In this document: one piece after another, positions 1 to 64,000 of the stretch
Layout: every line of letters starts with the position of its first letter
Numbering within the stretch: the first letter of the stretch is position 1
Assembly: GCA_946807835.1 (NCBI GenBank)
Contig: OX327683.1
Span: 2,299,001-2,363,000 of the forward strand
Length of the DNA stretch: 64,000 bases
Source: Ailanthus altissimus
Lineage: Eukaryota; Streptophyta; Magnoliopsida; Sapindales; Simaroubaceae
Direction: 5' to 3'
Notes under the pieces: model-generated
Seen by the model: only the letters and a program-made list of their open reading frames with translations
What the model was told of the DNA's origin: nothing
The model's database searches: none
Translations under genes and position numbers: made by a program

Positions 1-405
1 AAAAAATAAATTAAGAAGAGTATGAATAAGGATATATTAATCATTTTATAATAATTTTAGTATATTTCATAGCATCTCATAATAATAAGAATAGTAGAGA
101 CTATTTCTCAAACGTGAAAGGTATTTTTAATTTTAATTTATACCCAGGGCCACCCATAACATTAACCAATATATATATGTATATATTTAATGGAAAATGT
201 AATTTATTGTAGGATGAATTTTCAATATTATTATTTGGTGTTATACGATTAATTTATAATTTTAATATTATTTATAATGGGTAACAAAATCGCTCGCTCG
301 CGGGTTCAAAAGTTCATGAATTATATTGTTTACTAGTACAAAAATATATACACGTATATATTCAAAGAATAAAAAGGAAAAGGAAAAAAAAAATAAAAAG
401 CATAC
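1..405 (-). other. First intron of the WAK-like gene (partial)
   Basis: AT-rich DNA downstream of the exon donor at 405/404 on the minus strand. No coding similarity is visible; the next exon is not within the window. Confidence 0.6.
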
Positions 406-1309
406 CTTCACATCCTTGATAGGGGTTTCCGTGGAATCCGTCATCGCATAAGCAACGATATCCTTGGCCGTTATCGGAGTAAGTACAGTGAGAGTTGGGA
501 CCGCAGACATAATCGCTAGAATTTCGATTGGTGTCAGAGCAATTTTCTTCTTTAACAACCCATTCAATCGTAGCCTTTGAAGTTCTGAACTCATCATCTT
601 GGCCTTCACTATTACAGATCCCTAAATCTGGTAAATCAAAAGTTTCGTCTGCAAAAAATGCAAAATCATTCGGCATGGATCCGTTTAAGTTCGTGTGATT
701 ATAAAAGCTGTCAAGCGTGATATTTAATTTCGTGAGACTTTTGGGCAGGGGAGTCTGGCAGCAACCGATGCCTGAGCAGGATTTTTCTGTTTTGCTTGTC
801 GGAGATATGGACTCCTTCGTGCACATAGAAACACAGCCACCCCAAAATCTCGAGTCAGCATTAGTCATATAAGCTACTGTATCACATCCGTAACCTATGA
901 ATTTATTTCTTGTGTGTGAAAACCTGAATAGTCCGTCTCCTAAGTTGATATAAACATTCCGCGACGTGAAGTTTCCAAAACTATCATAGCGTCTTTTTGC
1001 CGTCAGGATGCCGCCGGTTATGGTGCCATTTTCAAGTGATATATTGAGAACCTGTATATTCTCTCCAAAAATCAGTTCTGGAGGAGAGTGACTATAATTG
1101 CACCTTAGATTGAAAAATTCGTTCATTGCACAGTGATCGCCGATTCCGAATGGATAAGGAACAGCGACACCCCCACATGTTGCAACATCACAACCACGCT
1201 TTGCCTTCGACATCATCGAGCTATTACTAGCTGCTGCTGCTTTTGCTTTTGTTGTTGACCAAGATAACAGCAGCGGCATGATGATGAACAACTCCCAACA
1301 CGTCGACAT
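406..1309 (-). CDS. Wall-associated receptor kinase-like protein, first exon only (partial gene)
   Basis: This exon encodes the extracellular part of a wall-associated-kinase-like receptor, a plasma-membrane protein whose ectodomain binds cell-wall pectin in characterised members. After the start at 1309 comes a hydrophobic signal peptide (MSTCWELFIIMPLLLSW). A cysteine-rich galacturonan-binding domain follows (CGGVAVPYPFGIGDHC), then a WAK-type segment (FWGGCVSMC, SCSGIGCCQTPLP), then an EGF-like module (YVCGPNSHC, YRCLCDDGFHGNPYQGC). The exon ends at 406 with a clear donor (GAAG|GTATG on the minus strand) in phase 1, just after GNPYQGCE, which is where first exons of this family usually stop. 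The remaining EGF, transmembrane and kinase exons would lie left of the window. No internal stop or frameshift is seen. Family assignment is strong; whether the rest of the gene is intact cannot be seen. Confidence 0.9.
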
Positions 1310-1500
1310 ATTTTTCTTCTTTGAGAATTATTGCTAGGCTCTAGTTTTTTTATCATGATACAGATTTGTGTGATTGAATATGCATGACTTGTCATCGTAT
1401 TTATAATTCTAATTAAGCAGAGAGATTGCACGTGAACGAGTAATAAATAATAGCGTAGAAATTAGAAATTAACCAAACAAATCACGTGCAACAAGTCGTT
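1310..1500 (-). promoter_or_regulatory. 5' leader and core promoter of the WAK-like gene
   Basis: On the minus strand a TATA box (TATAAATA, 1398-1405) lies about 90 bases upstream of the ATG at 1309, a normal spacing for a plant core promoter with a leader of about 60 bases. CACGTG cores lie nearby (about 1429-1434 and 1482-1487). The same leader and TATA box recur at 2401-2545. Confidence 0.6.
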
Positions 1501-1960
1501 AAATCATTTCTCCGTGTGTTATACTTTTAGAGAGGAGACTTGATGAATTTTGGTATTCTTCTGGGAAAACTTATAAGGCGTCGTTGACTGAGAGTCATCA
1601 GCCAACCAGCAGTGAAAAAGCCGTATGTATGTCCCTACCTTCAATAATTTTCCAAGAAGAAAATTCAATAAATTTCACTCCACCCCCTTCTATGTTTGGG
1701 AAATCATCAGTTATGTTTCCATCTAAGGTTTCTCAATATTTTCACATAACTAGTCACATAAAAGTGGCTTATAATAACCAATAATTTTTTCTTCTTTTTT
1801 ATTGTTATTATTATTCTTTTTAGAGTTTTGGGGACAAATATAACAAAAGAATAAATATGGCACTTGTCTGTAACTTTCTAAGTGAGTAAAAAATAAGAGA
1901 TAATAATTAGTGTTGGTGAATGAAATTTATCGTCTCTATCCAAATTAATGCACTTCCTAA
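1501..1960. repeat. Upstream duplication unit, copy A (WAK upstream region)
   Basis: Begins near AAATCATTTCTCC and continues through GACTTGATGA, GGTATTCTTCTGGGAA and TTATAAGGCGTCGTTGACTG to a segment containing CACCCCCTTCTATGTTTGGG and GTGGCTTATAATAACCAATA. The same order of motifs recurs at 2620-3060, and its first part also at 2275-2396. This is diverged direct duplication of the DNA upstream of the WAK-like gene. Confidence 0.75.
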
Positions 1961-2189
1961 AATAAAGGCTCAAAATATTATATAACTAAAATATTTAGGC
2001 AAATTTATAGTTATTTAGAAAATTTTTAAAAAAAAATTGAAAGAATAAAAAAAAATCTAGAATAAATTAATTGTGTGGTGTGTGTCTATTCGTAAAATTT
2101 GTGATGTATATTGACTTTTCAAATCGGTTCCAGCAACTGTATGAAAGGGATTTGGCTAAGTGTCGTGCAGGATATTGTTGAAAATAACA

Positions 2190-2396
2190 AGCATGAGTTT
2201 TCTTCCAATGGACAACGCCTGAACATATGATATAATTTTATAACACATAACAAGTCACCATACAAGGAAGGAAGCTAAATCATTTCTCCATCATAGCCTG
2301 CATCATTTATTTCCACAGAATTGACTTGATGACTTTAGTATTCTATTTCTGGGAAGACTTATAAGGTCGTCGTTGACTGAGAGTCATTGGCGAACC
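2190..2396. repeat. Upstream duplication unit, copy B (short)
   Basis: Shares TCTTCCAATGGACAACGCCT, ACAAGTCACCATA, AAATCATTTCTCCATCATAG and GGAAGACTTATAAGGTCGTC with 2560-2748, and more distantly resembles 1501-1620. It stops at CCAGCTGCATGA, where it joins a copy of the WAK start-codon region. Confidence 0.75.
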
Positions 2397-2545
2397 AGCT
2401 GCATGATTATGAACAACCACCAACACGTCGACATTTTTATTTTTCTTTGAGAATTATTGCTACTCTAGTTGGTGATCATGATACAGATTTGTGTGATTGA
2501 ATTTGCATGACTTGTCATCGTATTTATAATTCTAAGCAGAGACGT
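2397..2545 (-). pseudogene. Duplicated WAK promoter, leader and first codons (gene remnant)
   Basis: On the minus strand this is a diverged copy of 1275-1425: TATA box (TATAAATA at 2521-2528), leader, ATG (about 2429-2431) and about 11 codons of the signal peptide (MSTCWWLFIIM against MSTCWELFIIM in the intact exon). Coding similarity then stops abruptly at the junction with copy B. It is the stub of a second WAK-like gene left by an unequal or truncated tandem duplication. It could still direct transcription but encodes no receptor. Confidence 0.75.
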
Positions 2546-2559
2546 AGTACATCTACCAT

Positions 2560-3060
2560 GACCTTTCTTCCAATGGACAACGCCTGAACATAACAAGTCA
2601 CCATATGAGGAAGCTAAATCATTTCTCCATCATAGCCTGCATTATTTATTTCCACAGAATTGACTTGATGACTTTAGTATTCTATTTCTGGGAAGACTTA
2701 TAAGGTCGTCGTTGACTGACCAAGACTCATCGGCGAACCAGCTGCATGAAAGCACAATGTCCGTACTTTCAACGATTTCCCATGAAGAAAAATCAATAAA
2801 TTTCACTCTACCCCCTTCTATGTTTGGGAAATCATAAGTTATGTCTCCTTTTAAGGTTTTTCAAATTTTCACCTAGTCACATAAAAGTGGCTTATAATAA
2901 CCAATAATTTCTTCTTTTATTGTTATTATTATTTTCTTTTTAGAGTATTAGGGACAAATATGACAAAAGAATAAAAATGGTACTTGTCTGCAAATTTTTA
3001 AGTTCGAGTAAAAAATAAAAGATAATGATTAGTGTTAGTGAATGAAATTTATCATTTTGA
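2560..3060. repeat. Upstream duplication unit, copy C
   Basis: Aligns with copy B over its first 190 bases and with copy A over the rest (CACCCCCTTCTATGTTTGGG equivalent at about 2810; GTGGCTTATAATAACCAATA at about 2887; GGGACAAATATGACAAAAGA at about 2951). Order and orientation match copy A. Confidence 0.75.
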
Positions 3061-4813
3061 TAGTATAATTAGAATTTTGTTTCATTTTGAAAGAAAATAA
3101 TATATATATATATATATATATGAGATGTTATGTTTTCAACAATAAAATATAAACATAATATTTAAAATTAAAAAAAAATTAAGGAATAAATAAATGACTT
3201 CTCTTTAATTTATCATGTCACATGTCAAACATCTATGAATAATCTCAATAATTGTAGCTACATGAATAATCTCAACTTAACATTGTAGGATTGTACGTAT
3301 ATATATATATAAAATTTAAAATTAATTTAGTGAATTATATAGTTCATTATACGGTAATAATAATGCAACATAGTACTATTTGATTAATTTTGTTATTTAT
3401 ATATTCTTTACAATGTGTTACAATGTTGTACCATGCATTTAAGTATTCATTATAATCTTAGAATCCTTCATAATCCTTATGTGCATTTGATAAAAGCACA
3501 TTTGAAGTTTATAGTGAATGAATTGTGGAAATTAGAAAATAAAATAAAATATCTCCAATAAGGAAGGAACATAATAATTTGAAAGTTTCAGACATAAGGC
3601 CGAGGTTAAATTGAAAAACATTTAATAGTTGTGAGTGATTTGAAAAATAAAAAAATAAATTGAAATTGAATTGTTGAAAGTTTAAAAAAATAAATTAATT
3701 AAAATATTTACTAATTTTATTTTTAGCACTATGGCAGAATGCTTCTTGTGATGGGGATTCATGGAGCCCGCCCTAAATGGCGGCATGGATGAGATATTTT
3801 TTTTGTGAAAAGATGGTAAGATATGAAAAAAATTATTATCCGAATATAAAGCGGAGATGGGATTAAGCTTCCATACTTTGTTCCTATCCCATTTTTTATA
3901 AATATATTAAATAATTTATTAATTTTGTTATTTGACAATTTATATTTAATCAGGATATGTTTTAATAATATATTTATATAAAATAAAAGCTCTTAACATC
4001 TACCTTTTTAATGTAAATAATAAAAAGACTTTTATTTTTAAATTAGATGGTCATTAATTTTAATGAATATACAAAATAATTAACAAAAAAATCAATAATG
4101 CTATGTATTAAAATATTATTTAATTTAATTAAAAATTTATCAATAATATAGAAATTTTGTACGGGCCAACTTATAATAAAATTTTCGTTTTGTAATTAGA
4201 GTTGACAATTTTTTACCTAACATGAAAATTATGGGTTAAGGTTGAAAATTTTCGGCAGATTGTCTTTGGATGACCTAATTAATAATCTAGTTGTTTTTGG
4301 ATTGATCGGTATGACACCATTTATAATTTGTCAACTTATTTATAATGTGGCAACCAATTTAATGTCAAATATAAAATTGAAATATTATAGAAAATTAAAG
4401 TCTATTGAGAAATAATGTTTAAATATATATATTTTTTAAAATTATTAAACGAGTGTGTAAGTTATAAACAAGTTAATAGATCGTGTACACCCACCAATCC
4501 AAATATAATTTCTTTAATAAATAGATTACATTCGGGTGATCTATTTATTATACTAATAAAACTCGTTTATTAAATAGATCATTAATCAACTTTGACTCAA
4601 ACTCTACCTATACAACAATGTGAATTATCACCTCTAAGCATGATCTAAATGTCATGACTCTCAAGGGGTGTAGTTTAATATCCATTAAAAGCCTTTCTCT
4701 CCATTATAATAAGAGAAAAATGTATAAATGTTCACATCGGCCTAAGATTTACATAATGAGTCGATTTGTGTTTCTTGTACATATTAGTATAGGTCTAAAT
4801 GAATATTAAACCA
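3061..4813. other. AT-rich intergenic DNA
   Basis: No gene is seen. It contains an (AT)n run at about 3101-3121, a second short AT run near 3297-3310 and many poly-A/T tracts. No reading frame with recognisable similarity on either strand. Confidence 0.6.
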
Positions 4814-4822
4814 ATATTAGTT
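4814..4822. repeat. LINE target-site duplication, 3' side
   Basis: ATATTAGTT directly precedes the T-run (complement of the LINE poly(A) tail) and is repeated at 27604-27612. Confidence 0.65.
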
Positions 4823-4959
4823 GTTTTTTTTTTTTGTAAGTAAAGAATTGGTATAAATATTAAATTTGGTAGGTATTACAAAGAGAATAATTAAAGGAGA
4901 AAAATTAATACATTACAACACCTAGTAGTCTAGATACATTTATTAACCAGCTGCAATGT

Positions 4960-5790
4960 AATCTATCCCTTAGCCATTGATAATACTTATACATCTAATC
5001 CATACAACATCTTTAATCTTTTGATAAACATCACTAGCAGAATGAGTTTTTTGTTGGAAGACAACCAGATTTTGCTCTTCAAATAAAATAGATTATAGCA
5101 CAGAACGATACTTTTCTGATCTTACTGAGAATAGATTGCCTTTAGATTTTCTACAATGGAAGGAGATCATTTGTTGCCATCTGTTCGGGCATTGGTTGAA
5201 TTGACACGCCCTTAGTATTTTGTGCCATATTTCACTACAAAAGATGCATTGAAAAAATAAGTGTGGAATTGTCTCCCTGTTACTATCACAAATGGGGCAA
5301 TCATCTGATAGAATAATCCCTTATTTTTTGAGTTTCTCCCTAGTAGATAATCTGTTCTTCATTATCAACTAAGTAACGAAGCTGTGTTTAGGAATACGTT
5401 ACGTTCCCCATATCAATTTATACCATCCCACCTTAGCTTCATTATTTTTTAGACACCTCCAAGTACTCACAATAGAAAACTTTGCATTGGAGCTTGTTGT
5501 CCATGAAATTCTATCCTCTCTCTCAATAATTAAAACATTTTTGCGGAGATAATCCCATACCTGAGCAGTGTACTCGTCCAAAGGATTAGGGAGGTTCCAA
5601 TGACCATGTTGCCATAGATCATTAACCTTAGCATCTCATGGAATATCCACATCAAAAATGTCAATGTGGGAGAATTTATTAACTATTGATTCCCCACCCA
5701 GCCATGGATCCCACAAAAAATAAAAGGACTTGCCGTTACCCAAATCATATTAGAATAATTATTTTATCTAACTTCTCAATCCAAAGATTT
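4960..5790 (-). pseudogene. LINE 3' portion: zf-RVT zinc-binding domain (decayed)
   Basis: Minus-strand translation gives the characteristic tail of plant L1 reverse transcriptases. A segment reading DRISWTTSSNAKFSIVSTW then WYKLIWG is followed, after a stop, by a segment with DDCPICDS, HLFFQC and the cysteine/histidine spacing of the zf-RVT domain. Internal stops replace residues that are usually tryptophan (for example before the KHSFVT-like segment), fitting TGG to TAG or TGA decay. This is the downstream continuation of the reverse transcriptase at 20927-22444; the two are separated only by the LTR insertion at 5817-20631. Confidence 0.8.
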
Positions 5791-5811
5791 TTCTCCATGT
5801 TCAGCTACAGT

Positions 5812-5816
5812 CCATT
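5812..5816. repeat. Target-site duplication CCATT, left
   Basis: CCATT directly precedes the TG of the solo LTR at 5817 and recurs at 20632-20636 right after its terminal CA. Confidence 0.85.
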
Positions 5817-8485
5817 TGTGGTAACTAGTATCCATAATTGATAAGAATAAGTATTTATATATATATATATACATATTTTATTTGTACGTGGGTGATACTT
5901 GATTTATGTATTGTTATTAGTAGTGGTTGTATAGGTTAAGGGCATACTATTAGTATTGGGTTTATTTGCAAGACTTTAGATTTATTTTAAGGACCAAATT
6001 GTAATACTTTGAAAGTTTTGGGCGTAAATTTATAAATACCAAAAATTAGCCTCTTAGTGTAAAAATACACTTTTGAAACCCTAATTCACTCATTTTGGTT
6101 GAGCTACCTCTTTTAAAGTGAGAAAAGAGAGAAAGAAATGGGAGAGAAAGAGAAGAAGAAGAAAAAAAAAAAGTTAGAATTTAAGCTTTAATAGGTATAT
6201 TATAACTATTTCTTAATTTTTTGGGGTTAAATTAGTTAACATATTGTGAGAATTGATGATGATCTATGTAGATAGCTTGATAAATCATAATGAATTACAG
6301 AATTTCTACTTGATAGTCTCCTGATCCAGGAATTTTATAAATTGTTGTGATTCGATTCTGATTTTGAATTTTGAGTATATAAAATTAGACATGTTTAGAA
6401 TTTTTTGAGACTTTGAATCAATTGAAAATTCTAAAAATTGAATTTGTAGTGAATTTACCAAAATGACCCTGAAATTCTAAAAATTTCCTGTGTTAATAGT
6501 ATGATACAGTGACAAATAATTTTTGATCTGCTTCATGATCTTCAAAAATTATGAATTTATGGAATATTATAATTTGATATGTCTAATATGATATATTCAG
6601 AATTGAGAATTTAGATCATTGTAGTTAAATTGTTATGATTTTCTAAAGAGTGTCAACTGATTGCAGTATTTAATTAACAGATTTTTAAAGTTATGGAATA
6701 AAATAGTTTTAAAATACTTTTGGTAGGGATTTTAAAGTAAAATATTTATCATGGATTGAAATATGTGTCAAGAGAAATTTTGTGGTAGTTTTGTAATTTT
6801 TTAGTTAGTATCTAGTTTTATAAAATTACGAGACTAAATACTGTTCAGTAAATATCTTGATCCCGCCAGAATAATAGTTTGGATTTAATGGTGTTTATGA
6901 AATGAAATGTGTAGGAATTATGCTATAATATTCATATATAAGAAAGATATATGAGTGAAGAAAGATATATTCTGATTTTGGAGTAATTGGACATCATTTA
7001 ATGTATAAAAAAAGTTTGTTAAGTGTAAGTGGTTAGAATGACAGGTTTTGAGAAATCAAGTAATTAGACCAATTCGATGTGATAAGTACAATATGTATAA
7101 TTTTGTAAGCTATTTAAAGTATTTTGTGTGAATGTTGAGACTTATGGAAGGATTAATCTCCATTGATAGGCTAAGGAGAATTAAGCCTTGTAGCCGAAAG
7201 TGCTAAAAGGTAAGTATACTAGACTTTTACTGAAATCACAATAAGCATAGTAATTGTCTATGTATGATTTTGTAAATGTACTTAAAAATATATTTATGTT
7301 ATGCCAAAGTATATTTGATATGAAATGTGAAAAATATATGTTTATGAATGTGAGCATTGACCTTGAGCATAGACATACATGTGTTTATGAAAGTGAGCTT
7401 TCAAAATGAAATGTGTTTAACAAAAAAAACTTTTGAAGTGGAAAATGTCCATGAGATACGTTTTGTGTTTTGACGATGCTTAAACTCACTATTTACTTAG
7501 TAGGCACTTTATGTAATTTGTGGAGTCTATGTGTGGCCTTTCCTTCGAGATTGGTATATGTTATGTGTTCTGTATGTAGAGAGGATCCTATTGGTACCTA
7601 AAGGAAGATTGAGTCATCACATTCGTGTGGTGATGTATTAGTGCATGTGAGAGGACTCACCGATAATCAGGGTGAGAGTTTGGCTCTTACCTTCGGGCAT
7701 GAGCATTATATATGTATAATTTAAACCTCACTTGTATTATTCTTCTCATACGATATGTCATCTACGAGTGACATTTGGCTCATTATGTGATATGTGATAT
7801 GGAAGTTTTACTAAGTAGTAGTAGTTAAGTGATGGTATTCCTATTATATGTTTCGAATGAATGTGTAAGCGCTTACTTAACATGTAATTTGATAAGATTA
7901 TAATTTTGATTTATCACAGCATATCATACACATACATTGTGTACATATATGTATTTGTATTTTGATATATGAAAAACTAGTATGTTTACTGAGTTTTATA
8001 CTCATTATAGTTTATGGTGATTTCAAGTAAATAAGGTACATGTGTACTTAACGGATTTGGCAAGGCTCCTGCTGTCCCTTGGGTTCCCTAAGTTGCTAGG
8101 TTGCTAAATGTTTCATTTGTGGACACATAGTTTAAGATATTTGATTTGTCCCTATTGAATAAATACTTATGTATTATTTTATTGTGTGTGGTTGTATTTG
8201 GTTTAAGTTTCACCAAGTGTGGTTATGTGTTGATTTTAAGTAAGAATTTGCAATGAATATATTCTGGGCTTCCAGTAATAAAATTGCTACTGGTGACGTA
8301 GTAGAGTGTTAATCTTTAAGAAAACTCTGCGTATCTCCGGTTTACTAATTGCCCCAATTATAATTCAATTGTTATAATTCTGAAAGAAATTGAAATAAAT
8401 GTTTAAATATTGTCAATAGAAGTTTATGGCTATATGTTAGGTTATGGGTTGATTTTAGTGTTGAACTTACTAGCAACTTGCTAAG

Positions 8486-8490
8486 GATTC
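8486..8490. repeat. Target-site duplication GATTC, left
   Basis: GATTC precedes the 5' LTR at 8491; the matching GATTC is at 20517-20521. Confidence 0.9.
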
Positions 8491-9928
8491 TGATAAACAC
8501 TTGAAATTACACATTTAATAAGAGTTTTACATGATTGTTTTGTATTACTAGTGTATTTAATTTTCTTAACTTAAGTATGTTTACAATATTGTACTTAATT
8601 ATCTTATAACTGTTTTGTGGCAGGTTCGGTAAAATGGGCATAACTTTCTACCTAAAGATCCAATTGAGGTGATTCTTAATTCTGTGCAGAGCTGACTCAA
8701 TGGGCTAACATATTGTATTTCAAAAATTATTGGAAATTCGAGTGTTTAGAGGGTGAAAATGGGCCTAGAACATAATTGATCTGCAGTACAGGCCCAGTTT
8801 GAACAGTTATCAGTATTTGGCTCATAACTATAGAAATACGTATCTAATACGTATGAGATCACTCAATTTGGAAAGATAAGAGACTTATCTACAACTTTTA
8901 TGTTTTGAGTGACAGCTAATTCGGATCACATCAATTCCAAATTGGATAATCAAGTGGGTGCCCAAGTGATAATGAATGCAAATTATTTTGCCACCATTCT
9001 TGACTTTCATCAACCAAGTGGTTCCCTCCAAATTTGTCTCGATTTATCCATGTTTTTCTATAAATAGGTGGCTTGTTTATGCCTAAAGAATGTAATTAGA
9101 AAGTTAGAATTTAGTTCAAAATACTTTTCCTTTGTATCCATTTTCTTGTACTATTATTTCTCTTGTTTACTATTAAGTCATGTTATTTCTTCTTCCATTT
9201 CTTTTCTTTTCATTTAGTTTTATTATGTCCAAATAATTTTGTTTAAGCTAAGGTGAAAGGGTGAAGCTCTTGGCAAGGTAATAAGATATGTTTAATATTT
9301 ATTCATGAATTTAATGCTTCATTTTTAAGTTATACAAATTTATATATGATGTATTTATTTTGTTTGTAGAATTAATACCATTTCTTCTAAAGTGGTGATT
9401 TTTGATTTATTATTGACAAACTTAATACTTGGCACAATAAATTCTTGAAACCATTTATAAGATTTGGTTTATATAACATTTCTTGTAAAGTGGGAGTCTT
9501 AATTTATTGTAGACAAATATAAAGATTGGCATAATAAATACTTGAACCCATTTATAAGATTTGGTGTATAATAATTGAAAGAAATAAATACTAATCAATA
9601 TATAAATGATAATGAACTTTAATTGCTATATTTTTCGGTTGAAACCTCATTTGTGTGAGGATTCTAATTGAGTTATAAAAAAATAAAAAGTTAAATATAT
9701 TCTTACTTCTTATGCCAAGAGTGAATCATCGTAACCTTAGCTTTTTATTTGAATTGGTTAATTGAAATAATATTTACAAACATCTTATACTGCATTAATT
9801 ATCTTTAAAGTGTTTATAATTTGTAATTTTAATTCTACTTCCCTGTGGATCGACCCCGTTCTCATCGGGTTATTTATTACTTCGACAATCCTGCACTTGG
9901 GAATAACTTCTATATTCTGGACGTGTCA
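8491..9928 (+). repeat. 5' LTR of the gypsy element
   Basis: 1438 bp, beginning TGATAAACACTTG and ending ACGTGTCA. The matching 3' LTR is offset by exactly 10,588 bases with substitutions only. A TATAAATAGG box at 9059-9068 implies a U3 of about 570 bases and transcription starting near 9090-9100. Confidence 0.95.
9059..9068 (+). promoter_or_regulatory. TATA box of the 5' LTR
   Basis: TATAAATAGG, identical at the homologous place in the 3' LTR (19647-19656). It would drive the full-length element RNA. Confidence 0.7.
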
Positions 9929-9934
9929 AGTTTT

Positions 9935-9952
9935 TGGCGCCGTTGTCGGGGA
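9935..9952 (+). other. tRNA primer-binding site
   Basis: TGGCGCCGTTGTCGGGGA, starting six bases after the LTR ends. This is the kind of primer site (reported as complementary to the 3' end of tRNA-Asp) seen in Athila-type gypsy elements; the tRNA assignment is from family knowledge. Confidence 0.8.
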
Positions 9953-10005
9953 GGTAACGTTAATATTTTATTTTGTTATTGTTTGTTTGTTTATTTTATT
10001 TTCAT

Positions 10006-10300
10006 GGAAGGCTGAGCCTCCTACTCGTTATTTATTATTCGTTTTTTTTATTTTTTTTTTATTTTTTTTTATTTTCATGGAAGGCCGAGCCTCCTAACAT
10101 ACTTTATTATTATTCTGTTTTTATTTTTGCGGAAGGCTGAGCCTCCTACTCTTTATTTCGTTTATTTATTATTTTTTACTTTTTATTTTAGTTTTTTTTT
10201 AATTTTCATGGAAGGCCGAGCCTCCTAACGTACTTTACTTTATTTATTATTCGCCTTTTATTTTTGCTTTTTATTTTAATGGAAGGCTAAGCCTCCTACT
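10006..10300 (+). repeat. Five-copy hairpin repeat in the gypsy leader
   Basis: The 18-base motif GGAAGGCYRAGCCTCCTA occurs at 10006, 10079, 10131, 10210 and 10281, separated by T-rich spacers, with spacings of 73, 52, 79 and 71 bases. Each can fold as GGAAGGC / GCCTCC with a three-base loop and one bulged base; the C/T and G/A variation is in the loop. The array lies between the primer site and gag, where packaging and dimerisation signals sit in retroelement RNAs. Confidence 0.8.
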
Positions 10301-10479
10301 ATTTATTTATTAACTTTTTATTATATAATCTAACATCACTAATCTAACTTCTAATTATTTATCTTTATTTTACTTTTAGTTTTACATATTTTATTTACTT
10401 GTGTAATATTTTATTTTATTTACCTGTGTTTAATATTTTATTTGTATTATTGTTATTGTATTTTGTTTTGTTTCTTTTT

Positions 10480-12612
10480 ATGAGCGGTTGGTTTCGAGAT
10501 CCTAATTCTCATCGTTTAGTAAAAGGTAATTTCAAAACTTCCTTTGATAATTTGTTAGATTCTCCTTCATCTTCTCATTCTTCACCAAGTAACACCATGA
10601 GCGAAAATCAAATTGAGGGACTCATAGACCTAGGGGACAATCAGTCCCAACATAATGACCATAACCGACTTAGGACACTTAAAGACTATATGAACCCTAC
10701 ACGAACCGGTGCACCATCTTGCTTAATTTTTCCACCGGATGCAACGCATTTTAATTTTAAGCCAGGCATTATCCAACTTTTACCCACTTTTCATGGCTTA
10801 GATGCAGAGAACCCTTATCTACATCTAAGAGAATTTGAAGAAGTGTGTAACACGTATAATGATCAAAATTGTAGCATGAACACAATTCGACTTAAGCTTT
10901 TCCCTTTTTCTTTAAAAGATAAAGCTAAAACATGGCTACAAAACCTTAGGCCAGGATCCATTTCTTTATGGGATGAGATGCAACAACAATTCCTGAAAAA
11001 AAAAATTCCCTCCCATAGAACAAATTCTTTCAAAAGACAAATCACCACTTTTGCCCAAAAACCAGGAGAGACCCTTTACCAATGTTGGGAAAGGTATAAA
11101 GAATTACTTAATACCTGTCCCCATCAGGGTTTTGAAACATGGAGAGTAGTCTCAAATTTCTATGAGGGCTTAACACCCCAAGTTAGGCAAATGGTAGAAA
11201 TGATGTGTAATGGAACATTTGAGGAAAAAAACCCAGAAGAGGCAATGAACTATCTTGACTTACTAGCAGAAAATGCTCAAAATTGGGACACTGCTGGTAC
11301 CTGTGAGGCACCTAGCAAAAATCAAACCACTACATCTAATGGGGGTATTTATCATCTTAAGGAAGACCATGACCTTCAAGCCAAATTAGCATCCCTTGCT
11401 AGAAAAGTCGAAACCTTAGAAATGAAAAAGAGTGGTCAAATAAAATCTGTTCAAGAAATTGTGTGTCACATTTGTGAAACCCATGATCACCCTACCAATG
11501 ATTGCCCAACTTTGCCTGCATTTAGGGAATGTCTCCATGAACAAGCCAATGTTTTAAACACGTTCAAACGGTCAAACAATAACCCATATTCACAAAACTA
11601 TAATCCTGGATGGCGAAATCACCCAAATTTTAGTTGGAGGAATGACACTCAAGCACAGGCTTCGCAACCACCTTTCCAACCACGCCAAAACTTTCAAAAT
11701 CATCAAGGTTATGCACCATATGTCCCACCTCCTAGGAAAAATCTTGAAGAAACTTTGCATACATTCATTGAAAAACAAGAGTCTGTTAATTCTCAAAATG
11801 CTCAAACATTTGCTGATTTGAAAGATACTCTTGCTAAATTTGCATCTGCACTGAACATTCATGAGAAAGGAAAATTTCCTTCTCAACCACAGCCAAACCC
11901 CAAAGGACAACATAACTCAAATGCATGTAGTTCAGGAAGTCAACACATGGATCAAGTTAAAGCAGTTATCACTCTTCGGAGTGGTAAAATTGTTGAAAAA
12001 GAAATTCCTGAACCTCATGAGAGCGATGAATCAATCTCTAAAGGCAAGGAAAGTGTTGAACCTACACTTAATAAAGAAAACACCAAACCTTCACCTCCAC
12101 CCCCATTTCCTCATGCATTACGTAATACTAAGAAGATGAATCACAATCCTGAAATTTTTGAAATCTTCAAACAGATAAAAGTTAATATTCCTTTACTGGA
12201 TGCTATTAAACAGGTTCCATCTTATGCAAAATTTTTGAAAGACTTATGCACAGTAAAAAGAAAACTGAATGTGAAAAAGAAAGCATTTTTAGCTGAACAA
12301 GTAAGTGCCATTCTTCAGAACAATAATTCTTTGAAATATAAAGACCCTGGTTGTCCTACAATTTCATGTATTATTGGAAGTCATAAAATTGAACAAGCCT
12401 TACTTGATCTTGGTGCTAGTATGAATTTATTGCTGTATTCAGTTTATCAGCAGCTCAATCTCGGGGAGTTAAAATCAACATCTGTAACTCTTTTACTTGC
12501 TGATAGATTAATAAAAGTACCAAGAGGGACAGTGGAGGATGTCTTAGTTCAAGTTGATAAATTCATATATCCTGTGGATTTTATCGTCTTGGACACAGAA
12601 CCTGTCAAATGA
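10480..12612 (+). CDS. Gag and N-terminal pol (protease) of the gypsy element, ends at a premature TGA
   Basis: The reading frame is open further upstream, but the first ATG is at 10480 (MSGWFRDPNSH), giving 710 codons. Order: Athila-type capsid domain (FHGLDAENPYLHLREFEEVC, KAKTWLQNL), a CCHC zinc knuckle at residues 329-342 (C-x2-C-x4-H-x4-C), a Pro/Asn/Gln-rich linker, and an aspartic protease whose active-site region reads LLDLGASMNLL around residue 643. In relatives gag-pol is a single reading frame. Here it stops at TGA 12610-12612 within the protease and then stays open in the same frame into reverse transcriptase. Gag itself looks intact, so this copy might still supply capsid protein; protease would lack its C-terminal part. 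Confidence 0.9.
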   Translation: MSGWFRDPNSHRLVKGNFKTSFDNLLDSPSSSHSSPSNTMSENQIEGLIDLGDNQSQHNDHNRLRTLKDYMNPTRTGAPSCLIFPPDATHFNFKPGIIQLLPTFHGLDAENPYLHLREFEEVCNTYNDQNCSMNTIRLKLFPFSLKDKAKTWLQNLRPGSISLWDEMQQQFLKKKIPSHRTNSFKRQITTFAQKPGETLYQCWERYKELLNTCPHQGFETWRVVSNFYEGLTPQVRQMVEMMCNGTFEEKNPEEAMNYLDLLAENAQNWDTAGTCEAPSKNQTTTSNGGIYHLKEDHDLQAKLASLARKVETLEMKKSGQIKSVQEIVCHICETHDHPTNDCPTLPAFRECLHEQANVLNTFKRSNNNPYSQNYNPGWRNHPNFSWRNDTQAQASQPPFQPRQNFQNHQGYAPYVPPPRKNLEETLHTFIEKQESVNSQNAQTFADLKDTLAKFASALNIHEKGKFPSQPQPNPKGQHNSNACSSGSQHMDQVKAVITLRSGKIVEKEIPEPHESDESISKGKESVEPTLNKENTKPSPPPPFPHALRNTKKMNHNPEIFEIFKQIKVNIPLLDAIKQVPSYAKFLKDLCTVKRKLNVKKKAFLAEQVSAILQNNNSLKYKDPGCPTISCIIGSHKIEQALLDLGASMNLLLYSVYQQLNLGELKSTSVTLLLADRLIKVPRGTVEDVLVQVDKFIYPVDFIVLDTEPVK

Positions 12613-15600
12613 TGTAATCCGATACCTATTATTTTAGGTCGTCCATTTTTAGCAACTTCTAACGCTTTGATTAATTGCAGGAATAGAGTAATGAAGCTTT
12701 CATTTGGAAACATGACACTTAAACTCAATGTTTTTAATATGTGTAAGCAACCATATGAAGAGGAGGATGAAAGTGAAGAAGGTGACATGATTGAAACGAT
12801 TGTGGAGGATCATATTCAAAAAGGGAGTTCTACCGATCCCTTAGAAATGTGTTTAATAAATTTATTTGAGTCAAATATACAATTAGATCCTGAAATCTCT
12901 GACATATGTTCTTTACTTGACTGTGCACAGGTGATTGAAAATAAAAGATGGAAACTAAAGTTTGAAGAATTGGGAGAAAATGAGGATAAAAAGAACGAAA
13001 TTTCAAAGTTGGAGTTAAAACCTCTGCCTGAAAGACTGAAATATGCATTTCTTGGAGAGAAACAAACTTACCCGGTGGTAATCGCTTCTACACTCACAAG
13101 TGAACAAGAAGATAAGTTGATTGAATTATTGAAAATGCATAAAAATATAATTGGGTGGACTTTAAAAGACATAAATGGTATTAATCCTTTGATTTGCACA
13201 CATAGAATACACCTAGAGGATAATGCCAAAACTTCCCAACAACCTCAAAGGAGATTAAATCCACATATGAAAGAGGTAGTGAGAGCTGAAGTTCTCAAAT
13301 TACTTGAAGTAGGAATTATCTATCCGATCTCAGATAGTAAGTGGGTAAGTCCTACTCAGGTAGTACCAAAAAAATCTGGAATCACAGTCATTGAAAATGA
13401 AAAAGGTGAGTTAATACCAACTCGAGTCTCATCTAGTTGGAGGATGTGCATAGATTATAGAAAATTGAACTTGGCCACTAGAAAAGACCATTTTCCTTTA
13501 CCATTCCTTGATCAGATTATAGAAAGAGTAGCAGGACATCCCTACTATTGCTTTCTAGATGGTTACTCTGGCTATTATCAAATTTCTATAGCACTAGAAG
13601 ACCAAGAAAAGACTACATTCACATGTCCTTTTGGAACCTTTGCTTTTAGAAGAATGCCCTTTGGACTTTGTAATGCCCCAGCAACATTTCAGAGATGTAT
13701 GTTAAGCATTTTTAGTGACATGATTAAGCATTATTTAGAAGTTTTCATGGATGATTTAACTGTGTTTGAAAATTCTTTTGATAATTGTCTTGAAAACTTA
13801 GAAAAGGTCTTAAAAAGATGTGAAGAAAAGAGTCTTGTATTGAACTGGGAAAAATGTCACTACATGGTTACTTCTGGAATTGTTTTGGGACATATAGTAT
13901 CTTCTAAAGGAATTGAAGTGGATAAGGCAAAGTCGAACTCATTACACATTTGCCTCCACCAAAAACAGTCAGAGAAGTCCGATCCTTTTTAGGACATGCT
14001 GGATTCTATAGGAGGTTCATAAAAAACTTTAGTGCTATATCTAAACCTCTTTGTAACCTCTTAGCAAAAGATGTATCATTTAAGTGGACTCAAGAGTGTC
14101 AAAATTCATTTGAAAAATTAATTGGCCTCTTAACATCTACTCCTATCATACAATCTCATGACTGGTCTTTACCTTTTGAGCTCGTGTGTGATGCTAGTGA
14201 CTACGCTGTTGGTGCTGTATTAGGACAAAGAAAGGAAGGTAAATCCTATGTAATTTATTACGCGAGTAGAACTTTAAACAGTGCACAAATGAATTACACA
14301 ACAACTGAAAAAGAACTACTTGCTGTAATATTTGCATTAGACAAATTTCGTTCTTACTTAATTAGTTCTTCAACTATTGTATTTACTGACCATGCTGCTG
14401 TAAGGTACTTAATGTAAAAACAGGATGCAAAACCAAGACTGATTCGATGGATTCTATTACTTCAAGAATTTATTATCACTATCAAGGATAACAAGGGAGC
14501 TGAAAATGTTGTTGCAGATCACTTATCAAGACTCACACCAGATTCATCAACAAAAATAACACCTATTAATGATTCTTTTCCTGATGAATTTTTATTTTCT
14601 ACTGTTACAATGCCCTGGTATGCTAATATTGTTAATTTTCTTGTAACAGGAGAAATGTCACCTCAATGGAATGCTCAAGACAAAAGAAAATTTTTAACGG
14701 AGGTGAGAAAGTTTTATTGGGATGATCCTTATCTCTTTAAATATTGTCGTGATCAAATATTTCGAAGATGCATACCCGACAATGAGGTAAATAAAGTTAT
14801 TGAATTTTGTCATTCTGAAGCATGTGGGGGACATTTCTCATCAAAGAAAACAGCTGCAAAAATCTTACAGTGTGGATTTTATTGACCCACTTTATTTAAA
14901 GATATACATGCATTTTGTATAACTTATGAAAATTGTCAAAAGTTGGGATCAATTTCAAAACGAAACATGATGCCTTTGAACCCCATTCTTGTTATTGAAA
15001 TCTTTGATTGTTGGGGGATAAATTTCATGGGACCATTTCCGTTATCATTTGGATTTACGTATATCTTAGTTGCAGTAGATTATGTCTCAAAATGGATTGA
15101 AGCTATTCCATGTCGACATAATGACCATAAAACAGTCATGAAAATTTTGAAAGAAAATATCTTAAGTCGATTTGGAATCCCTCGAGCCATTATAAGTGAT
15201 GGGGGTAAGCATTTTTGTAATAGATCATTTGAAACATTAGTGAAAAAATATGGTATTACTCATAAAGTTGCCACCCCTTATCATCCTCAGACAAGTGGAC
15301 AAGTTGAATTAGCAAATAGGGAGATAAAACAAATTTTAGAAAAAACTGTAAACCCAAATCGCAAAGATTGGTCTTTAAGACTAAATGATGCACTGTGGGC
15401 TTATAGAACTGCTTTTAAAACTTCATTGGGTATGTCTCCCTATAGGATAGTTTATGGAAAACCTTGTCACTTACCTGTGGAACTTGAGCATAAAGCCTAC
15501 TGGGCTATTAAAACTTTCAATAAAAATCTTGATTCTGTTGGACACATACGTAAATTACAAATAAATGAACTTGAAGAATTGAGAAATGATGCATATGAGA

Positions 15601-15911
15601 ATTCAAAAATTCATAAAGCTAAAATTAAAGCCTTTCATGATAAAAAAATTCAGAGAAAAACATTTGACACTGGTCAGAAGGTTTTGCTTTATAATTTTCG
15701 ACTTCACATATTCCCTGGAAAATTAAGATCAAGATGGAGTGGCCCTTTTATTGTGAAACATGTGTACCCTTATGGAACAATTGACATTGAAAATCCTAGA
15801 AATGGGAATGTGTTTAAGGTAAATGGGCAAAGATTCAAGCCGTTTCTAGAAAATCAAGCTTTTCATGAAGAATTTACGTTCCTGTCGGATCCTTGTTACG
15901 AGACCAATTAA
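12613..15911 (+). pseudogene. Gypsy pol: reverse transcriptase, RNase H, integrase (broken)
   Basis: Continues the gag frame. Reverse transcriptase runs from about 13250 to 13930 with core FMDDL at 13744-13758 (both aspartates present). A single missing base near 13932 shifts the frame. RNase H follows (about 14180-14417; YASRTLN, TEKELLAVIFAL), then stops TAA 14415-14417 and TGA 14883-14885. The integrase zinc region (about 14806-14940) has lost one cysteine ligand (Tyr codon at 14925-14927). In the integrase core the first catalytic aspartate is asparagine (AAT at 15021-15023, WGINFMG); the second (IISDGG) and the glutamate (GQVELANRE) remain. The frame ends at 15911 after a chromodomain-less C-terminal region. 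It cannot make a working polymerase or integrase. Confidence 0.92.
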
Positions 15912-16144
15912 TCTTTGTTTTATATATTTACATATTTATATATATTTATTCTTCTTCTAACATTTTTTTTACTTGCAGGTTAATTTAGTAGTTTTGTTAA
16001 AGTTTTATTTTGCACCCCGGTTAAGCGGCGGATAACGGTACTCCGTGATATTTCAAATCGGTTTTGTCAGTTTCCCATAATTACTGATATCTTCTCTTCT
16101 TCCCCCTTTTCTTATAAAAAAAAATATATGACATTCTAAAAAAT
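15912..16144 (+). other. Non-coding spacer with a candidate 3' splice site after pol
   Basis: A pyrimidine tract followed by TTTACTTGCAG ends at 15978, a good plant 3' splice-site match. Athila-type and related elements express genes downstream of pol from spliced RNA, so this site may serve the ORFs at 16145 and 17029. The donor was not identified. Confidence 0.45.
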
Positions 16145-16672
16145 TTGAAAAAGCGTTTTCCCTCATTGCCTCAAAATTCCTTGAAGAAAATTTACCAAGC
16201 AAGATGTGAAAGATTAAGGTTATTAATGATTATGAATATACCTGTTGATTTAAGTTGGTTAATTGAAGTCAAAGTTAGATTGACAGGTGAATTTTCAGAC
16301 TCATTAATTTCCTACATGCCTGGCTTAGGTAAAAGCTCTTTTTCAAAAAATCGAAGAGCAAAACGATTAAATGTTTGTTACAAGTGTGCACGCACGACTT
16401 GCAACACACGTTGCCGCACTTTAGGAATGGTGTCTATAAATCGTGAAGATAAAATTAGGTTCATTAAGGATGGCCTGAGTAAGGAGTCTTTAGATAATAT
16501 CTTATCGACTCTTGAGACGCATCCTAGTGGATATGTGCATATTGCAATTCATGAATTATGGGACATATTCCTAAAAGAACATGAGCGGTACAGTCTCGGG
16601 AATCTGACTTTAAAAGACCCTGTTTGCCAATTTATAAGAAAATTGGATGGGAAGCCTATCCCCGACCCATAG
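16145..16672 (+). CDS. Unknown retrotransposon ORF between pol and LOG
   Basis: An open frame of up to 175 codons. It opens at a TTG; the first in-frame ATG codons are near 16226-16235 (LLMIMNIPVDL), so the true start is unclear. It may be spliced from an upstream exon through the acceptor at 15978. Visible features: a basic N-terminus, the segment LISYMPGLGKSSFSKNRRAK and a four-cysteine cluster CYKCARTTCNTRC (C-x2-C-x4-C-x3-C) that could bind zinc. The C-terminus reads KDPVCQFIRKLDGKPIPDP. No signal peptide or membrane segment is seen, which argues against the envelope-like protein of classical Athila elements. I do not recognise the family. The frame is intact although pol is riddled with stops. 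Confidence 0.6.
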   Translation: MKKRFPSLPQNSLKKIYQARCERLRLLMIMNIPVDLSWLIEVKVRLTGEFSDSLISYMPGLGKSSFSKNRRAKRLNVCYKCARTTCNTRCRTLGMVSINREDKIRFIKDGLSKESLDNILSTLETHPSGYVHIAIHELWDIFLKEHERYSLGNLTLKDPVCQFIRKLDGKPIPDP

Positions 16673-17028
16673 AGGGCGTTTAAGCCGTTACTGGACGTAA
16701 AATCAGAGGAAGATGTGAGCCACAATCACAACTACTTGTATATATTTACTATAGCTGTTATTTTTAAATGTTTCATTTCAAACTCAAATGTCTTTTCAAT
16801 AATCAACCACCTATAATCCTTTTTGAAAATTTTGCATTTTAAGCCGACAACCCATGTGACTTTTCCAGCTAACAAATTAAAAATTGGTAAAAGGTATTGA
16901 ATCTTGTATTTCAAGCCAATAGTCATGTGATTTAACTTTGCAATACCTTTGGCTCTATAAATACATTGCATTATTTCTGCATCTTTGTACAAACTTAAAA
17001 TCATTCAAGAGAGAGGGTGAGTGTAATC
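16673..17028 (+). promoter_or_regulatory. Spacer with a TATA box upstream of the captured LOG copy
   Basis: A non-coding stretch ends in GGCTCTATAAATACATTG (TATAAATA at 16956-16963), 73 bases before the ATG at 17029, followed by a purine-rich leader (AGAGAGAGGGTGAG). This resembles a plant core promoter and 5' leader. It may be an internal promoter for the LOG copy, brought along with it or acquired by chance; only the sequence pattern supports it. Confidence 0.45.
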
Positions 17029-17682
17029 ATGAAAGGATCATCAACTCGTAAATTCACAAAAATTTGTGTCTTTTGTGGATCCAGCCCTGGAAAAACTAGT
17101 GAGTTTATAGAAGCAGCAGAAACCCTTGGTAAGATGTTAGCTGAGCGTAATATTCATTTAGTATATGGGGGAGGTAGTCTTGGATTAATGGGACGTGTGG
17201 CAACCGCTACACAAAATAATGGCAGTCGAGTTTTGGGTATCATACCAAAAGCTCTAGCTGTTGGAGACATTGTAGGAAAAACAATTGGGGATGAGTTACA
17301 GGTATCATCAATGCATGAACGAATTTCTTTTATGCTTCGTAATGCTGATGCCTTCATAGCTCTACCTGGAGGTTTCGGAACATTGGAGGAAATTTTTCAA
17401 ATTGTCTCATGGGCACAATTGCAAATCCATAAAAAAACCCATTGGTTTGTTAAACGTTGATGGTTTTTATAATGGGTTGTTATCTTTTCTTGACTATGCG
17501 GTGGAAAAACAATTCGTCTCATCTGCAGCACGACAGATCCTCATTTCTGCTTCAACTGTTGATCAGTTACTCGATGAACTACAAGCTTTTACACCTCTAT
17601 CTGATCCAACAATGAGTCAGATAGATTGGTATACTGATAACAGTGAAAAGAAACGCATGATAGATTTGACGCTTCGTCTGTA
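17029..17682 (+). pseudogene. Captured LOG-type cytokinin riboside 5'-monophosphate phosphoribohydrolase (one frameshift)
   Basis: LOG enzymes release active cytokinin bases from nucleotide precursors in the cytosol or nucleus. From ATG 17029 the product shows the full Rossmann-like fold signature: KICVFCGSSPGKT, LVYGGGSLGLMG, VLGIIPKAL, the MHER arginine, and the hallmark PGGFGTLEE with its catalytic glutamate. The family-typical NVDGFYNGLLSFLD lies in the other frame: the coding sequence shifts by one base at an A7 run near 17430, then stays open to the stop at 17682, about the usual length (215-220 residues). The run RKAEM typical of canonical LOGs after MH is RISFM here. Plant LOG genes have several introns; this copy has none, so it probably came from mRNA. 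It lies inside the gypsy element, between pol and the polypurine tract. Confidence 0.92.
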
Positions 17683-19068
17683 GCCTATCTATTTCTATGT
17701 ATTTTTAAGCTTTTTTGTGTGGCTTGTTTTATTTTGTTGTAGGTTTAATTTTCAATAAAAGATGTTTCAGGTGATATCTTCTATATTTTATTCTTTCTAT
17801 ATTTTGACATTGAGGACAATGTCTCAATCTGGTTGGGGGGAGGATAGTTGATATATAATGTTAGTGTTAATTATTTTATTTTGTTGTTGTTATCACTTTG
17901 TTATGTAAAAAAAAAAAATTATCATGAATGGCGTGAGTAAAATGTTCATTTATGTATTCTTGAGACGCATTCTAGTTCTAGAATGGCAAAGTAAATAGTA
18001 CATTATAAACTTTTGAAACACATTCTAATTGGTTTATTTTTAATGCATTTTATGTATAATTGTTTGTTGCTTAAGTTTTTGGTAACTCTTGCGTAAATAA
18101 ATTTGCTTTACTATCGATGTATGATTTCAAAATTGTTTAGTTTAAATCACTTTCTCTATTTAGGTTACTAAAGAATAACTTCTGAAATTATTTCTTGAGA
18201 ACAATACTAAGTCTTGTGGTAAGATGGATGATTCAATATATATAGCCAAAAGAATTTCCATGTTTAAGTATACATATTATTTTCTAAACTCACATATCTT
18301 TTGTGAGTGAGTGGAGAGGTTTGAGATAACAGCTTACGAACTTTCATTGATCCTTTGAAATGGTTAATTTTTATTTGGAATGACATTATTTAGGATGATG
18401 AATGATTTGGTTGCTTAGCTGAAGGATAAAAAAAAAAATTGGAAAAGTATTATGGTGATAAATTGCTCTTATGTTGTAATGATTCCTTATGTCTTTCAAA
18501 AAAAAATGAGTAAAAAAAAAAATTTAAAAAAAAAGAAAGAAAGAAAAGAAGTCAATTCAGTTCAATAAAGTCTTCATTCAATTTTAGAAGACTAAAGTCA
18601 TTAGGAAGCAATCTTATCACCGAATTCTATATTCGTAAGATTCGCATTAAATAATTAAAGTCTTGAAGCTGGCATTTGACAATAATGGTTTGACTCTAAA
18701 TATTTGATTTTTCTATCTTTGGATCAATGTTAGTTTGTCTGTATGTCCTTAAATGTAACTTTTTCTTGAGCGATTATCTGTTTTCCAACTCCATGAGTGA
18801 AATCCTAAGTCATTAAACAAGTTATTCACCTGTAAGGATATGGAGTTGAGGCTTTTACTTGGAATATTTTTAAGGCTATATATATGTTGTGGTTTGTGGT
18901 AAGAAGGCTTTGGCTTAATTCACACATACCCAAAAATATTTTTGGAAGTTATGATTGAAATAACCTTTATAGCGATTGTGATTTTAAAACTGACGTTTTG
19001 TTTGAAATACTTAGGTAGTGTTCAAATTTTATTTATGATCGAATTGCTAGGGACTAGCAATAAGCCAG
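17683..19068 (+). other. Long non-coding 3' region of the gypsy element
   Basis: About 1.4 kb without a coding frame. An AATAAA signal lies at 17754-17759, just after the LOG stop. At about 17812-17845 there is GACATTGAGGACAATG followed by GGTTGGGGGGAGGA, which resembles the sequence preceding the 3' LTR in many Athila/Tat elements, a second polypurine-like tract. At 18490-18550 there is an A-rich stretch ending in GAAAGAAAGAAAAGAAG. Confidence 0.6.
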
Positions 19069-19078
19069 TTGGGGGGTG
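19069..19078 (+). other. Polypurine tract
   Basis: TTGGGGGGTG immediately before the TG of the 3' LTR; primes plus-strand DNA synthesis in retroelements. Confidence 0.85.
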
Positions 19079-20516
19079 TGATGAACACTTGAAATTACAC
19101 ATTTAATAAGAGTTTTACATGATTGTTTTGTATTACTAGTGTATTTAATTTTCTTAACTTAAGTATGTTTACAATATTGTACTTAATTATCTTATAACTG
19201 TTTTGTGGCAGGTTCGGTAAAATGGGCATAACTTTTTACCTAAAGATCCAATTGAGGTGATTCTTAATCCTGTGCAGAGCTGACTCAATGGGCTAACATA
19301 TTGTATTTCACAAAGTATTGGACATTCGAGTGTTTAGAGGGTGAAAATTGGCCTAGAACATAATTAATCTGCAGTACAGGCCCAGTTTGAACAGTTATCA
19401 GTATTTGGCCCATAACTATAGAAATACGTATCTAATACGTATGAGATCACTCAATTTGGAAAGATAAGAGACTTATCTACAACTTTTATGTTTTGAGTGA
19501 CAGCTAATTCGGATCACATCAATTCCAAATTGGATAATCAAGTGGGTGCCCAAGTGATAATGAATGCAAATTATTTTGCCACCATTCTTGACTTTCATCA
19601 ACCAAGTGGTTCCCTCCAAATTTGTCTCGATTTATCCATGTTTTTCTATAAATAGGTGGCTTGTTTATGCCTAAAGAATGTAATTAGAAAGTTAGAATTT
19701 AGTTCAAAATACTTTTCCTTTGTATCCATTTTCTTGTACTATTATTTCTCTTGTTTACTATTAAGTCATGTTATTTCTTCTTCCATTTCTTTTCTTTTCA
19801 TTTAGTTTTATTATGTCCAAATAATTTTGTTTAAGCTAAGGTGAAAGGGTGAAGCTTTTGGCAAGGTAATAAGATATGTTTAATATTTATTCATGAATTT
19901 AATGCTTCATTTTTAAGTTATGCAAATTTATATATGATGTATTTATTTTGTTTGTAGAATTAATACCATTTCTTCTAAAGTGGTGATTTTTGATTTATTA
20001 TTGACAAACTTAATACTTGGCACAATAAATTCTTGAAACCATTTATAAGATTTGGTTTATATAACATTTCTTGTAAAGTGGGAGTCTTAATTTATTGTAG
20101 ACAAATATAAAGATTGGCATAATAAATACTTGAACCCATTTATAAGATTTGGTGTATAATAATTGAAAGAAATAAATACTAATCAATATATAAATGATAA
20201 TGAACTTTAATTGCTATATTTTTCGGTTGAAACCTCATTTGTGTGAGGATTCTAATTGAGTTATAAAAAAATAAAAAGTTAAATATATTCTTACTTCTTA
20301 TGCCAAGAGTGAATCATCGTAACCTTAGCTTTTTATTTGAATTGGTTAATTGAAATAATATTTACAAACATCTTATACTGCATTAATTATCTTTAAAGTG
20401 TTTATAATTTGTAATTTTAATTCTACTTCCCTGTGGATCGACCCCGTTCTCATCGGGTTATTTATTACTTCGACAATCTTGCACTTGGGAATAACTTCTA
20501 TATTCTGGACGTGTCA
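19079..20516 (+). repeat. 3' LTR of the gypsy element
   Basis: 1438 bp, beginning TGATGAACACTTG and ending ACGTGTCA. By eye it differs from the 5' LTR at about 12 positions, all substitutions. Followed by GATTC (20517-20521), the second half of the target-site duplication. Confidence 0.95.
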
Positions 20517-20631
20517 GATTCCTATGTTGAATTAAAGTTTGAAATTTTAAGTAATATTATTTATGAGTGCATATTATTGAATGAATGTAAATACTGTCAT
20601 ATGTCGAATCTTTTGGGTCTGGGGCGTGACA

Positions 20632-20636
20632 CCATT
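20632..20636. repeat. Target-site duplication CCATT, right
   Basis: Follows the GTGACA end of family-X solo LTR copy 1 and matches 5812-5816. Confidence 0.85.
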
Positions 20637-22444
20637 GGCTTTGTGATACCCCAAAAACTTAGCCTCCACAGTTTGTTATCAATTATCCATTTTACCCATA
20701 AAAAGAATTTCACAACAACCTGTTCCCAGATATGCTTAGTAACTGCCGATACATTCCACAAGCTTATAAATTTAATGTCAAGTCCTCCTTCTTTTTTACC
20801 TTTGCATACCTCATTCTAGCCCACTAATCCTCTATTCCTCTATTGGTTGCTTCCATGTTATAAGAAATTACTGCATTTATTTTTAATTTCTTTGGTGACT
20901 GACTTAGGCAGGGTGAACATAGAACACTAGTAGACATGCATACTCATTATGACGAATTTTATTAATTGCAACCACCCTGCATAACTCAAATATTTCACAG
21001 TCCATCTTGAGATTCTAACGGTGATCCTATTGATAAGCTCCTGACATTGGTCTTTCTTCATTCCCCCTGAAATTAGGGGAATACCTAAGTACTTAATAGA
21101 TAGCACACCTTGTTGAAACTGAGTTATCTGCAAAATTATCTCTTTGGTAGGCTGAGAGACATTCTCAAAGAAAATGAAGCTCTTCCTCGCGTTAAGGTAT
21201 AGTGCTGAAACCATTGAAAATCCATCAAGCACTTGCTTAAAGTGACTCACTGACCTGTCATCGCCATGAGAGAACAAGAATAAATCATCTGTAAACATCA
21301 AATGATTTAGCTTCAGCCTCTTACACCCCCTGTGATATATAAACTAGTTCTGAGGAATACAGCTTAGGTTTCTACTAAGGTATTCTATGGTCAACACAAA
21401 AAGTAAAGGGAACATGGGATCCCCCTGCCTCAAGCCTTTCTTCCCCGGGAAAAAACCCTCTAATCTTCCATTTATCACAACTGGGTACATACTTGTTCTA
21501 ACACACTTCATGATAATATTGATAAAGTGATAAGGGAAGTTAAGCCCCATCAATACCTCTTCTAGGAAATCCCAGGAGACCGAATCATAAGCCTTGCGGA
21601 GATCTATCTTTAGTACACATCTTGGGCTACCACTATCACGATCATAACCCCTCACAAGTTCATGTGCCAGTAAATCATTATCGGATATCTTCCTATTAAG
21701 AATAAAAGCTAATTGACTAGGGTTGACTAAATAGCTCACCATATTCCTTAGCCTGCAGGTAATTATTTTGGTGATACATTTGTATAGGACCGTACAATAT
21801 ACAATTGGTATAGTCTCCCAAGCTATCAAGATTATGAATCTTAGGCACGATAGTAATAGTAGTGGCATTTATAGGGTTGTAGAACTGACCTGAAGAGAAG
21901 AAATGTTGCACAGCTTTAGTAACCTCCATTCCAAGAATGTACCAACATTTTTGAAAAAAAAATAACTGTTATAGCCATTAGGTCCTAGGGCTTTATCACC
22001 ATTGATACTGAAAATAACATTTTTGACTTCTTGGGCTGTAACAGGAGCATTCAGCATGTCTCTATCATCTACCTTTAGTTTCGGGCCAGCATCTATGAGT
22101 CTCTTTTGTATGGACGCCCTATAGGAAGTGTAGGTTCCTAACAAATCTTTGTAGTAGCCGACTATGGCATCTTTTACAACCTTGGGATCGTTAGAATTGT
22201 CTCCATTTTGGCTCTCAATAGAAATGATTCTATTCTGAGCTCTCCGCTGCTTAACGGACTTATGAAAGTAGCTGGTGTTTAAATCCCCCATTTGAATCCA
22301 TCTAATTCTTGATTTTTGTCTGATAATGCTTTTTTCAGCATAAATAAGTTTATTTAAATACTGATAAATGCCCATTTCTTCATCTTGCAGAATTTGGTTG
22401 AATGGATTATGGATCTGACTACTCTGTAAGGATGCCAACATCAT
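20637..22444 (-). pseudogene. LINE reverse transcriptase (decayed)
   Basis: Minus-strand reading gives the L1 reverse transcriptase in order. The N-terminal part (about 21869-22444) has SRIRWIQMGDLNTSYFHKSV and KALGPNGYNSYFF. The palm (21344-21868) has SQLAFILNRKISDNDLLAHE, LKIDLRKAYDSVSWDFL and GLRQGDPMFPLLF. The catalytic box MMFTDDLFLFSHGD (about 21260-21301) keeps both aspartates, with threonine where alanine is usual. The rest (20927-21260) has IKYLGIPLISGG. Frame breaks occur between these pieces. The thumb and zinc tail continue at 4960-5790 beyond the LTR insertion. Confidence 0.88.
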
Positions 22445-22656
22445 TTTGTAATCTTCAATCTTTTGCAGGACATCAGAGAAAAATATTTTGTTGAGCTCTT
22501 TTAGCTTGGGTTTTAATAACTTGAGTTTGAATCAAACTTGGGCTATTGGAGAGCCATAACAGCCCTACTTCCAAACTCGATCGACTGTAGGAAGAAACTC
22601 AAAGTAGGCACACCAGGCATTGAAGAACTTGAAAGGAACAATACCACTGTAGGATG

Positions 22657-22661
22657 CTCTA
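22657..22661. repeat. Target-site duplication CTCTA, left
   Basis: Precedes the TG of the solo LTR at 22662; repeated at 25411-25415. Confidence 0.85.
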
Positions 22662-25410
22662 TGTAGTAACCAGTATCCATAACCGGTAAGAATATGTATA
22701 TTTATATATATAAATATACGTATTTTATTTGCATGTGGGTGATCCTTGATTTATATATTGTTATTAGTAGTGTTTTTATAGGTTAAGGATATACTATTAG
22801 TATTGGGTTTATTTGCAAGACTTTGGAATTATTTTAGGGACCAAATTGTTATACTTTGAAAGTTTTGGGGGTGAATTCGTAAATACCAAAAATTAACCAC
22901 TTAGTATAAAAATACACTTTTAAAAACCCTAATTCTCTCATTTTGGTCGAGCTACCCATTTTTAGAGAGAGAAGAGAGAAATAAAGGAGAGAGAAAGAGA
23001 AGAAGAAGAAGAAAAAGAAGAAGAAATTGGAATTTTGGATCTTTAGAGGTATATCACAACTAATTATCAATTTATTGGTGTTAATTAAGTTAATTTCTTT
23101 AAGTTTTGATTTCTGAAAATATGTATAATTAAGGATTTGATGTGTATTTCGTTTGATGTTGTGAGAATTGATGATGATCTATAAGATAGTTTGATAAATC
23201 ATGATGAATTATGGAATTTCTGCTGGATAACCTCTTGATCTAGGAATTTTATAAATTGTTGTGATTCGATTCTGGTTTTTAATTTTGAGTATATGAAATT
23301 AGACATGTTTAGGATCATCTGAGACTTTGAATCGACTGAAAATCTCGGAAATTGAATTTGTAGTGAATTTACCAAAATGACCCTGGAATTCTGGAAATTT
23401 CCTGTGTAAACAGTATGATACAGTGGAAAATAATTTTTGACCTGCTGAATGATCTTTAAAAATTATGAATTTGTGGAATATGATAATTTTATATGTCTAA
23501 TATGATATACTCGGAATTGAGAATTTGGATCAATGTGGTTGAAGTGTTATGAATTTCTAAAGTGTATCAGCTCATTGCAATATTTGATTAACAGATTTTT
23601 AAAGTTATAGAATAAAATAGTTTTAAAATACTTTTGGCAGTGATTTGGAAGTGAAATATTTATCATGGACTGAGATATGTGTTAGGAGTAATTATGTGGT
23701 AGTTTTATAATTTTTGAGTTAGTATATGATTTTATAGAATTGGGAGATTGAATACTGTTCAGTAAGTATCTTGATCCTGTCAGGCTTGTAGTTTGGATTC
23801 GATGGTGTGTATGGAATGGATTGTGTAGGAAATTTGATATAATATTCATATATAAGAAGGATATATGAGTCAAAAATGGTATATTCTGATTTTGGAGTAA
23901 TTGGACATCATTTGATGTATTAGAAATTTTTGTTAAGTGTAAGTGGTCAGAATGACAGGTTTTGAGAAACCAAATATTTAGACCAATTTGATGTGATAAA
24001 TGCATTGTGTATAATTTTGTAAGCTATTTAAAGTATTTTGTGTGAATTGTGAGGCTTATGAAAGGATTAATCTCCATTGATAGGTTAAGGAGATCTAAGC
24101 CTTGTGGCTGAAAGTGTTAAGAGGTAAGTATACTAGACTTACTACTGGAATCACAATAAACATAATAATTGTTTTGTATGATTTTGTAAATGGGGTTAAG
24201 AATATGTTTATGATATGTCAAAGTATATTTTGATATGAAATGTGAATATATATTTATGAATGTGAGCATTGACATTGAGCATGGACATACATGTGTTTTT
24301 GAAAGTGAGCTTTCCAAAATAAGATGCGTTTAACAAAGAAAGCTTTTGAAGTGTAATATGTCCATGAGAAATATTTTGTGATTTGAGGGTACTTGAACTC
24401 ACTGTTAACTTAGTAGGCATTTTATGTGATTTGTGGAGCCTTTATGTGTGGCCTTTCCTTCGGGATTGGTATATGTTATGTGTTCCGTATGTAGGGAGGA
24501 TCCTATTGGTACCTAAAGGAAGTGTGAGTCATCACATTCGTGTGGTGGCGTATTGGTACATGTGAGAGGACTCACCGATGATCAGGGTGAGGGTTTGGCT
24601 TTTACCTTCGGGCATAAGCGTTATATATGTGTGATTTAAAGACCTCACTTGTACTATTCCTCTCATACGGTATGTCACCTACGAGTGACATTTGGCTCAT
24701 TATGTGATATGTGATATGTAAGTCCTACTAAGTAGTGGTTGAGTGATGGTATTCCTATTATATGTTTTGAAAGAATGTGTAAGCGCTTACATGATATGTG
24801 ATTTGATAAGATTATGATTTTGATTGATCACAGCATATCATACATATGCATTGTGTACATATATGTATTTGTATTTGATATATGAAAAATTAGTATGCTT
24901 ACTGAGTTTTATACTCATTATAGTTTATGGTGATTTCAGGTAAATAAGGTACATGTGTGCTTAGCGGATTTGGCAAGGCTTCTACTGTTCCTTGGGTTCC
25001 CTAAGTTGCTAGGTTGTTGTGTGTTTCATTTGGGGACACGTGGGATAGGATATTTGGTTTGTCCCTATTGAATAAATACTTATGTATTATTTCATTGTGT
25101 GTGGATTGGATTTGGTTTAAGTTTTATAAAGTGTGGTTATTGGATGATTTTAAGTAAGAATTTGCAATGGATATATTCTGGGCTCCCGGTAACAAAGTTG
25201 CTACTGGTGACGTAGTAGAGTGTTAATCTCTGAGAAAACTCTGCGTATCTCCGGTTTAATAATTGTCCCAGTCATAATTCAATTGCTATAATTCTGAAAG
25301 AAATTGAAATGAAAGTTGAAAATTTTGTGTAATATTATTTATGAGTGCACATGCAGTGAATGAATGTAAGTGATGTCGTGTGTCGGATCTTTTGGGTCTG
25401 GGGCGTGACA
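22662..25410 (+). mobile_element. Solo LTR, family X copy 2
   Basis: 2749 bp, starting TGTAGTAACCAGTATCC and ending GGTCTGGGGCGTGACA, with 5 bp TSD CTCTA on both sides. It aligns with copy 1 (5817-8490 plus 20522-20631), except that it lacks about 100 bases just before the point where copy 1 was hit by the gypsy element. The plus strand has a promoter-like segment (AGTATAAAAATACAC near 22910, AAACCCTAATTCTCTC near 22925) and a GA-rich leader (22965-23030). It also has the CATTATAGTTTATGGTGATT and AGGTAAATAAGG segments common in Tekay/Del-type chromovirus LTRs. Inserted in the LINE between endonuclease and reverse transcriptase. Confidence 0.9.
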
Positions 25411-25415
25411 CTCTA
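25411..25415. repeat. Target-site duplication CTCTA, right
   Basis: Follows GTGACA of solo LTR copy 2 and equals 22657-22661. Confidence 0.85.
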
Positions 25416-26450
25416 GATATAGACTACAAAAGGAAAGTGATCTGAAATGCCCGCTGACTTCACACTTAGAAAACTCCAATGCATCCAGCCAATTTCTATT
25501 AACAAATGCCCAGTTAATTTTTCTCTAAATTCGTTGTCCTCATGTTTGATTATTACACCAAATGTAGCAACAGCCATGGTTCTTTAACTTGAATAACTCT
25601 AGTCTCGACACCCAACTTTTAAACTATTCCACCATGTTATCATTTACCCATTGACCACAAATTCTATCATTGTTGCTGAGGACATTGTTGAAGTCCTCTT
25701 GGATTAACCAAGGTATAGTGTTAGGAGTCAAGTCATCACTAAGGTCCTTCTACAGGCTCTCTCTCTCAATAGTGGTAAAGACACCATAAACAAGCGTCCA
25801 ATAAAACACAATGCCATCAATAAGAACTCTACTGTGTATGAATAGCTGGTGCTTTTGTAAAATCGTGACATTGCATCTAGCTGGATTAAAGATAATCCAA
25901 AATTTTCCCATATCTAGACACCCTGAATTATTTTCTAGCTTCCAATCCAGTAATGCTAATTTCTTCTAAATGGTATCTAGATTAGATAGTTTAACTGTTA
26001 TTTCTAGCAATCCCAAAATACATAATTGACAAGATTTAATCAGAGACCTTACCTCTGATTATTTACAGGGGTCATAGAGACCTCGAATATTCTAGCTTAC
26101 GATCATTGTCCCCTATTTGGGGATTTAGAGCCCATTGTGGCACGTCGACCCTTCTCTATAATTCTCACATTATGCGTCAGAGAAATAGTCTTCCTTAAGT
26201 TGAATCTGTCCACTACCCGAATGACTTATGATTCACCGCTATCTAACGTTTGTTTCATTGCCTTATTTGTAGGGACATTCTCCTCATTGCCCTCTGGAGT
26301 CTGTGTATCCATTTTTGCTTTGCTTGTATTTAGATTTTTTTGTTCCTGCTGTTCATGGTGGATAATAGGTGCTTCACTTCTGCCTTGATTGTTCTGATCC
26401 AGCTCTTTTGCTTTTTACACACTTGTTTTATCCCTGTCTTACAATCTTTC
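25416..26450 (-). pseudogene. LINE endonuclease region (decayed)
   Basis: Minus-strand frames contain the end of an endonuclease/exonuclease/phosphatase-type domain. They show an LVNRNWLDAL-like segment and then, in a shifted frame, the SDH motif typical of the last catalytic block (about 25440-25460). No frame is open over the whole domain. Confidence 0.6.
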
Positions 26451-26454
26451 TCAT

Positions 26455-27603
26455 CATGACTAACTCATTTACATTTGGGGCAGACAGTAGGCTTCCACTC
26501 ATAAGTCACCTCCTGCATAGCCATATTACCTTCTTCATCTTCTAGGGTAATCATGGAAGGAAAATCGTCCTCCACATCCATTTCCACCAGGACTCTCGCA
26601 AATGCCAGTCTTATTCTTTTCAAAGTACATTGATCACATAATTTAGGGGATCCCAACGAGCTAGCAATACGACTCAAAAGTGGAGGGCTCCAGAATTCTT
26701 ATAGTAGTCCTGGGAATTGCACCCAAATAGGAAGAGTTCTGATACTGGCTACATCCATAACCATTCTGGGTTTCTAAGCTTTGAGAATCAAAGGGTGTTT
26801 ATCAAAGGTCAGTAGTCCATCCTTAAGCGCTTTCTGTTTCCCAAATTCATTCTCACAGTTAAACAGGAATAACCATTTTTTAATGGAGTGAACCGACACT
26901 AAGGAAAATTGCTTCCAGCGATACATTACAAAGGCTTGAAGTGGTTAAAATTTAGGACATAATCTATATACACAACCATTAACGCATGCTGCCACCTTTT
27001 CTCTTCTTTTTTTAGTTCATTACAATTGAATTTAACAATTTTCTTACCATTCAAAATGGTCGATGGGACAAATTGTAGTTCACTTCTATTGCTTCAAATT
27101 TGGTTGTCAGCAAATAAGGACACCCACGGTCGGTTGGACTACGCAACCTTGCTACCAAAATAATTCGCCACTGTAGCAGTCGTCGCCACTGTAGCAACCG
27201 CCGCCACAGGCGGCGCACTGGTGCCCAGCCCGCAACCAAAAGAAGCCGGAGCCAGGTTCTTGTAACCGTCAGCCATCGCAACAGGAGGGCTGTTGCTAAA
27301 CCGGACGGGCGCTGTTTCATCCGAAGCCACTAGAAGAGCACCGTCGCCCTGCCCAAAACCTGCAGAAGCCGAGGCTACAGTGGTTAAGTTCGTCGTAGCA
27401 CTATAGCCTTTCGCGAGCAATGGGGATGAGCTTGTGAAGCCAACAGCCTTCATTCCAGCGCCCGGAGAGACAACAGGAAGCACGGTCGGCATCGCAACTA
27501 ACTCTGCATGAGCTTCTCCAACCCAAGAAGATGCATTTGCAGCAGTTCCAACTCCCAGAGAAATCGCAGGCAGCATGGTTGGCAGCCCAGCCAAGTCTGC
27601 ATG
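26455..27603 (-). pseudogene. LINE ORF1-like region: DUF4283 / zf-CCHC-like protein (decayed, 5'-truncated)
   Basis: The segment at 26465-26677 (minus) reads SRIASSLGSPKLCDQCTLKR, then LAFARVLVEMDVEDDFP and YEWKPTVCPKCK. This is the DUF4283-to-zinc-knuckle join found in ORF1-like regions of plant L1 elements. Upstream (27139-27600) is an Ala/Val-rich stretch with an internal repeat (LPTMLPAISLG and MPTVLPVVSPG), common in the N-terminal variable part of such proteins. Stops separate the pieces. The element's 5' boundary at 27603 falls inside this repeat region. Confidence 0.75.
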
Positions 27604-27612
27604 ATATTAGTT
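27604..27612. repeat. LINE target-site duplication, 5' side
   Basis: ATATTAGTT, matching 4814-4822. Confidence 0.65.
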
Positions 27613-28121
27613 ACTTACTAACAAAAAGTTTTATTCTTTATCTTTATAGAATTATGATTAAATAAGGATTTTTGCATCTATATAAAGGTCTCATATTATT
27701 GTAATTGGGATCATTATTCAATACATAATACAATACGGCCTTTCAACTTTCTCAACTTATTTCTTTTACTTCTATTTTCAACCCAGTATCCTAAATCCTT
27801 ACTTGTTGATCACCACAACCTTATTGTCAAACCTTTCTTATTCTTCAAAGATCCAAATTCATTAGTACACTTGCTATCTTTACAACCCAAGTGTCTTTCA
27901 AGCCTCGCGTGCTATAGGTCAATTTTGGCTTTGCCTAACTCAACAAAACCATAATCTCAAATTCTCCACGAGTTTGAAAAAAATACTTCTAACATGACAC
28001 TAGACATATACGAATTCAATCCCTTAATTTTATTGCAAACAGTAAACTACCACCTCAAGCTAAATTTCACCTTAATTTTATTTCAAAATGTGAACCAATT
28101 TTACATGTGTACTCTTTATTA
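27613..28121. other. Intergenic DNA, possible old LTR fragment
   Basis: No gene. A TATATAAAGG box (about 27679) followed by a C/T-rich stretch ending CCCAGTATCCTAAATCC looks like part of a retrotransposon LTR, but no ends or partner were found. Confidence 0.35.
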
Positions 28122-28130
28122 TTATTATTA

Positions 28131-28856
28131 GGGATATTATCCTGAATATCTTTAAGGTATCACCTAATGTTATTAATACTCATTAGTTTAAGAAATAGGC
28201 AATAATGCATAACAATTAGGGAATCTTTTATTAAAATTATTTGCACAAAGATTAATATCATTATTTTAGTATTATTTTATCCAAACAGCCCGTATCCTAT
28301 GACCAAACACCCTTATCCTTATATTTAAATATATTTATCCTTATATCCAAATAATATTATCCTTATATCCAAACAATTAAATTAAAAACTTTAAATACTC
28401 AACTTCTTAAAAAATAAATAAAATAACAAAAAATACAAAAAGTAGCTACTTGGACTAGCGACCAAATAGTCGTTGGACCAGCGGCCATAATTGCCGCTTG
28501 AACCAACGTCCAAATTGCAGTTAGATCCAGTGGCCATTATGGCCACCAAAAATCAATCTTGTTAATTTAATTTTTTAATTTAATTAATTATATTATATTA
28601 TATTATTAATTTAAAAAAAATAAAAAATAAAAAATTATTTAATTTATTTAAATGTTTTATGAAAAATGGTGTTGTGTAGAGGTAGAATGATCATTTTATT
28701 ATTTTATATATTTAAAATAGCAATTTAGTCATTTCACGTAATTCTTTTAATTATAATAAAATATTTTCTAATAGTTAGGCATTATTACCTATTTTGCAAA
28801 CTAATGAGTTTTACTAAAATTAAATGATACTTTAAAAATATTCACTATAATATCCC
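28131..28856. mobile_element. Mutator-like MITE with about 130 bp inverted ends
   Basis: Left end GGGATATTATCCTGAATATC and right end (reverse complement) GGGATATTATAGTGAATATT begin inverted repeats that stay alignable for about 120-130 bases (shared CTCATTAGTTT and AATAGGYAATAATGC). Flanking 9-mers TTATTATTA and TTATTACTA differ at one base, fitting a Mutator-type duplication, though they lie in ATT microsatellite sequence. No coding frame. The centre holds the GC-rich hairpin units listed separately. Confidence 0.7.
28449..28556. repeat. Four degenerate palindromic units in the MITE centre
   Basis: About 26-base units, each with a short inverted repeat, for example AGCGACCAAATAGTCGTT and AGCGGCCATAATTGCCGCT, then two weaker versions (CAACGTCC..GCAGTTAG, CAGTGGCCATTATGGCCAC). 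They form a GC-rich island in very AT-rich DNA. Confidence 0.65.
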
Positions 28857-28882
28857 TTATTACTATTATTATTATTATTATT
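28857..28882. repeat. (ATT)n microsatellite between two TIR elements
   Basis: About 26 bases of ATT/TTA repeats joining the right end of one inverted-repeat element to the left end of the next. Confidence 0.8.
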
Positions 28883-30255
28883 AAGGAGAAATACTGATGA
28901 ACCCCCTTAATTTAGCTTAAGTGTCTAAAATATTCCATTGTTTTCAAAATATCATGGAGACTCTCGCCTATCAATTCTCTCTATTAATTTTGACAAAGAA
29001 AATAGTAAAATAATATTTAACACCAATGATATTTGACAAAAAAATAATTAAAAAAAATATTAAATAATAAACAATCTCTTTAAACATTCTTCTTCTTCTT
29101 CTTTCATATTTTTTTTCTCTTCCCTTTCCTTTTCTTCTTATAGGAAGATACTTTTCCATTCTTGTCTTCCCATAAAAGTTGGGGGTTAACCTTGCAACGA
29201 TGACCAAGACTGGTGTGGGGAGCCATCTACCATATTGTTTTGCTTGTCATCAAAACTCTATCAAGCCCTGTCTCAAGCAGATTTATATTATTTTCTCTAA
29301 GACCTTATGGGGAAATTATCTTTTTATCTATTTATTCTCATATTAGGTTCCTTCCGACTATTGAATTTGTTCCAGAATGGTTGATTTGGATTGGATGAAT
29401 TCGATTGTAGTAAAAGTTATTCATTAAACTCTAGTTATTCTTATGAAAAATGAGGTTGTCGCTTGTTATCCTCAACTTTGTTCTGTTTCTATTTCTCCAT
29501 TGTGTAGGTTCAAGTTCACATCTTGTTGAAACCAATTTTGTTCTCATTTGGTTGAGACCGTATATGTTCTTAAAGAGGTGAAGTGTTTTGTCAAAACCAA
29601 ATGTCATGCGATGGAGGTGTTGGTTGTTTTGGTCTTTTGGACTTAAGTTTTTGATCGATTGACTACTGGGTCAGTTTCTCAGCTATAGTTTATGCAAAAT
29701 CCCAGTATTTTGATATTTCACATTATTAAACCATTGATTAGGAGTACAAGCATCATTATCAAATTTATTGTAAAATAATTGATTTTCGTTGATGATAGAA
29801 GATGCAAGTATCATTGATGGAGATGTAACATTGTGATGCTTAAATTTTAACTACGTCCAGAATTTTGCAAGAATGGCCAAAAATAAAAATAAACCATATT
29901 TTTTTTTTTAGAAAAAAAATTGAAGAAATGGACACCATGGCCATTTATTTATTTATTTTGTGAGCAAAAAAGACAGATAAAAAAAAGAGAAGAAGGAATT
30001 TTTTGAGAAGAAGAAATGAAAAGAAGAAAAAAATGGATTGGGTAATAATTTAAAAATGTATGTAAGGTAAGCTTCTGCTATTTAAATGCATATATTACAA
30101 TAAGGGGTAAAATCATAACTTTTATAGAATTGAATAAAATTTTGTCAAAATTAACAGAAAAAACTGATGGACAAGTCTCCAAAACATTTTTAAAAACAAG
30201 ATAATGTTTTAAGCACTTAGACCAAACTAAGTGGGTCAATTAATACTTTTACCTT
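28883..30255. mobile_element. Non-autonomous TIR element, about 1.37 kb
   Basis: The left end AAGGAGAAATACTGATGAAC and the reverse-complemented right end AAGGTAAAAGTATTAATTGA start inverted repeats of about 110 bases; both include TTTGGAGACT-like and TTAATTTTGACAAA segments. ATTATTATT follows on both outer sides but is microsatellite. Between the arms is 1.1 kb with a pyrimidine-rich tract (29085-29140), unique-looking DNA (29190-29860) and a purine-rich tract (29920-30040). No transposase. The unique part could be captured host DNA. Confidence 0.6.
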
Positions 30256-33200
30256 ATTATTATTATTATTTTGATAACATTTTTACACGTTTGCTTTGGT
30301 ATCTTTGCATTGTTGCCATCACTCAAATATTACTTCAATATTTTAGCTTAATTGCGATATTAGCTTACTACTAAAATGCTCCATAGATTTTTATATATAA
30401 AATGCTTTTCTCCTTCCAATTCAAACTCCTAATTACCTTATTTAATCTTTAAAAAAACTCATCAATTCCTTCTTCGCATGAACACATATTATGTAAATAT
30501 ATATAGTTATTCTTGTATTTACAAAATAAAAAAGTTATTGAGACCAATTAAAATTGAATATACTATAACACTTTACATTATATTTATAAAAAAAATAATT
30601 TAGTGAGTTACATAATTCATCATATAATGAACAATATTATCATGTGATAATATCTTATTAATTCATAACTTTAGCATAAGTGCTTACCATATGTTAAACT
30701 GTACGTGTTCAAGTGTTTATCACAAGATGAGTTGTGCTATTCATTAGAACAAAACTTTATATTTATTGTAGGTATTAAATTGAACACAATTTGTACCAAC
30801 TAATTACAATATGTCATATGTTCCAGTGGAAGATTTTAAATAGGATTTGTTGAAAATAGTGCCTATGTACTATTTTTATATTATATGAATATTAATTATT
30901 TAATATTTATATAATATATATTTTGAATAAAATCATTAATATCAAATACATATGGTAAGATGCTTGTAACATTTCAGGTATTGTATGATCTGAAAGAGTT
31001 CAGATCTGATTTAAAGAAGTTTAGACCAAGGCTAAGAGTTAGCAATGTTGAGAGTTATAATTGCTAATAGTTAGCATTATTAAGAGTTAGAGGATTATAA
31101 GAGTCAGTGAAATCTAAAAAGTTAGAGTCTTGTCTGAAATGGGACAAAGACCTAAGGGTATACTAGCAATGACATAGTTACAAATGGTGCTAAGAAATAT
31201 CATTGGTCAAGTATGTTTTCAAATGTTATGTTCCTGGTCTATTTTCACTGATGCGGGTTTGCCGATGAAAACCTTATATAATATAAATAGGTATATGTCA
31301 AAATCTGGATGGTTCAAATGGTTAGTCTTAGCAAATCATGAGTTTAGTAAAATCTCGTATAGATATGCGGGTATTCAGTTAGGACTGAGTACTGAAAAAA
31401 CTCAATTACAATCTCCATTAGACATATCATAAAGTCATCAATGAATGATCCTTCAAGTTGAGTAGTATTCGTGGTCCCTTGACCTGAGCGTCATAGTAGA
31501 CCTGTAAGTAATCCATCATACTTAGGTTTCACACATATCAGAAACCTTTTATAGTCTAACTGTTAGGTGTCATTGGGTATAGTATGGTGCTCATAGAGTT
31601 CAGTATGTGTAGATATGAGATCCGTCAGCTCATATGGGTGAGTTTTATATCCAAATGCTCCAAAATTATGTTCCAAAAAATCTTATTGCCATAAGTAATT
31701 TACTGAGGAAAATGTTTCCTGTGTTAAAAACAATATCGTAAAACTGTTTACATATATTGTTTATCGAAATACGAATTTGGAGATAAGTTCTAGTGTTGAG
31801 TATATAGTGACTTAATGGTGATGATTTATGTCTCCGCTCTTCCAAGATATAAATGACGAAGAGATTATACAAATATGTATTAACCTCAACTTATATAGTT
31901 CAATATGTTGGTTTGTTATTTTCAAAATGTGTGTATGGGATATCATTTATGGATTTACGGAAGAGTTTCGTAATACGAAACGAGTGTGAACCTAGAGAGT
32001 TTCACTATATAAAGTTTACTCGTTGTGCACTAGAGTAGCGCACTTGATTGAATAGTTCAATCTAGGAAGTTCTCATAAAATTGAAATTATTTCAAAATTT
32101 TTTAGGGAGATCATAAAGTTTAAATGTTAAGCTCAAGATCTCGACAACTAGAACTTATCACTTTCTCATTTATATTGGATGTTACATATCATGCCATTAA
32201 TTTGTAAAATTATGACAAATGGCATAATTTGTATAGCCCATTTAATTATTAAGTGTTAATATATATATAATAAATGACCAAATAAATTATTTTTTAATTG
32301 GTGGCTTTGAAATGAAATTAGGCCATTTATTTTAAACCGAGGTGGCATTCTTTTATTATCAATTTGGTTATATTTATAAACTAGAACTAGCATTTTTTTA
32401 TAGGATTAGATGGCCACCGATTTGTCTTTCATTTAGCCATTTTTTTGGCAAATGAAATAAATCTTTATCATGCTTTTGATGAAAAAGCAATAGATAAGCC
32501 ATCATAATGCATGATATTGCTTAACATTTAAACAAGCATGATAAGGCAAATTTTATGCAATGTTATGCTTTTTTGATATTGGCCACTAACTTGTAATACA
32601 TTGGATGAATTTACGACATGAATAACTATAAATAGTCATTTTCATTTCATTTGTAAGGCAAGAAAAATAGAAGTGATCAAAGTAATTAAAAGCAATAGAG
32701 ATTGCTAAATATTAAGAGATTATTAGAAGTAATAGTTGCTTCAGTATAAGATATTTTGGAGAGAATAGAAAGTCATCATTCTAACTCAAAAGATTCCACC
32801 GAGTTCTAAACTAGAATTACACAAAACACCCTTTAAGAGCGAGTTCTCTAATATCTCATTAGCGTAATGAGATGTTTATTTATTTATTTCTTCACTTATT
32901 TATGTATAAGATGTGTAAATTAAAAATAATTAAAATGTATATGCTCACCTTACGCATAGTACACTCACTTTCAAGATTCTCGCTTTCTTTAATTAGAGTA
33001 TGAATTAAATTCATGTATACATACTTTGAAAAAGATTTAGATTTAGATTTTATAAATATGAGCATTTAATCATTCTATTAACATTCATCATTGACTATTC
33101 ACATTTACATTAATCATTCAAACATAGAGATATTACAATTCTGCTTGTGTAAACATTATTCACAAAATATATATATTTTGAATAAATATTGATTTAAACA

Positions 33201-33480
33201 TGTAAATATTTCTTGACACACAATACCTTCTTTTCGTATAAACACTAACTTAAAATGTTTTAATATAAATACTAACTTGAATATTTTTATATAAATATTA
33301 ACTTAAATAATAAATTTATTTATTTTAATAAAGATCAATGCGCCTTCATAAATTAAAAGAGTTCATAAGAATAGGCCAATAATTTTCACATAAGTTTTAA
33401 ATCGAAGAACTTCACTAGATATCATTAATTTACTAGTTCTAATATAAACTCAAGAAAGTCAAAAGATTTAGGAGAAATGA
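30256..33480. other. AT-rich intergenic DNA with a probable old LTR
   Basis: No gene. From about 30848 (TGTTGAAAATAGTGCC) to about 32900 the sequence looks like one long LTR: a TG start, a TATA box (CTATAAATAG, about 32626) and a GA-rich leader after it. No primer-binding site, partner LTR or target duplication was found, so this is tentative. Confidence 0.35.
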
Positions 33481-33484
33481 TATT

Positions 33485-34495
33485 TTTGTACTTAGAATAT
33501 AAGTTAATACACAATTTTATCTTTATTGTTTTAAATTACCCAAATTTGTCCTTCTCAATTAGTCAATAATTGTTAGATTTAATGAAAATGTTAATTTTTT
33601 TTAAAAAAGATACTTTTACCCATGTTAAAATTCAAGTGTTAATAATATTTTTATGTGTCAGTAAATGATTGGCTATTGATAAAAATAGACATGTGGCACA
33701 TTTTGATAGGTTTAGTTTTAATATTAATATTTAATTTTTTTAAAATTTATTTTTAAAATTAAATTATAAAAAAATAGAACCCTCCATTGATACAGACATT
33801 CGGTGATGACCCGCCACCACCAACTACCGGATTCCAATAATAAAAATTTATATCATTGGACTCTATTTTTTGTGATCTATACAATGGTGAAATTATTTTT
33901 GATAAAAAAAACTAAAAAGCAGTCAAATATGCAATAGGAGTCATGGGAGGCAGCGGCTACTGGTGGTTTACGTCAAACAGATGACGTACACCGCCGATGG
34001 CCCCCGCCCTCCTCCACAAAAAGTGATGCACATTAAACGGAGTAACGGTGACATGCACCATTGCCACCGTTAAATGATTAGCCATGTCATTGTTGCTCTG
34101 TTTAACGTGCACCACTAATGGCCGAGCACCTTCAATGGCTTCCATTGCATATTTCACTTCCTTATGATTTTTTTGATAAAAAATAATTCTATTATTATGT
34201 ATATCATAAAAAATAAAGTCTAATGATCATTTTTATCATCGGAGTTCAATGGTTGACAGTGGCCCATCATTGCTAGATATGTACCGCTGATAGTACTGGC
34301 CTACTAATAAAATTTTATTTATTTAATAATTATTAATTATTTAACACGTATCATAATATATAAATATTTTTTTATTACGTTACGATTTTATTATTTAATA
34401 ATAAAATATAACGTTAACTAATCCAACGAAGATGAATAAATTTAAATATTTTAAAACAACATAAATAAATTTGAGTATTAGATGCATCATCCTTC
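33485..34495. mobile_element. Old foldback element related to the one at 58272-59528
   Basis: Arms of about 400 bases are inverted copies at roughly 70% by eye. The left segment with ATCATTGGACTCTATTTTTT (33856) and AATTATTTTTGATAAAAAAA matches the complement of 34185-34250; outer parts (33515-33600) match the complement of about 34390-34480. The same inner-arm motif (ATATCATTGAACTTAAAATT) occurs in the 58 kb element. The core (33940-34150) is GC-richer, without a believable gene. Exact ends and TSD not resolved. Confidence 0.5.
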
Positions 34496-35271
34496 TTTTA
34501 TACGTTGACGACAATATTTTCACTTAAAATAATTCTTATCTTCTATTTAATTTCATCAAAGAGCTTGGAATCCAATTTGTCTCTATCATTCGCTACGTTA
34601 CTTTCTTGACATAGAAATATCTTATTCCACCTCTGAATTTCACATAACCCAAATAAAATATCCTCTTAAATTTTTATCTCATATATTTTATCTTGTGCTA
34701 TACCTATATCTCATGATGCCAAGCTATCCACCCCTACTCTTATAAAATAAAATAAACGCAAGCTACCCTAACAACCGACGCTCTAACTCAAACTTTTGTT
34801 CTTAATTAAAATCTCATTTGTTAGAGGGCTAAAAAGCAACCCCTTGCCTACCTCTTAATCTATAAAAAAAATTTATTAATAAAACTTTGAAGCAAACTAC
34901 TAAAAGTAGCGCGTTAGAGATTTATTAATATAATAAAAAGTCAAGGGTCTATTAGACTATATTTATAAAAAAAATTATCCTTTTTCCAAGTACTTAAGAA
35001 AGGAAATTTTTTTTGACTTTTATAACTCAATTCCCAATCAGATAATGCCACGTTTCAAGCCCACATACTTCTTGAACAGAATCTAACGACTGCCCCATCA
35101 ACCGGACCTCGCCCAAAACTCATAATCCAACGGCATCGATCTCCTCGAACACGTCACCGTTTTCGCCCCCCAAAAGCCCCCTCCAAAAAAAAAAAAATCA
35201 TCACTAAATTCTCAGATCTTTTTCTTTTTCGACTCAAAATCCGCCATCACTCTTTCAAATTCCGGCAAAAT
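34496..35271 (+). promoter_or_regulatory. Upstream region and leader of the NEF1-like gene
   Basis: Contains a pyrimidine-rich leader (35100-35271, with CCCCCAAAAGCCCCCTCC) just before the ATG at 35272. No confident TATA box was picked out. Confidence 0.45.
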
Positions 35272-38200
35272 ATGTTGCCGCCGGAGCTCAACCCCCGCTC
35301 ATTCCGGCCGTACATCTCCGCCTCCATAAGCGCCCCTTCCTTCACCTCCTCTTACAACAACAACAGCAATGCCGCCGCCTCCTCCTCCTCCGCCTCCCCT
35401 TACTCAAACCCTAGCCCTTATAACAGTAATGACAACTTAAACGGCGCTGTTTCAAGCAGTGCCAACCGATCTCTCAAGAACTCGCGATTCTCCCCCTCCT
35501 CGTTCTCCCACAACGCTCGCGTGGCAATCTCCCTCGCCCCGTGCGCCGCTTTCTTGCTCGACCTCGGCGGGACCCCCGTGATCGCGACCCTAACCCTAGG
35601 CCTCATGGTCGCTTACATCATCGACTCACTCAACTTCAAACCCGGCGCGTTCTTCGGCGTTTGGTTCTCGCTAATCGCCTCTCAGATCGCCTTCTTCTTC
35701 AGCTCGTCTCTCTTCTCCGCCTTCAATTCGATCCCCCTCGGCTTGCTTGCGACTTTCCTATGCGCGCAAACGAATTTCTTAATCGGCGCGTGGGCTTCAC
35801 TCCAATTCAAGTGGATTCAAATGGAAAACCCTTCGATAGTCCTTGCCCTCGAGCGGCTCTTGTTCGCTTGCTTGCCGTTCACTTCGTCCGCGATTTTCAC
35901 GTGGGCCACCGTCTCCGCTGTCGGTATGAACGATGCTGCTTACTATCTAATGGCGTTTAATTGTATTTTCTACTGGCTGTATTCAGTTCCTCGTATTTCG
36001 TCTTTCAAATCGAAGCAAGAAGTTAAGTATCACGGTGGAGAGATTCCTGATGAGAATTTAATACTGGGTCAGCTCGAGAGTTGCATTCATACATTGCATT
36101 TAATGTTCTGCCCTTTGATATTCCACATCGCATCGCATTACTCGGTCGTGTTATCATCAGCTGCTTCGATTTGTGATCTGTTTCTGCTTTTTTTCATCCC
36201 GTTTTTGTTCCAACTATATGCGTCCACGCGTGGTGCGCTTTGGTGGGTCACGAAGAATGAGAACCAATTGCATGGTATTCGGGTGGCTAATGGGGCGGTT
36301 GCTTTGGTTGTGGTGGTTGTTTGTTTGGAGATCAGGGTGGTTTTTCATTCGTTTGGGAAGTACATTCAGGTCCCGCCGCCGTTGAATTATCTTCTTGTAA
36401 CTACTACTATGCTCGGAGGGGCTGCTGGAGCTGGCGCTTATGCACTTGGTATGATTTCGGATGCTTTCAGCTCTATGGCGTTTACAGCTTTGGCTGTTGT
36501 AGTTAGTGCTGCTGCAGCTATTGTTGTGGGATTCCCGCTACTGGTATGCTTCTTGCTACAGATGACTTACTGCAATTGATGTTTACTTTTCTGACTTGTG
36601 TTTGTAAATTCTTTAACTGTGAATAATTAGGATGTGCTTGTGATACTGTAATTTGCCATTAATATTTTTATGTCTTATGCTATGTTGTATTACCAAGGAT
36701 AGTTTAGAATTAGAAATCCTGTAAATATAATACAAAACCAGTATTCGCAATGCAACAATTATGAACTTTGATATAGAATCTTGTCTTTAACCTCCTTTAT
36801 ATGTTGCACTGTTGAATTAGGATTGTGATAACTTGTGTTTGGTCTAAAACAATTATATCTCTCAGTTTAGATCCCCAGTTACAGGTACTGCCACAGGTTT
36901 GTGTCAGAGTACTTGTATTGATTTTTTGACATGAGTACCATAATGCAAAACTCAATGTGGTAGAATCTCATCCACGTGATGTGAGAAGTAGAGCTATTGT
37001 TTCTTGGACGACAGTCAGCAAAGTAGAGATGTGCCTAGATATTAGGGAATTTTTTACTTGGCTACTTGGGAATAATAATCTTAATTGGTTCAAGTACAAT
37101 GATTCTATTTTATGGAGAAAGAATAGTTCCACTAGCATTTTTAAAGAAGTAATTGATTTGCCAAGCATTCTGGCTCACTTGGGAATGTGAGAACAAAGTT
37201 TGGGAATTGGTTGAAGATAGAATGCTAAAGTTGGGAAATGTGACTGATTAAATTTTGGAGATAAGAAATTTCAGAATTTACCTGGAATTTGATGTATGCT
37301 TGCCTTAAAGTTCAATGCTACTTAAACCTCTTCTATGCTTGCCTTAAAGTTCAATGCTACTTAAACCTCTTCTATGCTTGGAGGATACGGAGGTAAACGA
37401 ATATGGACTTTGGATTAGACTGATAAGAGCTAAGAGGCCATGTTACGTTTGTAACAATGCAACAGATGTTGTAGGAACAATTGAATGTCCACCTAAATGA
37501 TGCATAACAACAGTACTAATGAGTTTTTGGCTGAAGAAAAGATGTTATCTTTGGTAAGCTCTTATAAGGATCATGTATACTTTGGTTCAGCATTAGCAGC
37601 ACCAAATTGTCGTTCAGAACCATGGGATTTGGTCTCAGGTGATTGAAATTAAGATGATTGGAAGTGAAGTTGCAGGCTTGCAGCCCTTGTTATTGAAGCC
37701 TGTGTATTATAATTGATTAAGCATCTATCCAGGGGTGTTATGTTCATCCAAACAAAAAATTGTAAGTGTACTCTATCATCTACATTCACTTTTGGAATGT
37801 GTTGGTTGAGAATCAAGTGGGGCTTTTGTGATTCATTCACTAAACATAGGTTAGATGGTTGTTACATGCTAATTTTTGTTATCAATTGCTGGTTAAAGTT
37901 TTCACTCATGAGGATTATGTTCTTAGTAGTTTTTCCTAGTTACAATACTTTTCTAGGTTTGCAGCAAATGTATGAAGACGATCATCAAACAAGCCATGGT
38001 ATGTACTTAGTAGGATATTTGTTCCTGTTAAGTTCACATATATGTGCATACTAGGGATTATGTATCTAGTCTTCTTGAAGTCCTTTTTGCTGCACTTGAT
38101 CTGATTTACGGGCTTCATACTGTGTTCTGGTTGGCGCCTACATATCCAAGCACATGCCTGCACCATGTTAAATTTCTTATTAGGGATGTGGTTTGTGCTG

Positions 38201-41045
38201 CCCAGTGCAATGTAATGTTGTTTATTGTATTCATTCTAGTCTTGAGGACTTAATTTTATACAGTTTTTTTTTTGTATGTATTTGTTCATTTCAGTTAATG
38301 GATTTCTGATCTTCAGGGGAAAAAAAGAAAAGAAATTGTTCTAAAAACTACTATTATTTATTCATTATCTTGCAGTTCATCGCTGTGCCTACAGTTGCTG
38401 GCTTTTATTTGGCGCGTTTTTTTACAAAGAAAAGCTTGCCATCGTACTTTGCCTTTGTTTCACTGGGCAGCCTGACGGTCATCTGGTTTGTGATGCATAA
38501 TTTCTGGAGTCTGAATATCTGGTTGGCGGGCATGTCTTTAAAATCCTTTTGTAAACTTATTGTTGCTGATGTTGTCCTGGCCATGGCTGTCCCTGGTTTA
38601 GCTCTTCTACCATCAAAATTTCGTTTTATAACAGAGGTTGGCTTGATCAGCCATGCATTATTGCTGTGTCACATTGAGAATCGGTTTTTTAATTACTCAA
38701 GCATATACTACTATGGGTTGGAGGATGATGTGATGTATCCAAGCTACATGGTCATCTTGACAACTTTTGTTGGTTTAGCTTTGGTTAGAAGACTGTCAGT
38801 GGATCATCGAATTGGACCAAAATCTGTTTGGGTTTTGACTTGCCTGTATTCTTCAAAGCTGTCCATGCTCTTTATTACATCAAAATCTGTTGTCTGGGTT
38901 TCAGCAGTTCTTTTGTTGGCTGTTACTCCTCCATTGCTTCTTTACAAGTATGTACTTGATAATTTTTGTTTCTAGGCGATCTAGTTCATCCCACATTTTT
39001 TTTTTCCCTTTCCTATCAGATAACATTGATTACATTATCATTCCTCTTATTGTACTTTTGCAGGGATAAGTCTAGAACAGCCTCAAAGATGAAAGCTTGG
39101 CAAGGTTATGCACATGCTAGTGTGGTGGCTCTATCTGTCTGGTTTTGCCGTGAAACTATTTTTGAAGCCCTACAATGGTGGAATGGGAGACCTCCATCTG
39201 ATGGTTTACTTTTGGGTTCCTGCATCATTTTGATGGGATTGGCTTGTGTACCCATAGTTGCTCTACACTTCTCTCATGTCCTGGTATGAATACAATAAGA
39301 AAAGGATCCCTCTAAGAACTTTTGTGTATGTTGAATTGATGCATTAAATCATCATGTTAGTATTTGATTCATGATATTGGTCTTCTAATAATGTCCCATG
39401 TTAATGATTTGAAATAGTATGTGGAAGAAAGTTAATCAGTGGCAATTATGTGTGAATAGGACTGTATATAACATGTCATCATCTAAATCTTGAAACTAAG
39501 GTTGTTCCTTGTACCTTTCCCCTTTTGTTCAAATAAAAAGAGAATCAATTCCAATAACTAGTGTAACCTACTTTAATTCTAATTTAAGCCTCAGTTTCCT
39601 TATGAGAACAGGTTTTAGCTATTATTCATACTATCAGGCTCATCAAGCTTGAACATTTTGTACTAGATTAATGAGTTTTTTGTTTGCTTCTGCAGCCTGC
39701 CAAGAGATGTCTGGTGCTGGTGGTGGCAACAGGTCTCCTGTTTGTTCTAATGCAGCCTCCAATTCCATTATCGTGGACATATCGGTCTGAGATAATCAAA
39801 GCTGCTCGTCAATCTGCTGATGACATCTCCATCTATGGTTTCATGGCATCAAAACCTACGTGGCCATCTTGGCTTCTGATTCTTGCAATTTTGCTCACTC
39901 TAGCAGCTGCGACATCTATAATACCCATTAAATACATTGTAGAGTTGAGAACATTTTACTCCATTGCCTTGGGCATTGCACTCGGTATCTACATATCTGC
40001 TGAATTCTTCCTTCAGGCTACTGTTCTACATGCCCTTATTGTTGTAACCATGGTTGGTACATCTGTCTTTGTGGTCTTCACCCATTTTCCATCTGCTTCG
40101 AGTACAAAGCTCCTGCCATGGATATTTGCACTACTTGTGGCCCTCTTTCCAGTGACATATCTATTGGAGGGTCAGGTGAGGATCAAAAGCATTCTTGGAG
40201 ATAATGGAACTGATGACTTTGGAGAGGAAGACAGGGAGCTTACAACTCTACTGGCTGTTGAGGGTGCAAGGACATCTCTTCTCGGTCTGTATGCAGCTAT
40301 ATTTATGCTTATAGCTTTAGAGATAAAGTTTGAACTTGCCTCACTTGTGCGGGAAAAGGCTTTGGAGAGGGGTGGAATTAGACATAGCCAATCTAGTCAT
40401 AGCAGTGCCACTAGTTTTCCTCCGCGAATGAGATTCTTGCAGCAGCGTCGTGCGTCCACAGTTCCAACCTTCTCAATCAAGAGGATGGAAGCTGAGGGAG
40501 CTTGGATGCCGGCAGTGGGCAATGTTGCTACTGTAATGTGTTTTGCTATATGCCTCATATTGAACATCAATCTTACTGGTGGCTCGAACCAGGCAATCTT
40601 CTTCCTCGCTCCTATTTTACTGCTTCTCAACCAGGACTCTGACTTCGTTGCTGGCTTCGGGGACAAGCAGAGGTATTTCCCTGTTACAGTAGCTATATCA
40701 GGCTACTTGGTCTTGAGCACCCTATACAGTATATGGGAAGATGTCTGGCATGGGAATGCAGGATGGGGCCTTGAAGTTGGTGGTCCTGATTGGTTTTTTG
40801 CGGTCAAGAATTTGGCACTCCTTATTCTTACATTCCCCAGCCATATCATCTTCAACCGCTTTGTATGGAGTTACACTAAGCAGACAGACTCAATGCCACT
40901 GCTGACATTGCCCCTTAATCTACCGTCCATCATAATAACTGATGTGATCCAGGTTAAGATATTGGGGCTATTAGGAATAATTTATTCCCTGGCCCAGTAT
41001 ATAATATCTAGACAACAATATATCTCTGGATTGAAGTACATTTAG
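35272..41045 (+). CDS. NEF1: NEF1-like multi-pass membrane protein (no exine formation 1), four exons
   Basis: Exons 35272-36543, 38376-38947, 39064-39283 and 39696-41045, all with GT..AG borders and matching phases, give 1137 residues, close to the Arabidopsis protein (about 1120). Residues 1-80 are a Ser/Asn/Pro-rich tail. From SHNARVAISLAPCAAFLLDL onward the protein is a chain of many hydrophobic segments, with a hydrophilic loop near FGEEDRELTTL and RHSQSSHSSATSF. It ends in IISRQQYISGLKYI. In Arabidopsis, loss of NEF1 blocks primexine and exine formation in pollen and causes male sterility; a plastid membrane location was proposed there. Biochemical activity is not known. The coding sequence is open throughout. 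The donors are GTATGC, GTATGT and GTATGA; acceptors end CTTGCAG, TTTGCAG and TCTGCAG. Confidence 0.92.
36544..38375 (+). other. Intron 1 of the NEF1-like gene (1832 bp)
   Basis: Contains a perfect 39 bp tandem duplication (37295-37333 and 37334-37372, starting TATGCTTGCCTTAAAGTTC). Short open frames inside have no recognisable similarity. Acceptor CTTGCAG ends at 38375. Confidence 0.85.
37295..37372. repeat. Perfect 2 x 39 bp tandem repeat in NEF1 intron 1
   Basis: Two identical units beginning TATGCTTGCC and ending AACCTCTTC, followed by the first eight bases of a third. Confidence 0.95.
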
Positions 41046-43745
41046 ATAAACACATACTTTGTAAAATATGTTTCGGCAATTTTCTAGTGAGGTAAGTTCA
41101 GGTTGTCTCTCACTTTGACTTGTCTTACTTCCATTCGGGATTTTGCATGCCCCAAGATGCCTGAACTGTCGTAGTTTCTTTCTTTGAATTTTTTATAGCA
41201 AACTGTTGCACTTGGACCTCATGATAATAGGGATTAACCTTTAAGCAAATTAATGGCTTTGGTTGATTCCTGTTTTTGCATTGCAATGATGAAATAACAA
41301 TACGGTTGAGCATCATGTCAAATGTATATTGAACCCGGCTTCTGGTTCTAAGTTGAGTACTATTTCTAATAATCAAACTACTTTTAGGCTCATGTCTGAA
41401 CTTACCATCTGAATATCTTTTGGGAGTATCTAGATTAAGATTGTTGTTGCCTTTAGTTTTTCTCTCTATAACATGAATCCATTCCACATGAATCAATGTG
41501 GTTGTTGATTTGGAATAGTGATTTTGATGCAGTGACTTGACATCATGTTATGATACATGCAGTGATAACTTTTGTTACTTGGTATTGTTCTGGGATTGTC
41601 GAACATTCAAAATAAATGAAAATGTTTTCTTTTTATCAATGGCTGGATTGATTGTATTTTCTTTATTGTATCGATGCATTGTTTGCTAATTACTATGGAA
41701 AAGAGAAGATGCCAACTGGGTATAAGCTGCAGCAAATGCTTAAGAAGCATTGGAACTTGTGTGTTGAAGTTCTGGTTATTGATGTATGGTAATGGAAGAA
41801 CTGGTAGTTGCTGTTTCAAGGTTGTTAAGGTATTGTTTGATTGATGAATTGGCTTAATGTGTGATGGTAGTCCAGAATCTAACTGAATCTTGAATTTTCA
41901 GAGGGTTGTATTACTGCATTCGGTTGTATTTTACCGAAAGAATAATATTACACTCTCTAATTGATATCCTACTTTTCTCATTTCAAGTGATGTTGCATGA
42001 TTGGACGGTGGATTTTTTGTAATTTTTAAAATAATAATCACTATTTTACTGTTTAGTTAATGCATGTCACATTACTCGAAATATAAGTTAAAGAAGCATA
42101 GAAACACCCTGAAGTTGTTTTATTTATATTTTAAGTTTTACATTTTTAATAAAAGTAATCTTACACTTTTAAAATATTATTAATAAAAGTAAGTTAAGAA
42201 ATTTTACATTTTTAATAAAAGTAATGTTATATTTTTAAAATATTATTTAAAATTTTTTATTTTAAAGTGATGTGTTAAATAATAAAATGTGTAATTTTTA
42301 AATTTATTTATTATATTATATTATTTTATTATATAATAATTATTTGTTACATTATTTAAGAAAAAAGTTTTAAATAGAGTAATAGAAAATTTATAATTAA
42401 AGGTAAAAGAATACAAAGTGTATATTTGAATGATTTGGAAAGTATGAAAATATAAATTTATTATTTTCTTTTCTCTTACATTTTTATTATCACAAACAAA
42501 ATTGATTAATTTTAAGATAAAAGTATGTATGTAATAAAATTTTATTGATTGGGTACAACTACGAGGGGTTTTTAAAATGTTTTAATTAAAATTTAAAATG
42601 TTAAGACCAAGTTTACAAAATATTTTTTATTGTTAACTATTATTTATTAAGTAATAGAAGTATTATATTGTAAATTTTAAAATTATAATAACTGTCTGTT
42701 GGTAATTAGATAATTACAAATATCAATTAATAACTATCAATAACAATTGGATAATTATCTTTTAACAATTGGAGGAATAAAAATTATGTACCTTAGGTAC
42801 TGACTTTGTTGCTGAGCAAGCATTAGGTGTTAATTGTTGAAGTTTTACTTTTTATTAATATGATGGTTATATAGTATTAATAAATAATAGAAATATTTAG
42901 TATTTATTTGATTAAATTTTTTCTATTAGTTAAAAGAGTATTTTTAATGTTAATCACTCTTTTAAAAAAAAAATTTATGACGTTTAATTGTAATTAAAGA
43001 AAAATTAGAGATTAAAAAAATTATTTTATCTCTACTTATAAAAACTTAAATTTTGAGTTTTTAAAAATAGAATTTTTTAAATTTTTTTAATATTTTATAT
43101 AATGTTATATATATCATAATAATATTTTTTTTATATTCAATGTATCTTTAATAAAAATAAATTTTATATATTTTTAATATTTTCTTAAAAGTTATCATAT
43201 CTCTACAACCATCATACATTTAAAAGAATTTATTAAAAATTTTTATTAATTATTTTATTTTTTAAAAATTAAAATAAATTTTTATTTTTATTTTTTATAC
43301 TAAACACAATATTTATATTGATTCGTTGATTATTATGTATTAATTTTAATTAATTATTATATTTTAAAAAATTAAATTTTAAAACATGCATAATAATTTT
43401 AAATTTATATATAACAAAACTATTAAATTATTTGAAATTTAAATATAAATTTTATTAAACATCATTTTTAATAATTTAATTTAATACTTTAAATAAAAAA
43501 ATTTAATTGACAACTACGATTAAATAATTTTTCTTAAAACTCACTATTTTAAAAAAAAAATTTAAAAAAACTTCCATTTAAAAATTTTAACTACGAATAC
43601 TTAATACCACATCAGTCGGATACAAATAATTGCTCCTAATAATACAGTCCCCACCTAAATTTGTTTCATCATTGAAAGAGATAAAAAGCCACGTGTTCTC
43701 TTCGTCATCCTCACAACAACTCAGTACAACAAATACAAAACAACA
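41046..43745. other. NEF1 3' flank and AT-rich intergenic DNA
   Basis: The first several hundred bases are probably NEF1 3' untranslated region. From about 42000 to 43610 the DNA is extremely AT-rich with no gene or clear element; 42120-42260 contains a locally repeated TTACATTTTTAATAAAAGTA motif. The last 130 bases (GC-richer, CACAACAACTCAGTACAAC) are the likely leader of the next gene. Confidence 0.5.
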
Positions 43746-45256
43746 ATGGAGCATCCTTTGCCCAAACCCCTTCTCCTTCTCCTCCTCCTCCTCGTCTTCT
43801 TCTTATCCACTTTCTCTTCCCTATCATCTGCTCAAAACGACGACGTCCCGAAGCCGACGCCATGGCCGCACCAGTTCCACTCAGTGCTGTTCATGAACTA
43901 CAGCGGCAGCCTCCAGATGATCGACCTCTGGTACGACTGGCCCAACGGGAGGAACTTCAACATAATCCAGAGCCAGCTGGGGAAGCTTCTTTACGATCTC
44001 GAGTGGAACAACGGCACGTCGTTTTTCTACACGTTGGATCACAGCAAGGAGTGTAGCAGCGCTCAGTTGGAGGTGGGGATTCTGCGCCCGGATTGGCTGG
44101 ACGGAGCGGAGTATCTGGGCCGGCGACACGTGGATGGGTTTCTTTGCAATGTTTGGCAGAAAGTTGATTTTATTTGGTATTATGAAGATGTTGTCACCAA
44201 ACGCCCTGTTCATTGGGTTTTTTACACCGGTACGTGCTGGAATATTTGATTATTAATTGAATTAGCGGGGGTTAAAATGTTAGAATTAAAAGTTTTTAGG
44301 GGTCAATTTTATATTATGAAAGATTATAATATTAAAGTTGAAATTTTTTACTTTGAGGGGTAGAATTGTGAAATTTTCTTTTTTTAAAGAAATATTGTGT
44401 ATAATGTGTTTGAATATTTATTTATTTATTTGTGCTTTCTTCTCTAATCCTAACAAAGCAAAGAGCAAAAATTGACCTAGAGTTAAAATGTTAAAGTTAA
44501 AAATTTTTACAGGTCAAAATGTTATCAAATAAGTGTTGTTATAAATTTATAGTCAAATTTTGATAACCGAAATTATTATTTATAGTCAAATTTTGGAAGC
44601 CGAAATTATTGTATTATTTTACATTGTGGAGTAGAAAGAATTGATGAAAGATACTTAGGTTAATAAATAAGAGGAGTTGTAGTTATTAATAGAATTTATT
44701 GGCAGCCACATGTCGAGCTAATGTTAAGTTTGAGTTCGAATAATACTCACTTTAGTTTAAAAAAAACATTTAATTTAGAAATCTAATTAGAAATCTTGAA
44801 AATTTTGATAAGTAGATGGTTATTTGCATTATAGCAATAGCCATATCAATACTCAAATGCTACATGAAACTTGTAACATGTACCCATGTTCTAATAATGT
44901 TAGATTTTATAATTACAAGTCAATGTATTTAAGCCAAAATTTGGAGTAATCAATTATATTATAATCATTGAGAGCAAGTTTTGCAAATTCTATTAATATT
45001 GTTTGTATTAATGTTGTAATTTTTTTTTTTCATTTAATTTGGGGTCTATGATGATATTTATGTAGGGAGAGAGGCACATGTGATGACATTTGAAGTTGGA
45101 GCAATGCTTGAAGATGAAAAATGGCAGGCCCCTGTTTATTGCTTTGAAAATAATACACAAGACAACAACAATGCAAATCCAATTGAATTACAAAATCCCA
45201 CCACCACCATTGTTGCTTCTGCTTCTCACAAAAGCTTCCCCAGGTGGTTTTCTTAG
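43746..45256 (+). CDS. Small secreted plant-specific protein (At3g44150-like), two exons
   Basis: Exons 43746-44229 and 45066-45256 (donor G|GTACGT, acceptor ATGTAG|GG) give 224 residues. The N-terminus is a clear signal peptide: a positively charged start, a leucine stretch ([11 protein letters not shown]), then SLSSA before QNDD. The mature part has the conserved blocks [71 protein letters not shown] and, in exon 2, [20 protein letters not shown]. These match a widely conserved uncharacterised plant family that I associate with Arabidopsis At3g44150. Three cysteines and an N-glycosylation site (WNNGTS) fit a secretory protein. Function unknown. The tail after VYCFENN is Asn/Thr-rich and ends KSFPRWFS. 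Confidence 0.82.
44230..45065 (+). other. Intron of the secreted-protein gene
   Basis: 836 bp with GT..AG ends; AT-rich, no other feature seen. Confidence 0.8.
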
Positions 45257-45574
45257 TTAGAGGTTCTATGCAACTTAATTTGACTAATTTGAACTTATGC
45301 AAATATTGTTTCTGATATGTTTTAACAACTGCTGAAAAATAAGACTTTGAATGTTCTAAATTCCCTGTCATTTAGCTCTTGAATGGCATCACTTTTGTTG
45401 AGCTGGGTTCGGTAATTCAGGATATCGTTGAAGAGATGCATTGGTTTCCATCATGCAAATTCCTCTTTACCCTCCGGGATTCGAATACAATAAATTGCTC
45501 ATGAGCTTGCTAATTCTTGTAACGAGCATATTGTGCAGAATTTGAGGATCTGAATCTTTTTTCTGTTGGTGTTT

Positions 45575-45580
45575 AATAAA
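45575..45580 (+). terminator. Polyadenylation signal of the secreted-protein gene
   Basis: AATAAA about 320 bases after the stop, followed 16 bases later by a genomic A-run (45597-45610). Confidence 0.5.
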
Positions 45581-45610
45581 AGTTTTCTTCCTTTTCAAAA
45601 AAAAAAAAAG

Positions 45611-46367
45611 ATTTTATGATTAATAGCTAAAATGAAATTAAAAGAGATGAAAACTTAGGGATACTATGATCAAATCCTTAAATTTTGAGCATTTATTGAT
45701 ATGGATTCGAATCTTTTTTTAAGCTAAATTTTTATCCAATCTTTTATTAACATATGATTGGTGAGAATAGGTGATAAAAGAAATAGCAAAATTAAGAATA
45801 AATCTTGATCATTTATATATAATATTAAGAATAAATCTTGATCACTCATATATAATATAGAACACGTGTTATAGAATTCTTAAAAGTTTAAGAAAGGATT
45901 CTAATTTATTCACACGTGGCTTTGATAAAAAATAAAGAATTAATATTAATTTTTTTTACTTATTTTAGGTAATTAATGACGGTTAAACTAATAATTTCTT
46001 ATTATAACTTTTTTTAATACTCTTTAAGTAAAAATAAAATAAAATATTTAATCATTTTGAATTCTATCTTTAACTAATTTTATGCATGAGATTTATAAAA
46101 AAAAATTAAGTATCAAGCATTTTAGTCAAGTATTATAAATATTATAAAGAGGTCCTCATTTTTAGTCATATACAAAAAAAATTTGAAATTATTTTAAAAT
46201 AACATAAAAACTTGTTCATGTGTTAAACAAAATCCTAATCCTTGCTAAAAATTAGAATAAGGCTGTCATTCTAAATTTGTAGTCCATCGGATGTTGTAGA
46301 CTAAAATTGATCAACAAATTACTTCGATGTGAGGCTTTAGATCGAATTCTTCACCACTTTTCAAATT
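45611..46367. other. AT-rich intergenic DNA
   Basis: No gene. A local direct repeat (AAGAATAAATCTTGATCA at about 45793 and 45828) is visible; nothing else. Confidence 0.55.
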
Positions 46368-47944
46368 TTATTTGAAATGACCTGCCTCAACCTAACCTTG
46401 CTATCATGGCGAATTTGTGACATTGAATCGTTAACTATATATTTGGTTTTCTAAAACTCAATAGGCAAAGGCAATCAAAAAAATAAAAAATGAAAAAAAA
46501 AATTATATTTTTACATGACCTCACTAGATGTCTCATAAATATACTAATACATATGCATGTATGTCACAAGCGTTACGTGGCTCAACGGGACTCCATGAAT
46601 TGTACAATACTTGAGGAGAAAAAAATTAAAAAAAAAAAGTGAATCAAATAACTCAATAAGTAATAAAAAAAATTACATATATACAATTTTTTTATTAATA
46701 AAATTACACATTTATAAAATTTGTACCTCGTAAATAACATTAAAAAAATTCACGCGATAAATAAAATGTGGACATATACAAATATCATAAGTTGCCTTAA
46801 AACTTGTAATATAAAATAATCGTGAAACTGTATATTCAATCATCATCAAATCTTTACTAAAATATCAATATTTTTTTTTAACTGAACATGGTACAATATA
46901 TAAATGATATAAAAATATCACGTATTATATTTATACTAAAAATCACATTAAATTAGTACCTAGGAAAAATTCTCGTAGTACCCGGAATACTCCTCGGGTA
47001 GAACATTGGACGTACTCTTTTCTATCTTATCTTATATCATTGTCTTATGCATACGTAGAACAAACTAACATTCTCGTCTTATGCATACGCAGAATAAATT
47101 GGCTCCCAAATAACAAAACACTCGTACATACGGCCTATAGCCTCTGTTGTATACAAACGGGCCCTAAAGACCTTAATCTCATATTTCTATCTAAAGGGGG
47201 AATGGTACAGTCTAATAGTTTCAAAATCAATTCTTTTATACAATACATAAACTTATAGCGTTTCTTTATATCATATCTCATTCTCTTTAAATTTAAAGTA
47301 CTTAAAAATCATTACTAATACACAAAAAAAAAAATCTTAAATATAATATTTTCTTAATTAATTACATATTCATTCATATACTTCAATTCATCTCATTTTC
47401 ATAAAATAAATAAAAACAAATAGGACATGTTTAAAAACAATTATAAAAAAACAGTTAAAAATTTACTATTTCATACTTTATACTTTACACTTTAATCACA
47501 TAAATTATTTAAGCATATTTTTAAAACTATATACTACCATGAATCATAAATTTTCTAATTATAAAATCTCTATATTTAATATAATTATAAAATAAATTAT
47601 AGTAAATTCTAATCATAATTTATGTATATACATTTGTACTTATTATAAAAATTTTACACTTAACGTAATCATAAACATGCCAAGAATATATACTAGAAGC
47701 ATAATTAATTAACCACAATATTTATTTATCTAAAATAAATTATGAAATATAATAAAGACAATGCTTGTAAAATTAAATTATAAAACTAAATATTAAAAAC
47801 ATAACACATGTATTTATATAATATTCATTCACCATTCACAACCTTAATTCTTATTTTCTTGAGCCCCATATATATACACCTCAATTTTATAACTTACTCT
47901 TAATTATTAATCATATATAAATGCTCACATTATCCATTGTCAAT

Positions 47945-48235
47945 AAAATATAATATACATACATACATACATGCATACATAGAGATATATATACATCCAT
48001 ACATATCATGAAAATAAAATATAATATACATACATAAACACATATATGTATACATATACATACATACACACATACATACATATCTCTTCCATGACTTATA
48101 TACATGCATACATAAAAATATACACATCATGAAAATAAACTATAATATACATACATATATCGTTTTGTGATTTACATACATACATACATCATACACGCGT
48201 ACATATAAATAAATACAAATACGTACATACATATT
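47945..48235. repeat. (TACA)n-type microsatellite
   Basis: Imperfect TACA/CATA repeats in several blocks (47951-48000, 48021-48090, 48100-48235), including a duplicated AAAATAAAATATAATATACA segment. Reading frames across it are Tyr/Cys/Met/Val-rich artefacts. Confidence 0.9.
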
Positions 48236-48309
48236 TCTCACATCAATTCAAAAATAAAAATAAATAAAAATATAATAAATAATTTTAAAATTAAAAAAAA
48301 ATTGCTCAC

Positions 48310-48475
48310 ATAATTATTCAACATCTTCTTCTTCTTCCTCTATTTTCCATTATTTTTCTTTCTTGTTCTCATTATTTTTTTTCTCTTTCTTTCTCTCCCT
48401 CTTTTCCTTTTTTCTTCTTCTCTCTCTCTTTCTTTTCTTCCCTTTCCTTTCTTTCCTTTTCTTTCTTTAAATAAA
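48310..48475. repeat. C/T-rich low-complexity tract
   Basis: Nearly pure pyrimidines on the plus strand (TTCTTTCTCTCCC, CTTTCCTTTCTTTCC). Read on the minus strand it is the purine-rich leader of the putative LTR. Confidence 0.85.
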
Positions 48476-48716
48476 CCCCCTTTTTCTTTAAATAAACCAA
48501 AACCCAAAAAAAATAAAAATAAATAAAGAACCCCATTTTTTAAACATGACCCCACATATTTAAATAAAATATATAAATAATGATATATAATATATATAAT
48601 AATTTTTTAAAATATATATATATGTATAAAAATAGTATGTATGCTCCATAAGGCCCATTTGTTTAATAATTACAAAAAAAAATTTAAATAAAAAAAAATT
48701 CGGGTGTTATATTGTT

Positions 48717-49195
48717 AGTGTAACAAACTTTATTTAAGTATGTATTTGTTAAATAGAAAATTAAAATTTTATTCTACTATATATTTATATGTTTGACATG
48801 CATTTAAAATTCAATGATCATAATCATATGCATGCACTCATTATACATACTAACAAATGGTCCCTTATAAGTAGCAGAGATACACAGTACAATGCATACT
48901 GACTCCTAAATTTGAATTAGATCATAATGAGAGCATTATGTGATTAAGTTGAGTAAAATGTCACACCTCATATTAGATAAAATTGGATAGATTTCAATAT
49001 ATATTAACGGAGTATATAATATTACATAACAAATCATTTTTTTGAGTCAATGATAATTACCTAACCTGTAATTCTTTAGAAGTATATTATATATTTTTTA
49101 GATTAAAGATTTATATATAATCAAATATGTTCCATCTGTTTGTGGTGGTGATTTATATATGTTGCATTAAGTAAAGGATAAAGTTGTGCTATATG
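48717..49195. other. AT-rich intergenic DNA
   Basis: No feature recognised between the putative LTR and the mitochondrial-type insert. Confidence 0.5.
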
Positions 49196-49199
49196 GACT

Positions 49200-51970
<2,771 letters not shown>

Positions 51971-52555
51971 ATTGATCTGTTTAGATTTTGGTCCATGATG
52001 GCCTTTTTATTGATTTTGACGATTTTACATTAAAAACTTGTGGTGATTGCATCAAATGTAAAAAAAAAATATTGTAGTTGAGCTTGTAAAAAGATCTTTA
52101 AAAGTTCTTGAAAGAGATTAGATGGGTAGTTGGAAGTATCCAACAATTGTTAAAGTCCAATGGTAGAAACCGAATCAATCATGTATTTAGCTAAGTATGC
52201 TCTTAAATCATCTTGTACGTCTTTGTGGCCAGATTAATTATTTTTCAATTTTGCTAGAGAAATAAATTTAACTACTTTTCTTAAAACAAAAAGAAAGAAA
52301 GAAAATGTTGCATCTAATATCTATTAAACTTATGAGCATAAGGATTCAGTTAAGTTGGTTGAATTTTTTTAAGTCTCATATCTTTATTTAGGTTCAAATC
52401 CCCTTTTCTTCAAGTGGTGAGTGAAGTAATATTTATTGAATGTAATCCCTTTCAAAACAAAAAAAAAAAAAATCTACTAAACTTCTTTGTCAAAATCCAT
52501 AACAATCATCTTATACTATTGATATTATTGCATTTTTGTTTAATTTTGGAAATAT
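51971..52555. other. AT-rich intergenic DNA
   Basis: No gene seen; a poly-A run lies near 52458-52472. Confidence 0.5.
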
Positions 52556-52736
52556 AATAGCCAGTGTTTGTTATATATTCATTTACTTTTACTTGGCAGT
52601 TAGTACTTTCATTTCACAGTAAACGGTGCTTCAAAATTAATCAGAATTATAATTCAAAGTATGTATAATTATGGAGTGAAAACACTAACTACCAAATGAA
52701 AGTACATGAATGTTTAATAAATATATGCTAGCTATT
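52556..52736. mobile_element. Small MITE, about 180 bp
   Basis: The left half (AATAGCCAGTG then ATTCATTTACTTTTACTTGG, CAGTTAGT) is the imperfect inverted complement of the right half (ACTAACTACCAAATGAAAGT, ACATGAAT, GCTAGCTATT). The arms are about 60 bases with a short centre. No coding capacity. Superfamily not determined. Confidence 0.55.
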
Positions 52737-53124
52737 GTTCTTCTAAAATTAAGTAAAAGTGTAATAATACAAAGCGAACCCTAAATATAAATATTTTCAT
52801 AAAACAAAGGCAATAAAATAAGATTACTACCTCCAACTTTGATGTATGAATAATCTTGGTAGCTTCATGATATAAAATAGAAATACCATACATATTCAAA
52901 AATAACCTTAAAATGTAATAATCTTAAATAATTATTGTTCTTCTACAAATCAAGAAGAAGTACGATAATATCAAACGGACCCTAAATGTAAATATTTTTG
53001 AAAAATAAGGACAATAAACCAAGACCATTGCCTTTAATTATAAATAATCTCTGTAGCTCCATGATATTAAATAGAACTACCATACCTACTTACAAACAAC
53101 CTTAATGTGCAATAATCTTAAATG
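52731..53124. repeat. Direct tandem duplication, two units of about 195-200 bp
   Basis: Both units start near TATTGTTCTTCTA and share AACCCTAAATATAAATATTT (with CCCTAAATGTAAATATTT in the second), GTAGCTTCATGATATAAAAT (GTAGCTCCATGATATTAAAT) and AATAATCTTAAAT. The second starts at about 52934. They are well diverged, so the duplication is old. Confidence 0.7.
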
Positions 53125-54490
53125 AAAGTGAGATCCCAACTCAACTCTTAAGTAGAGCTCCAAAAACTTGGTACTTAAATGTAACATTCATTGCTATTTT
53201 ATTGTCACTTTTGGACTCTAATCCCTTTTTCATAAGCTGCAAAGCAATAATAACAATGACAATAATCTTCTATCTTTTTTGTTTTTTATTTACTTTGAAG
53301 GACACCCTATTGTGATGCTAAAACTAGCTAGTGTTGAAATTGAATCTTTGATTGGTTACCTTTTTTTTTTTTGGGTCACAACTCACAAACCCACAATTAG
53401 CTTATTGATTTTTGTCAAAATAGTTGAGAAGTCATTATCAATTTCAAATAGAATGCATAAAACTTCACCTAAGAATTAGAATTTGAGTTTTTTTTTGGAA
53501 GACCCCACTTTTATTGAAATTGTGCATTCTATCGAAATAGACTTTGTCGGCAATTGCTTTTCTTCTTTTCTCCTTTTACTTATTTATTTGTAATCATTTC
53601 AAAAAATTTCACGACAACTATAAAGATTCGATGACAATACATTAATCCAATAATAGTAAAGATTTAAAGTTGAGAAACAACTTTAGCACTAAAATTAATA
53701 TCATAAATTCAAATTCTAACATTAGAAACTATTTAAAATGTTTTTTTGTATTTTTCTTAGAAAAAGAGAAACCTAAGAGGATTTGTTTTTCTATTTCTTT
53801 AATTTTTTAGCATCATTTTATTTGATAATACATTTAATTCTTTTTACTTGCAAAAATACAAAAAATAAATTTTTATAAAACAAATAAAAAAAATTGTAAA
53901 TATTTACCAAAGAAACCCAAATTCTCTTTTAAGCCATTAGTGGCCAACAATCATTTTTATCACTAAGGTTTAGGCAATTAATCTAATCCATATCTCAATC
54001 ATGATTCCCAAGAACCCAACAACTTACCAGATAATCAATTATTTAAAATATAATTGATTTCTAAATAATAATATAAAAATGCTAATATTAATTGAAGTTC
54101 TTCGAATTTAAAATTTTCATATTAATTATTATTTTGTTCTCACATACTCTTTTAAATAATAAAAGTATATTACCTCTTATAAAAAAAATTAATATTTAAA
54201 TTAGTATTTATTCAAAGAAGAAGGTAAACGTGTGTGTATGAGAGTGTTTATTTTGATATTTTTTTATATAGATTGAAATTATTTATAAATAAATATGTAC
54301 ATTTGATGAATAAATAAACAATAAATTATTATTTATATTTATAAGATATTAATTTAAATTATTTTAAAATATGTACATATGAATTTAATTTAAAATTTAT
54401 TTTACTTAGACGCTCTTCGACAATTACCATATAATTAATCAGCGCAAATTTTGTTTAATTACCATAACAATCATTATTATTAAATGTGAG
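53125..54490. other. AT-rich intergenic DNA upstream of the RING gene
   Basis: No gene or element recognised; poly-T and poly-A tracts throughout. Confidence 0.5.
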
Positions 54491-54529
54491 CTGGTCCACA
54501 CTCTCACCAAATCCATATCATAATTCTTT

Positions 54530-55331
54530 TTTTTTTTTTCGCCTTTGCACTTTATATTATGATAAAAAATCAAGCTTCTGATACTTCCAATTTGGGTTCT
54601 TATGGCTTACCTCAGATTCTAACTGGATCTGCTCAGACAAAAATAAGCTGAAACTACAAATACGCAGGTGATAATTTCTCTCTCTCTCTCTCTCTATTTT
54701 TATTTTTATTTACTTGTGATTTCTTGTTGCTGTTTTAAGAAGCTGAGACACACTCTTTGGCTTTTTGAACTTGAGATTATGTAAGAAGTGATTTAGAAAC
54801 AAAGTTAAAATTTTGATTATCTTAAAAGTTTTGAAGTGGATAAATGAGTGGCTTCATGTTATCTTTTTTAAATTCTCTAATTTTTTATGTCTTACTCTCA
54901 AGTTGATTTAGTTACTTTTGCTATTTGTGTATATGGGTTTGTGGGGTTCTGCTACTTGTCTCTTAAAATTGTCACTTTATTCCATTTTAGATGTATTTTG
55001 ATGCAAAAAAGAAAAATAAAAAGACTGAACTTTAAGAATCACTCAACACATTGATGAATTGAGCTGTTTTCAAGAGTGATAATAAAGGGTATTTGATGAA
55101 ATTTGAGGCTGTTTTTAACTTTCGTTTTTTACTTTTATGTCATTGCATTATAGGTATGATTTCACATTGGAGTTCTCATGATTCTGGTGAACTCCTAAAT
55201 GAATATCAGGAGCTCTGCAAGATATAACTGACAGAAACACTGAAAATATAGTTTCTTTTGCTGGTTCTGGCTGATTTGCTTTCCAGTTGTTTTAAGGCTG
55301 ACTTTTCTGGATATATTGGGGGAGTATAAAG
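54530..55331 (+). other. 5' untranslated region of the RING gene with a likely intron
   Basis: A non-coding first exon probably ends at ACGCAG|GTGATA (54667/54668). An intron then begins with a CT repeat (54678-54696) and ends at CATTATAG (55153). The second exon carries the ATG at 55332. This layout is inferred from splice signals only. Confidence 0.45.
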
Positions 55332-57345
55332 ATGGGTTCTTTTTGCTGCTGTCCATGTATTGAGGATTTTGATGAGTACACTAATCCGGGCAACTCAATA
55401 TATCGCCACTGTGTATGCCTGAGATTCTTTTTCCACCAGCTACTGAATGGGGTATGCTTTGAAATTTTTCGGCCACTCAACATGTGGAAAGTTCTTATCT
55501 TTATAACCTGTGTAGGAATGCTTTTACTGGTTTGATCACCTTACTTTCCTGTTGATGCCAATGGCCGTCACTTGTTACATGGGTTAGAAACTTAGGGCTT
55601 ATATTGTTAATTCTCCAGGCTGCACTGTCGAAGACAGTGCACATTAAGCATATGGCTGATGCTTGGGCATCAGAGCATCCCTTGCTGAGCTTTGACCTAG
55701 TTTTTACCTAAGTAATTGAGATTTATACCTTTGACTTTTCGGGTTGGTTAAAATAAGCACATTATCAATGTTTTTACAAGGTATGCAACAGAAATTCATC
55801 GACTTATTTTCTGTTCTGATTGGACCGATCCTCCAGTTCCTGGGTATATTAAAATCAATTTGTTCCTATAAGGAAAAAAAATTTCTAAACAGAATAAATT
55901 ATAGTGAGGAAGTTCCTTGGATTCCCAGTTATTAGTAAAAAGGAACTTATGTTGTTCCTTTGTTGTACATGTAAGCCAACAGATTAACTTACCCCTTCAA
56001 CTTGTGAAATATATTTACTTCTGCATTTTTGTCCAAGTGAGGTGTTAGATTCATGCATGGTTTTGGAACCATTTGAATTGCTTGTCATGTTAGCGTACTT
56101 TTATTAAACAACTTTGTGGCATCTGTAGTCAAAAGTTTATGATAAATGGATTGTTGGTCTCATCACACCGGTTCATATAGAGAAGCAAATTTTCAGAGGG
56201 TAGGGTACAATAATAAGATATTTTATTACATTCTGTGTTACTTCCAATGTAATTCTTTCTTTGTATGCTGTTTCCCCATGCTTGGTGCAGTATGGTGCAA
56301 TGTTTCATAGAGTTGAAGGTCGACCTGTACCGTCATCAAACCTGGCAGCTACTTCTTTGGCATCATCAGGGACTGCAACAGCTTTACCAGATAATTCTCT
56401 TAGTGATATTCAGTTCTCAGTGTCCAGACCAGCTGCTTATGATACTGATCAGAGATACTCTCGTTTACAACGTGATGGCTTGGTCTCTAGGCGTGATAAG
56501 TCGATGATTTATTTTCAAGAAGATACACTACCAATAAGAAGAAATATGAGCAGTTCTGGTACAGAATCATTGGGTTTTGGGAAGAAACAAAATGGAGCTG
56601 ACCCTGAAGAGGATTGTAAACTTGTTCAGTCTGAGTCCTCAGAAAGGGCTTTGGCAACTAAAGTTGCATATGGAACTAATATGCAAACTTCTGCCGAAGA
56701 TGAAGATGTAGATGTCTGCCCTACTTGTCTCGATGGTAATTTGACCTTCTTATGCTAAAAACTTTCTCATTGTAGTTTACAGTAACCTTTTATTTTCTTT
56801 TCTTATGCCGTTCTACTCAATTATTTCTCTAATAATCATTTTATTTAGTGAGAAATTTGCATGAGGTACAAGTGGCAAACAAGCTAGAATGGCAAGGACC
56901 TTGCTTCTGTGGTTTTCAAGTTATATTGGTCTGAATCATTATTTCTTGCAGAATATACTCCAGAAAATCCTAAAATCACTACAGGGTGTTCCCACCATTT
57001 TCACCTTGGTTGTATTTATGAGTGGCTGGAAAGGAGTGAAAGTTGTCCAATTTGTGGAAAGGTAGAAACATATTGCACTTTGTAATAAAATCTACTTCTA
57101 AATTTTCCATCTACATATCAACAGTTTCTTCCAAAAATAATATGTAGTTACCACCCAATGGCTTGAAATAAAACCAAAAGATGAAAACATCTCTTGCATG
57201 ACTTCATAGATGTTCTGTGCAAATTGAATTGGTTTTGCAGCACTCCTTTATTTAACTATTAATATTTAGGCTTCTTGATGTTTATCTCACTCGAAATGCT
57301 TTTTATCTCAAATGCCAGGAGATGGAGTTCTGTGAAAGCCCTTAA
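55332..57345 (+). CDS. RING-type E3 ubiquitin ligase, At3g02290-like, probably lipid-anchored
   Basis: Coding exons 55332-55451, 56291-56735, 56952-57061 and 57319-57345 join in phase to give 233 residues. The start MGSFCCCPC has glycine at position 2 followed by clustered cysteines, a pattern for N-myristoylation plus palmitoylation, so membrane attachment is likely. The middle is Ser-rich and probably disordered (DNSLSDIQFS, RLQRDGLVSRRDKS), as in the Arabidopsis At3g02290/At5g15790 family. The C-terminus is a RING-H2 domain: CPTC, then TTGCSHHFHLGCIYEWLERS, then CPICGK; all eight zinc ligands are present. It would transfer ubiquitin from an E2; substrates are unknown. The last exon codes only eight residues (EMEFCESP) before TAA. 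No defects seen. Confidence 0.9.
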
Positions 57346-58262
57346 ATTTATGACTTTAAGGCGATGGAACGTTTATATAGATAGAGCAGCTGGGATAATC
57401 TGTAAATAGAAACTCTGTTCTTGTTGAGAACATACTTGTGGAGAGGTAAACGGTTGTTCTCTATGTTCCACTTGTTTCTCCTCTGTATGTAATGGCTAAA
57501 AATACAATGTATTTTTAGTTTAGAAACTTAGTGATCAGTGTGACTTATATCAACTGATTGTAACAATACTGTCATGGAATCCTCTTAATAATGCTTGCCC
57601 AAAAATAGTCTCCTTAATTTGCTGTTCAATAAGTTAACATCAGATTTTGATTCAACATGGAATGGATTTTGCAAGTGACCATAGGAAAGCACTTGTGAGA
57701 GGGCAATGACATTTTCTATGTAATCAGATAATTTGATAGGATTCAGTGGATTTTTTTTTTGGCTTCCAAGAAGAGTAGTTGCAGGGTTACTAATTTGATT
57801 TGGCACACAGAGAGGAGCCATGGACCAGTGTACTAATGGAGGTTTTCAATTGTTATTCTAGACATTAAATCAGGTCGTACTAGCTGACTTGGCCCTAATT
57901 AGACTCATTTATGTTTTGCGTTGGTTTTTTCTGGAAGGGTTTTAACTTATACAATATTCAGAATTATATCGTATTACACACTAATAAATATTTGAATTAA
58001 ATAATTTTTACAAAGGAGAGAATAATAATCTCGCATAAGGGAAATAATTAATTTAACAACAGAAGACTAATAATTGCACACATAAGAAATAATTGTCTTC
58101 AGAAGAGAAGAAAAATAAAATATATCATTTTGCTCAAACTCTTTATTAAAGTTAAAAAGGTGTACCAGGCTTGCGTTCAAAGTTAAAAAGTGTTTATCAT
58201 TATTAAAGTAAGCATTTAAGTGCGTATTGCTCAGTGGCTAGCTCAAGTACATGTATGTATAG
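57346..58262. other. RING gene 3' UTR and intergenic DNA
   Basis: The first 150-200 bases are probably 3' UTR. No further gene is seen before the foldback element. Confidence 0.5.
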
Positions 58263-58271
58263 TTTTTATTA
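58263..58271. repeat. 9 bp target-site duplication, left
   Basis: TTTTTATTA, perfectly repeated at 59529-59537 right after the element. Confidence 0.85.
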
Positions 58272-59528
58272 GGGAAAAGGATATTTACCTTTAGAGTTTG
58301 ATTTAATTCTTAATTACCTTACAAATTTTAAAAAATTTAATTATATCATAGTTCATTAATTTGATTATGTTAGAATTAATAAAAAATATTTTTTAATAGT
58401 ATATTGATAATTTTATCTTTATTTATATGTTAATTTGATATAATAATGCAAGTATACTATATAATATACACGTGTCAAATTTTAATAGGTTTTGAAAAAA
58501 TAAAAGACACATGGCATGTTATAATAGGTTAAATAAATAAAAGAGGTAGCAGAATAGTGGGAACCATCATCGGTGGCCGACCAGCCGCCGGTGATCAATT
58601 ACTATTTGACTCAAAATTAATATCATTGAACTTAAAATTTTGTGATTTATGTAATAGTGGAATTTGTTTTAACAATGGAGCATTGTAGATGTGCCAAAAG
58701 TGGGGAAGAATATGGTGGTTGGCGGCGGCCACCGTAGTTCACTGTCGAACTGCCGATCTATCCAATGGTGGGGGCAGTGTAAGCCATCACTCGTCGATTA
58801 ATAGTGAACGGCGGTAGCCGCCGCCCACCATCATGGGTTGGCGGTCGCTGATGAATGGCTGGCCGATGGAGTGCACCACCCCTATCATTGGACAGATCGG
58901 TGGCCGATCTATCCAATAGTGGGGGCTGTGTACACCACCACCCGCCGATTGACAGTGAACGGCGGTGATTGCCACCCACCACCACGGGTTTACGGTCGCT
59001 GATGAATGGCTGGTCGGTGGCATGCACCGCCCCGCCCCACCGTTCGATGGTGAACTGTGGTGGCCGCCGCCAACCACCATATTCTTCCCTACTTTTGGCA
59101 CATTTACAATACTCCGTTGTTAAAACAAATCCTATCATTGCCTAGATCACAAAATTTTGAGTCAAATAATATTAATTTTGAGTCAAATCACAATTGGTCA
59201 CCGGCGGCCAGTCGGCCATTAATGACGCGGTCACTATTCTACTACTTCCTTTATTTATTTTATTCAACTTATTACAGCATGCCATGTGTCTTTTATTTTT
59301 TTAAAACCTATTAAAATTTGACACGTGTATATTGTATAGTGTACTTGCATCACCATATCAAACTAACATATAAATGAGAGTAAAATTATCAATATACTAT
59401 TAAAAGATATTTTCTATCAATTCTAATAGAATTAAACTAACAGACTAAGACAGAATTGAATTTTCTAAAACTCGTTGGACAAAATTAAAAATTAGGTCAA
59501 ATTCTAAGGACAAAAATATTCTTATCCC
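58272..59528. mobile_element. Foldback Mutator-like element, 1257 bp
   Basis: Starts GGGAAAAGGATATTTACC and ends, complemented, GGGATAAGAATATTTTTG; a perfect 9 bp duplication TTTTTATTA flanks it, the size made by Mutator-type transposases. The inverted arms extend for over 400 bases (both contain AATAGTATATTGATAATTTT and ACACGTGTCAAATTTTAATA), so the DNA could fold into one long hairpin. No transposase is encoded. The core is a GC-rich island with internal direct repeats. Confidence 0.85.
58752..59028. repeat. GC-rich direct repeats in the foldback core
   Basis: Two units of about 126 bases, at about 58752-58878 and 58903-59028. Both start CCGATCTATCCAAT and contain GTGAACGGCGG and CGGTCGCTGATGAATGGCTG. 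The flanking GTGGTTGGCGGCGGCCACCG (58718) and its inverted version (about 59060-59080) close the core. Confidence 0.8.
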
Positions 59529-59985
59529 TTTTTATTATGCCTGATTAAGTCGGTAGATGATCTATTATCCTAATAACACTATGTATGTCATGTTTTGTGT
59601 CTTGGTTGGTTTTTTTTTTAATTTATTACAATTATAAAAAATATCTTTTAGCTTAGTTGTTATTATAATTATTAATAAGGTATTGTCATACTGTTAAAAG
59701 ATATTTTCTGTCAATTCTAACAGAATCAAATCAATGGATTAGAACAGATTTGAATTTTCTAAAACTCGTTAGACAAAATTGAGAATTAGGTCAAACTTTA
59801 ATGATAACAATGTCCTTATCCCTTTTTATTATGCCTGATTAAGTCGTTAGATGGTCTATTAGCCTAATAACACTATGTATATCATGTTTAGTGCCTTGGT
59901 TGGTTTTTTTTTTTTATTCATTACAATTATCAAAAATATCTTTTAGATTAGTTGTTATTATAATTATTAATAAGGTATATTTTTT
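59399..59985. repeat. Tandem duplication covering the foldback element's right end
   Basis: Two units of about 290 bases (about 59399-59690 and 59691-59985). Each has AAAAGATATTTTCTRTCAAT, AAAACTCGTTRGACAAAATT, CTTATCCCTTTTTATTATGC, GCCTGATTAAGTCG and TAACACTATGTAT. The first includes the true right end and TSD; the second is a later copy, so it carries a false element end at about 59815-59823. Confidence 0.85.
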
Positions 59986-60528
59986 TGACTTTTTGTATAT
60001 TTGAAATTAAATTAATCATTGTGCTTTTGTGAGGGTCTACAAGCTAGCCCATTAGACTATTGTGATTAAAATGTGATCTTAGCGTAAAGTTGATTGAGTT
60101 GTTATGCAGTCAGATTTAAGTTACATATATTTTGTAAAAAAATGATAATTAAAAATTATATAAAAATTAATTTTGAGTTAAATAAATAACAATAAGACAT
60201 AAGGCGGAAAAGTGAAGTTGCATAAAGATATAAAGCATAAAGATATAAAGTGAAACAACACTTTAAGCCCGTGGTGAAAAAGAACGCTTGCTGCAGTGCC
60301 GAGACACTTGAAGGCTCGCTACAACGTCGAGTTTCTACCAAGGTGGGCAAATCGGCTCGCCACGATCTTAAAGAAGTTGTGTCGCAAAGATGGTACTTGA
60401 GTTTTAGGCTCACCACAATGAAGAACAGAGCTTGCTGCAGCACCAGCACAATTTTTTGTTTAAATTTGCTTTCTATAAGAATGTTGATTAAAAATCATCG
60501 AGATATGATTTGGAGAACAAGTCAAGTG
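59986..60528. other. Intergenic DNA before the copia element
   Basis: No recognised gene. 60240-60450 is GC-richer, with a repeated GCTTGCTGCAG core (60287 and 60430); its origin is unknown. Short frames here show no known domain. Confidence 0.4.
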
Positions 60529-61141
60529 TGTTAGGTATACGAGGATCTAAGATGGACGCAAAAGGAGGCGAAAGACTCAAGAGGCAGTGCTCAGGTGTGG
60601 ACGCCGTGACGCCCAAAGCAGAACCTGAGCCCCGTGGCGCCTAGCACGGGAACAGTTTTGCGAATTGTTACAACTTGTTTTTGTCTCCCACTTGTTCCAA
60701 GACTCCATAATACGACTCCCACACTTTTAGGATAAACCTAGGTCGTTCTAAAATCTATATAAAGGCTCTATATTAGCTTATAAATATAACGTAAGACATC
60801 TTAGTGAAATCTTAGAGAGAAGACACAAATCTTTGTGATTATAGTGAGATCTTTGTGATCAAACATACTTTGTGGTTCTTTATGAGAGAAAACCCCTAGG
60901 TTATAAGATAGAGTGTTTACTTTGTAAGTCTTTCTTGTAAAAGACATACTTTGTGAGTGCCTTAAGATTTAATAATAAGAGTTTGTGATCTTGATCCGCC
61001 ATGGACGTAGGCAAGTTGTCGAACCACGTAAATTCTGTGTGTTCCTTTTCCACCTTTCTCTCTTTAGTTTCTTAATTACTTGTTCTGCATTATATTGCTT
61101 GGGTTATATTGCTTATTTGTGTGCTTCCGCTTTAAAAAACT
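60529..61141 (+). repeat. Probable 5' LTR of the copia element
   Basis: A TGTTAGG start (60529) is tentative. Support: a TATA box (TCTATATAAAGGC, about 60746-60758), then a U5-like region with CCATGGACGTAGGCAAGTTG and CGAACCACGTAAATTCTGTG, a common copia LTR motif. It ends near CTTTAAAAAACTA just before a tRNA-Met type primer site. The 3' LTR is not in the window, so the length is not checked. Confidence 0.55.
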
Positions 61142-61155
61142 AGTATCATAGTTTG
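61142..61155 (+). other. Copia primer-binding site (degenerate)
   Basis: AGTATCATAG resembles TGGTATCAGAGC, the initiator-tRNA-Met site of plant copia elements, with changes; it lies 27 bases before the gag ATG at 61169. Confidence 0.55.
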
Positions 61156-61168
61156 GTTCTAGGCAGAT

Positions 61169-63838
61169 ATGGCTACACCCAAGTATGAGGTAGAGAAATT
61201 CAATGGTACGAATGACTTCAATTTGTGGAAGATGAAAGTAAAGGCGTTGTTAGTGAGCCAATGGTTAGGCTCGACATTAGAGGAGATTGCAGCTCTATCT
61301 AGTAAAGAAAAGAAGATGTTAGAGTCATCTAAGGCTGAAGCAGAAAGAATAGACATTCAAGAAAGAGCTCACAGTATAATCGTTCTATCATTGAGCGATG
61401 AAATACTAAGGGAAGTAGCAGGTGAGACGACAACGATTGGTCTTTGAAAGAAGCTTGACTCGCTTTATATGCGAAAATCATTGGCTAACAAATTTAATAT
61501 AAAGAAGAAGCTGTATCAGCTGTGCATGTAAGAGGGGATGCTGATGAAAGATCATATAGATGCTTTTAATAAGATCATTCTTGATCTTGAGTCTATCAAC
61601 ATCAAAATAGAAGATGAAGATAGAGTAATTATCCTATTAAGCACATTCTCTAATAGCTATGAGAGCTTTATTGATACGTTACTTTATGGCAGAGAGGAGT
61701 TTAACGATGAGCGATGTGAAATCATCATTATACTCAAAGTTGTTAAGGAAGTAAATCAAAGCCAATGTAAAAAGTCTATTTGTAAGAGGAAGGTCCTCAT
61801 ATAGAGATGGAAGGAAAAAATGGCTCAAGATCAAAGTTCAAAGACTCTTAGGAAGTGCTATTGCTGCAAGAAAGAGGGGTACTTCATAAAGGGCTGTTCA
61901 GAGAAGAAAGCACAAGACAAGAAGAAAACGAATGCTGCGCTTGCCTATGATGATGGCTATGATAGCATAGAGACACTCGTCGCTACTGATGGTAAGAATA
62001 CTGAACAATAGGTTCTTAATTCTGATTTTACATTTCACATGTGCCAGCACAAGTCTTGGTTTATGAGTTTTCAGACCATTGGTGGTGGTAAGGTGTTAAT
62101 GGGTAATGATATTGCATGTCAGATGATGAGAATTAGTAGTGTTAAACTTAGACTGCATAGTGGGCGAGTGAGAGAGTTAACAGATGTTAAGTATGTTCCT
62201 GACCTCAAGAGGAACTTGATCTTACTAGGAATTTTAGACCAGAATAAGTGTTTCATTAAAATCGACGGAGAGGTTTTGAGAGTATTGAAAGGTTCCATGG
62301 TGGTAATGGGAGGAGTGAAGAACAAATGTGTTTATGTGCTTAAGGGTGAAGTTGTGAGTTATTCTGCATTATTCTTTGTAGATAATGAGAATATGCAAAC
62401 TAAGTTGTGGCATCTTAGACTGGCATACCTAGGCGAGAGAAACCTGAATGAGTTATTTAGTCAAAAAGTGTTTAGTAAGGATAAGTTCCATCTATTGGAG
62501 TTTTATGAGCATTGTGTGCTGGAAAAGCATATAGGGTAAGGTTTAGTACCGGCGAGCACAAGACTAAGGGGACTCTTGACTACATACACTCGAATCTTTT
62601 GGGACCAGTTCAGACAGCTACTTGTGGTGGTACTAGGTATTTTCTCAGTTTAATTGATGACTATTCAAGGAAGCTGTGGGTCTATGTGTTAAAGAGTAAG
62701 GATTAAGCGTTTGATGTGTTCAAGAATTAGAAGGCTCTTATTAAGAATTAGACTGGCAAAAAGGTGAAGAAGCTGAGAACTGAAAATAGTCTCGAGTTTT
62801 GCAATAGAGAGTTTGATAGGTTTTATGCCGAGTATGGGATTGCAAAGTATAGTACGGTAAGATCAACACCACAACAAAATGGCGTAGCTGAGAGAATGAA
62901 TAGAACCCTACTTGAAAGGGTTAGATGCATGCTTACCAATGTAAAGATTTCTAAGGAAGTTTGGGGAGAAGTTATAGTGATGACAGCTTACTTGATTAAT
63001 AGAAGTTCCTCATTAGCAATTGACTTCAAGACACTAGAAGATAAATGGTATGGCAACTTTCTTAAATATGATCACCTCAGAATATTTAGTTGCCCTGCCT
63101 TTGTACATGTTAAAGAAGGAAAGTTAGAATCTAGAGCTATCAAAGAGGTATTCATTGGATATGTCGAATAAGTGAAATAATACAAGGTGTTGTGTAAAGA
63201 CTTGACACCACTAAGGAGTATCATAAGCTATAATGCGACATTCGATAAGACAACCATGTTGAAAACCTCCTAAGAAGATGAGAAAGAAGAACCTGTGTCC
63301 AATGAAGACTCAATACTCGAGTCAATAGAAGTTGAAGTGGAGCCTAAAAGTAGATCTAATATGCCCCTAGATCAATACTTCAACGAAGAGATCCTTGAAG
63401 AAGAACCAAGAACACCAACAAGTTCCTCCAAGTCCACCCAAGGAAAAACTAGAACTCCTGAGATAGAACTTGAAGAATACTAGCTAGCCAGAGACAGGCT
63501 AAGGAGAACCATAAACCCACCAATCAGGTATGCATAAGCAGATTTAATTGCTCATGCTTTTAATTCTGCTTATACTCTTAAGTATGATAAGCATAGAATA
63601 TATGGTAAGGCTATAGGGAATGAAAACAAGAAAGAAAAGCAGTAGATCATGGAAGAAAAGATTAATTCTCTTAGGAAAAATAATACTTAGAAGTTAGTGG
63701 AGAGACCTCAAAAGAAACTAGTTAGGTGCAAGTGGGTGTATAAGGTGAAGGAGGGGATACTGGAGATAGAGCCTGCAAGATTCAAGGCTAGGTTAGTAGT
63801 ACAAGGTTTTACTCAGAGAGAAAGAGTTTGGGGGAATT
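61169..63838 (+). pseudogene. Copia gag-pol (broken)
   Basis: From ATG 61169 the copia gag reads KFNGTNDFNLWKMKVKALL, broken by TGA near 61446 and a further stop near 61530. The zinc knuckle (CYCCKKEGYFIKGC, about 61856) has tyrosine where the histidine ligand should be. GAG-pre-integrase (LWHLRLAYLGERNLNEL, about 62407) and integrase (62550-63000) follow. The integrase has asparagine at the first catalytic position (YIHSNLLGP) and glutamate at the second (RTENSLEFC), while PQQNGVAERMNR keeps the third. Reverse transcriptase starts at KWVYKVK (about 63730) and is cut off after ARLVVQGFTQRE. It is non-functional. Confidence 0.88.
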
Positions 63839-64000
63839 TGATAAGGGCAAATTTGTCATATATTTTCTCATGTTTTTATTATTGATATTTTATGATTTTA
63901 TGAGAATAGATGGCTATTTATGTGCATTATTGTTATTTATAGGGACTTGAACAAAATTTAAAGAAAGAACGCAAAAGGAGCGAAAACAGGGACTAAAATG
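63839..64000 (+). mobile_element. Possible start of another LTR inserted in the copia element
   Basis: Where copia coding similarity stops, the sequence changes to TGATAAGGGCAAATTTGTCA, a TG start resembling gypsy LTR starts (compare TGATAAACACTTG at 8491), and continues AT-rich to the window edge. Neither the other end nor a TSD can be seen. Confidence 0.45.

Follow-up and report, generated by a model that had tools for sequence, protein, structure and literature searches.

The window, by which we mean the whole stretch of 64,000 nucleotides analysed here, contains a 12,026-bp LTR retrotransposon at 8491–20516 that carries, at 17029–17682, a homologue of the plant LOG genes, which encode cytokinin riboside 5′-monophosphate phosphoribohydrolases; all of the element's features lie on the plus strand. 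Its 5′ LTR (8491–9928) and 3′ LTR (19079–20516) are 1438 bp each, and the target-site duplication GATTC flanks the element on both sides. Self-BLAST paired the two LTRs at 99.17% identity, with 12 mismatches over 1438 bp (K2P 0.0084), which would correspond to about 0.3–0.6 My at the rates that we assume (1.3e-8 to 7e-9). Between the LTRs lie a gag ORF (10399–12612; PF03732, E 1.4e-18), pol pieces for reverse transcriptase and RNase H that occupy two ORFs in the window copy (12667–14417; PF00078, E 7.7e-29; PF17919, E 5.3e-33; PF17917, E 4.8e-30) and an integrase (14943–15911; PF00665, E 5.6e-17). The LTR pair, the target duplication and the order gag, reverse transcriptase, RNase H and integrase are those of an LTR retrotransposon. 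The PBS-like sequence TGGCGCCGTTGTCGGGGA follows the 5′ LTR, and we take it to be an Athila-like Ty3/gypsy element on the strength of the initial annotation and of features, this one included, that we associate with that group. Two extra genes, an ORF for a nucleic-acid-binding protein (NABP) and then LOG, lie after the integrase and before the 3′ LTR, which begins 1.4 kb past the end of LOG.

The LOG homologue is intronless, and its frame is broken near 17431 in the window copy, a defect that the initial annotation had also described. The 5′ piece (17029–17457) matched PF03641 (E 3.7e-24), TIGR00730 (E 4.2e-42; 143.9 bits against a cut-off of 96.35) and, in the PDB, Arabidopsis At2g37210 (E 2.7e-44); the 3′ piece matched PF03641 (E 2.7e-10) and the At2g37210 chain (E 2.9e-16). 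The equivalog model NF058542 of NCBIfam gave 98.4 bits against a cut-off of 300, a shortfall of little weight because the query was only the 143-residue 5′ piece of the broken frame, and in PHROGs LOG matched just a DprA-like entry (E 1.7e-9). Three relatives of this LOG from protein databases (P0001, P0003 and P0005) scored far over the PF03641 cut-off. The homologue is real, with a match far above chance, and the profiles, the PDB matches and the LTR pair agree with the earlier description of a LOG homologue within an Athila-like element of about 12 kb with near-identical LTRs and a GATTC duplication.

The NABP ORF (16145–16672) is of the carlavirus type. It matched PF05515 (E 2.4e-6; 28.1 bits against a cut-off of 23), no match to PF01623 was reported for it, and its start is damaged in the window copy. 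At 16100–16150 this start is unlike that of the copies beginning MDDILKNLKK. The counterpart in a second family of such elements, family C, passed both cut-offs (PF05515, 31.5 against 23; PF01623, 28.1 against 20.9), and five relatives were distributed as three that passed both, one that passed one and one that passed none. Similar to the carlavirus cysteine-rich (CRP)/NABP proteins of PF05515 and PF01623, the ORF has Pfam matches over the cut-off and a Cys cluster that comes after a basic stretch; it differs from them in that it is about 182 aa long and sits in a retrotransposon. Carlavirus CRPs are described in the accessible part of PMC8839810 as nucleic-acid-binding silencing suppressors, one of which is linked to cell proliferation. 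The ORF had 513 protein matches. For three LOG/NABP protein pairs the longest contigs were equal in size (8723, 4511 and 2128; equal sizes under 2 kb were left uncounted), which hints that the two genes may be linked elsewhere. Relatives of the NABP ORF were absent from the phage collection at E 1e-5, and PHROGs gave no match to it.

The element has inserted into an older LTR of another family, which it splits into 5816–8490 and 20517–20631. When joined, the flanks align on either side of the junction to a solo LTR of the window, to which the older LTR is about 86% identical; some 80 extra bases lie close to the junction. The solo LTR (22662–25410, 2749 bp) has CTCTA on each side and is 97% identical to the LTR of another LOG-carrying element, element B (L100:1138–3857), described below; the older LTR belongs to the same LTR family. 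ORFs on the minus strand at 20927–22444 resemble a LINE-type reverse transcriptase, as judged by eye from the translation.

Family A copies and their recent movement

A DNA search of the host genome (939 Mb) with LOG returned, as the best 40 of 2415 candidates, the window copy and 39 others at 99% identity over the full 654 bases; we call this group family A. A 37-bp promoter core of family A has 358 exact copies genome-wide, and the control has none. Apart from this count and the equivalent count of 143 for family B, both of which are exact-pattern counts, our numbers of LOG copies in the genome are lower bounds. The full 217-codon frame is open in 21 of the 40 family A copies, the window included. 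Sister copies thus do carry LOG, at least 39 of them besides the window copy, and many keep it in frame; the outcome that no other copy has LOG, which the initial annotation had named as refuting, did not occur. A genome search with PF03641 found the domain spanned without an internal stop in 150 of 150 matches, these being the best 150 of 4943 candidates and, as top scorers, an unfair sample of intactness; with a piece of Arabidopsis LOG3 as the query, a stop was present in 8 of the 150 best-scoring matches.

We fetched the LTR regions of 20 family A copies. Both LTRs were present in 17 of them (one 3′ LTR was partial), and three had no 5′ LTR in the fetched region. The two LTRs of these 17 copies differ at 0–17 sites, and at no more than one site in six. 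Matching 5-bp duplications flank 13 of the 17, all 13 different. Given so few LTR differences and distinct duplications among copies, we conclude that family A has moved very recently with LOG at a fixed place. The NABP frame ends 357–359 nt before LOG in 18 of the 20 copies; two (L019 and L023) lack such an ORF. We rejected a later insertion of LOG with a duplication of its own: the 3′ LTR lies downstream of LOG in 20 of 20 copies (partial in one), and it is the duplications around the whole element that match in the 13 copies. At G000:C31:19952702–19991651, four LOG matches lie 12–13 kb apart, with no matching target duplication in the three that were read; this cluster resembles a tandem array in which neighbouring whole elements have LTRs in common.

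LOG ends at residue 143, as it does in the window, in 10 of the 40 copies (window included). This form occurs at independent sites, namely L012 (duplication TATAT; LTRs differing at 5 sites), L013 (GACAG; 17 sites) and the window (GATTC; 12 sites), and elements with a broken LOG have therefore probably moved lately. An alternative explanation for the shared end is repeated slippage in the A run.

Two further families and signs of selection on LOG

The host genome contains at least three LOG families: family A, to which the window element belongs, and families B and C. In family C (L096, L097 and L099) the gene order is the same as in A, with the NABP ORF between the integrase and LOG and a TATA box between that ORF and LOG; DNA identity between A and C is about 71% in the integrase and about 77% in the NABP region. 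In family B (L089–L095), the LOG unit is 78% identical in DNA to that of A and the carrier is different. At the C5 locus, 7.7 kb of DNA was read in two stretches (L100 and L101), which exceeds one 6,550-bp unit of element B. A 2720-bp LTR there adjoins a primer site of the tRNA-Met type and a purine tract. Among the frames of at least 90 codons at this locus, we recognised LOG, a 422-codon ORF and a small number of short frames, and none that encodes gag-pol. Element B is a non-autonomous LTR element unrelated to the carrier of family A. Judged by the primer site and the purine tract, LOG runs antisense to the LTR, as does the 422-codon ORF; this orientation was read in detail at one locus, and the internal region recurs at a second (L098) with 93.5% identity.

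The 422-codon ORF, which lies beside LOG at L101:735–2000, contains an LDLSL stretch. Its dN/dS between two copies was 0.31, and its two pieces in L098 had no Pfam match at E 1.

In the window, the LOG unit has a TATA box, CTCTATAAATAC, at 16953–16964, 76 nt before the LOG ATG, and an AATAAA poly(A)-type signal at 17754–17759, about 70 nt past the LOG stop. A TATA box lies within 100 nt upstream of LOG in 36 of the 40 family A copies and did not arise in any of 2000 shuffles of 16733–17028; AATAAA follows LOG within 120 nt in 39 of the 40 copies and is also present in the B copy L101. The distance from the TATA box to LOG is 63 nt in family C. In element B, CTCTATAAATA stands 71 nt before the LOG ATG (L101) and, as worked out from positions, about 73 nt before the ATG of the 422-codon ORF. 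The promoter core of family B has its 143 exact copies genome-wide against none for the control. Families A and B share a unit that extends from the TATA box to past AATAAA (16953–17831, aligned at 78% over 880 columns to L101:2524–3371), and no other DNA similarity of L101 to the window was found at E 1e-5. Since this common unit starts at the TATA box, what moved between A and B was more than a captured LOG mRNA.

Pairwise dN/dS values (NG86) were computed for 21 A, 6 B and 2 C sequences of LOG, with the B and C copies chosen by their PF03641 score, which favours intact domains. Between families, the ratio was 0.33 for A and B (dS 0.48, dN 0.156), 0.24 for B and C, and 0.14 for A and C, this last value being rough at a dS of 1.76, which is near saturation. 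Within families, it was 0.84 among the 21 open, young A copies, 0.97 for the single C pair, with few changes, and 0.30 among the B copies, a value lowered by the choice of B by domain score. Codons 1–134 of the 40 family A copies hold 17 missense, 3 nonsense and 5 silent variants, so that 20 of 25 change or end the protein, close to the neutral 3.3:1. For the NABP ORF, dN/dS between A and C was 0.20–0.21 (six A copies); integrase dS was saturated in all seven copies compared. The initial annotation had held that a dN/dS near 1 in all copies would mark a passive passenger. That pattern was found among the young A copies; by contrast, it was not found between families. As read from these sequences, the pattern is that of a transposon protein, with decay after insertion and constraint along the active lineage.

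One possible explanation is that LOG was captured and is carried without use, its intact frames reflecting young copies. The near-neutral variants in codons 1–134 would fit this explanation, as would the 0–17 differences between the LTRs of 17 copies and the recurrence of the same broken form at independent sites. We nevertheless regard it as very improbable, since the frames are open between families separated by a dS of 0.48–1.76 with dN/dS of 0.14–0.33, and since the TATA box has been kept at 63–76 nt in three families.

Active site, tail and ancestry of the LOG protein

We classed LOG proteins as element-type or host-type by their better BLASTP score to P0005 or to P0129 (Arabidopsis LOG3-type), with families A, B and C as the element-type LOGs seen inside elements. 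Arg and Glu are the catalytic residues of LOG enzymes. Of 93 element-type LOGs of 205–225 aa, 89 retain the catalytic-type Arg (in the motif MHxR) and 91 retain the Glu of PGGxGTxxE; the complete PGGxGTxxE motif occurs in 84, and the His of MHxR is conserved in only 53. Such retention also argues against carriage without use, since in a passenger so old one would expect stops throughout. P0005 is a database protein grouping with family C. Its predicted model has the LOG fold (pLDDT 85.9), and Foldseek matched it best to At2g37210 (2a33; 54% identity, E 9.4e-23), with At5g11950 also found (1ydh; 51% identity, E 2.2e-22). The element LOG resembles these plant LOGs in its fold and in its catalytic-type Arg and Glu. 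Its active site is complete, and by homology the enzyme would release free cytokinin from the nucleotide form inside the cell.

Host LOG genes contain introns. The element LOG differs from them in being intronless, in forming a separate clade, and in ending in a basic patch and an EAR-like tail, translated as KKRMIDLTLRL in the window copy (17648–17680). Element-type LOGs generally end in KKRK-LDLTLRL or a variant, and those of family B in KKRKIDLNLTP. LxLxL and DLNxxP are two published forms of the EAR consensus, according to the portion of PMC6283911 that was available. One or the other occurs in the last 20 residues of 76 of 98 element-type LOGs and 0 of 77 host-type LOGs, or 24 of 31 and 0 of 9 after thinning at 85% identity; proteins outside 205–245 aa were dropped from these counts (35 of 133 element-type and 12 of 89 host-type). 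LxLxL is a short motif; when the tails of the thinned element-type set were shuffled, 2.0 of them showed an EAR form on average, and never more than 7 in any of 1000 shuffles. In a set of 28 proteins sharing less than 85% identity, the tail is conserved almost as well as the core and the preceding linker is among the most variable stretches; in the P0005 model the tail is predicted to be disordered or flexible, with pLDDT below 50 at 202–211 and 213–215. The strict motif is absent from 22 of the 98 element-type LOGs, among them a branch from Xanthoceras sorbifolium.

The Xanthoceras proteins (P0040, P0063 and P0146, each standing for up to 39 member sequences) have the basic patch KKRRLA and no leucines. 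This branch is basal in the element-type clade and may show what the tail was like before it acquired the EAR motif; on the LOG tree, the EAR state needs three changes.

It is also conceivable that only the LOG enzyme is under selection, with a gain from local cytokinin, and that the tail is neutral, structural or a contact for an element protein. This reading would account for the kept catalytic residues, the LOG fold and the low dN/dS over the whole ORF, as well as for the Xanthoceras branch, which retains the basic patch without the leucines. We consider it unlikely, however, because the tail is conserved nearly as well as the core behind a variable linker, and because family B has DLNxxP in place of LxLxL, as if the class of motif and not its letters were kept (the two forms being those given in the available part of PMC6283911).

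To place the element LOGs, we built a tree of 77 hand-picked rows with the tail columns left out, which comprised 40 of the 133 element-type and 30 of the 89 host-type proteins, six G000 copies and one bacterial LOG. A branch with support 98/97 separates the element-type LOGs from the sampled host LOGs, and 200 of 200 bootstrap trees agree; a quick tree gave this branch a support of 92. A recent bacterial origin was rejected, the single bacterial row being a long outgroup. Named close relatives among the best 120 matches come from Reevesia (Malvaceae), Diplodiscus, Populus, Paulownia, Parasponia and Xanthoceras, and because they span these genera, the LOG lineage must be old or have moved between plants. 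The initial annotation had proposed that the young window element itself captured a host LOG mRNA and that a LOG tree would find the donor gene. The lack of introns fits template switching from an mRNA; the cargo is, however, older than this element, since its LOG falls in a single clade that excludes every sampled host LOG, and since the same genome holds such a LOG in an unrelated non-autonomous element as well as in two Athila-like families that have diverged from each other. Nor was a host donor found: by identity and frame, we read 149 of the 150 best-scoring genome matches as element-type, and the sole host-type-looking locus, C24:25566093, is 72% identical to the query and has a stop.

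Repeated captures from an unsampled host LOG subfamily, in which case the constraint and the tail would belong to the host donor, are improbable in our judgement, although less so than carriage without use. Host LOGs were sampled as the best 120 of one profile search, and the LOG8 type is thin, with one tree row; together with the failure to find the donor in the best 150 genome matches, where only C24:25566093 looks host-type, this leaves room for such a subfamily. On the other side, the element-type LOGs form one clade with full bootstrap agreement, the tail is absent from every host-type LOG counted, A and C agree in gene order and in the genes next to LOG, and A and B share the TATA-to-poly(A) unit. 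Moreover, among the 120 nearest matches that supplied the named relatives above, most of them unnamed, we saw no set of named single-copy host genes across many plants.

A candidate effector gene in a retrotransposon lineage

Taken together, we think it probable that LOG is an old, selected and self-contained accessory gene of an LTR retrotransposon lineage that works like a pathogen effector. The LOG unit, with its intronless ORF and poly(A) signal, would be transcribed from its own TATA box, and the enzyme would raise free cytokinin inside the host cell. The flexible tail may act in two ways, its basic, NLS-like patch taking the protein into the nucleus and its EAR motif binding TOPLESS-type corepressors. 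Through local cytokinin activation and corepressor recruitment, the element would act as an effector, and its gain might be more divisions in cells leading to the germ line, or the repression of defence genes; if dividing or less defended cells are favoured in this way, new insertions would be passed on. A fuller version of this model is that the lineage makes its own effector, a cytokinin enzyme with a TOPLESS-recruiting nuclear tail and an LTR-independent promoter, in a unit common to a non-autonomous antisense carrier, whose second ORF has the same TATA box, and with a NABP partner in the Athila-like carriers. We offer this version tentatively, as possible rather than probable.

Steinbauerova et al. 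reportedly described two Athila-like elements with a LOGL4-similar ORF in 2011. That study (Genetica, doi 10.1007/s10709-012-9654-9) is cited in PMC9289625, the accessible text of which reports that LTR consensuses from Citrus sinensis, C. clementina and P. trichocarpa contain YgdH (LOG) domains. LOG cargo in plant LTR elements is already in print, and the idea is not new. The Citrus and Populus Ty3/gypsy elements resemble ours in having a LOG-type (YgdH) domain in a plant Gypsy LTR element; in its accessible text, PMC9289625 gives presence by species and does not mention frames, selection, promoter, EAR tail, NABP or an antisense carrier. A literature search on LOG or YgdH with retrotransposons returned only this paper, plus one on wheat pericarp by co-mention, and a search on carlavirus NABP or Carla_C4 with retrotransposons returned none. 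Papers joining LOG, the EAR motif and TOPLESS were co-mentions only, as judged by titles and the starts of abstracts, and a term search of the available text of two surveys of extra ORFs (PMC7264820 and PMC6317226) found no word beginning with LOG or cytokinin. In a search that most subscription journals lay outside, we found no published account of the tail, of a promoter belonging to LOG itself, of a carrier with LOG antisense or of NABP in such elements.

Two kinds of known system are close to the one proposed here. In orchid Ty3/gypsy elements, AlkB is similarly an additional enzyme domain that has become fixed in a plant Ty3/gypsy lineage; it is an m6A demethylase acting in RNA demethylation, as the accessible text of PMC9289625 has it, whereas the element LOG would act in hormone activation. 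The effectors Jsi1 of Ustilago (PMC8126959) and HaRxL21 of downy mildew (PMC7446885) likewise bring a parasite protein to a plant corepressor. Their interaction with TOPLESS is stated in the portions of these papers that were available, whereas for the element LOG we infer it from a motif on a transposon's hormone enzyme.

Some genes annotated as plant LOGs may be genes of such elements, candidates being 46 Reevesia entries in the best 120 matches and some Populus LOGL10 entries. The use of the accessory genes of plant retrotransposons is mostly unknown. Here, such a gene has a known enzyme fold, a complete active site, low dN/dS between families, promoter-like signals and, in TOPLESS, a candidate target, which would make the question of whether transposons manipulate host physiology testable with ordinary assays. 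If the proposed model is true, transposable elements would, like pathogens, be manipulating the hormone and corepressor pathways of their hosts.
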